64,000 bases of DNA. Source: Actinomycetospora straminea (GTDB lineage: Bacteria; Actinomycetota; Actinomycetes; Mycobacteriales; Pseudonocardiaceae). This document shows, one piece after another, positions 1 to 64,000 of the stretch. The position numbers were made by a program, and so were the translations under genes. The notes beneath the pieces were generated by a model that saw nothing but the letters and a program-made list of their open reading frames with translations, did not search any database and was not told the origin of the DNA. The DNA lies in assembly GCF_028737255.1 (NCBI RefSeq), contig NZ_JAQZAN010000013.1:1-64000 (forward strand), in the 5' to 3' direction. Each line of letters starts with the position of its first letter. The stretch's first letter is position 1.

Positions 1-1030
1 CCTCGCCCCCGAGACCGCCGCCCCCGAGACCGCCGCGTCCGAGACCGTCGCCCCCGAGGCGCCGGCGCCGGTCGACATCGACCCCGACGCCACCGCCGAG
101 CGCATCGCCGCGCTCTGGCGGACGCCCCCGCCCGACGAGATCCTCTCCGACGAGCACCCGATCTCGTCGTGGACCGAGGGCCCGGTCGGCGTGACCTTCG
201 GCCCCGGCGGGGACGACCCCGCCGAGCCGCCGCGCGGCGCCGACACCCCGGCCTGGCGCGCCGAGGCGTCGGTGGACCCGGACGCGGCCACGGGCGACCT
301 CCCGGTCGTCGGCCCCGCCACCCCGCCGGCCAGTCCCTCAGCACCCGCAGGACCGGACGCCGACGGCAGCAGCAACGGCCGCGTCCGGCGCGCCCGGCAC
401 AGCCGCCACGAGACCGGGGAGATCGAGATCCCGCCGGAGGCCGCGGAGTACACCGCCGGGTCCTCCGCCGCCGGATCCACCGGGACCCCGTCGACCAACG
501 GCCACCACCACGGCCCGGAGGCCGACGGGCACCCCGCCGCGGCCGCCGAGCCCGCGACCGGCCCGGTCCAGCACCCCTTCGCCCCGCAGCCGTCGACCCC
601 CGCGGCCGCGCAGGCCCCGACGCCGCCCGCGTCGTCGGGCCCCGACTCGTTCGACGTGCAGCTCTCCGAGCGCGAGCGGGAGCTGCTGGCCCGCCTGCAC
701 GAGGAGCTCGCGTCCCGCGAGCGGCTCGCGGCCGACGCCCCCGACCCGCTGCTCGGACGCCCGCCTCAGCAGCCCCCGGCCCCGCCCGGGTCGGAGGACA
801 CCACCGCCCCGCGGCCCCGGCCCCAGGGCCCCCCGCCCGGCCCGGGTCGTCCCGGTCGCCCGGGTGGCCCCGGACCGTGGCAGGGCCCGCCGCCCGGCCC
901 GGCCGGGACGAACGGGGCCGGGGCTCACGGCGCCGGCACCAACGGCCACCCGCACGGTCCCGTCAACGGGCACGGGCTGCCGCGTCGAGGAGATCACGAC
1001 GACCAGGACGGGCCGCCGCGCGACGCCTAG
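1..1030 (+). CDS. Proline/alanine-rich low-complexity protein, 5' end outside the window
   Basis: The reading frame is open from the first bases of the window and ends with TAG at 1028-1030, so only the C-terminal part (about 342 residues) is present. It starts with a repetitive acidic PET/APET-type segment, then a short part that looks folded (around DEILSDEHPISSWTEG), then long disordered runs of Pro, Gly, Ala and His-Gly. A charged helix (ERERELLARLHEELASRERL) near the middle could be a coiled coil. No catalytic motif is visible and I do not recognise the family. The next gene starts within about 10 bases, so the two are probably co-transcribed. Confidence 0.6.
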   Translation, partial: LAPETAAPETAASETVAPEAPAPVDIDPDATAERIAALWRTPPPDEILSDEHPISSWTEGPVGVTFGPGGDDPAEPPRGADTPAWRAEASVDPDAATGDLPVVGPATPPASPSAPAGPDADGSSNGRVRRARHSRHETGEIEIPPEAAEYTAGSSAAGSTGTPSTNGHHHGPEADGHPAAAAEPATGPVQHPFAPQPSTPAAAQAPTPPASSGPDSFDVQLSERERELLARLHEELASRERLAADAPDPLLGRPPQQPPAPPGSEDTTAPRPRPQGPPPGPGRPGRPGGPGPWQGPPPGPAGTNGAGAHGAGTNGHPHGPVNGHGLPRRGDHDDQDGPPRDA

Positions 1031-1040
1031 GGTGCGGCTC

Positions 1041-1859
1041 GTGACCACCGAGCTCGTCGACCTGCCCCCGCGGTTCGGGATGGACCGGCCCGCCTTCGAC
1101 CGGCTCGGCAGCCGTCCGCCGGGCGAGCTGCGCCCGGCGTCGACGGTCGTCCTCCTCCGCGACGCGGCCGCCGGGCCGGGCATCGAGGTCTTCCTGCTCG
1201 AGCGCGCGGGCGAGATGGCGTTCGCGGGCGGCGTGTCGGTGTTCCCCGGCGGCGGGCTCGACGCCGCGGACCGCGCGGCGCTCGGGTCGGGTCTCGTGGA
1301 CGAGGCGACGGCCGCCGCGACGGCCCGCAGCTGGGCCACGACGCCCGAGGAGGCGGCGGCGCTGCTGGCCTGCGCGGTGCGGGAGACGTTCGAGGAGACC
1401 GGTGTCCTGCTCGCCGACGCCCGCCCGTCCGCCGGGGTGCGCGAGCGACTGACCGCCCGCGAGATCGGCCTGCACGACGTCCTGCCCCGGCTCGACGCGG
1501 ACCGGCTGCGGCCCTGGGCCCGCTGGGTCACCCCCGAGGGGATGCCGCGCCGCTACGACACCGCGTTCTTCCTCGCCACCGTGCCCGACGGCCAGGAGCC
1601 CGACGGCGCGACCACCGAGGCCGTCGGCGCCGGCTGGTGCGCCCCGGCCCGGGCGCTGCGCGAGTGGGAGGACGGCGAGCGGGCCCTGATGCCGCCGACG
1701 TGGGCCGTCCTCTCGGAGCTCGCCGAGGCGGGCGACGCCGCGAGCCTGCTCGCGGACGCGACGGGTCGGCGCCCCGAGCCGGTGACGCCGCAGTTCCGCC
1801 CGGGCGACGACCGCGTCGGGCTCGCCGTGCCCGCGCACGCGTTCGGGACGGCCCGGTGA
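1041..1859 (+). CDS. NUDIX hydrolase (NUDT19-like long form)
   Basis: A 272-residue NUDIX-fold hydrolase, expected to cleave a nucleoside-diphosphate-linked substrate; the substrate cannot be read from the sequence. The motif is FPGGGLD, followed after an insertion by ACAVRETFEETGVLL, so the usual G-x5-E spacing is lengthened, as in the NUDT7/NUDT19-like group. GTG at 1041 is chosen; GTG at 1032 is in frame and equally possible because neither has a clear Shine-Dalgarno. The stop codon overlaps the next start (GTGA), showing translational coupling to the metallo-beta-lactamase-fold gene. This pair is common in actinobacteria next to crp. Confidence 0.85.
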   Translation: MTTELVDLPPRFGMDRPAFDRLGSRPPGELRPASTVVLLRDAAAGPGIEVFLLERAGEMAFAGGVSVFPGGGLDAADRAALGSGLVDEATAAATARSWATTPEEAAALLACAVRETFEETGVLLADARPSAGVRERLTAREIGLHDVLPRLDADRLRPWARWVTPEGMPRRYDTAFFLATVPDGQEPDGATTEAVGAGWCAPARALREWEDGERALMPPTWAVLSELAEAGDAASLLADATGRRPEPVTPQFRPGDDRVGLAVPAHAFGTAR

Positions 1860-2671
1860 GCGGGCGTGTGGTCCCGGGGCCCGACACCCCGGAGCACCCG
1901 GCGTACGAGCAGCTCCGCCCGGTCACGGCGGCCGCGTCGGTGGTGCTCGCCGAGAACCCGTCGCCGATGACCCTCGACGGCACGAACACCTGGATCCTGC
2001 GCGCACCGGGCCAGGCGGGGTGCGTGGTCGTCGACCCCGGACCGGACGACCCGACCCACCTCGACCGCCTGGCCGAGTGCGGGCCCGTCGAGCTGGTCGT
2101 GCTCACCCACCGCCACCTCGACCACACCGAGTCCGCCCGCACGTTCGCCGAGCGGGTCGGCGCGCCGGTGCGGGCGCTCGACCCGACGCTCGTCCTCGGC
2201 GCCGAGGGCCTGGTCGCCGGGGAGCGCCTCGGGGCCGCCGGGCTGGACCTGCGCGTGCTCGTGACGCCGGGCCACACCGACGACTCGCTGTGCCTGGTCG
2301 TCGACGACGACGCGAGCGTCCTGACGGGCGACACCGTGCTCGGTCGCGGCACGACGGTGCTGGGCGACCACGACGGCGCCCTGACCGAGTACCTCGACTC
2401 GCTGCGCCGCCTCGCGGAGCTGCCCGAGGGCACGACGCTGCTGCCCGGGCACGGGCCGGACCTCCCGGACGCCGGCGACACCGCTCGGTACTACCTGCGC
2501 CACCGCGAGCAGCGCCTCGACCAGGTCCGCGCCGCGCTGCGCGAGCTCGGCCCGGATCCGACGCCGCGCCAGGTCGTCGAGATCGTGTACGCCGACGTCG
2601 ACGAGAACCTGTGGCCGGCCGCCGACCAGTCGGTGGCCGCGCAGCTGGCCCACCTCCGGCGCGTGGGCTAG
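1856..2671 (+). CDS. Metallo-beta-lactamase-fold hydrolase (Rv3677c/LACTB2-like)
   Basis: A 271-residue MBL-fold protein. The zinc-binding motif THRHLDHTE is present, followed by the later metal ligands in VTPGHTDDS, LTGDTVL and LLPGHGPDL. A C-terminal winged-helix-like segment (RHREQRLDQVRAAL to NLWPAADQSV) is typical of the LACTB2/RNase-Z-related branch. Position next to crp matches M. tuberculosis Rv3677c. The substrate is unknown; some relatives are single-strand endoribonucleases. Start GTG overlaps the previous stop. Its TAG and the TAG of the convergent AlkD-like gene share a palindromic CTAG at 2668-2671. Confidence 0.88.
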   Translation: MSGRVVPGPDTPEHPAYEQLRPVTAAASVVLAENPSPMTLDGTNTWILRAPGQAGCVVVDPGPDDPTHLDRLAECGPVELVVLTHRHLDHTESARTFAERVGAPVRALDPTLVLGAEGLVAGERLGAAGLDLRVLVTPGHTDDSLCLVVDDDASVLTGDTVLGRGTTVLGDHDGALTEYLDSLRRLAELPEGTTLLPGHGPDLPDAGDTARYYLRHREQRLDQVRAALRELGPDPTPRQVVEIVYADVDENLWPAADQSVAAQLAHLRRVG

Positions 2672-3369
2672 CGGGCCAGGAGGCGGTCCCGGTCGGCCGG
2701 GGGCAGCTTGCTCACCGCCGCCCGCAGGACGGGACGCGGGAGCACCGGCCCGTGGGTCGCCAGGAAGGCCGAGGTCGCCTCCGGGTCCCGGCCGCCGGCG
2801 TGCTTGAGGGCGATGCCGACGGCCGCGCTCACGGACGGCTCGGGGTCGCCGGCGAGGGTGGCGGCCAGCGGGAAGAGGTGCGCGAGGTCGTCGGGGCCGC
2901 CATGGCGGACGAACCACAGCGGCGCGGTGATGGCCGTCCGGCGGCGCAGCGGCTCCGGCGCGGCGGCCAGGCGCGCCAGCGGCGTCGGGTCCCGCCCGAG
3001 CAGGCGCCCGCCCACCACCGACGGCGCGGCCCGGTCGACCATGTCCCAGGTGGTGATCCGGTCGTGCCGGTCCAGGTAGAGCCGATAGAGCTCGTCACGC
3101 TCGTCGTCGCCGACCCGGCGCGCCCGCGCCCGGACGTCGAGGATGCAGAACGCGCCCATGCGCACCTCGTAGACCGGGCTGTCGAGCAGGCCGTCGACCT
3201 CGTCGAGCGGCATCGACGCGTGCGCCTTCGCCGCGGCGAAGAGGTCGCGCATGCGCATGCCGATGGCCTCGTCGCCCGCGGCGACCCGCCGGCGGACGGC
3301 CGGCAGCTCGGCGGGGTCGTGCGCCGCGTGCAGGGCGGCGACGAACCGGGCGCCCAACGAGGTCGTCAC
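2668..3369 (-). CDS. HEAT-repeat DNA alkylation repair protein (AlkD-like)
   Basis: 233 residues, almost entirely helical. It shows the family signature around ITTWDMVDRAAPSVVG and the arginine-rich LRRRTAITAPLWFVR segment that follows in AlkD proteins, which remove bulky alkylated bases (3-methyladenine, 7-methylguanine) without base flipping. The GTG start overlaps the TGA of the upstream alpha/beta hydrolase (GTGA), so the two are coupled. It converges on the MBL gene and the two stop codons overlap. The enzymatic role is inferred from family; divergent members may lack glycosylase activity. Confidence 0.75.
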   Translation of the reverse strand: MTTSLGARFVAALHAAHDPAELPAVRRRVAAGDEAIGMRMRDLFAAAKAHASMPLDEVDGLLDSPVYEVRMGAFCILDVRARARRVGDDERDELYRLYLDRHDRITTWDMVDRAAPSVVGGRLLGRDPTPLARLAAAPEPLRRRTAITAPLWFVRHGGPDDLAHLFPLAATLAGDPEPSVSAAVGIALKHAGGRDPEATSAFLATHGPVLPRPVLRAAVSKLPPADRDRLLAR

Positions 3370-4187
3370 ACCGGTGCCGGGGCCGCGGTCTCGGCCACGA
3401 ACTCGAGGATCTCCGCGGTGAGCGCGTCCTTGGCGGTGACGTAGAGGCCGTGCGGACCGCCGGGGTGGACGGTCAGGCGGGCCCGGGGGAGGAGGTCCGC
3501 GGTCGGCCGCCCGGTGATCTCCAGCGGCGCGGACGCGTCGGCGTCCCCGTGCACCACCAGCACCGGCACGGTGATGCGGGTGAGGTCGTCGGTCAGGTCG
3601 GTGCCGGCGAACGTCCGGAGGCAGGCGGTCTGCACCGCGAGCGGCGTGCGCAGGATCGTGCGGATCCCGTCGTCGACCAGGGCCTGCGACACCCACGACC
3701 CGGTGCCGGCCGTGGCGAAGTAGGCCGCGGCGCCGCCCTGGAACCACGCCGGGCGGTCCGTCCGCAGGTCGGCGACCAGGCCGTCGACGAAGGCCGCCCC
3801 GACCGCACCGACCAGGTAGGGGGTCATGGCCCCGACGAACACCGCCCGCACGACCCGATCCGTGCCGCCGGCGAGCCACCGGGTGGCCTCGCAGGTGCCC
3901 ATGCTGTGCGCGACGAGCGTGACGTCGCGCAGGTCGAGGTGGTCGGCGAGCCCGGCGACGTCGCCCACGAGGGTGTCGAGGTCGTAGCCGGAGCCCGCGA
4001 CCTCCGACCGTCCGTGGCCCCGGCGGTCGGGCGTGACGCACCGGTACCCGGCCTCGACGAGGGCCGCGACCTGGTACTCCCACGCGTTCGCGTCCAGCGA
4101 CCAGCCGTGGAGCAGCAGGACCGGCGGGCCGCTGCCGAGGTCGGTGTAGGCCAGCCGGGTGCCGTCGGGGGCGGTGAACGTGGGCAC
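3366..4187 (-). CDS. Alpha/beta hydrolase, non-heme haloperoxidase-like
   Basis: 273 residues with a clean alpha/beta-hydrolase layout: oxyanion motif HGWSLD near residue 28, nucleophile elbow AHSMGTCE (Ser near residue 95), acidic residue in HGDADASAP and the catalytic His in GGPHGLYVT near the C terminus. This arrangement is typical of the cofactor-free chloroperoxidase/esterase family. The substrate is unknown. The gene is followed by the AlkD-like gene with a GTGA overlap and has a good Shine-Dalgarno (GGAGGG) upstream of ATG. Confidence 0.85.
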   Translation of the reverse strand: MPTFTAPDGTRLAYTDLGSGPPVLLLHGWSLDANAWEYQVAALVEAGYRCVTPDRRGHGRSEVAGSGYDLDTLVGDVAGLADHLDLRDVTLVAHSMGTCEATRWLAGGTDRVVRAVFVGAMTPYLVGAVGAAFVDGLVADLRTDRPAWFQGGAAAYFATAGTGSWVSQALVDDGIRTILRTPLAVQTACLRTFAGTDLTDDLTRITVPVLVVHGDADASAPLEITGRPTADLLPRARLTVHPGGPHGLYVTAKDALTAEILEFVAETAAPAPV

Positions 4188-4230
4188 GGGGCCCTCCTCG
4201 TGATCGTCGCGGTGTCCGGTGACGAGGACG

Positions 4231-4968
4231 CTAGGAGCGGGTGGGCTCGTCCTCCTTGTACGCGAGCGACACGTCGACCTCGCGCGCCCGCAGCGCGGAG
4301 GCGCTCCGACCGGCGAAGCGGATCATGGCGCGGGCCAGGTGGGGGTGGTCGTGGTAGTCCAGCAGCCCGACGACCTCGAGCGGGGTGCGCCCCTCGGTGA
4401 GCAGGGCCGCCGCCGCGCGGGCCCGCTCGATCCGCCGGACGGCGCCGTGGGTCAGCCCGGTCGCCGCGCGGATGCGTCGCTCGCACGACCGTGTCCCGAC
4501 GCGGGTGGAGCCGCCGCGCAGGACGTCGTCGACGAGGGGGTCGCGCACGACGACGCCCGCGCGGACCAGGCGGTCGACGAGCAGCTCGGCGTCGTCGAAC
4601 CCCGGCGCGGTCCACTCCTCGCCGCGCAGGACGAAGCGGCGCGGTCCGATGCTCGGGCACGGGACGGTCGCGTCGACCAGCGCCGGGGCCGGGAGGTGCG
4701 GGATACGGGCGCCGTGGGCGAGCACGATGCCGACGGCGGTCAGCCCGGCGGGGACGTCGAGGCAGGAGGGACGGGTCTCCGGCCCACGGACCTCGACCTG
4801 CACGGCGCCCTGCTCGCCCCAGACCACGATCTCCTGGTGCGCGCCGGCGACGGAGACCATGGGCCCGCCGGCCGCGGCGCTGCGCCACACCCGCGCGAGG
4901 TACGGCGAGTCCGACGCGCGGACCCGCAGGTCGAGCATCCGCCGCTGCCCGGGGGCCATGGGCGGCAC
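4231..4968 (-). CDS. AraC-family transcriptional regulator
   Basis: 245 residues. The C-terminal part (about 145-235) carries the two helix-turn-helix units of AraC proteins (SCERRIRAATGLTHGAVRRIERARAAAALL, then PLEVVGLLDYHDHPHLARAMIRFAGRSAS). The N-terminal part is a cupin-like sensor of the type seen in many actinobacterial AraC proteins (VVWGEQGAVQVEV, PAGLTAVGI). ATG at 4968 is used; ATG at 4959 is also possible. It stands alone between the hydrolase and crp and its target is not evident; the adjacent hydrolase gene on the same strand, 43 bp downstream, is the obvious candidate. Confidence 0.82.
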   Translation of the reverse strand: MPPMAPGQRRMLDLRVRASDSPYLARVWRSAAAGGPMVSVAGAHQEIVVWGEQGAVQVEVRGPETRPSCLDVPAGLTAVGIVLAHGARIPHLPAPALVDATVPCPSIGPRRFVLRGEEWTAPGFDDAELLVDRLVRAGVVVRDPLVDDVLRGGSTRVGTRSCERRIRAATGLTHGAVRRIERARAAAALLTEGRTPLEVVGLLDYHDHPHLARAMIRFAGRSASALRAREVDVSLAYKEDEPTRS

Positions 4969-5011
4969 GGTAGCGGGCGCCCCGCGCCCGCCGCGTGCGC
5001 TGTCGTCCGGG

Positions 5012-5686
5012 TCAGCGCGCCCGGCGCGCCAGGCGGTCCGGCTCGAGGATGAGGACGCTCTTGCCCTCGAGGCGCAGCCAGCCGCGGGCGGCGAAGTCGG
5101 CGAGGGCCTTGTTGACCGTCTCGCGCGAGGCGCCGACGAGCTGGGCGATCTCCTCCTGGGTGAGGTCGTGGGTCACGCGCAGGAGGCCGGCCTCCTGGGA
5201 CCCGAAGCGCTGCGCGAGCTGCAGCAGCGCCTTCGCGACGCGGCCGGGCACGTCGGTGAAGATGAGGTCGGCGAGCAGGTTGTTCGTGCGGCGCAGCCGG
5301 CGGGCGACGACGCGCAGGAGCTGCTCGGCGATCTCGGGACGCTGGGCGATCCACTCGCGGAGCGCGTTGCGGTCCATCGTGTAGGCGCGCACGTCGGTGA
5401 CGGTGGTGGCCGTCGAGGTGCGCGGACCCGGGTCGAAGATCGAGAGCTCGCCGAACATGTCCGACGGACCGAAGATCGAGAGCAGGTTCTCGCGGCCGTC
5501 CGGTGACCGACGACCGATCTTCACCTTGCCGGTCGAGACGATGTAGAGCCGGTCGCCCGGCTCGCCCTCGTTGAAGATGACCGTCCCGCGCGGGAACTCC
5601 ACGCGCTCGAGGGACTCCGTGAGCACCTCGATCGCGGCGGGGTCCACCCCCTGGAAGATCCCGGCCCGCGCCAGTACCTCGTCCAC
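5012..5686 (-). CDS. crp: Crp/Fnr-family global regulator (Crp/GlxR)
   Basis: A cAMP-receptor-type regulator. The cyclic-nucleotide pocket motif [17 protein letters not shown] is present with its Glu, Arg and Thr, and the C-terminal winged helix reads [25 protein letters not shown] chose the GTG at 5686 because it has a good Shine-Dalgarno (GAGGAG six bases upstream) and gives 224 residues, the length of M. tuberculosis CRP Rv3676; a GTG at 5704 would add six residues. In relatives it controls carbon and respiratory genes. Next to nth and the small membrane protein, as in mycobacteria. Confidence 0.93.
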
Positions 5687-5766
5687 CGTGCGCTCCTCGC
5701 CCACTCTCGCTCAACCGCGCGCGGGCGCCGGGCCCTCGGCCCGCGTCCGCACCCTTGTCTCCAGCG

Positions 5767-5790
5767 CTGTGTCACCAGCTGTGTCACCAG
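5767..5790. repeat. Tandem 12-bp repeat upstream of crp
   Basis: CTGTGTCACCAG occurs twice head to tail (5767-5778 and 5779-5790), about 80 to 105 bases upstream of the crp start. The GTGTCAC core resembles half of a TGTGA-N6-TCACA CRP site, so autoregulation is conceivable, but neither copy is a full palindrome. The rest of the 5687-5955 interval shows no gene. Confidence 0.45.
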
Positions 5791-5955
5791 TCACGTCCGC
5801 CGCAGCATAGTCACGTGTCGACCCATGATCACGCCACGCGGGGCCCGGGGACGTCACCGCATCAGGGTCGATCGCCCGAACATGCGGTAGCAGTTCGCCC
5901 GATCGGACCATCATAGCGCCTGGGATCTCCGGAACGTCACTGCCGTCCGTGAGCG

Positions 5956-6210
5956 TCAGGCCCGTTCCTTGGTCCGGCGGGGGCCGAGGCCCCCACGCTT
6001 CCCGAGGTTCCGCAGCCGGAACAGCTGGAGCGCGCCGCCGATCCCCTGGCGGAACAGCGCCTTGACCTCGTCGGGACGGGCGCGCTCGAGGAAGTCCTCG
6101 ACCTCGTCCTCGCGCACGGTGCCCGACCGCAGGCGGGTCTCGAGGCGCTCCATGCCGAGCGCGAAGACCATCACCAGCAGCGGGATGAGGATGGCGATCC
6201 AGGCGGTCAT
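5956..6210 (-). CDS. Small single-pass membrane protein (Rv3675-like)
   Basis: 84 residues: one N-terminal transmembrane segment ([17 protein letters not shown]), then an acidic helix ([22 protein letters not shown]) and a basic tail. ATG at 6210 fits the membrane segment at the very N terminus. Its place between crp and nth matches the small membrane protein Rv3675 in M. tuberculosis. Function unknown. Confidence 0.75.
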
Positions 6211-6365
6211 GGTGCGGTCATCGTCCCGCACCGTGCCGTGACGGTCCGCACCGGGGCCCGGTCGGGCGTGTCGGGGCGCCACGCCGGAGATCGTCGCCGC
6301 GTCGTCACGGCGGTGCAGCCGGGCACCCGTCCGGGACCCGCGGGGCGGCGTCCTACCCTGGGTGG

Positions 6366-7118
6366 GTGAGCAGGGCAGCCCGCGCCGGCGGTGAGGAGAG
6401 CCGACTCGCGCTCGTGCGACGGGCCCGACGGATGCACCGCGACCTCGCGGTCGCCCACCCGGACGCCCACTGCGAGCTCGACTTCACGTCGCCGCTCGAA
6501 CTGCTCGTGGCGACGGTGCTCTCGGCGCAGACCACCGACGTCACCGTCAACCGCGTGACGCCGGCCCTCTTCGCCCGCTACCCCGACGCCGCCGCCTTCG
6601 CCGGCGCCGAGCGCACGGAGCTCGAGGAGATCCTGCGGCCCACCGGCTTCTACCGGGCCAAGGCCGAGTCGGTGACGAAGCTCGGTGCCGCGCTGGTCGA
6701 GCGCTTCGACGGCGTGGTGCCCGGCCGTCTCGAGGACCTCGTGACCCTGCCCGGCGTCGGGCGCAAGACCGCCAACGTGGTGCTCGGCAACGCCTTCGGC
6801 GTCCCGGGCATCACGGTCGACACGCACTTCGGGCGCCTCGCGCGCCGCTTCGCGTGGACGACGTCGGAGGACCCGGTCCAGGTGGAGAAGGAGGTGGGCG
6901 AGCTCATCCCGCGCAAGGACTGGACGATGCTCTCCCACCGGATGATCTTCCACGGCCGCCGCGTCTGCCACGCCAAGAAGCCGGCCTGCGGGGCCTGCTC
7001 GCTGCGCCGCGACTGCCCCGCCGCGGGCACCGGGGAGAACGACCCGGTCAAGGCCATGAAGCTGATCAAGGGTCCGGACGCCGACCACCTGCTCGCCCTC
7101 GTCGGCCTCACGCGGTGA
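6366..7118 (+). CDS. nth: Endonuclease III
   Basis: Base-excision repair DNA glycosylase/AP lyase acting on oxidised pyrimidines. The helix-hairpin-helix [12 protein letters not shown] (residues 128-139) contains catalytic Lys134, and Asp152 lies in VDTHFGR. The C-terminal iron-sulfur cluster ligands Cys201, Cys208, Cys211 and Cys217 have the C-x6-C-x2-C-x5-C spacing. Length (250 residues) is normal. It heads an operon with a TlpA-like thioredoxin, NUDIX and marP, all joined by GTGA overlaps. Confidence 0.96.
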
Positions 7119-7765
7119 CGCGCGCCGAGGTCCGGGCCACGCTGGTGGTCGTGGTGCTGGCCGTGGTCGGCGTCATCGCGCTGTGGCCCCGGGAGAGCAC
7201 CCCGTCGCCCGCCACCGACCCGTCGTCGGTGCTGCAGCCCGCCCCGGCCGCCGGCCCGGACGACCCCGGCGCGCTCGCCGACGCCCGCGCCGCCGCCGGG
7301 CTCGCCCCGTGCCCGACGCCGACGCCGGGTGCGGCGCCCGTGCGCGCGCTCGCCGGCGTGACCCTCGAGTGCCTCGGCGCGCCCGGCCCGGTCGACCTCG
7401 CCGCGGCGCTGGCCGGCCGCGACACGCTGGTCAACCTCTGGGCCTCGTGGTGCGGGCCGTGCCGCGAGGAGATCCCGGCGCTGCAGGCCTACGCCGAGCA
7501 GCCGGGCGCCGTCGCGGTGCTCGGGGTCGACGCCGCCGACCGCGCCACCACCGCCCTGGCGCTGCTCGAGAGCCTCGGCGCGCGCTACCCGTCGGTGAGC
7601 GACCCGGCGCAGGTCGTCGGGCCGAAGGTCGGCGCGCCGCCGATCCTGCCGGCGAGCGTGCTCGTGCGCGCCGACGGCACCGTCGTCGACATCCCGCCGC
7701 AGGTCCTGCGCACCCCCGAGCAGGTCCGCGCGGCGGTCGACGCGGCGCGCGGGGGTGCCGGGTGA
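7115..7765 (+). CDS. TlpA/ResA-like membrane-anchored thioredoxin
   Basis: 216 residues. An N-terminal signal anchor ([19 protein letters not shown]) is followed by a Pro/Ala-rich linker and a thioredoxin domain with the active site WCGPC at about residue 111-115. It should act outside the membrane on disulfides. Ortholog of M. tuberculosis Rv3673c by position. GTG start overlaps the nth stop and its own stop overlaps the NUDIX start. Confidence 0.9.
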
Positions 7766-8511
7766 GCGACGTCCCGAGCCGCCCCGACGCGGCCCCGGCC
7801 TGGCTCGCGCCGCTGGTCGACGCGTGCCGGCGCCTCGGTCCCGACGACGTGCCGTTCCGTCGGCGGCCGGCCCGGAACGCTCGCGAGGCCGCGGTGCTCA
7901 TGCTCTTCGGCGACACCGGGGCGGGCCCCGAGCTGCTGCTCACCGAGCGGGCCGCCGAGATGCGCGCGCACGCCGGGCAGGCCGCGTTCCCCGGCGGGTC
8001 GATCGACCCCGAGGACGGCGGCCCGGTCGCCGCGGCGCTGCGCGAGGCCCGTGAGGAGACCGGGCTCGACCCCGACGGCGTCGTCCCCCTGCTCACCCTG
8101 CCGCCGCTGACCATCCCGGTCACCGGCTTCGCCGTGACGCCCGTGCTCGCGCACTGGGAGCGCCCGGGGCCGGTCGGCGTCGTCGACCCCGGTGAGACGG
8201 CCGCGGTGGTGCGCGTGCCGGTCGCCGCGCTGGCCGACCCGGACGCCCGCTTCCGCGTCACGGGGCCGTCGGGGTACGTCGGTCCCGCGTTCGCCGCAGG
8301 AGGACTGCTCGTCTGGGGCTTCACGGCCGGTCTGGTGGACTGGATGCTCACCCTGGGCGGGTGGGAGAGACCGTGGGACGGTTCGGACGTGCGTGACCTC
8401 GACGTGGTGTGGGCGCAGCGGCACGACCTGAGCTCGGCCGATGTCGCGACCACCTCGACCACCGCGCCGAGCCGGCCGGGTGCGGCCGCCGAAGGAGGGC
8501 CGTTCCGGTGA
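7762..8511 (+). CDS. NUDIX hydrolase, coenzyme A pyrophosphatase type
   Basis: 249 residues. The CoA-pyrophosphatase signature LLTERAAEMRAHAGQAAFPGG precedes the NUDIX box GGSIDPEDGG...ALREAREETGLD. Members hydrolyse CoA or CoA esters to phosphopantetheine and adenosine 3',5'-bisphosphate. Located between the TlpA-like gene and marP as in M. tuberculosis Rv3672c. It starts with GTG in a GTGA overlap and ends in another one. Confidence 0.88.
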   Translation: MSDVPSRPDAAPAWLAPLVDACRRLGPDDVPFRRRPARNAREAAVLMLFGDTGAGPELLLTERAAEMRAHAGQAAFPGGSIDPEDGGPVAAALREAREETGLDPDGVVPLLTLPPLTIPVTGFAVTPVLAHWERPGPVGVVDPGETAAVVRVPVAALADPDARFRVTGPSGYVGPAFAAGGLLVWGFTAGLVDWMLTLGGWERPWDGSDVRDLDVVWAQRHDLSSADVATTSTTAPSRPGAAAEGGPFR

Positions 8512-9704
8512 GCTGGGTCGACGTCGTCGTCGTGCTGCTCGCGATCGCCGCGGGCATCTCGGGCTGGCGCCACGGGCTCGCCGTCGCCGCCCTGAGCTTC
8601 CTCGGCGTGCTCGGCGGGGCCCTGCTCGGGCTGAAGATCGCGCCCGCGCTGGTGGACACGTTCGAGGGCACGACCGCGCGGATCGTCGTCAGCGTCGTGC
8701 TCGTGGTCGCGCTCGTCGCGATCGGCGAGACCCTCGGGGTCTACCTGGGACGGGCGGTGCGCGACCGCATGCGCCTGCCCGCCGTGCGCACCGTCGACTC
8801 GGCGTTCGGGTCGGTGCTCCAGGCGATCACCGCGCTGATCGTCGCCTGGCTCATCGCGCTGCCGCTCGCGGGCTCGTCGGAGACGGCGCTGGCGTCCTCG
8901 CTGCGCGACTCGCAGGTGCTCGCGGGCGTCGACGCCGTCATGCCGACCCCGCTGCGCCAGCTGCCCAACGAGCTGCGCGCCCTGTTCGACGCCTCGGGCT
9001 TCCCGGACGTGCTCAGCCCCTTCTCCTCGACCCCGATCGCCGACGTCCCGCCGCCGGAGGCCGCGCTCGTCGAGGACCCGGTGGTCCAGCAGGCGCGGGC
9101 CAGCGTGCTCAAGGTCCGCGGGCGGGCCCCGTCGTGCCAGCGCGCGCTCGAGGGCACCGGCTTCGTCGTCGGGCAGGGCCGCGTGATGACCAACGCGCAC
9201 GTCGTGGCGGGCACCGACGAGGTGTCGGTGGAGGTCCCGACGTCCGACGGCGACTCGCGCACCCGCTCGGCGCGGGTCGTCTACTACGACGACGAGGTCG
9301 ACGTCGCCGTGCTCGCCGTGCCCGGGCTCGAGGCGCGGCCGCTGGACTTCGACTTCCGCGGCGCCGAGACCGGCGACAACGCCGTGGCCCTCGGCTACCC
9401 GCTGGACGGGCCGTTCTCGTCGTCGCCGGCGAAGGTGCGCCAGCGCATCCAGCTGCGCGGGCCGAACATCTACGAGAGCGAGACCGTCACCCGCGACGTC
9501 TACACGATCCGCGGGCAGGTGCGGTCGGGGAACTCGGGCGGTCCGCTGGTCGACCCGAACGGCAACGTCATCGGCGTGGTCTTCGGCGCGGCCGTGGACC
9601 AGGGCGACACCGGCTTCGTCCTCACCGCCGACCAGGTCCGCCCCGCCCTCGAGGCCTCCCCGGGCGCCACCGGCCGCGTCAGCACCGGCTCCTGCGCCGC
9701 CTAG
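8508..9704 (+). CDS. marP: Membrane-anchored acid-resistance serine protease MarP
   Basis: 398 residues, nearly identical in length to M. tuberculosis MarP (Rv3671c). Four N-terminal transmembrane segments of colicin-V-production-protein (CvpA) type occupy the first 130 residues or so; the trypsin-like domain follows. Catalytic residues are His near 230 (TNAHVV), Asp near 264 (DEVDVAVL) and Ser near 343 (GNSGGP). Cys in SCQRAL and the last Cys could form the known regulatory disulfide. It cleaves periplasmic targets and supports pH homeostasis in mycobacteria. Last gene of the nth operon. Confidence 0.93.
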   Translation: MSWVDVVVVLLAIAAGISGWRHGLAVAALSFLGVLGGALLGLKIAPALVDTFEGTTARIVVSVVLVVALVAIGETLGVYLGRAVRDRMRLPAVRTVDSAFGSVLQAITALIVAWLIALPLAGSSETALASSLRDSQVLAGVDAVMPTPLRQLPNELRALFDASGFPDVLSPFSSTPIADVPPPEAALVEDPVVQQARASVLKVRGRAPSCQRALEGTGFVVGQGRVMTNAHVVAGTDEVSVEVPTSDGDSRTRSARVVYYDDEVDVAVLAVPGLEARPLDFDFRGAETGDNAVALGYPLDGPFSSSPAKVRQRIQLRGPNIYESETVTRDVYTIRGQVRSGNSGGPLVDPNGNVIGVVFGAAVDQGDTGFVLTADQVRPALEASPGATGRVSTGSCAA

Positions 9705-9739
9705 CTGCTGCTCCTGCTCTTCCTCCCGGGCGGCTGTGT

Positions 9740-9762
9740 GTCAGCGTGGCGTCCACGCTGAC
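9740..9762. terminator. Bidirectional hairpin terminator between marP and ephE-like gene
   Basis: Perfect 10-bp stem GTCAGCGTGG / CCACGCTGAC with a 3-base loop, lying between two convergent genes. No U-tract, as usual in high-GC actinobacteria. Confidence 0.7.
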
Positions 9763-9788
9763 TCTCAACGTCAGGAAAGCCCCCACGA

Positions 9789-10718
9789 TCACCCGTCGTC
9801 GAGGAAGTCCAGCAACGCGTCGGTGACGTGCTGCGGCGCCTCCTGGTGCGGGAAGTGCCCGACGCCGTCGAGGCCCCGGTACCGGAATCCCGCGTCGCAC
9901 CACCGCGCCGAGGCCCGCGCCACGCGCTCGGGCACCCACGGGTCGTCGACGCCGTGGATCTGCAGCACCGGCACCGTCACCCGGCGCCCCATCGCGGCGG
10001 CGTAGCGCGCGCCGTCGGGCCGGAACTGCGAGCGCACGCTCCAGCGGAACCCCTCGACCGCCGTGTGCGCCACGCGCGGCAGGAGCATCGCGGCGCGGTG
10101 GTGGTCGGCGACCTCGGCGAACTCCGGCGCCACGACCCACCCGGGCCCCGAGCCGGCGCGCAGCAGCTCCTCCACCCACGCCCCGCCGTCGCGCCGGATG
10201 CGCCGCTCGGGCAGCCGCGGCACCTGCACCGACAGCAGCGTCCGCACCGCGGGCGCCCAGGGCCGGCGACGGGCCGCGGCGCGCACCGCGAGCGGGTGCG
10301 GCGCGGCCAGCACCGCGAGCCGCGCGACGACGCCGGGCCGCAGCGTCGCCAGCGTCCAGGCGACCGCCCCGCCCCAGCCCGCGCCCACGACCGTCGCCTC
10401 CCGCGCCCCCAGCGAGCGCACGAGGCCCGCGGCGTCGCCGGCGAGGGTCCAGAGGTCGTAGCCGCGGGGCGGCCGGTCGGAGTCGCCGTAGCCGCGCAGG
10501 TCGGCGGCCACGACCCGGTGGCCGGCGGCGGCGAGCGCGGGCAGCTGGTGGCGCCAGGCCCACCAGGAGCCCGGGAAGCCGTGCAGCAGCAGCGTCAGCG
10601 GCCCGGACTCCGGACCGGCCTCGGCGACGTGCAGCTGCACGCCGTTGGCCGAGACGGTCCGGTGGGTCCAGGGGCCGGGGATGTCGACGGGGGACCCGGA
10701 GGTCGGGACGGTGCTCAG
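9789..10718 (-). CDS. Epoxide-hydrolase-like alpha/beta hydrolase (EphE-like)
   Basis: 309 residues. HGFPGSWWAWRHQL carries the HGxP oxyanion motif, GAGWGGAVAW contains the nucleophile position (Gly-Trp-Gly where epoxide hydrolases have G-x-D-W-G, so the usual Asp is not obvious), and HGVDDPWVP and GVGHFPHQEAP hold the other triad positions. No ATG, GTG or TTG fits the N terminus: the best start is CTG at 10718, overlapping the TGA of the upstream gene (CTGA). The next in-frame GTG would remove the first strand. Position matches M. tuberculosis ephE (Rv3670). Because the nucleophile looks altered, activity is uncertain. Confidence 0.75.
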   Translation of the reverse strand: MSTVPTSGSPVDIPGPWTHRTVSANGVQLHVAEAGPESGPLTLLLHGFPGSWWAWRHQLPALAAAGHRVVAADLRGYGDSDRPPRGYDLWTLAGDAAGLVRSLGAREATVVGAGWGGAVAWTLATLRPGVVARLAVLAAPHPLAVRAAARRRPWAPAVRTLLSVQVPRLPERRIRRDGGAWVEELLRAGSGPGWVVAPEFAEVADHHRAAMLLPRVAHTAVEGFRWSVRSQFRPDGARYAAAMGRRVTVPVLQIHGVDDPWVPERVARASARWCDAGFRYRGLDGVGHFPHQEAPQHVTDALLDFLDDG

Positions 10719-11194
10719 GCGGCGTCCGAGCGCCCGCGGCTGAAGACCGCGACCGACTCCTTCGCGGACTCGATCGTGCGCTCGGGCGCCCGGATCTTGC
10801 GGACCTTGAGGTAGCCGAGCAGGCCCATGAGGCCCGCGAAGATGATCATCAGGCCGAAGGTGACGGCGTAGCCCGCCCACTGCTGGCTCGGCCAGATGAG
10901 GTTGAAGGCCTCGGACACCGCGATGAAGAGGAAGAACAGGCTGAACAGCGCGACGACGCCGGCGACGACGAAGAAGACGCTGCCCTGCACGCCCTTCTTC
11001 ACCTCGGCGGTGATCTCGGTCTTGGCGAGCTCGACCTCGGCCCGGACGAGGGTCGAGACGTGCGTGGTGACTTCCTTGACCAGCGAGCCGACGGAGGCGT
11101 CGCCCTCCTGGCGCACGGGCTCGGCGTTGAGGGGGATCGACGGCACGACCGGCGGGTTGGACGGGCCGCTGGCCGGCTGCTCGGGGCGGGTCAC
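10715..11194 (-). CDS. Phage-holin-superfamily membrane protein (Rv3669-like)
   Basis: 159 residues. An N-terminal soluble Pro-rich tail leads to an amphipathic helix (SLVKEVTTHVSTLVRAEVELAK) and two transmembrane segments (FFVVAGVVALFSLFFLFIAV and YAVTFGLMIIFAGLMGLLGYL), the layout of the actinobacterial holin_3_6-type family. GTG at 11194 is preceded by CAGGAG. Despite the family name it is a chromosomal membrane protein next to marP/ephE in this lineage, not evidence of a prophage. Its stop overlaps the hydrolase start. Confidence 0.82.
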   Translation of the reverse strand: MTRPEQPASGPSNPPVVPSIPLNAEPVRQEGDASVGSLVKEVTTHVSTLVRAEVELAKTEITAEVKKGVQGSVFFVVAGVVALFSLFFLFIAVSEAFNLIWPSQQWAGYAVTFGLMIIFAGLMGLLGYLKVRKIRAPERTIESAKESVAVFSRGRSDAA

Positions 11195-11373
11195 GGGCGC
11201 TCCTGGCGGTGTTCGGTCGCTCGAGGACGGGTCGGCGAGCGGGTGCTGAGGTCGGTCATCGTGCCACGTCACCGGCGGTTCCCCGCGCCGACGGCACGGC
11301 GGGCGCTGATCACGGTCGGCCTCGGTCTTCCCCCCGACGCCGCGGCGTACTCCGCGACTTCCCCCGAACGGGG

Positions 11374-11775
<402 letters not shown>

Positions 11776-11791
11776 CCGCAGGATGCCCGCT

Positions 11792-12460
11792 CTAGCTGCG
11801 CGGACCCACCGGGAGCACGGTGCGGCCCCACGTGGCGTTGGTGACCACGGCGGCCGAGGCGTACCAGGCGATCAGCGCGGACAGCAGGCCCACGAAGCCG
11901 CCGACGGTGGCGATGGCGTCGACACCGGTGAGGTCACCGATCGAGAGCAGCGCGAAGGTGAGGAACAGGGTGGCGAACACGCCGACGAGCGCGCCGGTGG
12001 TGCGCAGCGACGCGATGAGCATGTAGAGCGTGAAGATGGCCCAGCCCACGAGGAAGAGCCCGGTGGCCGTGGTGATCCCGGCCTCCGGGACACCCGAGGC
12101 CTGCAGCTCCGGCTCGATGAACTGCACGTACGCGGCGAAGGCGAGCCAGAACGCGCCGTAGGAGCAGAACGCCGTGGCGCCGAAGGTGTTGGCCTTGCGG
12201 AACTCCCACAGCCCGGCGACGAACTGCGCGATACCGCCGTAGAACAGGGCCAGCGGCAGGACGGCGGGCTCCAGGGACTCGGGGGCCAGACCGGCGTTGA
12301 ACAGGCTGAGCACGAAGGTCGTGAGCGCGAACGCCGCGAGCCCCAGGGGCCCCGGGTCGGCGATGCTCGCGGTCGGGTCGGCGGGGGCCTGCTGGGGGGC
12401 CTGGTCCCGCGTCGGTGTCCGGTTGGCGCGCTCCTCGCGCAGCTCGGCCGTGCTCGACAT
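11792..12460 (-). CDS. satP: GPR1/FUN34/YaaH (SatP) acetate/succinate transporter
   Basis: 222 residues with six transmembrane segments. The family signature NPAPLGL appears as DPGPLGL near residue 36, and the second signature FCSYGAFWLAFA is intact. These hexameric channels or symporters move acetate and related monocarboxylates. The N-terminal 33 residues are a polar tail. Divergent from the Fic-like gene across a 186-base intergenic stretch in which I see no other gene. Confidence 0.88.
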   Translation of the reverse strand: MSSTAELREERANRTPTRDQAPQQAPADPTASIADPGPLGLAAFALTTFVLSLFNAGLAPESLEPAVLPLALFYGGIAQFVAGLWEFRKANTFGATAFCSYGAFWLAFAAYVQFIEPELQASGVPEAGITTATGLFLVGWAIFTLYMLIASLRTTGALVGVFATLFLTFALLSIGDLTGVDAIATVGGFVGLLSALIAWYASAAVVTNATWGRTVLPVGPRS

Positions 12461-12646
12461 GCTGGCTCCTCTCTCGACCCCACGCTGCTGTGGTGGCGAT
12501 CACGTCGAGATCGGGACTGCCCGCGCGCCGGGTCGCGCTACTCATGTCCTCTTCACGAAACCGATACAGGTCCGTTCGGCGGTATGCGGTAGGGCCGAGC
12601 GGGCCTGTGACGCGGGCCGTGGCCGCCCGCCTGCGAGCATGCCGCC

Positions 12647-13384
12647 GTGGCCGACCCGCTGGAGCCCCTGACCCGCCTGCCCGGCGTCGCGCAGGACGCC
12701 GACGCCGTCCGCGAGGCGCTGACGCGGGTGCACAACCACCGCCAGAACCGCCGCGGCTGGCCGGCCACGGCGGCCGAGGCGTCGGTCCGCGCGGCGCGGG
12801 CGTCGGCGAGCCTCGACGGCGGCTCGGCCGAGCTGCCCGCCGACGGGCCCGTCACCGACCCGGTGCTCGCCGGCTCGCTGCGCGTCGCCGAGGCGCTCGG
12901 CGGGCTGCTGGCGGCCTGGCGCTCGGCGCCGCGCCAGGCGCTCGCCCGCCTGCACGTCCTCGCCGCCGCCGACCTGCCCGGGGTCACCGACGACGACCTC
13001 GGCCGCCCCCGCCGTGACGCCGGTGTCGGCGAACGTCTCGACGCCTTCGCCGGGCTGGTGACGGGCGGGACGTCGGTGCCCGCGCCCGTCCTCGTGGCCG
13101 TCGTGCACGGCGAGCTGCTCGCGCTCGCGCCCTTCCCGACCGCGACCGGCGTCGTCGCCCGCGCCGCCGCCCGGCTCACCGCCGTCGCCACGGGCTTCGA
13201 CCCGAAGGGCCTCGCCGTGCCCGAGGTCGGCCACTACCGCGCCGCCGACGAGTACCGCGAGGCCGCCGCGGCCTTCGCGACCGGTGAGCCCGCGGGCCTC
13301 GCGCGCTGGTTCGCGCACTGCGCGTCCGCCTGGCAGGTCGGCGCGCGCGAAGGGCTGGGCATCGCGGAGGCGGCCAGCGCGTAG
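12647..13384 (+). CDS. Fic-like protein with degenerate active site
   Basis: 245 residues. The arrangement is that of Fic/DOC adenylyltransferases: a segment ARASASLDGG resembles the inhibitory-helix S-x-x-x-E-G region, and ALAPFPTATGVVARAAARL sits where the catalytic H-P-F-x-D-G-N-G-R-x-x-R should be. The PF and final Arg remain but the His and the D-G-N are gone, so AMP transfer is unlikely. Such proteins are often annotated 'oxidoreductase' in actinobacteria and sit next to ssd/tad genes. GTG start. I infer the Fic relation from pattern; a structure prediction would settle it. Confidence 0.65.
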   Translation: MADPLEPLTRLPGVAQDADAVREALTRVHNHRQNRRGWPATAAEASVRAARASASLDGGSAELPADGPVTDPVLAGSLRVAEALGGLLAAWRSAPRQALARLHVLAAADLPGVTDDDLGRPRRDAGVGERLDAFAGLVTGGTSVPAPVLVAVVHGELLALAPFPTATGVVARAAARLTAVATGFDPKGLAVPEVGHYRAADEYREAAAAFATGEPAGLARWFAHCASAWQVGAREGLGIAEAASA

Positions 13385-13553
13385 GTCCCTCCGGGCGCGG
13401 CTCTGCGGTCTTTCGGAGGTGCCTCCCGGCCATCGTCGTCCGGGGCCGTCCCCACCCCCGCCGGTCATCCCCAGCCCGTCTCCCGACGCTCACGCCCGTG
13501 GCCCGCCGCCCGGCAGCGTCCTCCTCGTCGGTGAGCGAGGAGGGACGCGGGAG

Positions 13554-14675
13554 ATGGCGCGGACGAGCAGGGCGGGCGGGGCCGGGCAGGCGGTCGTCGT
13601 GACCGACGACGAGGAGCTCCTCGACGAGGTCGTGCGGCTCGCGGCCGCGGCCGGGGTGGAGCTCGAACGGGTCCCGGACGCCGCGGGCCTGCGACGACGG
13701 TGGCACAGCGCCGGGCTGGTGCTCGTGGACGAGGACGCCGCGCGGGCGGTCGGGCCGCTGCGCCTCGGGCGTCGCGAGGGCGTGGTGGTGCTGTGCCGCG
13801 GCGAGCCGCCGGGCTCGGTGTGGGAGCGCGCGGTCGGGATCGGCGCCGAGCACGTGGTGTCGCTGCCCGAGGGCGAGGACTGGCTGGTCGGGGCGCTCGC
13901 CGACGCCGGGCCCGCCGCCGCGGGCGCGGGTCCCGGGCGCGTGGTGGCGGTGGTCGGCGGGCGCGGCGGGGCGGGCGCGTCGGTACTCGCCGTGGCGGTC
14001 GCGGCGCAGGCGGTGGAGCGGGCGGGGACGCACGGCACCCGGGTGCTGCTGGTCGACTGCGACCCGCTCGGCGGCGGCCTGGACCTCCTCGCCGGCGCCG
14101 AGGAGCTCGAGGGCTTCCGGTGGAGCGGGCTCGCGCTCGGCGGCGGGGGCGGCGGCCGGGTCGCCGCGGCGTCGCTGCACGAGGCGCTGCCCTCGCCCGA
14201 CGGCGTGCTCACGGTGCTCGCTTGCGACCGGGCGGGCGGCGGGCCCGATCCCGGCGCGGCCCTCGCGGTCGTGGAGGCGGGCCGCCGGGCGGGCGAGGTC
14301 GTGGTCTGCGACCTGCCGCGCCACCCGACCGACACCGCCCTCGCGGTCGCGGACGCCGCCGACCTGCTCGTGGTCGTGGTGCCGGCGGAGGTCCGCGCGG
14401 TCGCGGCGGCGGCGCGGGTGGCCGAGCCGCTGGTCGAGCGCGGGGTCCCGCTGCGGCTGGTGGTCCGCGGGCCGGCGCCGGGCGGGCTCGACGCCGACGA
14501 CGTCGCCCACGCCCTCGGGCTCGAGGTGCTCGCCTCCGTGGCGCCCGAGCCGGGCCTGGCCGCCGCCCTGGACCGGGGCACGGTGCCGGGCCTGCGCGCG
14601 GGGCCGCTGCAGGACGCCGCCGCGGCGGTGCTCGACGCCCTCGAGGCCGTCGCCGACCCGGGGCGGGCGGCGTGA
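13554..14675 (+). CDS. ssd: Septum-site-determining / CpaE-like P-loop protein
   Basis: 373 residues, MinD/CpaE-like. An N-terminal receiver-like half (AVVVTDDEELLDEVVRLAAA) is followed by a P-loop domain. The deviant Walker A reads VVGGRGGAGASVL: the K-G-G-x-G-K-T/S lysines are missing, as in M. tuberculosis Ssd (Rv3660c). DCDPLGGGLD and DLPRHPTD correspond to the switch regions. ATG at 13554 follows a GAGGAGGG Shine-Dalgarno. It heads the tad operon and ends in a GTGA overlap with tadA. Likely role: positioning of the pilus apparatus or inhibition of septation. Confidence 0.87.
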   Translation: MARTSRAGGAGQAVVVTDDEELLDEVVRLAAAAGVELERVPDAAGLRRRWHSAGLVLVDEDAARAVGPLRLGRREGVVVLCRGEPPGSVWERAVGIGAEHVVSLPEGEDWLVGALADAGPAAAGAGPGRVVAVVGGRGGAGASVLAVAVAAQAVERAGTHGTRVLLVDCDPLGGGLDLLAGAEELEGFRWSGLALGGGGGGRVAAASLHEALPSPDGVLTVLACDRAGGGPDPGAALAVVEAGRRAGEVVVCDLPRHPTDTALAVADAADLLVVVVPAEVRAVAAAARVAEPLVERGVPLRLVVRGPAPGGLDADDVAHALGLEVLASVAPEPGLAAALDRGTVPGLRAGPLQDAAAAVLDALEAVADPGRAA

Positions 14676-15964
14676 CCGCCGCGCCGGCCGACCTGGTCGA
14701 GCGGGTCCGCACCCGCCTGGTGAGCACGGGCGGGCAGGCCGGGGCCGGTGAGCTCGCGGCGGCGGTGCGGGCGGAGGCCCGCGGGGTGGTGGGCGACGCG
14801 GACGTGCTGACCGCGGTCCGGGGCCTGCAGCGCGAGCTCGTCGGCGCCGGCCCGCTCGAGGACCTCTTGCGCGAGCCGGGCACCTCGGACGTGCTGGTCA
14901 CCGCGCCGGACGCCGTCTGGGTCGACCGCGGCGCCGGGCTCGAGCGCACCGCGGTGTCGTTCCCGGACGAGGACGCGGTGCGCCGGCTCGCCCAGCGCCT
15001 CGCGAGCGCCGCCGGTCGTCGCCTCGACGACGCGAGTCCCTACGTCGACGCCCGTCTGCCGGGCTCGGGGGTGCGCCTGCACGCGGTGCTCGCGCCGGTC
15101 GCGGCGGACGGGACGTGCGTGTCCCTGCGGGTGCTGCGGCCCGCCCGCCACGACCTCGCGACGCTGGCCGCCACCGGCACGGTCGACGCCGGCGGCGCGG
15201 CGCTGCTGCGCGCGGTGGTCGCGGCGCGGCTGGCGTTCCTCGTGGTCGGTGGCACCGGGTCGGGGAAGACGACGCTGCTCTCGGCGTTGCTCGGCGAGGT
15301 CGCACCGGGCGAGCGGATCGTGTGTGTCGAGGACGCCGAGGAGCTCCGCCCGGTGCACCCGCACGTGGTCCGCATGGTGTCGCGGCCGGCCAACGTCGAG
15401 GGCGCCGGGCAGGTGCTGCTGCGCGACCTCGTGCGCCAGGCGCTGCGGATGCGGCCCGACCGGCTCGTGGTCGGCGAGGTCCGGGGCGGCGAGGTGGTCG
15501 AGCTGCTCGCCGCCCTGAACACCGGCCACGACGGCGGGGCCGGCACGGTGCACGCCAACGCGCCGCGCGAGGTGCCGGCCCGCCTGGAGGCCCTCGCGGC
15601 GCTCGGCGGGCTGGGGCCGGCGGCCCTGCACAGCCAGCTCGCGGCGGCGGTGCAGGTGGTCCTGCAGGTCCGCCGGGGCCGGGACGGCGAGCGCACGCTC
15701 GACGCGGTCGGGGTGCTGCGGCGCCGCGACGGGGCGGGCGAGGTCGTCGTGGTGCCGGCCTGGACCCGCAGCGACGGCTGGGCGGTCGGCCGCGCCGACC
15801 TCGCGGCGATGCTGCGCGAGCGCGGCGTGGCGCCGCCGTGGGAGGACGCGCCCGACCCGCCGGACCCCTCACCGCCGGACCCCGCGCCGCCGGTGCCGGG
15901 ACGCCCGGCCCGTGCGGTGGCCGTGGCGGCCGGCGTGGCCGTGCTGCACCGGGAGCCGGCGTGA
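14672..15964 (+). CDS. tadA: Tad/CpaF-type secretion ATPase
   Basis: 430 residues. Type IV/II secretion ATPase of the TadA/CpaF group: Walker A VVGGTGSGKTTLLSAL (about residue 190-205), Asp box VEDAEEL, Walker B RPDRLVVGEVRGGE and His box TGHDGGAGTVHAN. It should power Flp pilus assembly at the inner face of the membrane. Equivalent to Rv3659c. Its C terminus is a Pro-rich tail that overlaps tadB by GTGA. Confidence 0.94.
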   Translation: MTAAPADLVERVRTRLVSTGGQAGAGELAAAVRAEARGVVGDADVLTAVRGLQRELVGAGPLEDLLREPGTSDVLVTAPDAVWVDRGAGLERTAVSFPDEDAVRRLAQRLASAAGRRLDDASPYVDARLPGSGVRLHAVLAPVAADGTCVSLRVLRPARHDLATLAATGTVDAGGAALLRAVVAARLAFLVVGGTGSGKTTLLSALLGEVAPGERIVCVEDAEELRPVHPHVVRMVSRPANVEGAGQVLLRDLVRQALRMRPDRLVVGEVRGGEVVELLAALNTGHDGGAGTVHANAPREVPARLEALAALGGLGPAALHSQLAAAVQVVLQVRRGRDGERTLDAVGVLRRRDGAGEVVVVPAWTRSDGWAVGRADLAAMLRERGVAPPWEDAPDPPDPSPPDPAPPVPGRPARAVAVAAGVAVLHREPA

Positions 15965-16803
15965 GCGCCGCGCCCGCCACCGAGGTCGGCGTCGGCACCG
16001 CTCCGGTGCTGGGGCTGCTGGCGGCCGCGCTCCTGTGCTGGCCGGCGCCCGTGGCCACGGTGCGGGTGGTCCGCCGGGAGCCGCGGAGCTCCCTGCGCCT
16101 CCCGCCCGTGGCCGTCCTCCGCCGCCGCGGTGTCCTCCTCGCCGCCGCACCGCTGGCCGGGCTGGTGCTCGCGGGACCGGGTGGCGCGCTCGCCGCTCTG
16201 CTGCTCGCCGCCACGCTGCACCGTCACCGCGCGGCCGCCCGCGCCGAGCGCGAGCGGGCCGCCGCGACCGCCGGGCTCGCCGAAGCGCTGGCGTCGTTCG
16301 CCGCGGAGGTCCGCGCCGGCGCGCCCCCGGCCGCAGCGGCCGGCTCGGCGGGGGCCGACGCGCACCCGGTGGCGGCGCGCGTGATGACCCTGCTCGGCGC
16401 GACCGCCCACCTCGGCGGCGACGTTCCCGCGGCCCTCCGGGCGGCGAAGGCACGCGAGTCGCCCGTCGCCGCGCACCTCGAGCGGGTCGCCGGTGCATGG
16501 GCGCTCGCCGACCGGCACGGGATCGCCCTCGCCGGCCCGGCCGGCGCGGTCGCGCACGACCTGCGCAGCCGCGCGCGGATGGCGGGCGGGCTGCGGGCGC
16601 GCCTGGCCGGCCCGCGCGCCACGGCCGCCGTGCTCGCCGGGCTGCCGGTGCTCGGGGTGCTGCTCGGCGAGGGCATCGGTGCGCGCCCGTGGGCGGTGCT
16701 CACCGGCGGGCTCGCCGGCCAGGTGCTGCTCGTCGTCGGGGTCGGGCTCGTGTGCGCCGGGCTCGCGTGGACCGAGCGGATCGTCGCCGGGGTGGCCCGG
16801 TGA
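15961..16803 (+). CDS. tadB: TadB-like membrane platform protein
   Basis: 280 residues with hydrophobic segments at both ends and a central cytoplasmic GspF-like domain (AALRAAKARESPVAAHLERVAGAWALADRHGIAL). It forms the inner-membrane platform with TadC for the pilus ATPase. Overlaps both neighbours by GTGA. Position matches Rv3658c. Confidence 0.86.
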   Translation: MSAAPATEVGVGTAPVLGLLAAALLCWPAPVATVRVVRREPRSSLRLPPVAVLRRRGVLLAAAPLAGLVLAGPGGALAALLLAATLHRHRAAARAERERAAATAGLAEALASFAAEVRAGAPPAAAAGSAGADAHPVAARVMTLLGATAHLGGDVPAALRAAKARESPVAAHLERVAGAWALADRHGIALAGPAGAVAHDLRSRARMAGGLRARLAGPRATAAVLAGLPVLGVLLGEGIGARPWAVLTGGLAGQVLLVVGVGLVCAGLAWTERIVAGVAR

Positions 16804-17519
16804 GCGCCGCCGCGGGCGTCGCGGGTGCCCTGCTGGCGCTCGCCGCGGCGCTGGTCGTCGCACCCGGGCCGGTCACCGCCCGCCATCGGACCGTTCCGCG
16901 CAGCGCCACGCGGGGCCCTGCTCGCGAGGGCCTCGTGCCGGGGCTCGCGCTGGTCGCCGCGGGGCTCGTGGCGGGGGTGATCGGTGCCGGGCTCGCCGCG
17001 CTGCTCGGGGTCGTCGGCGGCGTCGCGGTCGTCGTCCTGCTGCCACGGTGGCGGGCGCGCCGTGCCCGTCCGCGCCCCGACCCGCTCGCGCTGGCCGGCG
17101 CCTGGGACCAGCTCGCCGCCTGCCTGCGGGCCGGGCTGCCGCTCGACCGCGCGGCCCGGGCGGTCGTGCCGGCCCTGCCCGACGCCGCGGGCCAGGCGCT
17201 GGGGCGCGTCGCCGATCTCGTCGCGCTGGGCTCCGACCCGGCCGCCGCCTGGGCGCCGGCCCTCGAGGAGCCCGACACCGTCCGGCTCGCCCGCGCCGCG
17301 CGCCGCTCCTCGCGCAGCGGTGCCGCGGTCGCCGACGTCGTCGAGGCCGTCGCCGCCGACCTGCGCGCCGAGGCGGTCGACGCCGTCGAGGCCCGCGCGG
17401 AGCGGGCGGGCGTGCTCGTCACCGGGCCGCTCGGCCTGTGCTTCCTGCCCGCGTTCCTGGCCCTGGGCATCGTCCCGGTGGTCGTCGGGCTCGCCGGGCC
17501 GCTGCTGGAGCAGCGATGA
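16800..17519 (+). CDS. tadC: TadC-like membrane platform protein
   Basis: 239 residues. Two N-terminal hydrophobic segments, a GspF/TadC cytoplasmic domain (DQLAACLRAGLPLDRAARAV, RRSSRSGAAVADVVEAVAADLR) and C-terminal hydrophobic segments (VTGPLGLCFLPAFLALGIVPVVVGL). Partner of TadB in the Flp pilus machine. Position matches Rv3657c. Confidence 0.86.
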   Translation: MSAAAGVAGALLALAAALVVAPGPVTARHRTVPRSATRGPAREGLVPGLALVAAGLVAGVIGAGLAALLGVVGGVAVVVLLPRWRARRARPRPDPLALAGAWDQLAACLRAGLPLDRAARAVVPALPDAAGQALGRVADLVALGSDPAAAWAPALEEPDTVRLARAARRSSRSGAAVADVVEAVAADLRAEAVDAVEARAERAGVLVTGPLGLCFLPAFLALGIVPVVVGLAGPLLEQR

Positions 17520-17561
17520 GGCCGCACGCCCCGCCGGGGCGTGGGAGGAGAGGGGAATCCC

Positions 17562-17756
17562 ATGAGCACGACCACGTTCCGGGACCGCCTGGCGCACCTG
17601 CGCGACGACGACGCCGGCATGTCCACCGCCGAGTACGCGATCGGCACGATCGCCGCCGCGGCCTTCGGCGCGCTGCTGTACACGGTGGTCACCGGCGACT
17701 CGATCATCGGCGCCCTGACCGCCATCGTGCAGCGGGCGCTGACGAGCACCTTCTGA
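17562..17756 (+). CDS. Flp-pilin-like protein (DUF4244)
   Basis: 64 residues. A positive leader ends with DDDAGMSTAEYAIGTIAAAAFGALLY: the G-M-S-T-A-E-Y sequence is the prepilin processing site followed by the hydrophobic pilin helix with the conserved Glu at +5. ATG at 17562 follows GAGGAGAGGGG. Substrate of the Tad apparatus; matches the Rv3656c position. A prepilin peptidase is not present in this window. Confidence 0.88.
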   Translation: MSTTTFRDRLAHLRDDDAGMSTAEYAIGTIAAAAFGALLYTVVTGDSIIGALTAIVQRALTSTF

Positions 17757-18316
17757 CGGGTGACGCCGGGTCGGTCACCGTCGAGGCCGCGTTCGCCGTC
17801 GGCACGCTCGTCGTGGTGCTCGCGGTGGTCCTCGCGGCGATGGGGGCGGTGGTGCTGCAGCTGCGCTGCGTCGACGCGGCCACCGAGGCGGCGCGGTTCG
17901 GGGCGCGGGGTGACCTCGACGGGGCCCGCCGGGCGGCGGCGCGGCTGCTGCCCGACGGGTCGGAGGTGACGGTCGACGTGGCCGGCGACGACGTCGTGGC
18001 GCGGGTCCGCGCCGCGCCGCTGGGCTCGGCGCTGCCGGGGGTGCGGGTCGGCGCCGAGGCGCTGGCCGGACGGGAGCCCTCGCCGGTCGCCCCCGCCGAG
18101 GGCCCGGACCCGCTCGCCGGCGGGCCGACCGACGGCGCGCCGGCCGGGACGGCGAGCGAGGTCGGCGACGGGCCGCCCGGTCCGGGACCGGTGGGCGGCG
18201 CGACGGCCGGCACCACCGCGGCACCGACCGCGCCCCCGGTCACCGAACCCCTGCCGACACCGGGCACGACCCCCGACGGCACCGCCGTCGAGGGCGCTCC
18301 CGGCGGTCCGCGATGA
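17753..18316 (+). CDS. TadE-like minor pilin, apparent CTG start
   Basis: About 187 residues. TadE signature GSVTVEAAFAVGTLVVVLAVVLAAM at the N terminus (prepilin-like helix with conserved Glu), then a globular part and a long Pro/Ala/Gly-rich tail. No ATG, GTG or TTG is available before the membrane helix; CTG at 17753, overlapping the DUF4244 stop as CTGA, gives M-T-G-D-A-G-S-V-T-V-E, the normal TadE N terminus. Equivalent to Rv3655c. Confidence 0.8.
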   Translation: MTGDAGSVTVEAAFAVGTLVVVLAVVLAAMGAVVLQLRCVDAATEAARFGARGDLDGARRAAARLLPDGSEVTVDVAGDDVVARVRAAPLGSALPGVRVGAEALAGREPSPVAPAEGPDPLAGGPTDGAPAGTASEVGDGPPGPGPVGGATAGTTAAPTAPPVTEPLPTPGTTPDGTAVEGAPGGPR

Positions 18317-18714
18317 GCGGCACGGCGGGCGGTCGGCGAGCGGACGCCGACGCCGGTGCGGCCACAGTCCTGGCGGCCGCCGCGGTCGGCGTCCTGGTGC
18401 TCCTCCTGGGCCTGGGCCTGCAGCTGGGCGCCGCGACGCTCGCGCGGCACCGGGCCGAGGCGGCCGCCGACCTCGCGGCCCTCGCCGGTGCCCGCGAGGC
18501 CGTGCGCGGGGCGGACGTGGCCTGCGCGCGAGCTGGTGACGTCGCGCAGCGCAACGACGCGCGGCTCCTCGCCTGCTCGGTCGAGGGTTGGTCGGTGATC
18601 GTCAGCACCGCGACCCGCTGTGGCTGCCTCCCGAGCGTGTCCGGTGACGCGACCGGGCGAGCCCGCGCGGGTCCCGTCACGGCCGGCGGCGCCCCGAGCG
18701 GCGGACTCCGGTGA
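18313..18714 (+). CDS. TadE/G-like secreted helical protein (Rv3654c-like)
   Basis: 133 residues. After a short polar N terminus comes GAATVLAAAAVGVLVLLLGLGLQLGAATLARHRAEAAADLAALAGA, the hydrophobic helix followed by an amphipathic helix typical of TadG-type flp-locus proteins. Three Cys (VACARAG, LLACSVE, CGC) follow. ATG in an ATGA overlap. Last gene of the ssd-tad operon; the C terminus is unusually long and low in structure. Confidence 0.75.
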   Translation: MSGTAGGRRADADAGAATVLAAAAVGVLVLLLGLGLQLGAATLARHRAEAAADLAALAGAREAVRGADVACARAGDVAQRNDARLLACSVEGWSVIVSTATRCGCLPSVSGDATGRARAGPVTAGGAPSGGLR

Positions 18715-18959
18715 CCCGACGCGACCGGAGCGTCGGTGTCCCGGGACGAGCGGAGCGCCGCCCAGGGTGAGCGGCGACTCGTTCGGGCGTCGGGACGCTC
18801 GCCAGGTGCTCAGCGCGCGCTCGCCCGCTGAACGGGGCCGACGGTCACGCTCAACGTGTGATCACGGCCGATGGGCGATGACGGGTGGCGAAGCGACGTG
18901 CGCGTGCCGTTACTGGTGACAGCACACCGGGGCAGAGAACCGGGTCCAGGAGGAAGCCG

Positions 18960-19604
18960 ATGCAGTGGTGGGACAGCTATCGAGCCGTCTACGGCACGGA
19001 GCTCCGCGCGGAGGCCATGGTCCTGGCTGACCACGGGTGGGCGGTCGTCCCGGGCACCTTCCCGCAGGGCGAGTCGTGGAGCGGGTGCCCGGACGCGTCG
19101 CAGGAGGGGCCGTGCCCCGTCCTCGACGACTGGGCCCGCCGCGCCTCCACCGACTGCGACCAGATCGCGGAGTGGTGGACCGGCCTGCCCTACTCGATCC
19201 TCCTGCCGACCGGGCTGACGTTCGACGTGCTCGAGGTGCCCGCCACCGTCGGTCGCCGCGCCGCTGCAGTGCTCCGCGCGGTCGGGGTGCCGGTGCCGAT
19301 CGCCGCCACGCCGACCGGTGAGTGGCTGTTCCCGGTGGACGCGGGCGAGCCGCTGCGCCCGGACCTCGCCGAGCGCGCCGGGATCGTCCTGCACGGGCGC
19401 GGCAGTTGGTTCGCCGCGCCGCCCTCGACCTACCCGCAGGGTTCGGTCCACTGGCGGGTCCGCCCGTCGGCGTGCGGCTGGAACCTGCCCGACCCGTACC
19501 GGGTGCAGGACGCGCTGGCCGAGGCCGTCGCCCAGCGCCCGGCCATCGCCGGCGGTGGGTCGACCTACCGCCTCGCGACCGTCGCCACCGGGGTCCGCTC
19601 CTAG
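18960..19604 (+). CDS. PrimPol N-terminal-domain-like protein
   Basis: 214 residues matching the 'bifunctional DNA primase/polymerase, N-terminal' family that is widespread in actinobacteria as a stand-alone protein. Cys-rich SGCPDASQEGPCPVLDDWARRASTD, the acidic strand LTFDVLEVPATVG, ATPTGEWLFPV and GIVLHGRGSWFAAPPS are the recognisable blocks. ATG at 18960 has an excellent Shine-Dalgarno (AGGAGGAA). No helicase domain is attached and the acidic pair is partly replaced, so polymerase activity is uncertain. It stands alone. Confidence 0.72.
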   Translation: MQWWDSYRAVYGTELRAEAMVLADHGWAVVPGTFPQGESWSGCPDASQEGPCPVLDDWARRASTDCDQIAEWWTGLPYSILLPTGLTFDVLEVPATVGRRAAAVLRAVGVPVPIAATPTGEWLFPVDAGEPLRPDLAERAGIVLHGRGSWFAAPPSTYPQGSVHWRVRPSACGWNLPDPYRVQDALAEAVAQRPAIAGGGSTYRLATVATGVRS

Positions 19605-19977
19605 CGCCCCACGCGACACCCCCACAACTCCAGAGAAACGGTTCCCCTCGGGGCGACGCCGGACCAGCGAGGCCACGCCGGCCGCGCGTTCGCCGCCCCA
19701 CCCGGACACCACCTACGCCGACGCGCCGGTGCACCCGTCGCGACCGGCCGCCGGTCCGGGACAGGGAGGACCTCGCGGCGGTGGGCAGCGCAGCACTGCG
19801 CGCCCACCGCCGCCCCGAACGGCGCCGCAGGCCGGGTCGACGACCTCCCCGGCCTGCGGCGTCCCAGACCTCGCCGCGGGTCGGGGACGGATCGGAGAAC
19901 CCCCGACCCGCGGCGTAGCCCAACCCCTTGCCGGCCCTGCCGACCCCGCCGAGCGCTCTCGCTCGCCCCGGGTCGGG

Positions 19978-20037
19978 AGCGAGGGTCACCTCGGCTGCGT
20001 CCGACGCAGCGAACGACGCCCTCGCTGCGCCACCTCG
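19978..20037. repeat. 60-bp palindromic repeat, copy 1
   Basis: Identical over 60 bases to 20054-20113. Inside it are nested inverted repeats: outer arms AGCGAGGG / CCCTCGCT and inner arms GCTGCGTC / GACGCAGC, so each copy can fold into a long hairpin, like REP elements. Confidence 0.85.
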
Positions 20038-20053
20038 GCCCGCACCCGTCAGC

Positions 20054-20113
20054 AGCGAGGGTCACCTCGGCTGCGTCCGACGCAGCGAACGACGCCCTCG
20101 CTGCGCCACCTCG
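20054..20113. repeat. 60-bp palindromic repeat, copy 2
   Basis: Direct repeat of 19978-20037 with a 76-base period and a short spacer. It sits just downstream of the helicase gene and could act as a transcription stop. Confidence 0.85.
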
Positions 20114-20158
20114 CCCGCACCCCGCACCCCGCCAGCACCGAGCGACGATCGGCGCGAC

Positions 20159-22519
20159 TCACCCCTCCGCCAGCCGCCCCAGCACCGCGTCGAGGACGAG
20201 GATCGCGCCGGCCTTGTCGAGCGGGTCGTTGCCGTTGCCGCACTTGGGCGACTGCACGCACGACGGGCACCCCGACGGGCACTCGCAGTCCGAGATCGCG
20301 TCCCGGGTGGCCGCGAGCCACTCGCGCAGGGCCTCGTGCGCCCGGTCGGCGAACCCCGCGCCACCGGGGTGCCCGTCGTGCACGAAGACCGTCGGGCGAC
20401 CGGTGTCCGGGTGCAGCGCGGTGGAGACGCCGCCGATGTCCCACCGGTCGCAGGTCGCGACGAGCGGCAGCAGCCCGATCGCCGCGTGCTCGGCGGCGTG
20501 CAGCGCGCCCGGCCAGCGGGACGGCGCCAGCCCCGCGGCCAGCAGCGCCCCCTCCGAGAGCGTGTACCAGACCGCCCGGGTCGACAGCGACCGCGCGGGC
20601 ATGTCCAGCGGGTTCGAGTCCAGCACCCGCCCCGAGGGGAGCTTCCGCAGGTAGCCGACCACCTGCTCGGTGACCTCGACGCTCCCGAGGCACACCTGCA
20701 GGTCGCCGTGGGTCGCGCACCGCTCGGTCTCGAGGACGGCGATGTCGATCACCGTGCGCGCCTGGGTGGTCCACTCCGGGTCCTCGGCGTGCAGGTGGGC
20801 GATGCCGTCGTCGAGGTCGAGGGTGTCGACGACGTAGCTCTCGCCCTGGTGCAGGTGCACGGCGCCGGGGTGCACGGTCGCGGGTGCGGTGCCGGGGTCG
20901 ACGGTGCCGAGCATCCGGCCGGTGTCCGCCTCGACGAGCACGACCTGCTCGCCGCCCGACCCCCGGATGTCGACGCCGGCGTGCGGGCGGTCGGTGGGGT
21001 GCGACCAGAACCACCCGCCCCGCCGGCGCCGCAGCAGGCCCTCGGCGACGAGGTCGTCGACCACCGCGAGGGCCGCGGCCCCGCCGAGCGCCGCCACGTC
21101 GTGGCGGGTCAGCGGGATCTCCGACGCCGCGCAGGCGAGGTGCGGCGCGAGCACGTAGGGGTTGGTCGGGTCGAGGACGCAGCGCTCCAACGGCGCGCCG
21201 AGCATCGCCTGCGGGTGGTGCACGAGGTAGGTGTCCAGCGGGTCGTCGCGGGCGACGAGCACCACCAGCGCGTCGTCCCCCGAGCGCCCCGCCCGCCCGG
21301 CCTGCTGCCAGAACGACGCCCGCGTCCCCGGGAACCCGGCCACGACCACGGCGTCGAGGCCCGCGATGTCGACGCCGAGCTCGAGGGCGTTCGTCGTCGC
21401 CACCCCGCGCAGCGATCCCGACAGCAGCGCCTGCTCCAGCGCCCGCCGCTCCTCGGGCAGGTAGCCCGCGCGGTAGGCGGCGACCTGCTCGCCCAGCGCC
21501 GGGTCGACCTCGGCGAGCACGCGCCGCGCCCCGAGCGCCGTCAGCTCCGCCCCGCGCCGCGACCGGACGAAGGCGAGCGTGCGGGCGCCCTCCACCACCA
21601 GGTCGGCCAGCATCCGCGACGTCTCCGCGCCCGCCGAGCGCCGCACCGGCGCCCCGTTCTCGCCCGTGATCTCCTCGAGCAGTGGCGGTTCCCACAGCGC
21701 CACCGCTCGGGCCCCGCGCGGCGACGCGTCCTCCGTCACGGGCACGACGGAAAGCCCCGTCAGCACCGACGCCGAGACCGCGGGCTCGGACACCGTCGCC
21801 GAGGCCAGCACGAACGTCGGGTGGGCGCCGTAGCGCGCGCAGACCCGCCGCAGCCGCCGCAGCAGCAGCGCCACGTGCGAGCCGAACAGGCCGCGGTAGG
21901 TGTGGCACTCGTCGATGACGACGTAGCGCAGCCGGCGCAGGAACGTCGTCCAGCGCCCGTGCCGCGGCAGGATCCCGCGGTGGAGCATGTCGGGGTTCGA
22001 GAACACCCAGGTGGCGTGCTGGCGCACCCAGTCGCGCTCCGGGATCGGGGTGTCCCCGTCGTACGCCGCCGCCCGCACGCCCTCGATGCCGAGGTCGAGC
22101 ACCGTGCGCAGCTGGTCGGCGCCCAGCGCCTTGGTCGGCGAGAGGTAGAGGGCGGTCGCGCGCGGGTCGGTGTGCAGGCGCGTGAGCACCGGTAGCTGGT
22201 AGGCCAGCGACTTCCCCGACGCCGTGCCGGTCGAGACGACGACGTGCTGGCCGGCCCAGGCTTGCTCGGCCGCGGCGACCTGGTGGCTCCACGGCCGCTC
22301 CACGCCCCGGGCGAGGAACGGCGCGCGGACGGTCTCGGGCACCCAGCCGGGCCAGCCGGTCGTCGTCCCGTCGCGGGCGGGCACGAGCTCGGCGTGGGTC
22401 AGCGGGCTCTCGCCCTCGGGGGTGCCGGCGAGCACCCGGCGCAGGAGCTGGGCGCCGCGGCTGCCGCCCCGCAGCACGTCCTGCGCCCGTCCGTCGTCCA
22501 CCGACACCGACCCTGACAC
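20159..22519 (-). CDS. DEAD/DEAH helicase with DUF1998 domain (MrfA/Hrq1-like)
   Basis: 786 residues. Superfamily 2 helicase: Q-like SHQ motif, Walker A STGTASGKSLAY, DEAH-box variant VIDECHTY, LASAT motif III, and motif VI QQAGRAGRSG. The C-terminal DUF1998 domain has the four-Cys cluster CECPSGCPSCVQSPKCG. Relatives (MrfA, yeast Hrq1) are 3'-5' helicases in interstrand-crosslink repair. GTG at 22519 follows AGGAGG; this removes an upstream extension. Equivalent to Rv3649. Confidence 0.93.
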   Translation of the reverse strand: MSGSVSVDDGRAQDVLRGGSRGAQLLRRVLAGTPEGESPLTHAELVPARDGTTTGWPGWVPETVRAPFLARGVERPWSHQVAAAEQAWAGQHVVVSTGTASGKSLAYQLPVLTRLHTDPRATALYLSPTKALGADQLRTVLDLGIEGVRAAAYDGDTPIPERDWVRQHATWVFSNPDMLHRGILPRHGRWTTFLRRLRYVVIDECHTYRGLFGSHVALLLRRLRRVCARYGAHPTFVLASATVSEPAVSASVLTGLSVVPVTEDASPRGARAVALWEPPLLEEITGENGAPVRRSAGAETSRMLADLVVEGARTLAFVRSRRGAELTALGARRVLAEVDPALGEQVAAYRAGYLPEERRALEQALLSGSLRGVATTNALELGVDIAGLDAVVVAGFPGTRASFWQQAGRAGRSGDDALVVLVARDDPLDTYLVHHPQAMLGAPLERCVLDPTNPYVLAPHLACAASEIPLTRHDVAALGGAAALAVVDDLVAEGLLRRRRGGWFWSHPTDRPHAGVDIRGSGGEQVVLVEADTGRMLGTVDPGTAPATVHPGAVHLHQGESYVVDTLDLDDGIAHLHAEDPEWTTQARTVIDIAVLETERCATHGDLQVCLGSVEVTEQVVGYLRKLPSGRVLDSNPLDMPARSLSTRAVWYTLSEGALLAAGLAPSRWPGALHAAEHAAIGLLPLVATCDRWDIGGVSTALHPDTGRPTVFVHDGHPGGAGFADRAHEALREWLAATRDAISDCECPSGCPSCVQSPKCGNGNDPLDKAGAILVLDAVLGRLAEG

Positions 22520-22723
22520 AGCCCCTTCCCTCCTGCTCTCGTTCGAGAAAGAAGCACACCTCACAGCGCCCGGGGGAACTGCCGTGCGCCCCGGTGACGC
22601 CCACCTCCTACACTGCGGCACCTGTCCACCACCCGTCGTGTCGGGTCGTGGCCAAGATCATCACGCGCCGAGGTCGCCGCACAGGCCGGGCCGGGCGCGT
22701 CGAAGTGCCAACCGGGAGGCTGG

Positions 22724-25042
22724 ATGCAAGCGTCCGTCCTCGCCGCGGGGATCTCGTTCTCCAGCGGCGACAACATCGTGGTCGTCGTGGTGGCGGTGGT
22801 GGCCGTCATCGCGCTGATCGTCGGCTTCGTCCTGCGGCAGCAGGTCCTCGCGGCCGACGAGGGCACGCAGGGCATGCGTGACATCGGCCGCGCCGTGCAG
22901 GAGGGCGCGAGCGCCTTCCTCACCCGTCAGTTCAAGACGCTCGCGCCGTTCATCGTCGTGGTCTTCCTGGTGCTGTTCGCGCTGCCCGCCGGCAGCACGG
23001 GCGAGCTGATCGGGCGCTCGATCGCCTTCGTCGTCGGGGCCCTGTTCTCGATGGCCATCGGCGCGCTGGGCATGAACCTCGCGACCAAGGCCAACATCCG
23101 CGTCGCCGCGGCGGCCAACGAGCCGGGCGGCCGGGACAAGGGCGCCAAGATCGCGTTCCGCACCGGCGGCGTGGTCGGCATGGCCACCGTCGGCCTGGGC
23201 CTGCTCGGGGCCGCGATCGTCGTGCTGATCTACGTCGAGGAGGCCCCGCGCGTCCTCGAGGGCTTCGGTCTCGGTGCGGCCCTGCTCGCCATGTTCATGC
23301 GTGTCGGCGGCGGCATCTTCACGAAGGCCGCCGACGTCGGCGCCGACCTCGTCGGCAAGGTCGAGCAGAACATCCCCGAGGACGACCCCCGCAACGCCGC
23401 GACGATCGCCGACAACGTGGGCGACAACGTCGGTGACTGCGCCGGCATGGCCGCGGACCTGTTCGAGTCCTACGCCGTCACGCTGGTCGCCGCGCTGATC
23501 CTCGGCTCGGTCGCCTTCGGCACGCTCGGCCTGACGTACCCGCTGATCATCCCGGCGATCGGCGTCGTCACCGCGATCATCGGTGTGTTCATCACCCGCA
23601 CCCGTGAGGGCGAGAACGCCCTGCGCGCGATCAACCGCAGCTTCTACATCTCCGCGGTCATCTCGATCCTGGCCTGCTCGTTCGCGGCGTTCACCTACCT
23701 GCCGTCGAGCTTCGCCGAGCTGCCCGGCGTCGACGCCGCCCGCATCGGCGACCTCGCCGCGGCCGGCAACCCGCAGTTCATCGCGTTCGCCGCCGTCGCG
23801 ATCGGCATCGTGCTCGCGATCGTCATCCTGTCGCTGACCGGCTACTACACCGGCACCGAGACCCAGCCGGTCAAGGACGTCGGCACGAGCTCGCTCACCG
23901 GTGCCGCCACGGTCATCCTCGCGGGCATCTCGGTCGGCTTCGAGTCGGCCGTGTACACCGCCCTCGTCATCGGTGCCGCGGTGTACGGCGCGTTCCTGCT
24001 CTCGGGCTCGGTGTTCGTCGCGCTGTTCGCGGTGGCCCTCGCGGGCACCGGCCTGCTGACCACGGTCGGCGTCATCGTCGCGATGGACACGTTCGGCCCG
24101 GTGTCGGACAACGCCCAGGGCATCGCCGAGATGTCCGGGGACGTCGAGGGCGCCGGTGCGGACATCCTCACCGAGCTCGACGCGGTCGGGAACACGACGA
24201 AGGCGATCACCAAGGGCATCGCCATCGCCACCGCGGTGCTCGCCGCGACGGCGCTGTTCGGGTCGTACAACGACGCGATCACCACGGCCTACCGCGAGGC
24301 GGGCCAGACGCTCGGCGACCTCTACAACGTGACCGCCCCGAACCTGCTGGTCGGCGTCATCATCGGCGCGGCCGTCGTGTTCATGTTCTCGGGCCTCGCG
24401 GTCAACGCCGTGTCCCGTGCCGCGGGCGCGGTGGTGTTCGAGGTGCGCCGCCAGTTCAAGTCGATCCCCGGGATCATGCAGTACCGGGGCGGCGCGGGTG
24501 AGGGTCGTCCGGAGTACGGCAAGGTCGTCGACCTCTGCACCCGGGACGCGCTGCGCGAGCTGGCCACCCCCGGCCTGCTGGCGATCCTCGCCCCGATCGC
24601 CGTCGGCTTCGGCCTGGGTGTCGGCCCGCTCGCCGGCTACCTCGGCGGCGCCATCGCGGCCGGCACGCTGATGGCCGTGTTTCTGGCCAACTCCGGCGGT
24701 GCCTGGGACAACGCCAAGAAGCTGGTCGAGGACGGCAACCACGGCGGCAAGGGCTCCGACGCCCACGAGGCGACGATCATCGGTGACACCGTCGGTGACC
24801 CGTTCAAGGACACCGCCGGCCCGTCGATCAACCCGCTGATCAAGGTCATGAACCTGGTCTCGGTGCTCATCGCCCCGGCCGTCGTGACCCTGTCGGTCGG
24901 CGTGGACGCCAACCCGGCCGTCCGCATCACGATCGCCGTCGTCGCCCTGATCGGCATCGCGGTGGCCATCTTCGTGTCGAAGCGCCGCTCGACGGCGATC
25001 GCCGACTCCAACCAGGACGCGGCGGCTCCCGCCCAGGCCTGA
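22724..25042 (+). CDS. hppA: K+-independent membrane H+-translocating pyrophosphatase
   Basis: 772 residues, about 16 transmembrane segments. The substrate motif DVGADLVGKVE is at about residue 204, with further Asp clusters (DNVGDNVGDCAGMAADLFESY; GDTVGDPFKDTAGPS). At about residue 488 the sequence is GNTTKAITKG: Lys instead of Ala after the TT marks the K+-independent group. It pumps protons using PPi. A 200-base leader precedes ATG. Followed by a strong terminator. Confidence 0.96.
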   Translation: MQASVLAAGISFSSGDNIVVVVVAVVAVIALIVGFVLRQQVLAADEGTQGMRDIGRAVQEGASAFLTRQFKTLAPFIVVVFLVLFALPAGSTGELIGRSIAFVVGALFSMAIGALGMNLATKANIRVAAAANEPGGRDKGAKIAFRTGGVVGMATVGLGLLGAAIVVLIYVEEAPRVLEGFGLGAALLAMFMRVGGGIFTKAADVGADLVGKVEQNIPEDDPRNAATIADNVGDNVGDCAGMAADLFESYAVTLVAALILGSVAFGTLGLTYPLIIPAIGVVTAIIGVFITRTREGENALRAINRSFYISAVISILACSFAAFTYLPSSFAELPGVDAARIGDLAAAGNPQFIAFAAVAIGIVLAIVILSLTGYYTGTETQPVKDVGTSSLTGAATVILAGISVGFESAVYTALVIGAAVYGAFLLSGSVFVALFAVALAGTGLLTTVGVIVAMDTFGPVSDNAQGIAEMSGDVEGAGADILTELDAVGNTTKAITKGIAIATAVLAATALFGSYNDAITTAYREAGQTLGDLYNVTAPNLLVGVIIGAAVVFMFSGLAVNAVSRAAGAVVFEVRRQFKSIPGIMQYRGGAGEGRPEYGKVVDLCTRDALRELATPGLLAILAPIAVGFGLGVGPLAGYLGGAIAAGTLMAVFLANSGGAWDNAKKLVEDGNHGGKGSDAHEATIIGDTVGDPFKDTAGPSINPLIKVMNLVSVLIAPAVVTLSVGVDANPAVRITIAVVALIGIAVAIFVSKRRSTAIADSNQDAAAPAQA

Positions 25043-25058
25043 GGCGCACGGCAACACT

Positions 25059-25109
25059 GAGCGAAGGGCTCCTTCGGTCGATCTCCTCGACCGGAGGGGC
25101 CCTTCGCTC
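25059..25109. terminator. Long bidirectional terminator after hppA
   Basis: Inverted repeat GAGCGAAGGG...CCCTTCGCTC with a second inner stem TCCTTCGGTCGA / TCGACCGGAGG around TCTCC. It lies between the convergent hppA and SDR genes. Confidence 0.85.
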
Positions 25110-25127
25110 ATCTGTCGGACCAGCGGC

Positions 25128-25820
25128 TCACCACGGCACCGTCCCGAAGCGGTCCAGGAAGCGTCCCGAGGGGCCGGTGGTGTCCAGGGCCGCCGCGACG
25201 ATGGCGTCGGTGCCCTCCTCGACGGTCTGGGTGCCCTGGTGGTCGTTGAGGTCGGTGGCGGTGAAGCCCGGGTTGACGACGGTGACGAGCACGTCGGGCA
25301 CCGTCTTCGCGTACATCACCGACAGCATGTTCAGGGCCGCCTTGGCCGACGGGTAGGCGAGGTGCGGGTGGTTGTCCCAGCGCCAGTCGCTCATCTCGGC
25401 CAGCGAGCCGAGGCTCGACGACACCATGACCAGCCGCGGCACCGCGCTGCGCCGCAGCAGCGGCAGGAACGGGCGGGTGACGCGCACGGGCCCGAAGACG
25501 TTCGTCTCGTAGGCGGCGCGCAGGTCCTCGACGGACGCCACGGCGGGCTCGCTCATCACACCGACGATCGCGGCGTTGTTGACCAGCACGTCCAGGGTGT
25601 CGGTGTGTGCCGAGACCTCCTTCACGGTGGCCTCGACGGAGGCGTCGTCGGTGACGTCGAGGGGGATCGGGCGGATGTCGCCGTCGGCGGCGGTCAGCGT
25701 CGCGGCCAGGCGGGCGGGCTCGCGGCACCCGGCGAGGACGGTCCAGCCCTGGGCCGCGAGGCGACGGGCGGCGACGACGCCGAGGCCGCGGGACGCCCCG
25801 GTGATCAGTGCGGTGCTCAT
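25128..25820 (-). CDS. Short-chain dehydrogenase/reductase
   Basis: 230 residues from ATG at 25820 (a GTG three codons earlier is possible). Rossmann motif TGASRGLG, NNAA motif VLVNNAAIVG, catalytic Ser in VMVSSSLGSL and Y-x-x-x-K in LAYPSAKAALN. Substrate unknown. Divergent from the XRE-type regulator at 25922 with about 100 bases between, a common regulator-target pairing in actinobacteria. Confidence 0.9.
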   Translation of the reverse strand: MSTALITGASRGLGVVAARRLAAQGWTVLAGCREPARLAATLTAADGDIRPIPLDVTDDASVEATVKEVSAHTDTLDVLVNNAAIVGVMSEPAVASVEDLRAAYETNVFGPVRVTRPFLPLLRRSAVPRLVMVSSSLGSLAEMSDWRWDNHPHLAYPSAKAALNMLSVMYAKTVPDVLVTVVNPGFTATDLNDHQGTQTVEEGTDAIVAAALDTTGPSGRFLDRFGTVPW

Positions 25821-25921
25821 GGGACCCACGCTGCGGCGCCGTCCGGTGATCGACCAGGGAGCGCGGACCCGGGGACCCGCGATACCAGGCTGCGCCCGCC
25901 GCGCCGGGGCATGCTGAGGTC

Positions 25922-26776
25922 ATGACCCGCGGCGACACCACCGACCTCGCGGCGGCGCTGCGCCAGTGGCGCGAGCGCCTGACCCCCGGCGACGTCGGCC
26001 TCCCGGCCGGTCCCCGGCGCCGCACGCCGGGCCTGCGCCGCGAGGAGGTGGCCCAGCTCGCCGGCGTGTCCGTCGACTACGTCGTGCGCCTCGAGCAGGC
26101 CCGCGGCCCGCACCCGTCGGCGTCGGTGCTGGGGGCGCTCGCGCGGGCGCTGCGGCTCTCCACGCCCGAGACCAGGCACCTGTTCGACCTCGCCGGGGTG
26201 CAGCCGCCGGGCAGCGGGCACGTCGTCGACGTCGTGCGGCCCAGCGTGCTGCGCCTGCTCGACCGCATGCACGACCTGCCGGCGATGCTGATCGACGCCC
26301 GCGCCACGCTGCTGGCGTGGAACCCGCTGATGGAGGCGCTGCTCGGTGACCTCTCGGCGCTGCCGCGCCACCGTCGCAACCTGCACTGGCTGCGCTTCGG
26401 TCCCCGCGGGCGCGAGGGTCACGCGCTCGTCGTCGACGAGGACGGCAGGCGGGAGCGTCTCGACCGCTACTCGGTCGCCAACGCCCGCGAGGCGATGGCC
26501 CGCTACCCCGACGACACCGTGCTGCGCGCCCTCGTCGACGAGCTCATCGCGACGAGCGCGGTGTTCGCCGAGCTCTGGGAGCAGCGCCCGGTCGAGGACC
26601 GCCGGGTCGACCGCAAGAGCTTCGAGGTCCCGGGCGTGGGCCGGCTGACGCTGGACTGCGACGGCCTCGACGTCCCGGGCGACGACCAGCGCCTCGTCGT
26701 CTACTCCGCCGCGCCCGGCACCCGCGACGCCGAGCTGCTCGACCTCGTGCGCGTGGTCGGCCTGCAGACCGTGTAG
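25922..26776 (+). CDS. XRE-family regulator with MmyB-like ligand domain
   Basis: 284 residues. N-terminal helix-turn-helix RTPGLRREEVAQLAGVSVDYVVRLEQAR; the C-terminal part (MLIDARATLLAWNPLMEALLGDLSALP, YPDDTVLRALVDELIATSAVFAELWEQ) is the PAS-like MmyB ligand-binding domain. The R-R-T-P-G-L-R-R-E-E-V-A signature is characteristic. It probably controls the divergent SDR gene. Confidence 0.9.
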   Translation: MTRGDTTDLAAALRQWRERLTPGDVGLPAGPRRRTPGLRREEVAQLAGVSVDYVVRLEQARGPHPSASVLGALARALRLSTPETRHLFDLAGVQPPGSGHVVDVVRPSVLRLLDRMHDLPAMLIDARATLLAWNPLMEALLGDLSALPRHRRNLHWLRFGPRGREGHALVVDEDGRRERLDRYSVANAREAMARYPDDTVLRALVDELIATSAVFAELWEQRPVEDRRVDRKSFEVPGVGRLTLDCDGLDVPGDDQRLVVYSAAPGTRDAELLDLVRVVGLQTV

Positions 26777-26789
26777 TTCCCACCTCCGT

Positions 26790-26805
26790 TCGAACGCGTG
26801 TTCTA
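26790..26805. promoter_or_regulatory. LexA/SOS-box-like site with overlapping -10
   Basis: TCGAAC-GCGT-GTTCTA differs from the mycobacterial SOS consensus TCGAAC-N4-GTTCGA at one position. A TACGCT -10-like hexamer follows at 26804-26809, about eight bases before the next start codon, so a repressor here would block a leaderless promoter. Confidence 0.45.
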
Positions 26806-26817
26806 CGCTGCGCGGCC

Positions 26818-27816
<999 letters not shown>

Positions 27817-28021
27817 GCCCGGCGACACCGGCTCCGGGACCACCCGGACGGCCCCCTCACCAGCATCGATCGGTCCAGTCCGCGGGGCGATCGGCGGCAG
27901 CGCGAGCGCCTGTCACCACCTCGCTGCCGGGGCGAGACGACCGGTCGCGCCTGGCGTGGGTGACACCGTGAGGCACACTGGCGGCGAGTGGCGATCCGCC
28001 ACCGGTACGACGAGACGAGGC

Positions 28022-31000
28022 ATGCCCGTGGCATCGACGAAGGGCTCGACGACGGCACGCAGCGCGACGACCGACGCCCCGACCCCGACCGAGAGCGGGT
28101 CGGCGGCGCGATCGAGCACGCGCGCGACGTCCGGCGCGAAGTCCTCGGGGGGCGGCGGGAAGACCGGTCGCGGCGGCGCGACGCCCGCCGGCGACGGCGG
28201 CCGGCGCCTGGTGATCGTCGAGTCGCCGGCCAAGGCCCGCAAGATCGCGGACTACCTCGGCTCGCGCTACATCGTCGAGTCCAGCCGTGGCCACATCCGC
28301 GACCTGCCGCGCGGCGCCGCCGACGTCCCCGCCAAGTACAAGGGCCAGTCCTGGGCGCGCCTGGGCGTCGACGTCGACAACGACTTCGAGCCCCTCTACA
28401 TCGTGACGCCGGACAAGAAGTCGACGGTCACCGAGCTCAAGGACGCCCTCAAGGAGGTCGACGAGCTCTACCTCGCGACGGACGGCGACCGCGAGGGCGA
28501 GGCCATCGCCTGGCACCTCCTGGAGACGCTCAAGCCCAAGGTGCCGGTCCGGCGCATGGTGTTCCACGAGATCACCGAGTCGGCCATCCAGGCGGCGGCG
28601 GCCAACCCCCGCGACCTCGACCAGGATCTCGTCGACGCGCAGGAGACCCGGCGCATCCTCGACCGCCTCTACGGCTACGAAGTCAGCCCCGTGCTGTGGA
28701 AGAAGGTCATGCCGAAGCTCTCGGCGGGCCGGGTGCAGTCGGTGGCCACGCGCGTCATCGTCGAGCGCGAGCGCGAGCGGATGGCGTTCGTCACCGCCGA
28801 CTACTGGGGCATCGACGCCGTCCTGCGCACCGACCAGCCGCAGGACACCGGCAACACCCCCACCTTCAAGGCGTCGCTGGTCAAGATCGGGGAGTCCCGC
28901 GTGGCCACCGGCCGCGACTTCGACGCCCGCGGTCAGCTGAAGAACACCGACGTCACCGCGCTCGACGAGGCGGAGGCCCGCCGGCTGGTCGAGGCCCTGG
29001 CGTCGAGCGAGTACACGGTCGACTCCGTCGAGGAGAAGCCGTACACGCGCAAGCCCTACGCGCCGTTCATGACCTCCACGCTGCAGCAGGAGGGCGGCCG
29101 CAAGCTGCGGTTCTCGTCCGAGCGGACGATGCGGACCGCGCAGCGGCTGTACGAGAACGGCTACATCACCTACATGCGCACGGACTCCACGACGCTGTCG
29201 GAGACCGCGATCAACGCCGCGCGCACCCAGGCCCGCGACCTCTACGGCGACGAGAACGTCGCGGAGAAGCCGCGCCAGTACACGCGCAAGGTGAAGAACG
29301 CCCAGGAGGCCCACGAGGCGATCCGCCCGGCGGGCGAGACCTTCCGGACCCCCGGCCAGGTCGCGAACGAGCTGGGCGGCGACGAGTTCCGTCTCTACGA
29401 GCTCATCTGGCAGCGGACCATCGCCAGCCAGATGCGTGACGCCCGCGGCACGACGATGACCGTGCGGGTGTCGGCCCCGGCCGCCACCGGCGAGGTCTGC
29501 ACCTTCTCGGCCTCCGGCCGGACGATCACGTTCCCCGGCTTCCTGCGGGCCTACGTCGAGACCGTCGACGAGCTCGAGGGCGGGCAGGCCGACGACGCCG
29601 AGTCCCGCCTGCCGCGTCTCGCGGAGGGCGAGTCGCTGAGCGCGGACAGCCTCGACCCGTCGGGCCACACGACGAGCCCGCCCGCCCGCTACACCGAGGC
29701 GAGCCTGGTGAAGACGCTGGAGGAGCGCGGCATCGGCCGGCCGTCCACCTACGCGTCGATCATCAACACGATCCAGGAGCGCGGCTACGTCTGGAAGAAG
29801 GGGCAGGCCCTCGTCCCCAGCTGGATCGCCTTCGCCGTGATCGGGCTGATGGAGCAGCACTTCGGGCGCCTCGTCGACTACGACTTCACCGCTGCGCTCG
29901 AGGACGAGCTCGACGCCATCGCCGCGGGCAACGCCCAGCGCGAGACCTGGCTGTCGCACTTCTACTTCGGCGCGAACGGCAACGGCAACGGCAACGGCAA
30001 CGGTGCGGCCGCCGGGAACGCCGACGGCGTCGAGGCGTCGATGTCGAACCTGGGCGGGCTGAAGAAGCTCGTGGGCGACAAGCTCGAGGGCATCGACGCC
30101 CGCGAGGTCAACTCGCTGCGGATGTTCGCCGACGAGCAGGGCCGGGACGTCGTCGTGCGCGTCGGGCGCTACGGGCCCTACCTCGAGCGCGTCGTCACGG
30201 AGGACGGCGAGGAGAAGTCGCAGCGGGCGAACCTGCCCGACGACCTCCCGCCCGACGAGCTCGACCTCGCGCTGGCCGAGGAGCTCTTCGCGACCCCGCA
30301 GGAGGGCCGCTCGCTGGGCACCGACCCCGAGAGCGGGCACGAGATCCTCGCCAAGGAGGGCCGCTTCGGGCCCTACGTCACCGAGGTCCTGCCCGAGGGC
30401 GCGAAGGAGAAGCCCCGCACGGGGTCGCTGTTCAAGTCGATGACGCTCTCGGAGATCACGCTCGACGACGCGCTGAAGCTGCTCAGCCTGCCGCGCGTGG
30501 TCGGCACGGACCCCGAGTCGGGCGTCGAGATCACCGCCCAGAACGGCCGGTACGGGCCCTACATCAAGAAGGACAAGGACTCCCGGTCGCTCGACAGCGA
30601 GGACAAGCTCTTCACGGTCACCCTCGAGGAGGCCCAGAAGATCTTCGCCCAGCCCAAGCAGCGCGGGCGGGCCGCGGCCAAGCCGCCGCTCAAGGAGCTG
30701 GGCACCGACCCGGCGTCGGGCAACCCCATGGTCGTCAAGGACGGGCGCTTCGGGCCCTACGTCACCGACGGCGCGGGCGTGAACGCCTCGCTGCGCAAGG
30801 GCGACGCGGTCGAGAGCCTCACCGACGAGCGGGCCGCCGAGCTGCTGGCCGAGAAGCGGGCCAAGGACGGCACCAAGCCGACGAAGGCCGGCGCCAAGAA
30901 GGCACCGGCGAAGAAGGCCCCGGCCGGGTCGGCGGGCAGCAAGTCGACCGGCACGAAGAAGACGACGGCCAAGTCGGGCTCGGGGTCGAAGTCGGGCTCG

Positions 31001-31030
31001 GGCTCGAAGCGCGGCACGCCGACGACCTGA
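28022..31030 (+). CDS. topA: DNA topoisomerase I
   Basis: 1002 residues, type IA topoisomerase. TOPRIM begins RRLVIVESPAKARKIADYLG near residue 62 with the DxDxxR region LATDGDREGEA; the active Tyr is near 384 in YITYMRTDST. The C-terminal half contains four topo-C repeats without zinc fingers, and a Lys/Ala/Ser/Gly basic tail as in other actinobacteria. A short Asn-Gly repeat (29,970-30,005) forms an unusual linker. ATG at 28022 is chosen; GTG at 28028 is possible. The 205-base interval before it shows no gene. Confidence 0.96.
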   Translation: MPVASTKGSTTARSATTDAPTPTESGSAARSSTRATSGAKSSGGGGKTGRGGATPAGDGGRRLVIVESPAKARKIADYLGSRYIVESSRGHIRDLPRGAADVPAKYKGQSWARLGVDVDNDFEPLYIVTPDKKSTVTELKDALKEVDELYLATDGDREGEAIAWHLLETLKPKVPVRRMVFHEITESAIQAAAANPRDLDQDLVDAQETRRILDRLYGYEVSPVLWKKVMPKLSAGRVQSVATRVIVERERERMAFVTADYWGIDAVLRTDQPQDTGNTPTFKASLVKIGESRVATGRDFDARGQLKNTDVTALDEAEARRLVEALASSEYTVDSVEEKPYTRKPYAPFMTSTLQQEGGRKLRFSSERTMRTAQRLYENGYITYMRTDSTTLSETAINAARTQARDLYGDENVAEKPRQYTRKVKNAQEAHEAIRPAGETFRTPGQVANELGGDEFRLYELIWQRTIASQMRDARGTTMTVRVSAPAATGEVCTFSASGRTITFPGFLRAYVETVDELEGGQADDAESRLPRLAEGESLSADSLDPSGHTTSPPARYTEASLVKTLEERGIGRPSTYASIINTIQERGYVWKKGQALVPSWIAFAVIGLMEQHFGRLVDYDFTAALEDELDAIAAGNAQRETWLSHFYFGANGNGNGNGNGAAAGNADGVEASMSNLGGLKKLVGDKLEGIDAREVNSLRMFADEQGRDVVVRVGRYGPYLERVVTEDGEEKSQRANLPDDLPPDELDLALAEELFATPQEGRSLGTDPESGHEILAKEGRFGPYVTEVLPEGAKEKPRTGSLFKSMTLSEITLDDALKLLSLPRVVGTDPESGVEITAQNGRYGPYIKKDKDSRSLDSEDKLFTVTLEEAQKIFAQPKQRGRAAAKPPLKELGTDPASGNPMVVKDGRFGPYVTDGAGVNASLRKGDAVESLTDERAAELLAEKRAKDGTKPTKAGAKKAPAKKAPAGSAGSKSTGTKKTTAKSGSGSKSGSGSKRGTPTT

Positions 31031-31081
31031 CACCGGCGGCGGGACCGTGTCCCGAGGACACGGCCCCGCGCCGACGGTCGC

Positions 31082-31741
31082 TCAGCCCACCGGCACCGAC
31101 ACGACGATCTTCGCCATCGACCGGCCGGCGTCGCCGGCGAGCTCGTGGGCGCGGGCGCGCACCTGGTCGGCGAGCGGGCGCAGCTCGGCCATCGCCGGCA
31201 CGACCTCGGCGAGCGTCAGCTCGGCCTCCACGAGCGTGACCTCGCCGCCCCAGACGTCGCGCAGGATGCGCACGAGCCAGCCGGTGGCGTGATCCCAGCC
31301 CTCGCGGGGCGTCCCCTCGCCGTAGCCGCCGCCGCGGACGACGACGAGCGTGACCGGCTTGCCGGCCAGCGGCGAGGTGCCCGGCGCGAAGCGGGGGTCG
31401 GTGATGAGCAGGTCGATCCACGTCTTGACGTGCTGGGACACGCCGAAGTTGTAGAGCGGGGTGGCGATTACGAGCGCGTCCGCGCCGTCGACCTCGTCGG
31501 CCAGGCGGCGCGCCAGGTCGACGGCGGCGCGCTGCTCGTCGGTGCGCTGGTCCTCCGGCGTGGAGCCGGCGAGCGCGGCGGCGGCCCAGGCGTCGGCGGG
31601 CACCGGGTCGGTGCGCAGGTCGCGGCGCACGACGCCGTCGTCCGGGTGGTGCTCGAGGTAGGCCCGCTCGAGGGTGTCGGCGACCTCGCGGCTCACCGAG
31701 CCCTCGGTGCGGATGCTGCTGTCGAGGCGGAACAGGGTCAC
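31082..31741 (-). CDS. FMN-dependent NADH azoreductase / quinone reductase
   Basis: 219 residues, flavodoxin-fold AzoR family: LDSSIRTEGSVSREVADTL (phosphate loop), ATPLYNFGVSQHVKTWIDL, and VVVRGGGYGEGTPREGWDHAT are the FMN-binding blocks. Reduces quinones or azo compounds in two-electron steps. GTG at 31741 follows GGAGG. Divergent from marR with an operator between, implying control by that MarR protein. Confidence 0.9.
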   Translation of the reverse strand: MTLFRLDSSIRTEGSVSREVADTLERAYLEHHPDDGVVRRDLRTDPVPADAWAAAALAGSTPEDQRTDEQRAAVDLARRLADEVDGADALVIATPLYNFGVSQHVKTWIDLLITDPRFAPGTSPLAGKPVTLVVVRGGGYGEGTPREGWDHATGWLVRILRDVWGGEVTLVEAELTLAEVVPAMAELRPLADQVRARAHELAGDAGRSMAKIVVSVPVG

Positions 31742-31780
31742 GGCGAACCTCCGGGAGGGAGCGGTACAGGCTGTCGAGCA

Positions 31781-31803
31781 GATGTTCTGTTGCACAGAAC
31801 ATC
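31781..31803. promoter_or_regulatory. MarR-type operator
   Basis: Perfect inverted repeat GATGTTCTGT-TGC-ACAGAACATC. A second overlapping inverted repeat, ACATCT-N7-AGATGT, follows immediately. Both lie in the short gap between the azoreductase and marR genes. Confidence 0.75.
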
Positions 31804-31842
31804 TTGTCAACAGATGTGTTCCCGAGCCGCTAGTCTGTGTCC

Positions 31843-32331
31843 ATGACCACGCCGCGCGTCGAGGCCGACCTGGGCTGGGCGCTGGGCCGGGTCACGCGGG
31901 CACACATGCGCACCGCGCAGGACGTCGTGTCGGACCTGCCGGGCGGCCCGCGCGGCTACCACGTCCTCGCCGGCATCGAGCAGGGTCCGCCGCGCACGCA
32001 GCTGGCGCTCGCGCGCAGCCTGGGCGTCGACCGGACGGTGATGACCTACCTGCTCGACGAGCTCGAGGGTGCCGGCCTCGTCACCCGCCGGCCCGACCCG
32101 GCGGACCGCCGCGCGCGCCAGGTCCTGCTCACCGACGTCGGGCGCGAGCGGCTCTGCGCGCTCGAACGGCGGCTGCGCGAGGCCGAGGACGAGCTGCTCG
32201 CCCCGCTCGAGCCCGCCGAGCGCGACCAGCTCCGCACGCTCCTGCAACGGCTCGCCACCGGTGGCGACGGGGCGAGCGCCTGCCAGGTCGCCGCCGAGAT
32301 CCAGGAGATGCAGGCCGACGGCACCTGTTGA
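31843..32331 (+). CDS. MarR-family regulator
   Basis: 162 residues. Winged-helix core: RGYHVLAGIEQGPPRTQLALARSLGVDRTVMTYLLDELEGAGLVTRRPDPADRRARQVLLTDVG, the canonical MarR wing with D-x-R-A-R. ATG at 31843; an alternative GTG lies two codons upstream. No Cys sensor is prominent in the DNA-binding part. Likely represses itself and the divergent azoreductase gene. Confidence 0.9.
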   Translation: MTTPRVEADLGWALGRVTRAHMRTAQDVVSDLPGGPRGYHVLAGIEQGPPRTQLALARSLGVDRTVMTYLLDELEGAGLVTRRPDPADRRARQVLLTDVGRERLCALERRLREAEDELLAPLEPAERDQLRTLLQRLATGGDGASACQVAAEIQEMQADGTC

Positions 32332-32472
32332 GGGCAATGAGGGCCGCGACGACGCGCCGATATCCTGGGAGGCCTGTCGGGCCGACGCGAGGAGTGATCC
32401 GGGATCGACGAGCAGGCTGCCGGTGGTGATGCCGGTGCCGCGGCCCCGTCCGCGACGCACCGGATCCGCAGC

Positions 32473-34404
32473 GTGCTCGCGATCCGCCCGTTCCGCCGAC
32501 TCTGGGCCGTCACCGCGGTCGCGAGTTTCGGCGACTGGCTCTCCCTGCTCGCCCTCACCGCGCTCGCCACGCAGCTGACCAGCGGCTACCAGGCCCAGAG
32601 CTTCGCACTCGGCGGCGTCGTCGCCACCAAGCTCCTGCCCGCGCTGTTCATGGCGCCGCTGGGCGGGGTGCTGGCCGACAAGTTCGACCGGCGCACGGTC
32701 ATGGTCACCTGCGACGTCCTCAAGGCGGCGCTGTTCCTGTCGATCCCGCTGGTCGGGTCGCTGTGGTGGCTGTTCGCGGCGACGTTCCTCATCGAGCTCT
32801 GCGCGCTGGTCTGGATCCCGGCCAAGGACTCCTCGGTCCCGAACCTGCTCCGGCGCACCGACCAGGTCGAGACGGCCAACCAGCTCTCGCTGGTCATGAC
32901 CTACGGCGTCGCCGTCATCAGCGCCGCCGGCGTGTTCGCGCTGATCTCCAAGGCGGGCAACATCGCGGGCTGGCACCCGAGCCCGACGACCACGGTCTAC
33001 CTCGCCCTCGTCGTCAACGGGCTCGCCGCGCTGCTCACCGCGGCCACCGTCGCCTTCCGCATCCCCGAGATCTCCGGGCGCAGCGCCGAGCGCCGCGAGG
33101 CCGCGCCGGGGCTGCTCGCGATGCTGCGCGACGGTGCCCAGTTCGTCACGACGACGCCGCTGATCCGCGGCCTGGTCGTCGGCATCGTCGGGGCGTTCGC
33201 CGCGGGTGGCGCGGTCATCGCCAGCGCCCGGCTCTACGCCGCGAGCCTCGGCGGCGGCGACGCGGCGTACTCGGTGCTGTTCATCGCGCTGTTCACCGGG
33301 CTCGCGCTCGGCATGGTGCTCGTGCCGCGGTTCTCGCGACGGATGCCGCACCACCGCCTGTTCGGCGTGGCCATCGTCGGCGCCGGCACCTCACTGCTCG
33401 CCGTCGCGGTCGCCTGGCACCTCTACCTCGCGCTGATCACCGTCGTGTTCGTCGGCTTCTTCGCCGGCACTGCGCTGCTCACGGGGCTGACGATCATCGG
33501 CGCGCAGGTCGAGGACGCCGTGCGCGGGCGCGTCGTCGCGTTCGTGCAGTCGATCGTGCGGGTGGACCTGCTGGCGTCGATGTCGGTGGTCCCGCTGCTG
33601 GTCGGGCTCGTGCAGTCGCGGACGCTCACGCTCTTCGGGCAGACCGCGCAGGTCGACGGCACGCGGTTCGTGCTGCTCGGCGCCGGGATCGTCGCCGCCG
33701 GCGTCGGGGTGCTCGCGTACCACCAGATGGACGACCGCCGCGACCGCACGATCCTCGCCGACGTCAAGCGCGCCCTGCGCCGCAGCCGCCACGGCGAGCC
33801 CGGGCTCCTCGTGGCGGTGGAGGGCGCCTCCCGGCACGACACGGCCGAGCAGAGCGAGCGGCTCGTGCGCTGGCTCGCCGAGCAGGGCACGGACGTGGTG
33901 CTCGCCGGGCGCAGCGCCGCCGACGCGGCCCGGGCCGCGGCTGCGGTGTCCGCGAGCGGGCTCGACGGCCAGCGCGCCCGGGCCCTCGTCGCCGCCGCGG
34001 TGCGCGCCGACGTGCTCGCCCACGAGGTGCTGCCCGCGCTGCGCGCCGGGCGGGTCGTCGTCATCGAGGGCTGCCTCGACTCGCCGCTCGCGCGGGTCGG
34101 CGACGAGCTCGACGCCGCCGACCTGCAACGCCTCGGCGCCTGGGCCACCGGGTCGCTGCGCCCCGACGTCACGGTCCTGCTCGACCGCGACCCGAGCCAC
34201 GACCCCGCGCCGGTCACCGGCGGCATCGTCGACGCCTGGCAGGTGCAGCGCACGCTCACCGAGATGGCCGCTGCCGACCCCGGCCGCTACGTGCGCGTGG
34301 ACGCCGACGGCGACCCCGCCGACGTCGCGGCCCGCGTGCGCGAGCTGCTCGCGCCATTGGTGGCGCGCGTGCTCCCGGCGTCCGAGGAAGCGCGCACCGG
34401 TTAG
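32473..34404 (+). CDS. MFS transporter fused to thymidylate-kinase-like domain
   Basis: 643 residues. Residues 1-430 are an MFS transporter with about 12 membrane segments (ADKFDRRTVMV is the loop 2-3 motif). From about residue 440 a P-loop-kinase-like domain follows, starting GLLVAVEGASRHDTAEQSERLVRWL where thymidylate kinases have the G-x-x-G-x-G-K-T loop. The glycine-lysine-threonine of the P-loop is missing, so catalysis is unlikely. Streptomyces carries a longer MFS-Tmk fusion beside topA, so this is likely a degenerate orthologue. GTG start is the first available codon after a stop. Confidence 0.82.
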   Translation: MLAIRPFRRLWAVTAVASFGDWLSLLALTALATQLTSGYQAQSFALGGVVATKLLPALFMAPLGGVLADKFDRRTVMVTCDVLKAALFLSIPLVGSLWWLFAATFLIELCALVWIPAKDSSVPNLLRRTDQVETANQLSLVMTYGVAVISAAGVFALISKAGNIAGWHPSPTTTVYLALVVNGLAALLTAATVAFRIPEISGRSAERREAAPGLLAMLRDGAQFVTTTPLIRGLVVGIVGAFAAGGAVIASARLYAASLGGGDAAYSVLFIALFTGLALGMVLVPRFSRRMPHHRLFGVAIVGAGTSLLAVAVAWHLYLALITVVFVGFFAGTALLTGLTIIGAQVEDAVRGRVVAFVQSIVRVDLLASMSVVPLLVGLVQSRTLTLFGQTAQVDGTRFVLLGAGIVAAGVGVLAYHQMDDRRDRTILADVKRALRRSRHGEPGLLVAVEGASRHDTAEQSERLVRWLAEQGTDVVLAGRSAADAARAAAAVSASGLDGQRARALVAAAVRADVLAHEVLPALRAGRVVVIEGCLDSPLARVGDELDAADLQRLGAWATGSLRPDVTVLLDRDPSHDPAPVTGGIVDAWQVQRTLTEMAAADPGRYVRVDADGDPADVAARVRELLAPLVARVLPASEEARTG

Positions 34405-35237
34405 CGCCGGGCCGGCAGCGCGAGCCCGGAGACGGCCTCGGCCAGCGCGTCGGGCCGGTCGAGCATCGCGTAGGTCCGCGCGCCCTGCAGGACCCGCACC
34501 TCCGCGCGGGGGATCGCCTCGGCGAGCCGGTGGGCGTCGTTGAGAGGGAAGAAGGCGTCGTCGGCCGACCAGGCGACCAGCGTCGGCACCTCGATCTCTC
34601 CGAGCCGCGCGGCGACGTCGAGCGAGGTGCGGCGGTCCAACGAGGCGGTCAGGCGCCGCAGGTCCTCGGCCACGCCCGGGTCGTCGAGCACCGGTCGGAC
34701 CCACTCGCGCGCGAGGTGCTCGACGTCGGCGTGCGCCAGGCCGCCGTAGGCGAGGCGCCGGACGACCTTGAGCGCGAGGGGCCGGACGGCGGCGCGCCAG
34801 GCGGCCCGGCTGCGCGCGGCCAGGATGTACGGCCGCACGATCGGCGGCGGGAAGTGCTCGAAGGCGTCGCAGCTGGTCAGCACCAGGGCGCCGAGGCGCT
34901 CGCCGTGACCGACGGCGACGAGCTGGGCGACGAGCCCGCCGGTGTCGTTGCCGACCAGCACGACGTCGCGCAGGTCGAGGGCGTCGAGATAGGCCCCGAC
35001 GGTGGCCGCGATGCCGGGCAGCGTCGGGTCGGCGCCGGGGCGCAGCGGGGTGCGGTGGGCGCCGAAGGGCCAGGTCGGTGCGTGGCAGCGCAGGCCCCGC
35101 GCCGCGAGCCGCTGCGCGAGCGGGCGCCACAACGCCCCGCCCATCGCGTAGCCGTGGACGAAGACGACCGGGCGTCCGGTGTCGGGGCCGGTCACCTCGT
35201 CGTGGATCGTCACGTGGTCGAGCTCGATGGCGGGCAT
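34401..35237 (-). CDS. Alpha/beta hydrolase
   Basis: 278 residues. HGYAMGGALWRPLAQRL (oxyanion), VGNDTGGLVAQL (nucleophile elbow with Asp, as in haloalkane dehalogenases and epoxide hydrolases), and SADDAFFPLNDAH (acid). The Asp nucleophile suggests a dehalogenase/epoxide hydrolase-like chemistry. The catalytic His is not obvious in the short C terminus. Divergent from a TetR gene with direct repeats between, implying TetR control. It overlaps the convergent MFS-kinase gene by four bases. Confidence 0.82.
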   Translation of the reverse strand: MPAIELDHVTIHDEVTGPDTGRPVVFVHGYAMGGALWRPLAQRLAARGLRCHAPTWPFGAHRTPLRPGADPTLPGIAATVGAYLDALDLRDVVLVGNDTGGLVAQLVAVGHGERLGALVLTSCDAFEHFPPPIVRPYILAARSRAAWRAAVRPLALKVVRRLAYGGLAHADVEHLAREWVRPVLDDPGVAEDLRRLTASLDRRTSLDVAARLGEIEVPTLVAWSADDAFFPLNDAHRLAEAIPRAEVRVLQGARTYAMLDRPDALAEAVSGLALPARR

Positions 35238-35268
35238 GGTGTCCTCCCGAGGTCGCTATCCTTACCAA

Positions 35269-35300
35269 CAGGATGTACGTAACTTATCGGCAGGATGTAT
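35269..35300. promoter_or_regulatory. Direct repeats before TetR gene
   Basis: CAGGATGTAC (35269-35278) and CAGGATGTAT (35291-35300) are 22 bases apart, two helical turns, in the divergent gap between the hydrolase and tetR. The second copy contains the tetR start codon. Probable TetR binding region. Confidence 0.5.
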
Positions 35301-35925
35301 GGAAGTGAAGAGGCGCACGCAGGAGGAGCGGTCCACGACGACCCGCGAGGCCCTGAAGGCCGCCGCGCGGCGCCTGTGGGCCGAGCGCGGGTACGCCGAG
35401 GTCGGCACGCCCGAGATCGCGCGCGAGGCCGGCGTGACCCGCGGCGCGATGTACCACCAGTTCGCGGACAAGACCGCGCTCTTCGTCGCGGTGCTCGAGG
35501 ACGTCGAGGAGCGGATCCTGGCCGAGCTGGGCGAGGCGGTCGGCGCGGCCGGTGCCACCACGCCCGCCGCGGCCCTGCGGGCGGCCCTCGACGCGTGGCT
35601 GACGGTCAGCGCCGACCCCGAGGTGCGCCGGCTCGTCCTGCTCGACGGCCCCAGCGTGCTCGGGTGGCCGCGGTTCCGCGAGCTGGCCCTGCGCTACAGC
35701 CTCGGCATGACCGAGCAGCTCCTGCGCGCCGCCGTCGAGGCGGGCGAGCTCGCGGAGCAGCCGCTGCGGCCCCTCGCGCACGTCCTCGTCGGGGCGCTGG
35801 ACGAGGGCGCGATGCTCGTCGCCGAGGCGGACGACCGGGAGGCGGCCCGGCGCGAGGTCCGCGAGGTCCTGCTGCGCCTGCTCGACGGGATCCTCCGCGA
35901 GGGCCCGGAGCGCCCGGCGCCGTGA
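35299..35925 (+). CDS. TetR-family regulator
   Basis: 208 residues. Helix-turn-helix EIAREAGVTRGAMYHQFADKTALFVAVLE in the usual place (about 40-68). C-terminal ligand domain LLDGPSVLGWPRFRELALRYS is typical of the TetR_C_33-like group. ATG at 35299 overlaps the direct repeat; GTG at 35305 is also possible. Likely represses the divergent hydrolase. Confidence 0.88.
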   Translation: MEVKRRTQEERSTTTREALKAAARRLWAERGYAEVGTPEIAREAGVTRGAMYHQFADKTALFVAVLEDVEERILAELGEAVGAAGATTPAAALRAALDAWLTVSADPEVRRLVLLDGPSVLGWPRFRELALRYSLGMTEQLLRAAVEAGELAEQPLRPLAHVLVGALDEGAMLVAEADDREAARREVREVLLRLLDGILREGPERPAP

Positions 35926-35959
35926 CCCGCCGTCGGACGGCTGGGGCATCATCGACGGC

Positions 35960-37159
35960 GTGAGCGTGTGGTCGCAGGTCGTCGGTCAGCCCGCCGCGGT
36001 GGCCGAGCTGCAGGCCGCGGCGGAGCGGGCCGCGCGGGTGCGGTTCTCCGACGAGCTCGACGACGGTGCCCCCGGCGGCGCCGGCATGACGCACTCGTGG
36101 TTGTTCACCGGCCCGCCCGGCTCCGGGCGCTCGGTGGCGGCGCGCGCCTTCGCGGCGGCGCTGCAGTGCCCCGACCAGGGCTGCGGGTCGTGCCCGGCGT
36201 GCCACACCGTCATGGCCGGCACCCACGCCGACGTGCGCGAGATCGTCCCCGAGGGCCTGTCGATCAGCGTCAAGGAGGTGCGCACGACCATCGACGTCGC
36301 CGCGCGCCGGCCCACCACCGCGCGCTGGCAGATCGTCATCGTCGAGGACGCCGACCGGCTCACCGAGCAGGCGTCGAACGCGCTGCTCAAGTCGGTCGAG
36401 GAGCCCGCGGAGCGCACGGTCTTCCTGCTCTGCTGCCCGTCGGAGCACCCCGACGACATCTCGGTCACCATCCGCTCCCGCTGCCGAGCGGTACGGCTGC
36501 GCACGCCGGCCCCGGAGGCGATCGCCGCGGTGCTCGTCGAGCGCGACGGCATCCCGGAGGCCGACGCGACGTGGGCGGCGTCGGTGTGCGGCGGGCACAT
36601 CGGGCGCGCGCGGCGCCTGGCGCGCGTGCCCGAGGCGCGCGAGGAGCGCGACGCGGTGCTCGCCCTGCCGCGGGCCCTGCGCTCGGCCGCCGACGCCTTC
36701 GCCGCCTCGGACGCGATGGTCGGCGCCGCGGAGGCGGAGGCGGCCGCGCTCGCGGCGTCCCGCGACGAGGTCGAGCGCGAGGAGCTCGCGGTGTCCCTCG
36801 GCGCGGGCGGCACGGGGAAGGGCACCGCCCAGGCCCAGCGGTCGGCGCGGGCGGCGGAGAAGGACCTCGAGAAGCGCCAGCGCTCGCGCCTGACCCGCAC
36901 GAAGCGCGACGCCCTCGACCGCGCGCTCGTCGACCTCGCCGGCTACTACCGCGACGTCCTCGCCCGTGGCCTCGGCGCGTCCGTCACCTCGACCCACCCC
37001 GACCGCGCCACCGAGATCGGCCACGCCGCCCGCGACAGCACGCCCGAGGCGTCCCTCCGCCGCCTCGAGGCGATCCTGGCGTGCCGCGACGCCCTCGCCG
37101 CGAACGTCAAGCCCGAGATCGCGATCGACGCCCTGGTGACGGCGCTGCGGACGGGCTGA
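35960..37159 (+). CDS. holB: DNA polymerase III delta-prime subunit
   Basis: 399 residues, clamp-loader delta-prime. The P-loop reads GPPGSGRS with Arg instead of Lys, as expected for the non-ATPase delta-prime. The zinc module CPDQGCGSCPACH and the SRC-like motif SRCRAV are present. GTG start, 35 bases after tetR. Syntenic with Rv3644c. A large hairpin follows. Confidence 0.94.
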   Translation: MSVWSQVVGQPAAVAELQAAAERAARVRFSDELDDGAPGGAGMTHSWLFTGPPGSGRSVAARAFAAALQCPDQGCGSCPACHTVMAGTHADVREIVPEGLSISVKEVRTTIDVAARRPTTARWQIVIVEDADRLTEQASNALLKSVEEPAERTVFLLCCPSEHPDDISVTIRSRCRAVRLRTPAPEAIAAVLVERDGIPEADATWAASVCGGHIGRARRLARVPEAREERDAVLALPRALRSAADAFAASDAMVGAAEAEAAALAASRDEVEREELAVSLGAGGTGKGTAQAQRSARAAEKDLEKRQRSRLTRTKRDALDRALVDLAGYYRDVLARGLGASVTSTHPDRATEIGHAARDSTPEASLRRLEAILACRDALAANVKPEIAIDALVTALRTG

Positions 37160-37188
37160 GCGGCCGAGCGTGGGTCTGTCGACCTGTG

Positions 37189-37246
37189 CACGAGATCGCG
37201 TCGAGACCGACGGCCCCGGGCCTGTCGCTCTCGACGCGATCACGTG
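37189..37246. terminator. Hairpin terminator after holB
   Basis: Imperfect 18-bp inverted repeat CACGAGATCGCGTCGAGA / TCTCGACGCGATCACGTG with a GC-rich loop, between the convergent holB and small minus-strand gene. Confidence 0.75.
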
Positions 37247-37260
37247 CGTATGTGGCCGAC

Positions 37261-37466
37261 CTACTCGATGAACAGCAGCGCGAGCGGGTCGGCCGTCAGC
37301 CGGACCTCGTCGCCCCCTGGCTGACGAGGTCGGACAGGGTGGTGCGCCGGCCGTCGACCTCGACGGGGTCGTCGTCCTCGCCCTGGTCGGCGAGCCAGGC
37401 GTCGAAGGTCCGCTCGCTGTCGGAGGCGAGGAAGTCGGTGGCGCGGCGGAAGAGCTCGGTCAGCAC
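37261..37466 (-). pseudogene. Small conserved protein with a frameshift near its C terminus
   Basis: From GTG at 37466 the frame encodes a 57-residue acidic protein (MLTELFRRATDFLASDSERT to TLSDLVSQGATRSG) and stops early. Adding one G to the GGGGG run at 37313-37317 restores SDLVSQGGDEVRLTADPLALLFIE and a stop at 37261, a natural-looking end. I do not recognise the family. Either real decay or a homopolymer sequencing error. The start is uncertain. Confidence 0.55.
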
Positions 37467-37624
37467 GAGCGCGCCCTCGGGCCGACATCGGCCGGGGTGC
37501 GCAGGGTGAACCCACCCGAGCGGTCGGCGGCCCACACCGGCCCCCCGGACCCAGGTGTAGGCCGAGGGGGCGGACATGGCAGCAGCCTGCCCGTCGCGGG
37601 TGTCCGTGGCGTGGACGGCCGACG

Positions 37625-38188
37625 TCAGGGCGTTCCCCGGCTCCGCTGCCGCGCGCGGTAGGCCGCCACGTTGGCGCGGTTCCCGCACAGGTCGGGCATG
37701 CAGTACCGGCGCCGCCCCGGGCGGCTGGTGTCGATGAAGACCCCCGAGCAGGTGTCCGACGCGCAGTCCCGGAACCGCTCGGGCCCCAGCGCGCGCAGCG
37801 CCCCGAGCACCCCGACGCCCGCGAGCAGCGCGAGCCGGCCGGCCAGGGCGGCGTCGGGTCGCGGCTGCGCGCACCACTGCTGACGCCCGCGCTCGTCGGC
37901 CTCGAGGCCCACCGTCCCGATGCCCCGGGCGACGAGCGCCGCGGCGCCGGCGGCGATCGCGTCGGCGTCCCGCTCGTCGAGCACCGACCGCAGGCGGGCA
38001 CGGACGTCGTGCACCGCGGCCAGGTCGTCGGCGCCGACGCGGAGAGCCACCCCGTGCTCCGCCAGGAACGCCGCCAGCGCCGCGGTGTCGGGCAGCTGGT
38101 CCTCGCCGTGCCAGACGCCCGGCGCGGTGTTCACGAGCTCCGTCGCCAGTCCGGCGGCCGCTACGTAATCGTCAAAGAGCGCTTGCAA
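37625..38188 (-). CDS. CGNR zinc-finger protein (ABATE domain)
   Basis: 187 residues. The ABATE-type N terminus (about 1-140) ends in the C-terminal CGNR zinc finger: DCASDTCSGVFID...RRRYCMPDLCGNRANVAAYRAR. TTG is the start codon, with GGAGAGG upstream. These proteins are thought to be transcription factors sensing a small molecule, and it lies divergent from an alpha/beta hydrolase with an inverted repeat between, which supports that. Confidence 0.88.
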   Translation of the reverse strand: MQALFDDYVAAAGLATELVNTAPGVWHGEDQLPDTAALAAFLAEHGVALRVGADDLAAVHDVRARLRSVLDERDADAIAAGAAALVARGIGTVGLEADERGRQQWCAQPRPDAALAGRLALLAGVGVLGALRALGPERFRDCASDTCSGVFIDTSRPGRRRYCMPDLCGNRANVAAYRARQRSRGTP

Positions 38189-38189
38189 C

Positions 38190-38215
38190 CCTTACGCACC
38201 TCTCCTACGGTAAGG
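38190..38215. promoter_or_regulatory. Inverted repeat in CGNR/hydrolase intergenic region
   Basis: CCTTAC (38190-38195) and GTAAGG (38210-38215) are separated by 14 bases. A TATAGA -10-like hexamer follows at 38229-38234 in front of the hydrolase gene. Candidate binding site of the CGNR protein. Confidence 0.45.
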
Positions 38216-38252
38216 CTCTCAGGAGAACTATAGACCTGTCAGAGGAGGAGCC

Positions 38253-39083
38253 GTGCCGACCGATCTCACGACCTGGGCGCTGCGCGACCGCGTCGCCCTG
38301 CCGACCGGCACCATCGCCGTCGACGTCCTCGGCGCCGACCGTCCGGGGACCCCCGTCGTCCTGACCCACGGGACGCCGTCGTGGTCGTACCTGTGGCGCC
38401 ACGTCGCCCCGGCCCTGGCCGTGGAGCGCCCGGTGTACCTGTGGGACCTGCCGACCTACGGCGACTCGACCGGCGCGCAGCCGTCGGTGCGCACCCACGC
38501 CCGGACCCTCGCCGCCCTCGTCGAGCACTGGGGACTCACCGCCCCGGCGCTCGTCGGCCACGACATCGGCGCCGCGACCGTCCTGCGCGCCCACCTCGTC
38601 GAGCGGACCCCCGCGAGCGCCCTCGTCCTCGCGGACGCGGCCGTGCTCTCGCCCTGGGTCACGGCGACCGCCGCGCACATGCAGGGGCACCTCGACGTCT
38701 ACCGGACGATGCCGAACGCCGCGTTCACCGCGTTGATCACCGCGCACCTCCGCACCACCGTCACCGGCACCCTCCCCGACGACACCGAGCGCGCCTACCT
38801 CGACCGCTACGCCGGCGCCGAGGGCCAGCAGCGCTACCTCGACCAGGTCGCCGGGTTCAGCGAGGCCGACACCCGCGACGTCGTCGCCCGCCTCGGCGAG
38901 ATCGCGGTGCCGACCGACATCGTCTGGGGCGCCGAGGACACCTGGCTCCCGCCGACGGCCGCGACGACCCTCCAGCAGGCGATCCCCGGCGCCCGCCGGC
39001 ACACCGTCCCCGGCGCCGGGCACTTCCTCACCGAGGACGCCCCGGAGACCGTCCTCGACGTCCTCGCGGGGGTCCTGCGGTGA
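38253..39083 (+). CDS. Alpha/beta hydrolase, haloalkane-dehalogenase-like
   Basis: 276 residues. HGTPSWSYLWRHVAPAL (oxyanion), VGHDIGAATVLRAHL (Asp nucleophile), GAEDTWLPPTAATTL (acid) and GAGHFLTEDAPE (catalytic His). H-G-x-P-x-W and D nucleophile put it near haloalkane dehalogenases or fluoroacetate-dehalogenase-like enzymes. GTG start with a strong GAGGAGGAG Shine-Dalgarno. Probably controlled by the divergent CGNR protein. Confidence 0.87.
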   Translation: MPTDLTTWALRDRVALPTGTIAVDVLGADRPGTPVVLTHGTPSWSYLWRHVAPALAVERPVYLWDLPTYGDSTGAQPSVRTHARTLAALVEHWGLTAPALVGHDIGAATVLRAHLVERTPASALVLADAAVLSPWVTATAAHMQGHLDVYRTMPNAAFTALITAHLRTTVTGTLPDDTERAYLDRYAGAEGQQRYLDQVAGFSEADTRDVVARLGEIAVPTDIVWGAEDTWLPPTAATTLQQAIPGARRHTVPGAGHFLTEDAPETVLDVLAGVLR

Positions 39084-39102
39084 AGCGCCACGGCGAGGTA
39101 CG

Positions 39103-39189
39103 GATCACAACCGCGGGCAGGAAACCCGCGAAGATCACAAGCGTCTTCCAATACGTCACACCCACGCGTCGTCGCCGACGGGCGACGAC
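39103..39189. promoter_or_regulatory. Hairpins and direct repeats in the leader of the 39209 gene
   Basis: GATCACAA occurs at 39103-39110 and 39133-39140, flanking a CGCGGG / CCCGCG hairpin. A perfect 9-bp stem GTCGTCGCC / GGCGACGAC (39168-39189) ends 20 bases before the start codon. It could terminate the upstream gene or control the downstream one. Confidence 0.5.
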
Positions 39190-39208
39190 CGACCTGGAGC
39201 ACTGCCCG

Positions 39209-39565
39209 ATGAGCACGCCCACCCGCCCCGCTCCCACCGACGCCACCGCCCCCGCGACCCGCCCGGCCGACGAGCCCCGGGTGCTCGTCGTCGCCGCCCG
39301 CCCCGACGCCCGCGGTCTCGCCGCGGCGCAGGTCCGGGCCGACCGTCTGGGGGGCGTCGCCGCGCACTCCCAGGACGCCGACCTCGACCGCAAGCTCCGC
39401 AGCGCCTCCCGGGTCATCGTGCTCGACCCCGGTGCGGTGCGGGCCCGTCTGACCCGCGACCAGGCCTTCACCGCCCCGGCGGACCCGGCCGCGCGTCGCG
39501 ACCTGCTCAGCCGCCTCGCGCCGTTCCAGGACCGCGTGCGCTGGGAGACCCGCCCGGCCGCCTGA
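39209..39565 (+). CDS. Unknown 118-residue protein
   Basis: A Pro/Thr-rich N-terminal 25 residues are followed by a strand-helix pattern: EPRVLVVAARPDARGLAAAQV...LDRKLRSASRVIVLDPGAVRARL. It looks like a small alpha/beta fold. I do not recognise the family. ATG at 39209. It converges on the nitrilase gene with seven bases between stops. Confidence 0.6.
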   Translation: MSTPTRPAPTDATAPATRPADEPRVLVVAARPDARGLAAAQVRADRLGGVAAHSQDADLDRKLRSASRVIVLDPGAVRARLTRDQAFTAPADPAARRDLLSRLAPFQDRVRWETRPAA

Positions 39566-39572
39566 GGCCGGT

Positions 39573-40361
39573 CTACAGCCGGCGGTTCGCGAGCACCGGC
39601 AGGGTCGCGCGGACGTCGGGGATCTGCTCGGGGTCGACGTCGACCACGAGCAGCCCCGGCTCCGCGCCGAGCTCGTCGAGCGTCACCCCGAAGGGCGAGG
39701 CCGCCAGGCTGTGCCCGACGCCGCGGGGCGCCGTCCCGGCGTCGATGCCGCGGCTCGCGGGGTCGGCCTGGTCGGCGGCGAGCACGAACGTCGTGGCGTC
39801 GATCGCCCGGGCCCGGACCAGCAGCTGCCACTGCTCGACCTTGCCCGGCCCGGCGCCCCAGCTCGCCGGCAGCAGCGTCACGGTGGCGCCCTGGTCGGCG
39901 AGCGCGCGGAAGAGCTCGGGGAAGCGGATGTCGTAGCAGGTCGCGAGCCCGAGCGTCGTGCCGTCGACGGTGACCGTGGTCGGCTTGGTGCCGGGCGCGA
40001 CGGTGTCGGACTCGGCGAAGCCGAACGCGTCGTAGAGGTGGATCTTGTCGTAGGCCGTGTCGACGCCGCGGCCCGTGACGAGCAGCGTGTTGGTGACGCG
40101 GCCGTCGTCGGTCGGGGTGAACATCCCGGCGACGACGAGCACGCCGTGCTGCGCGGCGATCTCGCGCACCCGCGTCGCCCACGGCCCGTCCAGCGGCTCG
40201 GCCACGGGCTTGAGCGACACCCCGAACCGGCACATCGTCGCCTCGGGGAACACGACGACCGTCGCGCCCTGCTGCGCGGCGAGCGCGGTGTGGTCGGCGA
40301 CGAGCTCGAGGTTCGCCGCCGGGTCGTCGGTGGCGAGGATCTGGGCCAGGGCGACGCGCAT
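39573..40361 (-). CDS. Carbon-nitrogen hydrolase (nitrilase superfamily)
   Basis: 262 residues, amidase branch. Catalytic triad: Glu40 (FPEATM), Lys106 (AYDKIHLYD), Cys142 (TCYDIRFPEL). C-Y-D-I-R-F-P-E-L is the Nit2/omega-amidase-type signature. Overlapping divergent leaderless promoters connect it with the nat gene. Confidence 0.92.
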   Translation of the reverse strand: MRVALAQILATDDPAANLELVADHTALAAQQGATVVVFPEATMCRFGVSLKPVAEPLDGPWATRVREIAAQHGVLVVAGMFTPTDDGRVTNTLLVTGRGVDTAYDKIHLYDAFGFAESDTVAPGTKPTTVTVDGTTLGLATCYDIRFPELFRALADQGATVTLLPASWGAGPGKVEQWQLLVRARAIDATTFVLAADQADPASRGIDAGTAPRGVGHSLAASPFGVTLDELGAEPGLLVVDVDPEQIPDVRATLPVLANRRL

Positions 40362-40367
40362 GACCCG

Positions 40368-40375
40368 TGTATACC
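40368..40375. promoter_or_regulatory. Shared -10 for divergent leaderless nitrilase and nat genes
   Basis: The palindromic GTATAC gives TATACC on the plus strand (40370-40375) and TATACA on the minus strand (40368-40373). In each direction exactly six bases separate the hexamer from a start codon (GTG at 40382, ATG at 40361). -35 boxes are weak. Confidence 0.6.
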
Positions 40376-40381
40376 GGGCTC

Positions 40382-41131
40382 GTGGACGCGACGGCCTACC
40401 TGGCGCGCATCGGCGCCGACGCCGACGACCCGCTCGAGGTGCTCATGGCACGCCACCTCGAGGCGGTGCCGTTCGAGAACCTGTCGATCCACGAGCGTGA
40501 CCACGTGCCGCTGGAGGACCCCGCGCTGGTGGAGAAGGTCGTCGACCGGGGTCGCGGCGGGTTCTGCTACGAGCTCAACGGGGCCTTCGCCTGGCTGCTC
40601 GGGGAGCTCGGGTGGGACGTGACGCGCTGCTCGGCACGGGTGGCGACGCCCGACGGGTTCTCGTTCCCCGGGGACCACATGGGGCTGATCGTCGGCGGCG
40701 GCACCCTCGTCGACGTGGGCTTCGGACGCTTCGCCGTCGGGCCGCTCGACCTGCACTCCCGCGACGAGCAGCCCGACCGCGCCGGCGTGTTCACCGTCGC
40801 CGATGCCCCCGACGGCGAGCTCGACGTGTCCTGGGACGGCAAGCCGCAGTACCGCGTCGACCCGCGGGAGCGCTCGCTCGCCGACTTCGTGCCGATGGCC
40901 TGGTGGCACCGGACGTCGCCGACCTCCCCGTTCACGGCCTCGCTGCTGGCGTCCCGCCTGACCCCGACGGCGCGGGTGACCCTGTCGGGTGACCAGTTCA
41001 TCGAGACCCCGGACGACGGCGAGCGCACCCAGCGCACGCTGTCGACCGACGAGCAGCTCGCGACCTACCGCGACGTCTTCGGCATCGCGCTGGGCGCCGT
41101 CCCCCCGGCGCTGCACCCGCGGGAGTCGTGA
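40382..41131 (+). CDS. nat: Arylamine N-acetyltransferase
   Basis: 249 residues. Catalytic triad Cys62 (RGGFCYELN), His99 (GDHMGL) and Asp111 (LVDVGFG). The family fold is complete. GTG at 40382 is preferred to GTG at 40367 because it fits the -10 element and the family's N terminus. It acetylates arylamines from acetyl-CoA. It is coupled by GTGA to a small membrane protein. Confidence 0.92.
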   Translation: MDATAYLARIGADADDPLEVLMARHLEAVPFENLSIHERDHVPLEDPALVEKVVDRGRGGFCYELNGAFAWLLGELGWDVTRCSARVATPDGFSFPGDHMGLIVGGGTLVDVGFGRFAVGPLDLHSRDEQPDRAGVFTVADAPDGELDVSWDGKPQYRVDPRERSLADFVPMAWWHRTSPTSPFTASLLASRLTPTARVTLSGDQFIETPDDGERTQRTLSTDEQLATYRDVFGIALGAVPPALHPRES

Positions 41132-41562
41132 CCGTGGCGGTGTTCCTGGCGTCGGCGACGGCGGCGACGTTCGTGTGGCTCGGGATGGTGCTGGCGATCT
41201 CGTTCCTCGAGGCGCCGCTGAAGTTCCGGGCGCCGGGTGTCACGACGGTCATCGGGCTCGGCATCGGCCGCCTCGTGTTCCGGGCCCTCAACGTCGCCGA
41301 GCTGGTGCTGGCGGTGGTGGTCGTCGTCGGCGTGGTCCTGGCCGGCCTGCCGCTCGGCCCGGCCGTGGCCGTCGGCGTGCTCGTGGTGGTGCTGGCGGTG
41401 CAGCTCGGGGTCGTGCGGCCCGGGCTCAACCGGCGGTCGGATCGCGTGCTCGCCGGCGAGGAGGTGCCGCGCTCCCGGGCGCACCTGGTCTACATCGGGC
41501 TCGAGGTGGCCAAGGTCGTGGCCCTCGTCGTGCTCGGTGCGCTGCTGCTGGGTGGGGCCTGA
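41128..41562 (+). CDS. Four-helix membrane protein
   Basis: 144 residues with four predicted transmembrane segments; loops contain LKFRAPGVTTVIGLGIGRLVFRALN and RPGLNRRSDRVLAGEEVPRSRAHLVYI. Widespread small actinobacterial/proteobacterial membrane protein of unknown function. GTG start overlaps the nat stop. Confidence 0.78.
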   Translation: MTVAVFLASATAATFVWLGMVLAISFLEAPLKFRAPGVTTVIGLGIGRLVFRALNVAELVLAVVVVVGVVLAGLPLGPAVAVGVLVVVLAVQLGVVRPGLNRRSDRVLAGEEVPRSRAHLVYIGLEVAKVVALVVLGALLLGGA

Positions 41563-41609
41563 CCCGCCTCGCGATCGCACGGGAGCCCTGCCCTACACTC
41601 GTGGGCACT

Positions 41610-41686
41610 GCCGCCTTAGCTCAGTCGGCCAGAGCAACGCACTCGTAATGCGTAGGTCTCGGGTTCGAATCCCGAAGGCGGCTCCA
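41610..41686 (+). tRNA. tRNA-Thr (anticodon CGT)
   Basis: 77 bases including encoded CCA. Acceptor stem GCCGCCT / AGGCGGC, anticodon stem ACGCA / TGCGT around loop CTCGTAA (anticodon CGT, Thr ACG codon), T arm TCGGG-TTCGAAT-CCCGA. Insertion site of the AICE: the 3' part from 41641 is the attL copy, and the T arm is different from the host copy left at attR. Confidence 0.95.
41641..41658 (+). repeat. attL core
   Basis: ACTCGTAATGCGTAGGTC, 18 bases of the tRNA-Thr anticodon arm and variable region, identical to 53692-53709. A second identity block, AGGCGGCTCCACCC, follows at 41676-41689. Confidence 0.92.
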
Positions 41687-41700
41687 CCCTGACCAGCGAT

Positions 41701-41718
41701 TCCCCTCTCACGAGGGGA
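41701..41718. terminator. Hairpin just inside attL
   Basis: TCCCCTC / GAGGGGA stem with a 4-base loop, 14 bases after the tRNA CCA. It may end tRNA transcription and, from the other side, the leftward int operon. Confidence 0.65.
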
Positions 41719-42022
41719 TGGTCTCGGGTCCCTGGTTGCAGTTGTGGTTGCAGTTCGTTGTCTGGCCGGCGCGACGGATCAGGGACGCGAGCGTGGCGAC
41801 CATGTGCGTCTCCCACGCGGCCACCCAGGTCAGGCAGCGCTCTTCGTAGCCGCTGAGTTCGACGTCGGCGAGCGCCTCGAGCAGGACGGCTGTCTTGCGC
41901 TTGCGGAGCCGGTTGCGGTGGGTGTCGGCGTTCTCCCACCGCTGGCGGAACAGCGAGCGGTCCTCGCGGTCGTACGGCGGTGTCAGCCGGCGCGGTGGCT
42001 CCTGGATCGGCGGCTCAGTCAT
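41708..42022 (-). CDS. Small AICE protein downstream of int
   Basis: 104 residues, start ATG at 42022 overlapping the int stop by eight bases. A basic helical core (RQRWENADTHRNRLRKRKTAVLLEALADVEL) is followed by LTWVAAWETHMVATLASLIRRAG. The last residues (NCNHNCNQ) are encoded by the arm-type repeats. No known family recognised. The tight overlap and position at the end of the operon support it being real. Confidence 0.55.
   Translation of the reverse strand: MTEPPIQEPPRRLTPPYDREDRSLFRQRWENADTHRNRLRKRKTAVLLEALADVELSGYEERCLTWVAAWETHMVATLASLIRRAGQTTNCNHNCNQGPETIPS
41733..41755. promoter_or_regulatory. Left integrase arm-type sites
   Basis: TGGTTGCAGTT twice (41733-41743, 41745-41755), 12 bases apart, close to the attL core. 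Matching pair at 53577-53599 near attR. Confidence 0.7.
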
Positions 42023-43262
42023 CGTCGCCCCACAGCGCCGAGCCCATCCGCTGCGCCGCGTCTCGGGCCACGTCCGAGCTGACGTGCGTGTAGCCCTGGG
42101 TGGTCCGGACGTCGGAGTGGCCGAGGATTTCCTGCACGGTGCGGATGTGGACGCCCTGCGCGACCAGCAGGGTGCCCGCCGTGTGCCGGGTGTCGTGCAC
42201 GCGGACCTCTCGCACGCCGGCCTCCCGCAGGAGCTCCTTCCACTCGAGCCAGTCGGCGCGCGGGTCGATCGGGCGCCCGTAGGGCTGGGAGAAGACGAGG
42301 CCGAGGTCGGTCCAGAGCTCTCCGGCCTCGTCGCGCTCGGCGTCCTGGGCCGCTTTGTGTTCGCGGAGCTTGGCGACGAGGGGAGCGGGCAGGGTGACGG
42401 TGCGCTTGCTCTTGCCCTTCGGCCGCCGGAACACCAGGCCGCCGCCGTAGCGCTGCGGGCATCGCGAGGCGTGCCGGCGGCATGCGGGCGCGCACGTCGA
42501 CCGGTGCAGCCGCGAGCCGCAGGCGTGCGGGTCGTCGCAGCCGTGGCGCCACTGGTTGCGCTGCAGCTGCCACCACACCTTGAGGTCGCCGGTCTCGAGG
42601 TCGACGTACTCCCAGCGCAGCCCCAACGCCTCGCCCTGCCGCAGGCCGCAGGAGAGCGCCACTGACCAGCGCGTCCCGTTCCGCCGGGGCTCGACGACGC
42701 CGAGGACGCGCTTGGCTTCCGCGAGACTGAGTTGCTGCTGCTCGAGCGCCGGCGCCGACGGCGGGTCCACGAGCTGCGCGACGTTGCGGCTGACGTGCCC
42801 GCGCCGGTGCGCGATCTTGAGCGCCCGGGAGATGATCCGGTGGGTCTTGAGCACCATCGTCGGCGCGCGGCCGGCCTCGAGCATCGCCTGATACAGCCGG
42901 TCCAGGTGTTCCGGGGCGAGGCGGTCGAGCCGGACCCCGCCGAGGTGCGGGATGATCCAGTTGCTCGCTTGGGACCAGTAGGCGTCGAGCGTCTTGGGCT
43001 GGACCTTCTGCGGCGCGATCGTGTCGAGGTACGTCGTCATCCATACCGCGACCGTCGGCGCCGTACCCGGCTTGCGGACCTCGCCGCGCTCCCGGTCGCG
43101 TTCGAGGTCCTGAACCTTCTTCGTGACGATCTTCTGCGTCCGGCCGCGCACATGGCGACGGTCCGGCTTGCCGTCCGCCCGGTAGCCGACGGTGACGTAG
43201 CCGTGCCAGCCGTCAGCGCCTTCGTAAATCGAGGAGCGTCCGTTGGGACGCCGGGGCGCCAT
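42015..43262 (-). CDS. int: Tyrosine-family site-specific integrase
   Basis: 415 residues. Arm-binding AP2-like N terminus, core-binding domain (VAVWMTTYLDTIAPQKVQPKTLDAYWSQ), catalytic domain with Arg208 (GLRQGEALGL), Lys in RPKGKSKRTV, His356/Arg359 (HDTRHTAG), His382 (LGHSDVRTT) and nucleophile Tyr391. A Cys-rich insertion (Cys242, 248, 257, 261, 268) between motif boxes is typical of actinobacterial AICE integrases. ATGA overlap with xis. It catalyses integration at the adjacent tRNA-Thr. Confidence 0.96.
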   Translation of the reverse strand: MAPRRPNGRSSIYEGADGWHGYVTVGYRADGKPDRRHVRGRTQKIVTKKVQDLERDRERGEVRKPGTAPTVAVWMTTYLDTIAPQKVQPKTLDAYWSQASNWIIPHLGGVRLDRLAPEHLDRLYQAMLEAGRAPTMVLKTHRIISRALKIAHRRGHVSRNVAQLVDPPSAPALEQQQLSLAEAKRVLGVVEPRRNGTRWSVALSCGLRQGEALGLRWEYVDLETGDLKVWWQLQRNQWRHGCDDPHACGSRLHRSTCAPACRRHASRCPQRYGGGLVFRRPKGKSKRTVTLPAPLVAKLREHKAAQDAERDEAGELWTDLGLVFSQPYGRPIDPRADWLEWKELLREAGVREVRVHDTRHTAGTLLVAQGVHIRTVQEILGHSDVRTTQGYTHVSSDVARDAAQRMGSALWGDDD

Positions 43263-43441
43263 CAGGCCACCTCGCGGGCGAGGGCGGCGACGTACGCGCG
43301 GACGGCGTCGTCCGGCACGCGCCGGCTCTTGCCGATCTTCACCGAGGCCAGCTCCCCGGTCGTGATCAGTCCGAACACGCGGGACCGGCAGATGCCGAGC
43401 AGCTCGGCGACCTCCTCGACACGCCACAGGTACTTGGTCAT
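43262..43441 (-). CDS. xis: Excisionase (MerR-like helix-turn-helix)
   Basis: 59 residues: YLWRVEEVAELLGICRSRVFGLITTGELASVKIGKSRRVPDDAVRAYV is the winged helix-turn-helix of AICE Xis proteins. ATGA overlaps on both sides. It directs integrase toward excision. Confidence 0.92.
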   Translation of the reverse strand: MTKYLWRVEEVAELLGICRSRVFGLITTGELASVKIGKSRRVPDDAVRAYVAALAREVA

Positions 43442-43791
43442 CAGTCCTCCTCCGTGAGCACTCGGCCCAGGTGGCCGAGCTGGTTGTGGGCGTGGTCGAG
43501 GTGGCCGGCGAGGTCGTCGACCAGGCCGCGGGCCTCGGCGAGGTGGCCGTGAGCGCGGCAGAGCGCGCCGGCCGGGTCGGCGCCGCGGTCGTCGTAGTGC
43601 TGCGCGGGCTCGGCCCGGCGCAGTCCTCGTCCGAGGTAGTCGAGGAGCTGCGGGAGCCGGTGGACGAGCTCGGCGAGGCCCCCGACGACGGCGTAGGCGT
43701 CGGGACCAGTGACGGGGCCGAGGGCGGCGTGGTTGGCGGCACGGACGGACTCGGAGGCCTGGTCGATATGCCGGGTGAGGGCGGGGTTCAT
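43441..43791 (-). CDS. AICE protein A, paralogue of the 46039 gene
   Basis: 116 residues, mostly helical, His-rich C terminus (GHLAEARGLVDDLAGHLDHAHNQLGHLGRVL). The N-terminal block SVRAANHAALGP and GGLAELVHRLPQLLDYL match AVRLANHAARDG and GALGSVVTLVDRLPQVVLF in the gene at 46039, so the two are paralogues. Coupled by ATGA on both sides. Function unknown; inferred to belong to the transfer module. Confidence 0.75.
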   Translation of the reverse strand: MNPALTRHIDQASESVRAANHAALGPVTGPDAYAVVGGLAELVHRLPQLLDYLGRGLRRAEPAQHYDDRGADPAGALCRAHGHLAEARGLVDDLAGHLDHAHNQLGHLGRVLTEED

Positions 43792-44012
43792 CGGGTCTCC
43801 TCGGGGACGTCAGCAGCGCGGTCGGTGGCGGCACCGAGCTGGTGGGCGAACTCGCCGGCGCTGCTCGACACCGCGGGCCCGAGGGTCGGAAAGGCGGCGA
43901 AGAGCAGGACGAGGGTCACGACGCCAGAGACGAGCGCCGGCGCGGCCTTGCGGCTCTTGACCAGCAGGGCGGTGACGAGGCCGGCGATGACGACGATCGC
44001 GAGCAGGTTCAC
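43788..44012 (-). CDS. Small two-helix membrane protein (spread-protein candidate)
   Basis: 74 residues: LLAIVVIAGLVTALLVKSRKAAPALVSGVVTLVLLFAAFPTLG gives two transmembrane helices joined by a basic loop. Coupled by GTGA to traB upstream and ATGA downstream. In other AICEs small Spd membrane proteins occupy this place and help spread DNA between hyphae; that role is inferred from position and topology. Confidence 0.75.
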   Translation of the reverse strand: MNLLAIVVIAGLVTALLVKSRKAAPALVSGVVTLVLLFAAFPTLGPAVSSSAGEFAHQLGAATDRAADVPEETR

Positions 44013-45256
44013 GACTCGGCCCGCCGTCCGAAGCGCTGGACGCGGTCGACGTACTCGCCGTACTCGCCCAGGTACGGGACCCGGATGCGCTGGCAGTCCC
44101 TGCCAAGTCCTGACAGGTATGCGACGCCGGGATCGGCGTTGGCGTGCTCCTGGCCCAGCGCGCGGGCGTCGGTGCCGTGGAGCATCTCGAGCGAGTCGGC
44201 CGGAACCCTGAAGCTCAGCCTCAGGGCGAACTGGTCGCGGGCGTAGCCGCCGCCGACCGCGGTGGCCTCGAAGCGCTGGGCCAGCATCAGCACGCGGAAC
44301 GCCGCCTTGCGGCCCTCGCTCAGCAGCCGCAGCACCGCGGCGCGGATGCGGTCGCCGACGGGCACGCCCTCGCCGCGCTTGGGCCTCGGCAGGCCATCCG
44401 CGGCCCGCAGCAGACCGGGGAACTCCTCGAGCGGGACGAGCACCGTCGGGCACCCCGCCGAGGGCACGATCTTGTCCTGGCGCGGCGGGATGGTCGCGAG
44501 CCGGCGGTCCATCTCGGCCACGAGGTCCTCGAGCAGTACCGCGTGCGCCGCGATGTCGGCGGTGCCGGTGACCTGGTGGGCGCGGTGGATCGTGCCGTCC
44601 CAGGCGCGTCCGAGCAGCAGGCCGGTGATGTCGGAGCCGGCGATCAGGACGTCGGGCGCGGCGGCGAGCTGGGCGAGCAGCCCGTAGGTGAAGACCGACT
44701 TCCCGGAGCCATTCATGCCCTGCACGGCCAGGTGCGCGGGATCGGTGATGGCGTGGCCGAGTGTGACGCCGTCCTCGGTGCGACCCAGGACCACGGCCTC
44801 GCTCCCGGAGTGGACGACGGCCGGCGGGAGGCCGAAACCGTCACGCAGGGGGTCGGCGTCGAGCAGGTGCAGCCGCACCCAGCGACCGGCGATCGGTTCG
44901 ACCCGCAGGCCGTGGGCGCCGAGGGTGTGCGCGAGCCGTGGCCCGTTCTCCTTGGCGGTGAAGTCGCGCGGCTCCTGCCCGGGCAGCAGCTCCACGGTCA
45001 GCGAGGTGGGCGGGCCGACGCGGACCTCCCCGACGCGCGGGGTGCGGATGGTGACGCCGGCAGCGACCTGGACGTAGTGGCAGATGCTCAGGCCGGTGCA
45101 GGCTTCGCGGAAGGCGCCGCGGACGGCTTCGGCGTAGGCGACGATCGACGCCTCGTAGTCCCGGCGGGCCTGGCGCTCGCGGAGCCGCCCGAGGAGCCCG
45201 GGTCCGGCTCTGCCGTCTGGCGCCCGCTCGAGGGCGTGGGTCTCGGCCACGGTCAC
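44009..45256 (-). CDS. traB: FtsK/TraB-type DNA translocase (conjugal transfer)
   Basis: 415 residues. Walker A GMNGSGKSVFTYG at about residue 180-192, Walker B PTVLVPLEEFPGLL near 262, and a sensor region VLMLAQRFEATAVG. AICE transfer relies on a single such hexameric pump that moves double-stranded DNA. GTG start at 45256 within GTGA and preceded by AGGAGAAGGGA. No long membrane segments are obvious in the N-terminal 60 residues, which is shorter than classical TraB. Confidence 0.88.
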   Translation of the reverse strand: MTVAETHALERAPDGRAGPGLLGRLRERQARRDYEASIVAYAEAVRGAFREACTGLSICHYVQVAAGVTIRTPRVGEVRVGPPTSLTVELLPGQEPRDFTAKENGPRLAHTLGAHGLRVEPIAGRWVRLHLLDADPLRDGFGLPPAVVHSGSEAVVLGRTEDGVTLGHAITDPAHLAVQGMNGSGKSVFTYGLLAQLAAAPDVLIAGSDITGLLLGRAWDGTIHRAHQVTGTADIAAHAVLLEDLVAEMDRRLATIPPRQDKIVPSAGCPTVLVPLEEFPGLLRAADGLPRPKRGEGVPVGDRIRAAVLRLLSEGRKAAFRVLMLAQRFEATAVGGGYARDQFALRLSFRVPADSLEMLHGTDARALGQEHANADPGVAYLSGLGRDCQRIRVPYLGEYGEYVDRVQRFGRRAES

Positions 45257-45609
45257 GCTCCCTTCTCCTGGCAGGTCGAGCAGAGCGACCCGTCCACCGC
45301 GGGGACGGGGAACAGCAGCGAGCAGGCCGCGCACGCCGGCTCCCGGTCCGCGACCGGGTCGGGGACGCCGGCGAGACGCTGGCGCCGGATGGCGCGGCGC
45401 TCGGTGGGCGTGGTGGCCGCCCAGATGCCGACGTCCTGGCCCGTGTCGAGCGCCCAGGTCAGGCACTCGGTCTGCACCGGGCAGCGCCCGCACACCGGCC
45501 GCACCGCGGAGAGGTGGCGGGCGACGACCGGCGCGGTGTCGTCGTCGCTGGGCGGGAAGAACAGCTCCGGGTCGGTGTCGCGGCAAGCCGCGCGCGTCTG
45601 CCAGCTCAT
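45253..45609 (-). CDS. WhiB-like protein with extra C-terminal zinc ribbon
   Basis: 118 residues. WhiB ligands Cys9, Cys40, Cys43, Cys49 (AAC...PVCGRCPVQTEC), turn motif DVGIWAATT and basic tail. After the WhiB unit an additional C-x2-C...C-x2-C pair (Cys93, 96, 110, 113; ACAACSLLF...SLCSTCQ) forms a zinc-ribbon-like module that typical WhiB proteins lack. ATGA/GTGA overlaps with neighbours. Iron-sulfur transcription factor expected to regulate the element. Confidence 0.88.
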   Translation of the reverse strand: MSWQTRAACRDTDPELFFPPSDDDTAPVVARHLSAVRPVCGRCPVQTECLTWALDTGQDVGIWAATTPTERRAIRRQRLAGVPDPVADREPACAACSLLFPVPAVDGSLCSTCQEKGA

Positions 45610-46019
45610 GACGCCGCCGCCTCGGACTGCGTGGCCGCCTCGTTCCGCCGCGGGCGCGGGGTCGTCGAGGCCAGGGCCCGGACCTCCTGGCACCGGTACC
45701 AGACCTGCGCCCCGGTCACGTTGCCGTTGCGGTCCTTCTTGTCCATCACGCCGATCTCGAAGCCGACCAGCTCGACAGGAGTGGCGGGCGCGAGGTCCTC
45801 AGCGGGAGCGCGCTCGGCGACGAGCCCGACCTTGATGATCTCGTTGGTGGCCCGACCGAACTGGCGGAAGCGGGCGACGAGCTGGGCCTCCCACTTCGGG
45901 AGGCCGTCTTTGGTGGTCTCCTGCCGGAACGCGTCGCCGAACGCGGTCTTGGGCTCGCAGGACAGGAACAGCAGCGACTCGAAGGTCGCGGCCTGGTCGA
46001 TGGCGAAGTTCTGGATCAT
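45606..46019 (-). CDS. AICE-associated protein of unknown function
   Basis: 137 residues from ATG at 46019 (CAGGAGAAGCC upstream). Central FGRATNEIIKVGLVAERAPAEDLAPATPVELVGFEIGVMDKKDRNGNVTGAQVWYRCQEVRAL looks like a beta-rich fold with a basic turn. No family recognised. Coupled to whiB by ATGA. Confidence 0.7.
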   Translation of the reverse strand: MIQNFAIDQAATFESLLFLSCEPKTAFGDAFRQETTKDGLPKWEAQLVARFRQFGRATNEIIKVGLVAERAPAEDLAPATPVELVGFEIGVMDKKDRNGNVTGAQVWYRCQEVRALASTTPRPRRNEAATQSEAAAS

Positions 46020-46038
46020 GGCTTCTCCTGGGGGTGGG

Positions 46039-46452
46039 TCAGGCGGACACCGGTCGGTGGCCGAGGTGGGAGAGCGCGGCGTGGCCGCGCCCGAGCGCTC
46101 GTCCGGCACCGAGCAGCCCGGCGTGGCCTTCGCCGAGCCAGGCGATGAACTCGACGAGCCGCTCGCCGGGGTCGCGCCCGGTGTCGTCGACGAGGCCCGC
46201 GGTGCCGTTGGCCATGGCGCAGCGCTGGGCGAACAGCACGACCTGCGGGAGCCGATCGACCAGCGTCACGACGGAGCCGAGCGCTCCGTAGAGACCGACC
46301 ACCTCGACGAGCCCGTCCCGAGCTGCGTGGTTGGCCAGCCGCACCGCCTCGGCGCCCTCGTCCAGAGCGGCGATCAAGGGGTCAGTCCGTCTTGTTGCTT
46401 CCGGGCGGGGCACCAGTCGGCGGCCGGCTCCGGAGTCGTCATCCACCTGCAC
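46039..46452 (-). CDS. AICE protein B, paralogue of the 43441 gene
   Basis: 137 residues from GTG at 46452, which has a perfect AAGGAG six bases upstream (an ATG at 46470 would ignore it). Helical; AVRLANHAARDG and DRLPQVVLF blocks and HAALSHLGHR near the end are shared with the 43441 protein. First gene of the leftward operon. Function unknown. Confidence 0.75.
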   Translation of the reverse strand: MQVDDDSGAGRRLVPRPEATRRTDPLIAALDEGAEAVRLANHAARDGLVEVVGLYGALGSVVTLVDRLPQVVLFAQRCAMANGTAGLVDDTGRDPGERLVEFIAWLGEGHAGLLGAGRALGRGHAALSHLGHRPVSA

Positions 46453-46472
46453 GGCGATCTCCTTACACATAC

Positions 46473-46492
46473 GACGTCGGACGTCCGACGTC
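46473..46492. promoter_or_regulatory. 20-bp perfect palindrome, probable GntR operator 1
   Basis: GACGTCGGACGTCCGACGTC is a perfect palindrome lying in the leader of the leftward operon, downstream of a TTGCGT-N16-TACCTT promoter (46503-46530, minus strand). Confidence 0.75.
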
Positions 46493-46532
46493 CCGTGTGT
46501 GGAAGGTAGCACGCGCCGAAGGCAACGCAAGT

Positions 46533-46549
46533 AGGACGTAGGACGTCCT
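46533..46549. promoter_or_regulatory. Probable GntR operator 2
   Basis: AGGACGT followed by AGGACGTCCT (palindrome 46540-46549), sharing the GGACGTCC core with the operator at 46473. A TAGAGT -10-like hexamer for the gntR gene follows at 46555-46560. Confidence 0.7.
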
Positions 46550-46621
46550 GTCACTAGAGTGGGGACTAACGGCCACTGATAGGCCCTGACCGGCACTGGT
46601 GAGCACGAGGAGGGACTGGCG

Positions 46622-47413
46622 GTGGCGCTCGAGGCGGCGAAATCGCAGTACCGACAGGTCGCCGACCTGCTGCGCGAAGGCATCGAGCGCCAGGACTACG
46701 CCCCGGGCTCGACGCTGCCGGCGGAGTCCGAGCTCGCCGCCGAGTACGGCGTCTCCCGGGTGACCATCAACCGAGCCGTGCAGCTGCTCCGCGGCGAAGG
46801 GCTCGTCCGCGTCCTGCGGGGGCGGGGCACCGTCGTCCGCGCCATCCCGCCGATCCGGCGCAACAGCAGCCGCCGCTACGCCCGCAGCTCCCGCGAGGAA
46901 GACGGCAGCCGCGGCGCCTTCGACTTCGAGATCAGGCGCCTCGGTCTCAAGCCGTCGACCAAACTCGCCCAGCTCGGCCAGGTCGCACCCCCGGAAACCG
47001 CGCGCGAGGTCCTGGGACTCGAGGTCGGCGAGATGGTGCTCATCCGCAAGCGCGAGATGTTCGCCTCCGACGAGCCGGTCCTGCTGGCCACCTCTTACTT
47101 TCCGTGGGGCCTCGCCGAGCAGGCCGGGGTGACCGACGTCGACACCGGACCGGGTGGGACGTACTCACGCCTCGCAGAGATCGGCAAGGGCCCGGTGCGG
47201 TTCACCGAGGACGTGCGAGTCCGGACCCCGTCAGCCGCCGAGGAGCGCTTCTTCGCGCTCTCCGAGACCCAGCAGGTGTACGAGATCGTCCACATCGCCT
47301 ACCTCGAGGACGGCACGGCCGTGGAGTACCGCGAGGACGTCCTACCGACCTACCAGTGGATCATGCACTTCGAGTGGAACGCGGAGAACGACAGCGAGGA
47401 GGCCCAGCAATGA
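46622..47413 (+). CDS. GntR/HutC-family regulator (KorSA-like)
   Basis: 263 residues. Winged helix YRQVADLLREGIERQDYAPGSTLPAESELAAEYGVSRVTINRAVQLLRGEGLVRVLRGRGTVV, then a UTRA ligand domain. GTG start with GAGGAGG upstream. KorSA of pSAM2 is of this class and represses transfer and replication; palindromes at 46473 and 46540 fit. ATGA overlap with the PP2C gene. Confidence 0.9.
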   Translation: MALEAAKSQYRQVADLLREGIERQDYAPGSTLPAESELAAEYGVSRVTINRAVQLLRGEGLVRVLRGRGTVVRAIPPIRRNSSRRYARSSREEDGSRGAFDFEIRRLGLKPSTKLAQLGQVAPPETAREVLGLEVGEMVLIRKREMFASDEPVLLATSYFPWGLAEQAGVTDVDTGPGGTYSRLAEIGKGPVRFTEDVRVRTPSAAEERFFALSETQQVYEIVHIAYLEDGTAVEYREDVLPTYQWIMHFEWNAENDSEEAQQ

Positions 47414-48216
47414 GCCCGGCCGGCCTTCACGTCGTCAGCGCCGAACTCCCGGCCGGCGACGCCCCCAACGAGGACCGGGTCCGCGTCGGCCAGAACACGG
47501 TCGTCGTCCTCGACGGCGCCTCCGGCAGCGACACCAGGGTCACGGTCGCCGACTACGTCGACCACCTGGCCGCGGCTCTCATCGACGTCCTGGACGCCGA
47601 GCCGGACATGCCTCTCCCGCACGCCCTCGCCGACGCCATCCGATCGACCGTCGCCGAGCTGCGGCTTATGCCGGGGGAGTCGCCGTCCTCGACCGTCAGC
47701 ATCGCCCGCCGGCGCGGCGAGGAGGTCGACCTCCTCGTCTTGGGTGACAGCCCGATCTACCTCGGGCCCGCTGGCGAGCTGCTCACCGACGACCGGCTCG
47801 CCCGCCTGGACCTCCCGAGCCGGACGAAGGCGTACGAGCGTCTGCGCCGGGGCTCTGGCTACGACGACGTGCACCGCAAACTGGTCCGCGCTGTCCGCGC
47901 CGAGCAGCTGCCCCTGCTCAACAAGCCCGGCGGCTACTGGATCGCCGAGGCCAGGCCGGAGGCAGGGCACGACGCCGTCACTCGAACCGTGCCCTCGAAC
48001 CTCCCGTGGCTGGTGATGCTCACGGACGGCGCCGACAAGCCACTTCGTCACCTGGGCATCCCGCTCGACGACGTGGTCAGCCGCACTCAGGACGAGCTTG
48101 AGGACATGCTCCTCGAGCTGCACGAGTGGGAAGAGGACAAGGACCCGGCGGCTCTCGAGCTCCCACGGTTCAAGCAGCACGACGACAAGACTGCGGCTGT
48201 GGTGACCTTCCCGTGA
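47410..48216 (+). CDS. PP2C-like protein phosphatase
   Basis: 268 residues. PP2C motifs in order: NEDRVRV, VVVLDGASG, VDLLVLGDSPIYL, WLVMLTDGAD and HDDKTAAVV, so all metal-binding Asp positions are present. Between GntR and NUDIX in the same overlapping operon (ATGA before, GTGA after). A serine/threonine phosphatase here is unusual for an AICE and its target is unknown. Confidence 0.85.
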   Translation: MSPAGLHVVSAELPAGDAPNEDRVRVGQNTVVVLDGASGSDTRVTVADYVDHLAAALIDVLDAEPDMPLPHALADAIRSTVAELRLMPGESPSSTVSIARRRGEEVDLLVLGDSPIYLGPAGELLTDDRLARLDLPSRTKAYERLRRGSGYDDVHRKLVRAVRAEQLPLLNKPGGYWIAEARPEAGHDAVTRTVPSNLPWLVMLTDGADKPLRHLGIPLDDVVSRTQDELEDMLLELHEWEEDKDPAALELPRFKQHDDKTAAVVTFP

Positions 48217-48650
48217 CCGGACACCCTATCCTCTCGGTCTCGGTCGCCGGGGTGACTCTCGACAGAGATGGCCGGGTTCTCGTGATTCGGCGGCGAGACA
48301 ACGACCAGTGGCAGGCGCCAGGCGGTGTGCTCGAAGCCGATGAGACGTTCGAGCAGGGAGTAGTTAGAGAGGTTCTCGAAGAGACGAACGTCCAGGTAGA
48401 GGTTGAGCAACTAACGGGCGTCTATAAGAATCTTCAAAAGAATGTTGTAGCTCTTGTCTATCGCTGTCGGTATTTGAGCGGAACACCAACACCTTCTGAC
48501 GAGGCCGCCGAGGTCCTATGGACCGATCCGGCGGAGATCATAAAACAGATGGCTCCAGCGTTCGCGGTGCGCATTGAGGACGCTCTTCGCTTAGCAGACG
48601 GTCCACCAGCAAGTCGCGCACACGACGGAGTAGCCGTCTACGGGAGCTAG
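48213..48650 (+). CDS. AICE NUDIX hydrolase
   Basis: 145 residues from GTG at 48213. NUDIX box GGVLEADETFEQGVVREVLEETNV (Asn replaces the usual Gly after EET). NUDIX genes accompany GntR in many Streptomyces AICEs and are linked to control of transfer. GC content falls clearly from here rightward. Confidence 0.88.
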   Translation: MTGHPILSVSVAGVTLDRDGRVLVIRRRDNDQWQAPGGVLEADETFEQGVVREVLEETNVQVEVEQLTGVYKNLQKNVVALVYRCRYLSGTPTPSDEAAEVLWTDPAEIIKQMAPAFAVRIEDALRLADGPPASRAHDGVAVYGS

Positions 48651-48707
48651 CGGGTCACCACCCCGACGCGCTGATCTTGCCGTGGCCAGCGACCCGTGCC
48701 CGAGGCA

Positions 48708-49583
48708 CTAAGAACGCCCGGCTATCCGCCGAACTAGTCGCCGCGCTTTCCTCGCGGGGCGTAGAACCCTGCCGTCGTGGAGCTCGACGCCCTCAAAGGC
48801 GGACGCGGTTTCCTCGCAAAGATCGGCCCAACGCTCCAGGCCCGACTCGTGCAGCACATGCACCAATATCGAGTCGGCCGATCCGGCCGGTCGTACTAGC
48901 AGGCACCCGCTGTCAGTCGGCTCAACTACGACTTCGCCCTCGGCGTCAAGTGAGGAGATGTAGAGCGGGTGCGTGGTGACCACAACTGGGACCGCATAGT
49001 GGAGACTCGGCGGCTCTGTGGAAGGTTTCAAATCTCTCAGAGCCCCAACCGCGCCGGACGCCGCTTGCCGAACTGCGTCGTAAGCTTCGTTCCTTTCGTC
49101 GCCCTTATCGGCGGAATTCGGACGCCCCTTCATCTGCACGATTCCATAACACGCAGGAGTCGGACCTTCAAAGAGGGGCGCCCCATGACCAAGTATCTGG
49201 TCGTGCACGCTCCCCACGAGCCGATCATCGTCAGGCTCGGCAGAAGCCGAAACGGCAAAGTTGTAGTAGCCCACCTCGATGTATTCTTGGGTGTCAGGGT
49301 CTGCGAAGAGAACCCATGGCTGGTCGCCCGCCTTGCACTCTACTATTACATATAGCGCGAGGATCGCGAGGCGTTCGGTCATCTGCATCCAGAGGACCTC
49401 GATGTCGGTTTCTCTCACGCCTCCAGTCGATGGATCAAGGTAGTGTCCGCCCTGCGTCAGCATCATAGGGTTTCGCGCCCGAAAGACTGTTGCCACTCGC
49501 ATCTCAAGTGGATACCCGGTCGCGACCAGCCACTGCTTAACTTTCGACTTTAGCTCGTCGCTAGACCTATACGAATCGTTCAC
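48708..49583 (-). CDS. PD-(D/E)XK nuclease-like protein
   Basis: 291 residues, GTG start. Residues 20-90 fit a restriction-endonuclease-like core: Glu27 (PLEMRVATVF), Asp60 (RETDIEVLW) and the E-x-K pair Glu82-Lys84 (LYVIVECKAGD). A second half (about 180-290) with VVVTTHPLYISSLDAEGEVVVEPTDSGCLLVR resembles a small sensor or effector unit I cannot name. Codon use is far more AT-rich than the rest of the window. Third gene of the cargo cluster. The nuclease assignment is from motif pattern only. Confidence 0.65.
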   Translation of the reverse strand: MNDSYRSSDELKSKVKQWLVATGYPLEMRVATVFRARNPMMLTQGGHYLDPSTGGVRETDIEVLWMQMTERLAILALYVIVECKAGDQPWVLFADPDTQEYIEVGYYNFAVSASAEPDDDRLVGSVHDQILGHGAPLFEGPTPACYGIVQMKGRPNSADKGDERNEAYDAVRQAASGAVGALRDLKPSTEPPSLHYAVPVVVTTHPLYISSLDAEGEVVVEPTDSGCLLVRPAGSADSILVHVLHESGLERWADLCEETASAFEGVELHDGRVLRPARKARRLVRRIAGRS

Positions 49584-49704
49584 GACTCTCCCAACGTCCT
49601 TACTTGGTCAGCGTGAATCTACTCAACTCGATGCTGGAGGAATCGACGAGACGTGGACTGATCCAGCTTTCAGTTCTAGTGCACTAAGGGGCCGTTGGGA
49701 CGGC

Positions 49705-50955
49705 TCAGGAGCCTGTTGACTCGTCCGCGAGGGTGTCGTCAAGCGTCATCTGGTTATCAAGTGGCTCACTCGCCCCGCGACCACCGCGCGCCCCTGACGC
49801 TGGTCCCGCGGTGCCGATGATCGTGGCGTCGTAGAGCCAGCTGATATTCGCTTCACGTTCAAGCCTTCCGGAGACGCGAAGTGCGATTTCCTCCTCGTGG
49901 GCTCGTACCGCTTCGTGATACTCGTCGGCGTCTGCCAAGCGCACCCGGAACTTTCGTCCACCCGCCCCAATGGAGTCGATACCAAATACGCCGGGACCTC
50001 CGACTTCCTTACGGGTTAGGAGATGAACGCGTCCGACCACGATGTACGCCGGCGTTGACTCCTCGGCCACAGATAGCCTGGCTGCGGCCCTCTCAAGAAT
50101 TGTGGAGTCGCTTCCACGAAACTCGACCTTAAGTAGTCGGCTCTCGCCGACGTCGGCGTCAACGTCCCACTCGAGTCGAATCTCCGCACCGTCCGAGTCC
50201 TTCGTTACTCCTTGCAAGGCGGTCAGCAGGTCGTACGAGACCCCGGTGCTAACGCGGTTGTCGAACGCCCCGACGTCGTTGCTCTTCCTAGCTTCGAAAA
50301 GGGCATCTTCGGTTGACTCTAGCGCTCGCGCGATAGAAGACGTGACGTCTCTTCCAGAAGCGACTTCAAGCGATGGGAGAGCGGTCTTAGTCTCGGACTT
50401 TGAGGAAGATATAGGAATCGCTGCTTGGGCTGGTGCGTGAGCGGTCACCACGTAGCTTCCGGGGGCTGTCTGGCCCATAAGCACCGTGTCCAAGTACCTG
50501 CCAGCAAAGTGGCCGAACTTGTTGCTGAAGCGCTTGAGCTGTCCGAGATAGGTCTTTGCCCCCGCAATCAGTGTTGCCCGAGAGGACCGCACCAAATCCT
50601 CGCCGTCGCGCCAAGAAATGAGACCGGAAGGCGCTGTGCTCTCTTTGTGGAAGAAAAACGAATCGGTCGAGACCTGCACCAGTCGGGGGAGTACAACCCG
50701 TAGCCAGTCCGCCGAATTGATCGGCTCTTGCAATGTTGAGAGAGCGTCGCCCATCACTTCGCCGTAATCCGGCGCCTGCGTATCTAGAGGTACTACGAGG
50801 GACCATTTCTGTGCGATCTGTCTGTCTTCGGGTGGCCGGAGTCGAGAATACAAACCCGAACGACCGCCCGATACTGTCCAGCCACACTCTTGCAGAAGGG
50901 CAATCAATTTAGCTGGAGGTACGTCGGTGGGGGCAATCTGAGGAGTCTCACTCAT
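49705..50955 (-). CDS. Unknown 416-residue cargo protein
   Basis: N-terminal winged-helix-like LIALLQECGWTVSGGRSGLYSRLRPP; central segment with many charged residues (ALESTEDALFEARKSNDVGAF, VSTGVSYDLLTALQGV); C-terminal beta-rich domain TPAYIVVGRVHLLTRKEVGGPG...RLADADEYHEAVRAHEEEIALRVSGRLE, reminiscent of an OB-like unit. No enzyme motif seen. Its ATG overlaps the stop of the DUF4365 gene (ATGA). No named family recognised. Confidence 0.72.
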   Translation of the reverse strand: MSETPQIAPTDVPPAKLIALLQECGWTVSGGRSGLYSRLRPPEDRQIAQKWSLVVPLDTQAPDYGEVMGDALSTLQEPINSADWLRVVLPRLVQVSTDSFFFHKESTAPSGLISWRDGEDLVRSSRATLIAGAKTYLGQLKRFSNKFGHFAGRYLDTVLMGQTAPGSYVVTAHAPAQAAIPISSSKSETKTALPSLEVASGRDVTSSIARALESTEDALFEARKSNDVGAFDNRVSTGVSYDLLTALQGVTKDSDGAEIRLEWDVDADVGESRLLKVEFRGSDSTILERAAARLSVAEESTPAYIVVGRVHLLTRKEVGGPGVFGIDSIGAGGRKFRVRLADADEYHEAVRAHEEEIALRVSGRLEREANISWLYDATIIGTAGPASGARGGRGASEPLDNQMTLDDTLADESTGS

Positions 50956-51493
50956 GCCGGCGCCCCCGTGGACTCGATGTTGTCCAACATCCGACTTAAG
51001 GATGCGGCGTCAAAAATGTTCGCGGTTGGAATTGAGACATACGGGCGTTCAATGCCGGGTCGGGCAACTTGGCCTTCCATCCAAAGCCAGTAGCAGCAGT
51101 GTAGTATCGAGATATTCTCGTGCGAGCAGCACGTCCAGCGTTCCTGCTCGGGATGCGTCGTCATCACGATCAGGATTGCTTTCTGGGTTGTGCGGGGGAT
51201 AGCCAGCTTCTCGAAGTACGCGCGCTTCGTAAACTGGTACGAGAACGTCTCCCTCGCTGGCTAGGCTTCAGCTGCGTGGTGCTCTTGAGCTGTGCCTTGA
51301 CGGCGACCTCTTCGCCACCGTTCTTACCTGGACGGACAATCTCGATGTCCGAGCCATAGCGATCTTTGCGCTTGATCTCGAAGCTGCACCCTGCTGTGGC
51401 CGCCACCGCGCCTACGTAGCCCTCTTGGAGCTGCTCCATGCAGTCCGTGAAGTTCTCGTCGAACACGGGCTTCACGCGCGTTGTCGGCGGCAT
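50952..51493 (-). pseudogene. DUF4365-domain protein, frameshifted
   Basis: From ATG at 51493: GYVGAVAATAGCSFEIKRKDRYGSDIEI, then VAVKAQLKSTTQLK, the DUF4365 PD-(D/E)XK-like core (Asp49, Gln68-x-Lys70). At 51251-51253 the reading frame is lost; one extra G there would give QRGETFSYQFTKRAYFEKLAIPRTTQKAIL, the normal DUF4365 continuation, which runs in another frame to 50952. So one base is missing, by decay or sequencing error. Start uncertain (ATG at 51598 also open). Confidence 0.72.
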
Positions 51494-51731
51494 GCTGCGG
51501 AGGCTCGCTTCCAGAGACCGGTGGCCGAGCCGTGCGGCTCGCCGGATCTCTGTATCTACCAGTGGGCACGGAGCGTTACTAGGTCTTGACCGCGGCATGG
51601 TTGCGTGCCGCGTTGAGGAACCGTGTCGTTTGACACGAGACGTCGACGCTCGTCGTGCAAGCGTCATACGCCTCGCCTCCTCCGCTGAGTGCTGGGTACC
51701 AGCTTGGTCCGACAACGAGCTGGTGCGTAGA

Positions 51732-53141
51732 TCAGAGGCGCCCTCTGAGCCCCTGACCTTCTCCGATGGAGACCTTCCCCTCGATCAGGTAGCGGGAAAG
51801 GACCGCTGTGAACGCCGGACCATGGTTGAGGGCGATCCAGCCACGATTGCCGTTGGTCATCAGCTGGACGCGAGAGCGCGACTTGCGGAGCTGCACGCGA
51901 CCGGTGCGGGAGCAGGTGCGCGGCTTCCAGGTCTGCTGCGCGCGTCGCTGTGCTCGAGCCCAGCGGCGGGCGATGCGGCCGGCCTGGACGCCGTCCTCGG
52001 GTCGGACGACGACGGTGTGGGTGGCGCGCTCGAGGTTCCACACGCCCCAGAAGCGGCCCGGACCATGGCCCGGCTCGCGCCACCCCGCCGGCACCTCGTG
52101 CTGGTACTCCTTCGCCGCCATCAGCCCGTGCTTCGTGAAGTACGCCGCGACGCGACGAGGGTCGGTGGCCCGGAGCCCCTCCGCGTAGTCCAGCGCCGTC
52201 CCGGCCAGGTCGTGGCGCCGGCGCTGCTCGGGGTCCGGGTGATCGACGACGCCGGCCCAGGCCGCCGACAGCCAGACGGCGAAGCGCTCGCCAGTCGTCT
52301 TCGACAGCCCGTGCGGGGGAGTGCAGAGCATGTGGACGTGCGGCGCTCCGCGGCGCTGGAACTCGAGCTTCCACACGCACGACCAGTCCTCGCCCCACGC
52401 GCGCAGGTAGCGCTTCCGCAGCGCCTTCATGTGCCGCTTCAGGTCCTGCCCTGTCGGGACGACGGTCAGCCAGTCGCCGGGGTAGGTCAGCGTCACCATC
52501 GCCGGCAGCCGGCCGTCCCGGTAGAGCGGCGTGTAGTCCAGCTCGCACAGCCGGCGCGTCATCCGGTTCCGCGACTTCCGCGACCAGGCCGTGATCGACG
52601 AGCGCGGCGGTGGCTTCTCCGGCCACTCGCCGGTCGCAATGTGCGCGGCAACGTCCTGGTCCACGTCCTTCACGTGCGCCTCGTACGCCCGCTCGCCGGT
52701 GCGCTCCCGGCGAGACCAGTCGTGACAGGCGACGGCGAACATCCCCGGCCCGACCGTCAGCTCCCACCGCGGACCCTCCGCGAGCGTGCCCGCCTCCTCG
52801 GTGACCGCGGGCAGCAGCGCGGCCGCGGCGTCGACGAGCTCGGGGGAGGGGAACCGGGGCGACCACAGCGACCCCGGGTCATCTGGGACCGACGTCGATT
52901 CCTGAGCCTCCCGGCCCGATATGGCACATAGAACAAGCCCTGGCGGCCGGCCCTCGGCTGACGCCGGGGCAGCGGCCGGGTCGGACGCGGCCGGCTTCCG
53001 CCGGCCGCTCCTGTCTTCGACCCGCGCCGGCGGGCCGGCCTCGCCTCCCACGGCCGCCACCGACGACAGGGAGGGAGCGGGCGCGGGGTTGTACGTGCGC
53101 CACGGATCAGGCAGGGAGCGCCAGGACGACGGCCGGGTCAT
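51732..53141 (-). CDS. rep: Rolling-circle replication initiator (RepSA-like)
   Basis: Up to 469 residues. HUH-type Rep: motif 1 PAMVTLTYPGDW, metal-binding APHVHML (His268, His270), and YFTKHGL with Tyr334 and Lys337. The conserved core WSRKSRNRMTRRLCELDYTPLY is strong. The first 85 residues look like unrelated sequence and the true start may be further in; no ATG lies between 53141 and Met134, so a non-ATG start around residue 85 is possible. It nicks an origin to start single-strand replication of the excised circle. Confidence 0.88.
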   Translation of the reverse strand: MTRPSSWRSLPDPWRTYNPAPAPSLSSVAAVGGEAGPPARVEDRSGRRKPAASDPAAAPASAEGRPPGLVLCAISGREAQESTSVPDDPGSLWSPRFPSPELVDAAAALLPAVTEEAGTLAEGPRWELTVGPGMFAVACHDWSRRERTGERAYEAHVKDVDQDVAAHIATGEWPEKPPPRSSITAWSRKSRNRMTRRLCELDYTPLYRDGRLPAMVTLTYPGDWLTVVPTGQDLKRHMKALRKRYLRAWGEDWSCVWKLEFQRRGAPHVHMLCTPPHGLSKTTGERFAVWLSAAWAGVVDHPDPEQRRRHDLAGTALDYAEGLRATDPRRVAAYFTKHGLMAAKEYQHEVPAGWREPGHGPGRFWGVWNLERATHTVVVRPEDGVQAGRIARRWARAQRRAQQTWKPRTCSRTGRVQLRKSRSRVQLMTNGNRGWIALNHGPAFTAVLSRYLIEGKVSIGEGQGLRGRL

Positions 53142-53576
53142 CGGAGGCCGCCGGGACGCGTGGTGGTGCCCTGGTTCGTCCTCCGGAGGCCAGGCGCTCC
53201 GCCCTGGACCCGGGCACCACCAAGGGAGGGGTCGACGCGGACGGGCAGGTGTGCGGCGGGGAGGTGGTCGCGGCGGTGTCTCTCCCTCGCCGGCGCTTCC
53301 GGGGTCTGACAGCCCGGTCGCACTCCCGCAAGGGCCACGGCGGTGCTCGAGGCGTCACCGAGGACGGAGGGTGTGGCCCTTGCCCTCGCGCGCCCGACCT
53401 GTCCGAGGCGACCCCGCGCCGCCGAGGGAGAGCCCCCGAGGCCGAGCCTTGCGGAGTACGGGACGTGTTCGTTGTGCTGGAAGAGGTGCAGCATGGTCGG
53501 CCCCTCCGTGGGACCAACCAGGGCGCCGAGACGTCGTGATCAGGACAGGCGGAACCGCGGCGGGTGATGCCCGCCG
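53142..53576. other. 435-base stretch upstream of rep
   Basis: No convincing gene. High GC with open frames in several directions but no homology seen. It is the likely place of the rep promoter and possibly part of the double-strand origin; no clear nick site was found. Confidence 0.5.
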
Positions 53577-53599
53577 TGGTGGCAGTTCCGGTTGCAGTT
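53577..53599. promoter_or_regulatory. Right integrase arm-type sites
   Basis: TGGTGGCAGTT (53577-53587) and CGGTTGCAGTT (53589-53599), 12 bases apart, each one mismatch from the left copies at 41733 and 41745 and in the same orientation. Confidence 0.7.
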
Positions 53600-53691
53600 C
53601 GCCGCCGACGAGGGTCGTGCAGGACCGTCGGCCGGGCCGTGGCTCAGCAGCTCACAGACTCAGACCGACGGTTCAGGACACGACCGGCTCG

Positions 53692-53737
53692 ACTCGTAAT
53701 GCGTAGGTCGTCGGTTCGATTCCGACAGGCGGCTCCA
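53692..53737 (+). repeat. attR, host tRNA-Thr 3' remnant
   Basis: Copy of the tRNA-Thr 3' half: 18-bp core (53692-53709), a T arm GTCGG-TTCGATT-CCGAC that differs from the resident tRNA but pairs fully, then AGGCGGC-T-CCA. It lacks the 5' half and cannot be a tRNA. Confidence 0.9.
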
Positions 53738-53746
53738 CCCCGACCA

Positions 53747-53772
53747 GCAGGTTCCCCCTTCAGGAAGCCTGC
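53747..53772. terminator. Hairpin right of attR
   Basis: GCAGGTTCC / GGAAGCCTGC with one bulge. It may end transcription from the TetR gene or, originally, of the tRNA. Confidence 0.4.
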
Positions 53773-53856
53773 TCCCGGTCGGCGTCGGTGCGGTTGTCCC
53801 CACCGGGGACCTCGACACCTCGCCTCGCCTCCGCCCGGGCCCTCGCGTGCGGATCG

Positions 53857-54483
53857 TCAGCGCAGCTGTTTGACCTGTTCGGCGACGCAGTCGCCGAGCC
53901 ACCGTCCGTACTGTTCGCGTGTCCAGCCGCGCTGGTCGGTGAGCAGCAGCGCCACCTCGGGGGAGATGAGGGTCCACACCACGTCGACGGCGCGGTCCAG
54001 GGCCGGCCCCTCCGCCGTCCCGGAGAGCCGGACGAGCAGGTCTCGGGTGCCCTCGAGGCGTTCGGCCCGTGTGGCTTCGAGCAGTTCCTGCAGCTCCGGC
54101 TCGTGGGCAGCCTCGGCGAGCACCCTCAGCACCGGTCCGATGCGCTCGACGAGCTCGGCGGAGAGCACCCCGAACGTCCGGGCGGCCGCCTCGGGGTCGG
54201 GGTCGGCCAACATCCGGGTGTACTCCGACCGCTCCGCCACCGCCACGGCCTCGTGGTCGCCGACGACGGCCACGTCGTAGACCGCCTTGAGCAGGTCGGG
54301 CTTGGTCCGGAAGATCTTGTAGAGCGTTTCGCGCGAGACACCGGCCTCGCGCGCGAGCGACGCCATCGAGGTGCCGCCGTACCCGTCGCGCACGAACGCA
54401 CGCCGTGCCGCTTCGACGATCGACTCCCGCGTCCGGGTCGCCTGGGTGGAGCGCAGAGGTGAGTCGTACGCACGCTTGCCCAT
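53857..54483 (-). CDS. TetR-family regulator
   Basis: 208 residues from ATG at 54483. Helix-turn-helix TSMASLAREAGVSRETLYKIFRTKPDLLKAV. C-terminal part like the TetR_C_ group with EYTRMLADPDPEAAARTFGVL. Divergent from the VOC gene with an operator between. Confidence 0.9.
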   Translation of the reverse strand: MGKRAYDSPLRSTQATRTRESIVEAARRAFVRDGYGGTSMASLAREAGVSRETLYKIFRTKPDLLKAVYDVAVVGDHEAVAVAERSEYTRMLADPDPEAAARTFGVLSAELVERIGPVLRVLAEAAHEPELQELLEATRAERLEGTRDLLVRLSGTAEGPALDRAVDVVWTLISPEVALLLTDQRGWTREQYGRWLGDCVAEQVKQLR

Positions 54484-54490
54484 CGCCCTC

Positions 54491-54525
54491 CTGACACCTA
54501 CTGTATTCGTTACACACCCTGTCAG
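54491..54525. promoter_or_regulatory. TetR-type operator
   Basis: Outer inverted repeat CTGACA (54491-54496) / TGTCAG (54520-54525) and inner TGTA-N5-TACA (54502-54514), located between the divergent tetR and VOC genes. Confidence 0.65.
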
Positions 54526-54542
54526 ATCTGCAGGAGACCGCC

Positions 54543-55121
54543 ATGGTCGCACACCCAGGAGCCAGCAGCGCCAGCCCGACCGACCAGGACCTCCCACACC
54601 CACGAGCGGTCCTCGTCGCGATGCTGCCGGTGACCGACATCGCCGCGAGCGCCCAGTTCTACACCCGGCTGCTCGGGCTCACCGTGATGCGCGAGTTCGT
54701 CCACGACGGCCAGGTCACCGGGTGCAGCCTGGGCGACCCACGCATCGGGTTCGCCCTGAGCCTGCGGTGGCGAGCGTCGCTCGAGGGGCCGGCGGATCTG
54801 CGCGGGGAGCACCCGATCATCTGGCAGGTCCGGGACGCCGCAGCGCTCGAGCGGTACCGCCGCCACGCCGCCGCGCTCGGCCTGAGCCCCACGTCTCGCC
54901 GCCACGACGACGCCGACCTGGTCTCCGTGATCGACCCCGACGGCATCGACGTCCTCGTCGGGGTCCCGGTGCGGCCGTGGGGCCACTTCCGGGGCTACGA
55001 GCTGACCGCCGACGGATACCGGCACAGCCACGACCGGCCACTGATCGGGTGTGACGAGGGCACCGCGGCAGCCGGGCCGTCGACGCCCGCGTCCTCGTCG
55101 CCGACGCCGGCGCCGGGGTGA
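54543..55121 (+). CDS. VOC-superfamily (glyoxalase-like) protein
   Basis: 192 residues. LVAMLPVTDIAASAQFYTRLLGLTVMREFVHDGQVTGCSLGDPRIGFALSL starts the first beta-alpha-beta-beta-beta unit; VSVIDPDGIDVLVGVP ends the second. Metal ligands are not clear. Substrate unknown. The C-terminal Ser/Pro/Ala tail is disordered. Divergent from TetR. Confidence 0.8.
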   Translation: MVAHPGASSASPTDQDLPHPRAVLVAMLPVTDIAASAQFYTRLLGLTVMREFVHDGQVTGCSLGDPRIGFALSLRWRASLEGPADLRGEHPIIWQVRDAAALERYRRHAAALGLSPTSRRHDDADLVSVIDPDGIDVLVGVPVRPWGHFRGYELTADGYRHSHDRPLIGCDEGTAAAGPSTPASSSPTPAPG

Positions 55122-55146
55122 CCGGTGGCTCCCGCGCCGGGCCGCT

Positions 55147-55169
55147 GGATCCGTACTCAGTACGGATCC
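55147..55169. promoter_or_regulatory. 23-bp perfect palindrome
   Basis: GGATCCGTACT-C-AGTACGGATCC, 31 bases before the start of the hemerythrin-fusion gene. Probable repressor site. Confidence 0.65.
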
Positions 55170-55200
55170 GTGGCCGCGGTCGCGTCGCCAGGATCGAGCC

Positions 55201-56409
55201 ATGACCGAGACACGAGAGATCACGACCGACCCCAGCCGACCGAGGAGGACCACCATGACCGTCGTCGATCGCAGCGCGACCCCTGGCGCTGCGCCCCGTA
55301 CCGCCCCGTTCCGCTCCGGGAGGCCCCGAGCGCCGGGAGACCCGGCGCCCGACCTGCTCGACTACCGGGTGGTGCACCGGGCGATGACGCGCGACCTCGC
55401 GCGGCTCGCGGCGGTGGCCGACGAGCTCGTCGCCGCTCCCGACCGGCGCCGTCTGCGGCTGTTGCGCCGCCACCTGCACGGGATGACCGTCGAGATCGTC
55501 AACCACCACCGGGTGGAGGACGACGACGTGTGGCCGCTGCTCGAGGCGGTCGCGGGGGACCGGACGGCCCTGGTGGCGCTGACCGAGGACCACGAGCGCC
55601 TCGATCCCCTCCTCGCCCGGGCCGGCGAGCTGGCGGTCTCCGACGTCGCGACCCCGCAGCTCGCGGCGACCCTGCACGAGCTCGCCGACCTGCTCGCCCG
55701 TCACGTCGCCGACGAGGAGCGCGACGTCTTCCCGATCATCGCCGAGCGGGTTCGGGTCGAGGACTACGCACGTTTGCAGGAACGCTTCCGTGGCACGTTG
55801 GGGCTCGCGACGCTCACGTTCGTCGTGCCCTGGGTGGTCGGGCACGCGACACCGGCCGAACGCCGCGTGCTCCTCGCCGACGCCCCTCCGGCGCTCCGGG
55901 TCATCCTCGCGCTCACCGAACGCCGCTTCCTCACCCGAGCGGGGCGGCTGTTCGGGAAGGGCCTCTCCCCGAGGGATCGCCGGATGGTGATCCTCATGAA
56001 GGTGGTCACCCGTGCGCAGGTCGCCATCGTGCGCGCCACCCACGGACGGCGGGGCCATCGGTGGATCGCGGGCACCGAGGTCGTCGCGCTCACGACCACC
56101 GGTCGGCGCAGCGGGCAGGCTCGCACGGTCATGGTCCTGGCTCTCCCCGACGGCGACGACCTGTTGGTCGCCGCGTCCCACGGCGGGGTCGACCGTGAGC
56201 CGCCGTGGTGGCTCAACCTGCAGGCGGAACCGCACGCGCGAGTCGCGCACCGGGGGGAGCACGTCGACGTCGTCGCCGAGGAGGTCGGCGACGACGAGTA
56301 CGCGGCGCTCTGGGCCCGCTTCGTCGCGGCCTGGCCCGGCTTCGAGGGCTACCGGGCCAAGGTCCGGCGCCGCATCGCGCTGGTGCGCCTGCGACCGAGC
56401 CGGACGTGA
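55201..56409 (+). CDS. Hemerythrin-like domain fused to DDN-type nitroreductase
   Basis: 402 residues. Residues 50-180 are a hemerythrin HHE domain: His59, His102/103 with Glu106, His131, His168 and Glu172 form the di-iron ligand pattern. Residues 260-400 match the deazaflavin (F420)-dependent nitroreductase family: LTTTGRRSGQARTVMVLALPDG and GGVDREPPWWLNLQAEPHARV. A natural fusion linking a di-iron sensor or carrier with a flavin/F420 reductase. ATG at 55201; ATG at 55255 also possible. Confidence 0.85.
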   Translation: MTETREITTDPSRPRRTTMTVVDRSATPGAAPRTAPFRSGRPRAPGDPAPDLLDYRVVHRAMTRDLARLAAVADELVAAPDRRRLRLLRRHLHGMTVEIVNHHRVEDDDVWPLLEAVAGDRTALVALTEDHERLDPLLARAGELAVSDVATPQLAATLHELADLLARHVADEERDVFPIIAERVRVEDYARLQERFRGTLGLATLTFVVPWVVGHATPAERRVLLADAPPALRVILALTERRFLTRAGRLFGKGLSPRDRRMVILMKVVTRAQVAIVRATHGRRGHRWIAGTEVVALTTTGRRSGQARTVMVLALPDGDDLLVAASHGGVDREPPWWLNLQAEPHARVAHRGEHVDVVAEEVGDDEYAALWARFVAAWPGFEGYRAKVRRRIALVRLRPSRT

Positions 56410-56419
56410 CTGCGGATGA

Positions 56420-56749
56420 TCATCGCGCCGGCCGGTACCGGGACGCCACGCCCTGCGCGCGCTCCAGCGACTCCTTCCACTCCTGGGTGCTCAACAGGCG
56501 CGTCGTTCGACCCGACCGGGCCGCTCCTCCCGCGCCGATGGTGAGCGCCACGCTGGCCGCCGCCGTGTCGTCAGGCGCGTCGAAGACGATCACGACGTCG
56601 TGCTCCCCGAGGGGATGACCGGCGACCACGACAGTGACGCCGGCAGCCTCGTAGAGGTCCCGGGTGGCCTCCAGGCGGTCCTGGGGCTCGCGAATCTGCG
56701 CCGCCAACGACTCAGCCGTGTAGGCGGCCTCGTACATGTACAACGGCAT
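56420..56749 (-). CDS. GYD-domain protein
   Basis: 109 residues: MYEAAYTAESLAAQIREPQDRLEATRDLYEAAGVTVVVAGHPLGEHDVVIVFDAPDDTAAASVALTIGAGG fits the GYD family (stress-response-like alpha/beta dimer). ATG at 56749 follows CGGAGG. It converges on the hemerythrin fusion. Function unknown. Confidence 0.85.
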   Translation of the reverse strand: MPLYMYEAAYTAESLAAQIREPQDRLEATRDLYEAAGVTVVVAGHPLGEHDVVIVFDAPDDTAAASVALTIGAGGAARSGRTTRLLSTQEWKESLERAQGVASRYRPAR

Positions 56750-57106
56750 GATCGACCTCCGCAGGTGGACTCCGACCGGATTGCTGTGATCCAGGTCACG
56801 ATCGTCGTGTTCCCGAGGCCGCGCTGTCAAACACGGGAGAAGCCGACGGGCGCCGCGGAGGCACGCTCGTGGTGCGGGTCGTGGTGCGAGTCGGCGGCCC
56901 ACGATGCTCAGGCGGCTCCACGCGTCGCAGGCTGACGCAGCGTGTCCGTATCAGCCCGTGCCCTGATCGTCTCGGACGGTCAATCCCCCGTTCAGGCGCG
57001 TCGGCGTTCCGGGGCCGGCGCGTAGCGTCACCCCCCCTCCGCGTCGGCAGCCGCCGTCGGACGGCGGACGAGCGGTGGTGGAGGACCGAAGATCGGGGAC
57101 GGGACG
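56750..57106. other. 357-base divergent intergenic region
   Basis: Lies between the GYD gene and the FAD oxidase gene. No gene seen. Promoters for both must be here; no clear operator was found. Confidence 0.6.
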
Positions 57107-58546
57107 ATGACGGTGACGGCGGTGCGGCCGGACGGCTCGCAGGAACAGCTGGCGGAGGACATCCTCCAGGAGCTCCAGGCGCACTTCCGCGGCGCCGTGG
57201 TGGCCCAGGACGGGGTCAGGGACGCGGCCGACCCGCGCCCGCCGTGGAACGCCATGGCCACCGACCGACCGGCCCTCGTCACCAGGTGCACCGGCACCGC
57301 TGACGTCGTCGATGCGGTGACCTTCGCGCGTGAGCACGGCCTGCTCGTCGGTGTCCGGGGCGGCGGACACTCCGTGGCCGGACTGTCGACGGTCAGCGAC
57401 GGCATGCTCATCGACCTGTCGGCGATGCGGGGCGTCCAGGTCGATCCCGTGCGGCGGCTGGCGCACGTGCAGGGAGGTGCCCTGCTCGGTGATGTCGACC
57501 GCGAGACGCAGGCCTTCGGGCTGGCCGTTCCCCTGGGTCGTGTGTCGGAGACCGGCGTCGCAGGCCTGACCCTCGGTGGTGGCTACGGCAACCTGAACGC
57601 GAAGTACGGCCTGAGCTGCGACAACCTCGTCGAGGCCCAGGTCGTGACCGCGGACGGGCGCGCGCTCACGGCGTCGGCGGAGGAGAACCCGGACCTGCTC
57701 TGGGCGCTGCGCGGCGGCGGCGGGAACTTCGGCATCGTCACCTCGTTCACCTTCCGCCTGCACCCCGTCGGGCCGATCGTGGGCTTCGCGGGGACGTTCT
57801 ACCCGCTCGCCGACCTCGCCGACGTGGAGCGGCGGTGGCGGGACTACGCCCTCGATGCTCCCCGGGAGATCACCACCTTCATCGTCACGATGACCTTCCC
57901 CGCGGCCCCGGGCATGCCCGAGGTCATCCACGATCGTCCGGTCGCGATCGTCGGTGCGGTGCACTGCGGCAGCGACGTCGACGCCGCGATGGCCGATCTG
58001 CAACCGCTCCGGGAGCTGGGCGCACCGCTGTTCGACATGTCCCAACCGATGCCGTACACGGCGGTGCAGTCCGCGTTCGATCCCTTCTTCCCCCGCGGCG
58101 CGCTCCGGGCGTACTGGAAGTCGCAGTACCTCGAGCGGCTCCCCGACGACGCCATCGACGCGATCGCGGCACGCGCCCTCGACCGGCCGGGGCCGATGAG
58201 CCTCGTCAACACCTTCCGGCTCGGTGGGGCCGTCCACGACGTCGGCGCCGAGGAGACGGCGTTCCCGGAGCGATCGTCGCCGTTCATGGTGTCCTTCGAC
58301 AGCATGTGGACCGATCCTGCGCAGGACCACGCGGCGGTCACGTGGACCCGCTCGGCCTGGGACGAGATGACCACCTACGGCACCGGCGTGCCGTTCCTGA
58401 ACTTCACCGGCATCGCGGACGAACCGCTCGACGCCGGGGTCGGCACTGCCTTCGGTCGCAACCTGCATCGGCTCCGGCAGATCAAGAAGATCTACGATCC
58501 CGAGAACTTCTTCCGCCGCAACAACAACGTGATACCGCTCGACTGA
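57107..58546 (+). CDS. BBE-type FAD-linked oxidoreductase
   Basis: 479 residues. FAD-binding domain with GVRGGGHSVAG (His for covalent FAD) and TLGGGYGNLNAKYGLSCDNL; Thr replaces the second covalent Cys, so attachment is probably by His alone. The C-terminal berberine-bridge segment ends IKKIYDPENFFRRNNNVIPL. These oxidise alcohols, sugars or aromatic substrates with O2. No partner enzyme is adjacent; the SARP gene follows by 43 bases. Confidence 0.9.
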   Translation: MTVTAVRPDGSQEQLAEDILQELQAHFRGAVVAQDGVRDAADPRPPWNAMATDRPALVTRCTGTADVVDAVTFAREHGLLVGVRGGGHSVAGLSTVSDGMLIDLSAMRGVQVDPVRRLAHVQGGALLGDVDRETQAFGLAVPLGRVSETGVAGLTLGGGYGNLNAKYGLSCDNLVEAQVVTADGRALTASAEENPDLLWALRGGGGNFGIVTSFTFRLHPVGPIVGFAGTFYPLADLADVERRWRDYALDAPREITTFIVTMTFPAAPGMPEVIHDRPVAIVGAVHCGSDVDAAMADLQPLRELGAPLFDMSQPMPYTAVQSAFDPFFPRGALRAYWKSQYLERLPDDAIDAIAARALDRPGPMSLVNTFRLGGAVHDVGAEETAFPERSSPFMVSFDSMWTDPAQDHAAVTWTRSAWDEMTTYGTGVPFLNFTGIADEPLDAGVGTAFGRNLHRLRQIKKIYDPENFFRRNNNVIPLD

Positions 58547-58589
58547 GGACACGGGCTGGTCCGCGACGTCGACAGGGTCGGCCGAAGCC

Positions 58590-61500
58590 ATGCTGCGCGT
58601 CTCCCTCCTGGGGGAGCAGGTCATCGTCGACGAACGCACCGGCGAGCTCCGGTGTGGTTCGTCGCGAACGGTCGCGCTGGTCGCCTACCTCGTCGCACAC
58701 GCGGGAGCACCGCAGAGCCGGCAACGCATCGCCGGTCTGTTCTGGCCCGATTCCTCCGGGCCGCAGGCCCTGACCAACGTGCGACGCGAGCTGCACCAGC
58801 TGCGGCAGATCCTCGGCGACGAGATGTCACTGGTGGTGACGTCGAGGGACCTGACCTGGCGCGACACCCCGGGGTGCCGGGTCGACGTCCGCGAGTTCGC
58901 CCTGCACCGCGCAGCAGCGCTGGCCTCGGATGTCGACGCGACGATCGTCGCGAACGCGGCGAAGGCGCTCGATCGGTATCGGGGCGAGTTCCTCCCGGGA
59001 CGGCAGGACGAATGGGTCCTGGCTGTGCGTGAAGAGCTCGAGCGTCAGTGCGGGGAGCTGTGCGATCTGCTGTCCTCGACCCGGGCACGCACCGGCGACC
59101 TGGCGGGAGCGATCGAGGTCGCCCGACGGCGGGTCCAGCTCCGGCCCCTGGAGGAGGTCGGCTATCGGGCCTTGATGGAGTGGCAGGCCGAGCTCGGTGA
59201 CCGGGCGGGTGCCGTGAGCACCTTCCATCGATGTGCGTCGGTACTCGAGCGCGAGCTCGGCGTCGATCCGGACCCGTCGACCCGGCGGGCTGTGCAGCGG
59301 CTGTTGGCCAGGGATCACGGCGACGTCGAGCCCGCCGTGACGCGTGCCGGGCTCAGCGGCTCGGAGCTCATCGGGCGGGCCCACGAACTCGGGGTGCTCG
59401 AGTCGCTGTGGCGGGAGGCCGCCGCTGGTCCGCGGCTGGTGCTCGTGTGTGGTGATGCCGGTGTCGGCAAGACCCGCCTCGTCGCCGAGCTCGCCGAGCT
59501 GGCGCGGGCCCGGGGTGGCGTCGTGGCGAGCACCCGCTGCTTCGGTGCCGCCGGGCGACTGGCCCTGGCGCCCGTCGCGGACTGGCTGCGTCACCCGGCG
59601 GTCGAGGCCGCCACGACGAGGCTGGAGCCGGTCTGGCGCACCGAGGTCGAGCGGCTGGTGCCACCGTTCGCGGCGGGTGGAGCCGCCGACGGCGGCGCCC
59701 AGCCCTTGATCGACGCCTGGCAGCGTCACCGCTTCTTCGAGGGGCTGGCACGGGCGCTGATCGAGGTCGGCCGTCGGACCCTGCTGGTGCTGGACAACGT
59801 GCAGTGGTGCGACCAGGAGACGCTGGCGTTCCTGACCTTCGTCCTCGGCCTCGACCCGGAGGCCCCCCTGATGGTGGTGGGGACGCTCCGCGCCGACGAC
59901 TCCGGCCCGGCAGCGGTCGAGTGGGCCGCCAGGATGGGAGCGACCGGTCTCCTCACCGAGATGACGCTCGAGCCGCTGCACGCGGCCGCCACCGCGCAGC
60001 TCGCCGAGACGATCTCCGGCAGGTCGATGAGCGAGGAGGAGGCGACGCTGCTGTACGCGGCGACGGCCGGATACCCGCTCTCCGTCGTCGAGGCCGTGCG
60101 GGCCATGATCGACCGGCACGGTACGTCGGCGCCGGACCGCGCCCTCGGTGCCGTCCTGCGCAGGAGGCTCGCGCAGGCGACGTCGACGGCCCGCGAGGTC
60201 GCCGGCGTGGCGGCCGTGGTCGGGACCCAGGTCACGCTCGACCTGCTCACGGAGGCCGCTGACCTCGAGGCGGTCGACGTGGTCCACGGCGTCGACGAGC
60301 TCTGGCGGAGGCGCATCCTGCGCGTGCGCCACGACGGCTACGAGTTCTCGCACGACCTGCTCCGGGACACGGCCTACGAGATGGTCAGCCCGGCGCGTCG
60401 GTGGTTGCTGCACCGGCGGGTCGCCCAGGGTCTCGAGCTCCTCCACGCCGCCGACACCGATGCGGTGTCGGTCCAGCTCGCGGAGCAGTACGCGCGCGCC
60501 GGGCGCCCGGAGCGGGCGGTGGTGTACTACGGACGGGCGGCGGAGATCGCCGTGAAGAGGTCCGCGCACGTCGAGGCCGTCCGGCTGCAGACCGCCGCGC
60601 TCGACGCCGTCAGCTCCATGCCGGAGGGCCGGGCCCGGGACGGGTACGAGCTCGCCGTCCTCGAGGCGATCGGCGCACCGCTCAACGCCGAGCACGGCTA
60701 CGCGTCCCCGGAGCTCCAGCGCGTGGTCGAACGGTCGCTCGCGCTCGCGGAGTCCCTGGGCCGTCGGGACTCGGCGCAGCGCGCCCTGGTCGCGCTGTGG
60801 ACATCGCGGCAGGTCCAGGGACGCATCGCCGACGGTCACCGCGTGGCGAACCGCGCCCTCGCCATGGTCGACCCTGATGCCGAACGGAGCGGTCCGGCCC
60901 ATTTCGCCGTCGCCGGCGCCGCCTTCAGCTGCGGGATACCCGCCGCCGCCGCGCGCCACTTCGAGCTCGCCGCCACGCTGTCGGGCGACCGGCACGTGCT
61001 GAGCGTCGGCGCCCGCCCGGACGTGTACGGGCGGGCGTGGGCCGCGCACGCCTACTGGCTGCTCGGGCAGGACGACGCGGCACTGGCGAGCTGCCGCGCC
61101 GCCGTGGCGCGGGCCCGGGAGATCGACCACCCCTACACCCTCGCCGCCTCGCTGGCCTACGCCGGGATCACCCACCAACTGCGCGGAGACGTTCCCGCGA
61201 TGACCGCCGCCGTCGCCGAAGCGCGCGACCTGTGCGACCGGTACGGCTTCGCCTACTACCGCGAGTGGGTGCTGATCCTCGACGGCTGGTCGCGCGGCGA
61301 CGCCTCCGGCGCAGCGATCACCGAGCGCGGCATCGACAACCTGCGGGCGGAAGGCTCGCTGAGCCGGATGCCGTACTGGCTCTCGCTGCTCGCCGACCTG
61401 CTGACGGGACTCGACCGACACGACGCGGCCAGGGAGACCCTGGACGAGGCGATCGCGGACGGTCTGGCTCGCGACGACGTCTGGTGGATGCCCGAGGTGA

Positions 61501-61652
61501 TGCGGATGCGATCTGCCCACGACCAGCGCGAAGCGGCGGTCGACCGACTGCGTTCCGCCGCCCGGATGGCCTCCGCCCACGGCAGCGTCGCCCTGCTGCA
61601 GCGCTGCACGGACGACCTCGCGCGCCGCGGCGTTCGCCCCGTCACCGACTGA
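58590..61652 (+). CDS. SARP-type transcriptional regulator with AAA ATPase and TPR
   Basis: 1020 residues. OmpR-like winged helix (1-95: SRTVALVAYLVAHAG, ALTNVRRELHQLRQILG), BTAD (100-245: VDVREFALHRAAAL, ELERQCGELCDLLSS, RELGVDPDPSTRRAVQRLL), AAA/NACHT-like ATPase with Walker A CGDAGVGKTRL (about 284-294) and Walker B LLVLDNVQW (about 396), then TPR-like repeats. AfsR/SARP-like activator, often of secondary or catabolic genes. Probable targets are nearby: the FAD oxidase, the 61717 gene or the nitrile hydratase operon. Confidence 0.92.
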   Translation: MLRVSLLGEQVIVDERTGELRCGSSRTVALVAYLVAHAGAPQSRQRIAGLFWPDSSGPQALTNVRRELHQLRQILGDEMSLVVTSRDLTWRDTPGCRVDVREFALHRAAALASDVDATIVANAAKALDRYRGEFLPGRQDEWVLAVREELERQCGELCDLLSSTRARTGDLAGAIEVARRRVQLRPLEEVGYRALMEWQAELGDRAGAVSTFHRCASVLERELGVDPDPSTRRAVQRLLARDHGDVEPAVTRAGLSGSELIGRAHELGVLESLWREAAAGPRLVLVCGDAGVGKTRLVAELAELARARGGVVASTRCFGAAGRLALAPVADWLRHPAVEAATTRLEPVWRTEVERLVPPFAAGGAADGGAQPLIDAWQRHRFFEGLARALIEVGRRTLLVLDNVQWCDQETLAFLTFVLGLDPEAPLMVVGTLRADDSGPAAVEWAARMGATGLLTEMTLEPLHAAATAQLAETISGRSMSEEEATLLYAATAGYPLSVVEAVRAMIDRHGTSAPDRALGAVLRRRLAQATSTAREVAGVAAVVGTQVTLDLLTEAADLEAVDVVHGVDELWRRRILRVRHDGYEFSHDLLRDTAYEMVSPARRWLLHRRVAQGLELLHAADTDAVSVQLAEQYARAGRPERAVVYYGRAAEIAVKRSAHVEAVRLQTAALDAVSSMPEGRARDGYELAVLEAIGAPLNAEHGYASPELQRVVERSLALAESLGRRDSAQRALVALWTSRQVQGRIADGHRVANRALAMVDPDAERSGPAHFAVAGAAFSCGIPAAAARHFELAATLSGDRHVLSVGARPDVYGRAWAAHAYWLLGQDDAALASCRAAVARAREIDHPYTLAASLAYAGITHQLRGDVPAMTAAVAEARDLCDRYGFAYYREWVLILDGWSRGDASGAAITERGIDNLRAEGSLSRMPYWLSLLADLLTGLDRHDAARETLDEAIADGLARDDVWWMPEVMRMRSAHDQREAAVDRLRSAARMASAHGSVALLQRCTDDLARRGVRPVTD

Positions 61653-61716
61653 GCGAACGCTGCCCGAGCGCACGGGACCCTACGGTCGCCTCCCCCGGGG
61701 ATCAGGAGGACAGGCC

Positions 61717-62034
61717 GTGACGATCAAGCTCTTTCCGGCGCCCCCGCGCATCCACGGCGATGCCGAGGCCCTGCCACCGCACGAACGGTCCCGATTCCGC
61801 GCGGCGGCGTGGCACGCCCGCCGCATCTACCCCGGGCCGCTCGGCGAGCTCGTGTCCCGGGAACTGAGCGCCTACGCCGAGTTCGGGTACCGCCTCAGCA
61901 ACGACGGCCTGATCCCGCGCCTGGCCACCGCCGTCCTGGCGACACGGGCCGATCCCGGTGGGCCCGGGTCGACGCTGCCCTGCCACCAGCATCGCCCGGA
62001 GCCGGCCACTCGGCATGCGTCGAGAGTGCCGTAG
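61717..62034 (+). CDS. Unknown 105-residue protein
   Basis: GTG start with AGGAGGACAGGCC upstream. ERSRFRAAAWHARRIYPGPLGELVSRELSAYAEFGYRLSNDGLIPRLATAVLAT is a well-formed helical core, the C terminus is disordered. No family recognised. It converges on the nitrile-hydratase operon. Confidence 0.65.
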   Translation: MTIKLFPAPPRIHGDAEALPPHERSRFRAAAWHARRIYPGPLGELVSRELSAYAEFGYRLSNDGLIPRLATAVLATRADPGGPGSTLPCHQHRPEPATRHASRVP

Positions 62035-62049
62035 GCGCGGCCGAGCAGG

Positions 62050-62412
62050 TCAGGCCCCCGCCGCGTCGAGTCGGGCGCGCACCGCCGCCATGCGGGCGGC
62101 CAGTTCGTCCTCGTCGACGACGTTCCGGGTCACCAGCGAGTGCGCCAGGGCGACGAGCTGGTTCTCGGGGTAGGGCAGCGACGCGTACACCTCCCGGGAC
62201 ATCCGGTCCTCGTCGTCGCGACGGGTGAGCAGGGGCAGGGCCGCGCCCTCGTCGTCGAGCGCGTCGCAGGTGGCGTCGAGACGCGATTTCCAGGGCGGCA
62301 GCGGGTGGGTGACGTGGTACCGCGCCGCCATCCGGTCCCACGTCTGTCCGCGCTCGACGATCTGCTCCAGCGCCCGCACGCGGACGGAGGAGATGTCGTG
62401 GTCGGTCGTCAT
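62050..62412 (-). CDS. Short nitrile-hydratase-beta-like subunit or activator
   Basis: 120 residues. LPYPENQLVALAHSLVTRNVVDEDELAARMAAVRAR aligns by eye with LPYYGRWLWAIARVLVEKRHITLGELIERVDEVRER in the beta-like protein at 63196, so it is a short paralogue of its N-terminal part. Before this, HPLPPWKSRLDATCDALDDEGA resembles the PWE-type start of activator proteins. 16 bases after the alpha gene. Possible third subunit (as in thiocyanate hydrolase) or metal-insertion factor. Confidence 0.7.
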   Translation of the reverse strand: MTTDHDISSVRVRALEQIVERGQTWDRMAARYHVTHPLPPWKSRLDATCDALDDEGAALPLLTRRDDEDRMSREVYASLPYPENQLVALAHSLVTRNVVDEDELAARMAAVRARLDAAGA

Positions 62413-62428
62413 GTCCTCTCCTCGTGGA

Positions 62429-63157
62429 CTAGTCGCCGGTGACCGGACGGATCGCGGGATGCCGCGGCCGGATCGCGTTCGACGTGACCCCGGGCCTGGG
62501 CAGGGCGACCCCGATCAGGCAGTCGCGAGTGACGATCTCCGCGAGCTGCTCCTCGGTCCAGCCCTCCGTGCCGTCCGGCCGCACCGGGAGCACCATGAAC
62601 CGGTGCTTCGAGTTCGAGTCCTCCACGCGGACCTCGACGTCCTCGGACAGGTAGAGACCGAACTCCGCCAGCACCTGACGCGGCCAGCGCACGATGCGAC
62701 GACGGTAGTTCGGCGTCCGGTACCACTCCGGTGACATGCCGAGGATCGGGCGCGGATAGCAGGAGCACAGGGTGCAGACGATCACGTGGTGGAGGGTCGG
62801 GGTGTCCTCGAGCACCTCGAACGCGGTGAAGTCGCTCGGGGTGCCGAACCCGGTCGGGTGCAGCCAGTCGATCCCCATCTCCCGCGAGGCGGCGATGGCG
62901 TCGGAGAGCGCCAGCCGCCGGAAGTCCGGGTCGAGCCAGGCCTTCGCGACGAACCGGGACCCGGCGGCCGGCTCGAGCTGCTCCACGTGCTCGGTGTAGC
63001 GCCGGTGGTCCTCGGCCGTGAACAGGCCCTTCTCGATGGCGAGCTCCCGCAGCGCGATCTCCAGCACCTCGAAGTCGGTGACCTCCTCGACCATCGGTGC
63101 CGTGCCGGCGTGCTGGTGCGTGTCGTGCCCCGACCCGTCCCGGTGCGTCTCCGCCAT
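62429..63157 (-). CDS. Nitrile hydratase alpha / thiocyanate hydrolase gamma-like subunit
   Basis: 242 residues from ATG at 63157. The metal claw VCTLCSCYPRP has Cys128, Cys131, Ser132 and Cys133; Thr after the first Cys and Tyr after the last mark the cobalt type. DSNSKHRFMVLPVRPDGTEGWTEEQLAEIVTRDCLIGVALP is the conserved C-terminal signature. The YPRPILGMSPEWYRTPNY segment departs from the usual Pro-Trp-Pro, which leaves open whether it hydrates nitriles or hydrolyses thiocyanate. Confidence 0.9.
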   Translation of the reverse strand: MAETHRDGSGHDTHQHAGTAPMVEEVTDFEVLEIALRELAIEKGLFTAEDHRRYTEHVEQLEPAAGSRFVAKAWLDPDFRRLALSDAIAASREMGIDWLHPTGFGTPSDFTAFEVLEDTPTLHHVIVCTLCSCYPRPILGMSPEWYRTPNYRRRIVRWPRQVLAEFGLYLSEDVEVRVEDSNSKHRFMVLPVRPDGTEGWTEEQLAEIVTRDCLIGVALPRPGVTSNAIRPRHPAIRPVTGD

Positions 63158-63195
63158 TCCCGTCTCCCCTCGTCCCACGGTCGGTGTGCGGCCGG

Positions 63196-64000
63196 TCAGG
63201 CCGCCGCTCGGAGCCACCGCTCCGAGATCTCGGCCTGGAGCGTGTCGTTCGCGGGCCCCGTGTAGGCCTCCCAGAGGTCGGCCATGCGAAAGCGCACGAT
63301 GTAGAACCACTCGGAGCCCTGGTCCTCCCGGTCGAACGCCTCGTCCTCCGGCGCCAGGCTCTCGTAGGAGACCTTGGCCACCGTCCCGCTCGCGCCCCTC
63401 AGGTACTCCTGGGTGCGCGTGTAGAAGATCGTCGGCAGGTCACGGACGGACACCGTGTCGCCGACCGCGAAGCCGGGCGTGCCCGCCGTCCCGGCGAAGC
63501 ACTGCGGATCACCCTTGCCGGCCGCCTCGAGGTGGTGACGGTTCCGGGCCACCGCCTCGGTGTCCCCGGTCGCGCGGGGCGCGGCATCGATGGCCCGGCC
63601 GGGGTCGTCGGCCCAGCGTTCCCGGACCTCGTCCACCCGCTCGATCAGCTCGCCGAGGGTGATGTGCCTCTTCTCCACCAGGACGCGGGCGATCGCCCAC
63701 AGCCAGCGCCCGTAGTAGGGCAGGCCGAGGTAGTTCGTCCGCCCGAGGTCGACGTTCCCGATCCTGCGGCGTTCCTCGGACGTCCAGATGCCGCGCCATC
63801 CCAGGACCTCACACGTGACGAAGGTGTTGAGCTCCCACTGCTCCTCCTCCTTGTCCTCGAACAGGGCGGGGGCGTCCGGCTCACCACCGACGTCGTGCGG
63901 GGTCTTCATGTAGGCCCGGTACATCTCGTGATCGATCTGGTCCGGGTAGGCCCAGTCCTGGACGCGGTGCCACGCCACGCGCAGCTGACTCGACAGATCG
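63196..64000 (-). CDS. Nitrile hydratase beta-like subunit, 5' end outside the window
   Basis: The frame is open to the right edge (about 267 residues here). KTPHDVGGEPDAP matches the H-D-V-G-G start of beta subunits, but about 35 residues precede it, so an N-terminal extension or earlier start lies outside. The C-terminal SH3-like domain FAVGDTVSVRDLPTIFYTRTQEYLRGASGTVAKV...YIVRFRMADLWE is complete. Forms the enzyme with the alpha subunit 38 bases downstream. GTG at 63978 is only one possible start. Confidence 0.85.
   Translation of the reverse strand, partial: DLSSQLRVAWHRVQDWAYPDQIDHEMYRAYMKTPHDVGGEPDAPALFEDKEEEQWELNTFVTCEVLGWRGIWTSEERRRIGNVDLGRTNYLGLPYYGRWLWAIARVLVEKRHITLGELIERVDEVRERWADDPGRAIDAAPRATGDTEAVARNRHHLEAAGKGDPQCFAGTAGTPGFAVGDTVSVRDLPTIFYTRTQEYLRGASGTVAKVSYESLAPEDEAFDREDQGSEWFYIVRFRMADLWEAYTGPANDTLQAEISERWLRAAA

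Follow-up and report, generated by a model that had tools for sequence, protein, structure and literature searches.

A probably decayed copy of a predicted phage-defence pair and a solitary nuclease-like gene in the probable defence-cargo slot of an AICE from Actinomycetospora straminea

The window analysed here, a stretch of 64,000 nucleotides of Actinomycetospora straminea DNA (contig NZ_JAQZAN010000013.1, assembly GCF_028737255.1), contains an AICE of about 12 kb at a tRNA-Thr gene. The tRNA gene (CGT; 41610-41686, + strand; identified with ARAGORN) is the integration site and carries an att-type repeat at 41641-41658, which recurs as an exact 18-base, right-hand copy at 53692-53709 (+ strand). 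Genes of the element encode a tyrosine integrase (42015-43742, - strand; Pfam Phage_integrase, E 9e-23), a TraB/FtsK-type transfer ATPase (44009-45586, - strand; Pfam FtsK_SpoIIIE, E 2.3e-5 for 44009-45493), a GntR/UTRA regulator (46622-47413, + strand; Pfam GntR, E 4.4e-20, and UTRA, E 3.2e-20), a NUDIX hydrolase (48126-48650, + strand; Pfam NUDIX, E 1.5e-19), the replication initiator Rep (51732-53141, - strand; Pfam REP_ORF2-G2P, E 3.2e-11) and a WhiB protein. The att repeat at the tRNA gene, together with the int, TraB/FtsK, Rep and GntR/NUDIX genes, identifies the element as an AICE, and its layout matches the one described in PMC11706625.

Between the NUDIX gene (inner border) and rep (outer border) lie three genes on the - strand, with coding stretches at 48708-49583, 49705-50955 and 50952-51493. 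The first-pass annotation of this DNA had described them as a co-directional, GC-poor trio in the cargo position of an AICE, and both their shared direction and their position are borne out. The trio is indeed low in GC (58.9%, against 74.8% for the remainder of the window, outside 48051-51650), with fractions of 0.596, 0.589 and 0.585 for the three genes in the order given, and the lowest value for any 2786-base stretch away from the trio region is 0.704. That everything around the trio is richer in GC does not hold: the adjoining NUDIX gene (0.590) is just as GC-poor, so the low-GC block is slightly wider than had been proposed. The reported absence of a methyltransferase stands, as the three genes match no such family in Pfam, PADLOC or NCBIfam, and a classical restriction-modification system was rejected on these grounds. 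Plasmid records searched with the trio DNA gave no match, no promoter-like sites were found, and terminator-like sites showed no excess over shuffled sequence.

Two of the three genes belong to a catalogued pair, PDC-M02 of PADLOC-DB v2.0.0, and the cluster is thus not an undescribed system, as had been suggested. PDC denotes phage-defence candidates, systems that were predicted by 'guilt-by-embedding' and had not been validated in the account given in PMC10855318; the name 'PDC-M02' was absent from the main texts of the literature searched. The rep-proximal gene, PDC-M02A (50952-51493, - strand), encodes a DUF4365 protein and is broken by a frameshift near 51260, its N-terminal half (P0003) running from 51493 down to about 51257 and its C-terminal half (P0004) from about 51260 to 50952 in a different frame. 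The two pieces match the PADLOC model PDLC04283 (E 1.9e-28 and 2.8e-40) contiguously, at model positions 7-91 for the N-terminal half and 90-187 for the C-terminal half, so that the family is present while its gene occupies two frames in this assembly. Residues Q68-L-K70 are retained in the N-terminal half, which gave a best E of 0.12 in PHROGs. Sequence alignment has indicated Q-x-K as the potential active site of TmuRE, a DUF4365-APAZ nuclease that degrades DNA nonspecifically once activated and is inactive as the Q62A/K64A mutant (PMC10810196).

The stop codon of M02A overlaps the start of M02B (50952-50955), the adjacent gene on the same strand. PDC-M02B (P0002; 49705-50955, - strand; 416 aa) is fully open in the window and matches PADLOC model PDLC04317 at E 1.7e-108 over residues 6-384; its assignment to any other family was rejected (best Pfam E 0.026 over 18 members). 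A PHROGs search with P0002 gave a best E of 0.15, and a profile search of solved structures returned only plectin chains (E 0.09 and 0.12), which are not meaningful matches. Since no meaningful profile link to a solved structure emerged, the sensor role considered below for M02B is a guess.

The pairing of M02A with M02B is conserved elsewhere. To gather further M02B loci, 396 phylum genomes and 297 family genomes were searched, of which 12 and 17, respectively, gave a match (the window's own is counted in both figures); plasmids contributed two records and phages another two, one of them read. Before counting, the three phylum matches closest to the cut-off (L026-L028; E 2.9e-4 to 8.4e-4) were set aside, which left 27 loci besides the window. 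M02A adjoins M02B at 26 of these; at L025, the one exception, M02B is shortened and M02A was not found. With start codons as chosen in this analysis, the two genes overlap by 4-7 bases at 14 of the 26 loci, and Q-x-K is retained in M02A at 23 of them (A-L-K replaces it at L060 and L061, and the motif was not matched at L071). At L068 and L073 the M02B coding sequence is divided between two frames, and among 18 genomes of the genus M02B occurs in one, the window's own.

The settings of the pair vary. Genes for an integrase and a GntR-like protein accompany three of the four closest M02B homologues (L058, L060, L061), with a TraB-like gene also nearby at L060 and L061, and the pair is found on large plasmids as well (L032, L033). 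The annotation of a Mycobacterium prophage record (L037) begins, at one end, with M02A and M02B (398-2160), which match PHROGs 27905 and 27927; viral contigs contained a near-identical end of this M02B and gave no match for A3, A4 or L032. In two groups of loci (L018-L025, of which L025 has M02B alone, and L065-L067) the genes sit at seemingly fixed chromosomal places, next to what we take to be thrS and guaA, respectively; such core positions are less typical of mobile defence. Ten proteins encoded near M02AB, picked by eye, were tested with PADLOC, and six matched: DrmA and DrmB at L069 and L073, DrmA at L068, and a HerA/mad8-like ATPase at L070. The other four, of which L063 accounts for two and L060 and L071 for one apiece, did not match, and because the neighbours were picked by eye these numbers yield no rate of defence neighbours. 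Pfam additionally places an MrcB_N protein at L063 and a protein with HNH and ResIII helicase domains near the pair at L064. The L068, L069 and L073 pairs lie near DISARM-type genes (at L068 only DrmA was tested), and the three may represent one kind of locus.

The remaining gene, P0001 (48708-49583, - strand; 291 aa), has the E27, D60, E82 and K84 residues named in the first-pass annotation. All four are invariant in five of five aligned sequences, the window copy among them, giving P0001 the E/D/(E)xK pattern of PD-(D/E)XK proteins at the motif level. The AlphaFold2 model (mean pLDDT 42.8) is too poor to use. The two PD-(D/E)XK cores that had been proposed are supported at the level of motifs, one in a frameshifted gene and the other in a protein whose model does not define a fold. 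P0001 matched no family in Pfam, PADLOC or NCBIfam, and membership of a known Pfam family was rejected, the nearest candidates being at chance level (XamI at 0.058 and DUF4143 at 0.12, each for one member of five). Best values were 0.12 in PHROGs and 0.4 in the PDB, and queries of genome contigs with P0001 and with P0002 found nothing. The gene is rare: with the window included, it was detected in 4 of 396 phylum genomes (two of the matches weak), in 4 of 200 family genomes (one copy with internal stops) and in 1 of 18 genus genomes, the window's own. One relative (L038) comes after a serine recombinase gene. Another, 27% identical and with the motif kept, lies on an IMG/VR viral contig (L074:5983-6774).

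P0001 and the pair do not travel together in our data. P0001 was found beside none of the 27 other M02B loci (called genes were used for L018-L025 and six frames for the rest), and the stretches examined around its own relatives (L038-L041, L074) hold no clear M02A or M02B match, with none of either at L074. The best such match, to P0004 at E 0.018, is in L041, some 5 kb from the P0001 relative, in a sequence that starts a few hundred bases from that relative and so leaves one side out of view. These two lines of evidence indicate that P0001 is separate cargo, and the proposal that the three genes were transferred as a unit is not supported.

The broader setting of the trio emerged from sister elements. 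A relative of Rep at E <= 1e-60 was found in 11 of the 18 genus genomes, window included; the slot in G493 runs into a contig end, so that ten can be read, the window's and nine others. Each contains different genes after rep, with GC fractions of 0.49-0.60 except for two genes in G638 (0.64 and 0.70), and the trio is absent from the other nine at E <= 1e-6. All ten slots nevertheless gave a PADLOC match, those in G437 and G614 through ATPase similarity alone, among the genes scanned (two of three in G605 and in G573, two of five in G638, one of two in G595, and all in the others, as predicted by a simple gene caller). Whereas the window slot holds PDC-M02, the others hold a SMODS cyclase, a UG22 RT and a 2TM/Sa_NUDIX effector (G530); PDC-S45 (1.6e-69; G470); an AriAB-like AAA ATPase (3e-22; G437); LmuA (3e-8) and LmuB (1.3e-94) of Lamassu (G605); a QatA-like ATPase (4.6e-17; G614); SduA-like (1e-17) and PDC-M23B/HamB-like helicase (2.4e-73) proteins (G573); HamA (6.4e-15) and HamB (1.3e-110) of Hachiman (G546); IetA (3.8e-35; G638); and PDC-S47 (7.9e-33; G595).

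The sharpest case is G530, whose element is likewise at tRNA-Thr (CGT), beside a chromosomal gene 85% identical to that flanking the window's element: although Rep and TraB of the two elements share about 90% identity, they have no cargo in common. The three G530 proteins are encoded together (L091:9347-12974), the cyclase having an AGS_C sensor, and the set resembles a combination of CBASS and DRT components. Scanned slot genes with no PADLOC match include L092:9417-10313, which has 2TM-type domains by Pfam; L093:6010-7164, which lies beside the AAA ATPase of G437, also lacks a Pfam match and is a candidate partner of that ATPase; and L105:10370-11914, a candidate partner of the adjacent IetA in G638. 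No NUDIX relative was found in G530 or G638, making the inner border of the slot less clear there, and two crude alignments of slot borders revealed no evident shared short site. HamB (E <= 1e-20) occurs at two places in the 18 genus genomes, both in slots, and LmuB likewise at two, of which one is in a slot and the other, in G437, is not, counts that provide no unbiased control because these families were chosen for occurring in slots.

On balance, our data favour the view that elements of this AICE family reserve the place between rep and the NUDIX/GntR genes for defence cargo and exchange whole, different systems there, so that the element would serve as an interchangeable carrier of immunity across the genus. 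The literature searched, in the text available, contained no description of a fixed AICE cargo slot, which does not prove that none exists. The earlier suggestion of defence-related cargo gains support from the PDC-M02 matches, from PADLOC-type defence genes close to some of the other M02AB pairs and from the defence-like genes that sister elements carry in the corresponding slot. The first-pass observations are thus confirmed in part, and their interpretation is supported in part: the locus is not a new three-gene system, and instead combines a probably decayed copy of a known candidate pair with a solitary nuclease-like gene.

A true three-gene system, in which P0001 is a third component working with M02AB in this lineage, would account for its direction, its equally low GC and its start just 121 bases after M02B; given the separate occurrence of P0001 and the pair elsewhere, we regard this as largely refuted and highly improbable. 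A better, though still doubtful, case can be made that M02A is functional here, its break being either an artefact of assembly or one that ribosomes overcome by frameshifting: the assembly is a draft of 56 contigs, M02B is fully open and the PADLOC model places the two halves end to end. Against this, M02A forms a single open frame at all 26 other loci that have it, and decay of AICE cargo is common: a survey of Streptomyces AICEs reported pseudogenization of 42% of cargo versus 7% of core genes (PMC9513070). The copy in the window is therefore probably decayed, and since M02A is frameshifted the pair is probably inactive in the A. straminea genome, unless the break is an assembly error.

It is also conceivable, if a shade less so than a functional M02A, that M02AB is not antiviral and instead serves stability (addiction) or housekeeping DNA processing, with mobile elements among its carriers, as its seemingly fixed positions in some lineages and its presence on large plasmids and at the end of a prophage record might suggest. 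Against this explanation count the PADLOC defence genes near the pair at L068, L069, L070 and L073, the Pfam hints of defence at two more loci and the defence-like cargo that occupies this slot in sister AICEs. We consider it probable that the region is where an AICE carries its defence cargo, here a decayed PDC-M02 (M02A and M02B) and, separately, the solitary P0001.

To our knowledge, no experiment has yet supported PDC-M02. An intact pair would be expressed from one message with coupled translation, the overlap of its genes serving to balance the amounts of the two proteins. M02A and M02B would act together, with M02B holding the DUF4365 nuclease and acting as the sensor; when foreign DNA invades, M02B might release the nuclease, by analogy with TmuRE, and the freed nuclease would degrade DNA and halt infection, in many cases at the expense of the host cell. 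P0001 would form an independent nuclease-type barrier.

While the M02AB pair is one further, decayed copy of a predicted candidate, the greater interest lies in the slot. Should AICEs of this genus exchange defence systems at one fixed place, the unknown genes located there would be good candidates for new defence functions, among them P0001, the G437 protein next to the ATPase and the 514-aa G638 protein next to IetA, and the traffic of actinobacterial defence could be traced on a small conjugative element.

Compared with known systems, the window pair resembles PDC-M02 in that both families occur side by side on a single strand, M02A comes first and the genes overlap; it differs in its frameshifted M02A and in the unrelated nuclease-like gene that follows. 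With SPARDA, the DUF4365-APAZ short Argonaute system, it shares a DUF4365 nuclease domain with Q-x-K; here, however, the DUF4365 domain forms a protein of its own whose partner is M02B, a protein lacking any meaningful match among solved chains. A short Argonaute system was rejected, as Pfam found no Argonaute domain in P0001-P0004. AICE cargo has been reported to include restriction-modification and abortive infection genes (PMC9513070), and diDNase genes, frequent neighbours of defence systems, have been described on AICEs as well (PMC11706625). Like the Streptomyces AICEs surveyed in PMC9513070, the element has integration, replication and transfer modules and cargo that varies among close relatives, includes phage resistance and often decays. 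The present analysis departs from that survey in following cargo variation at one defined place after rep, with a PADLOC match in ten of ten readable slots.
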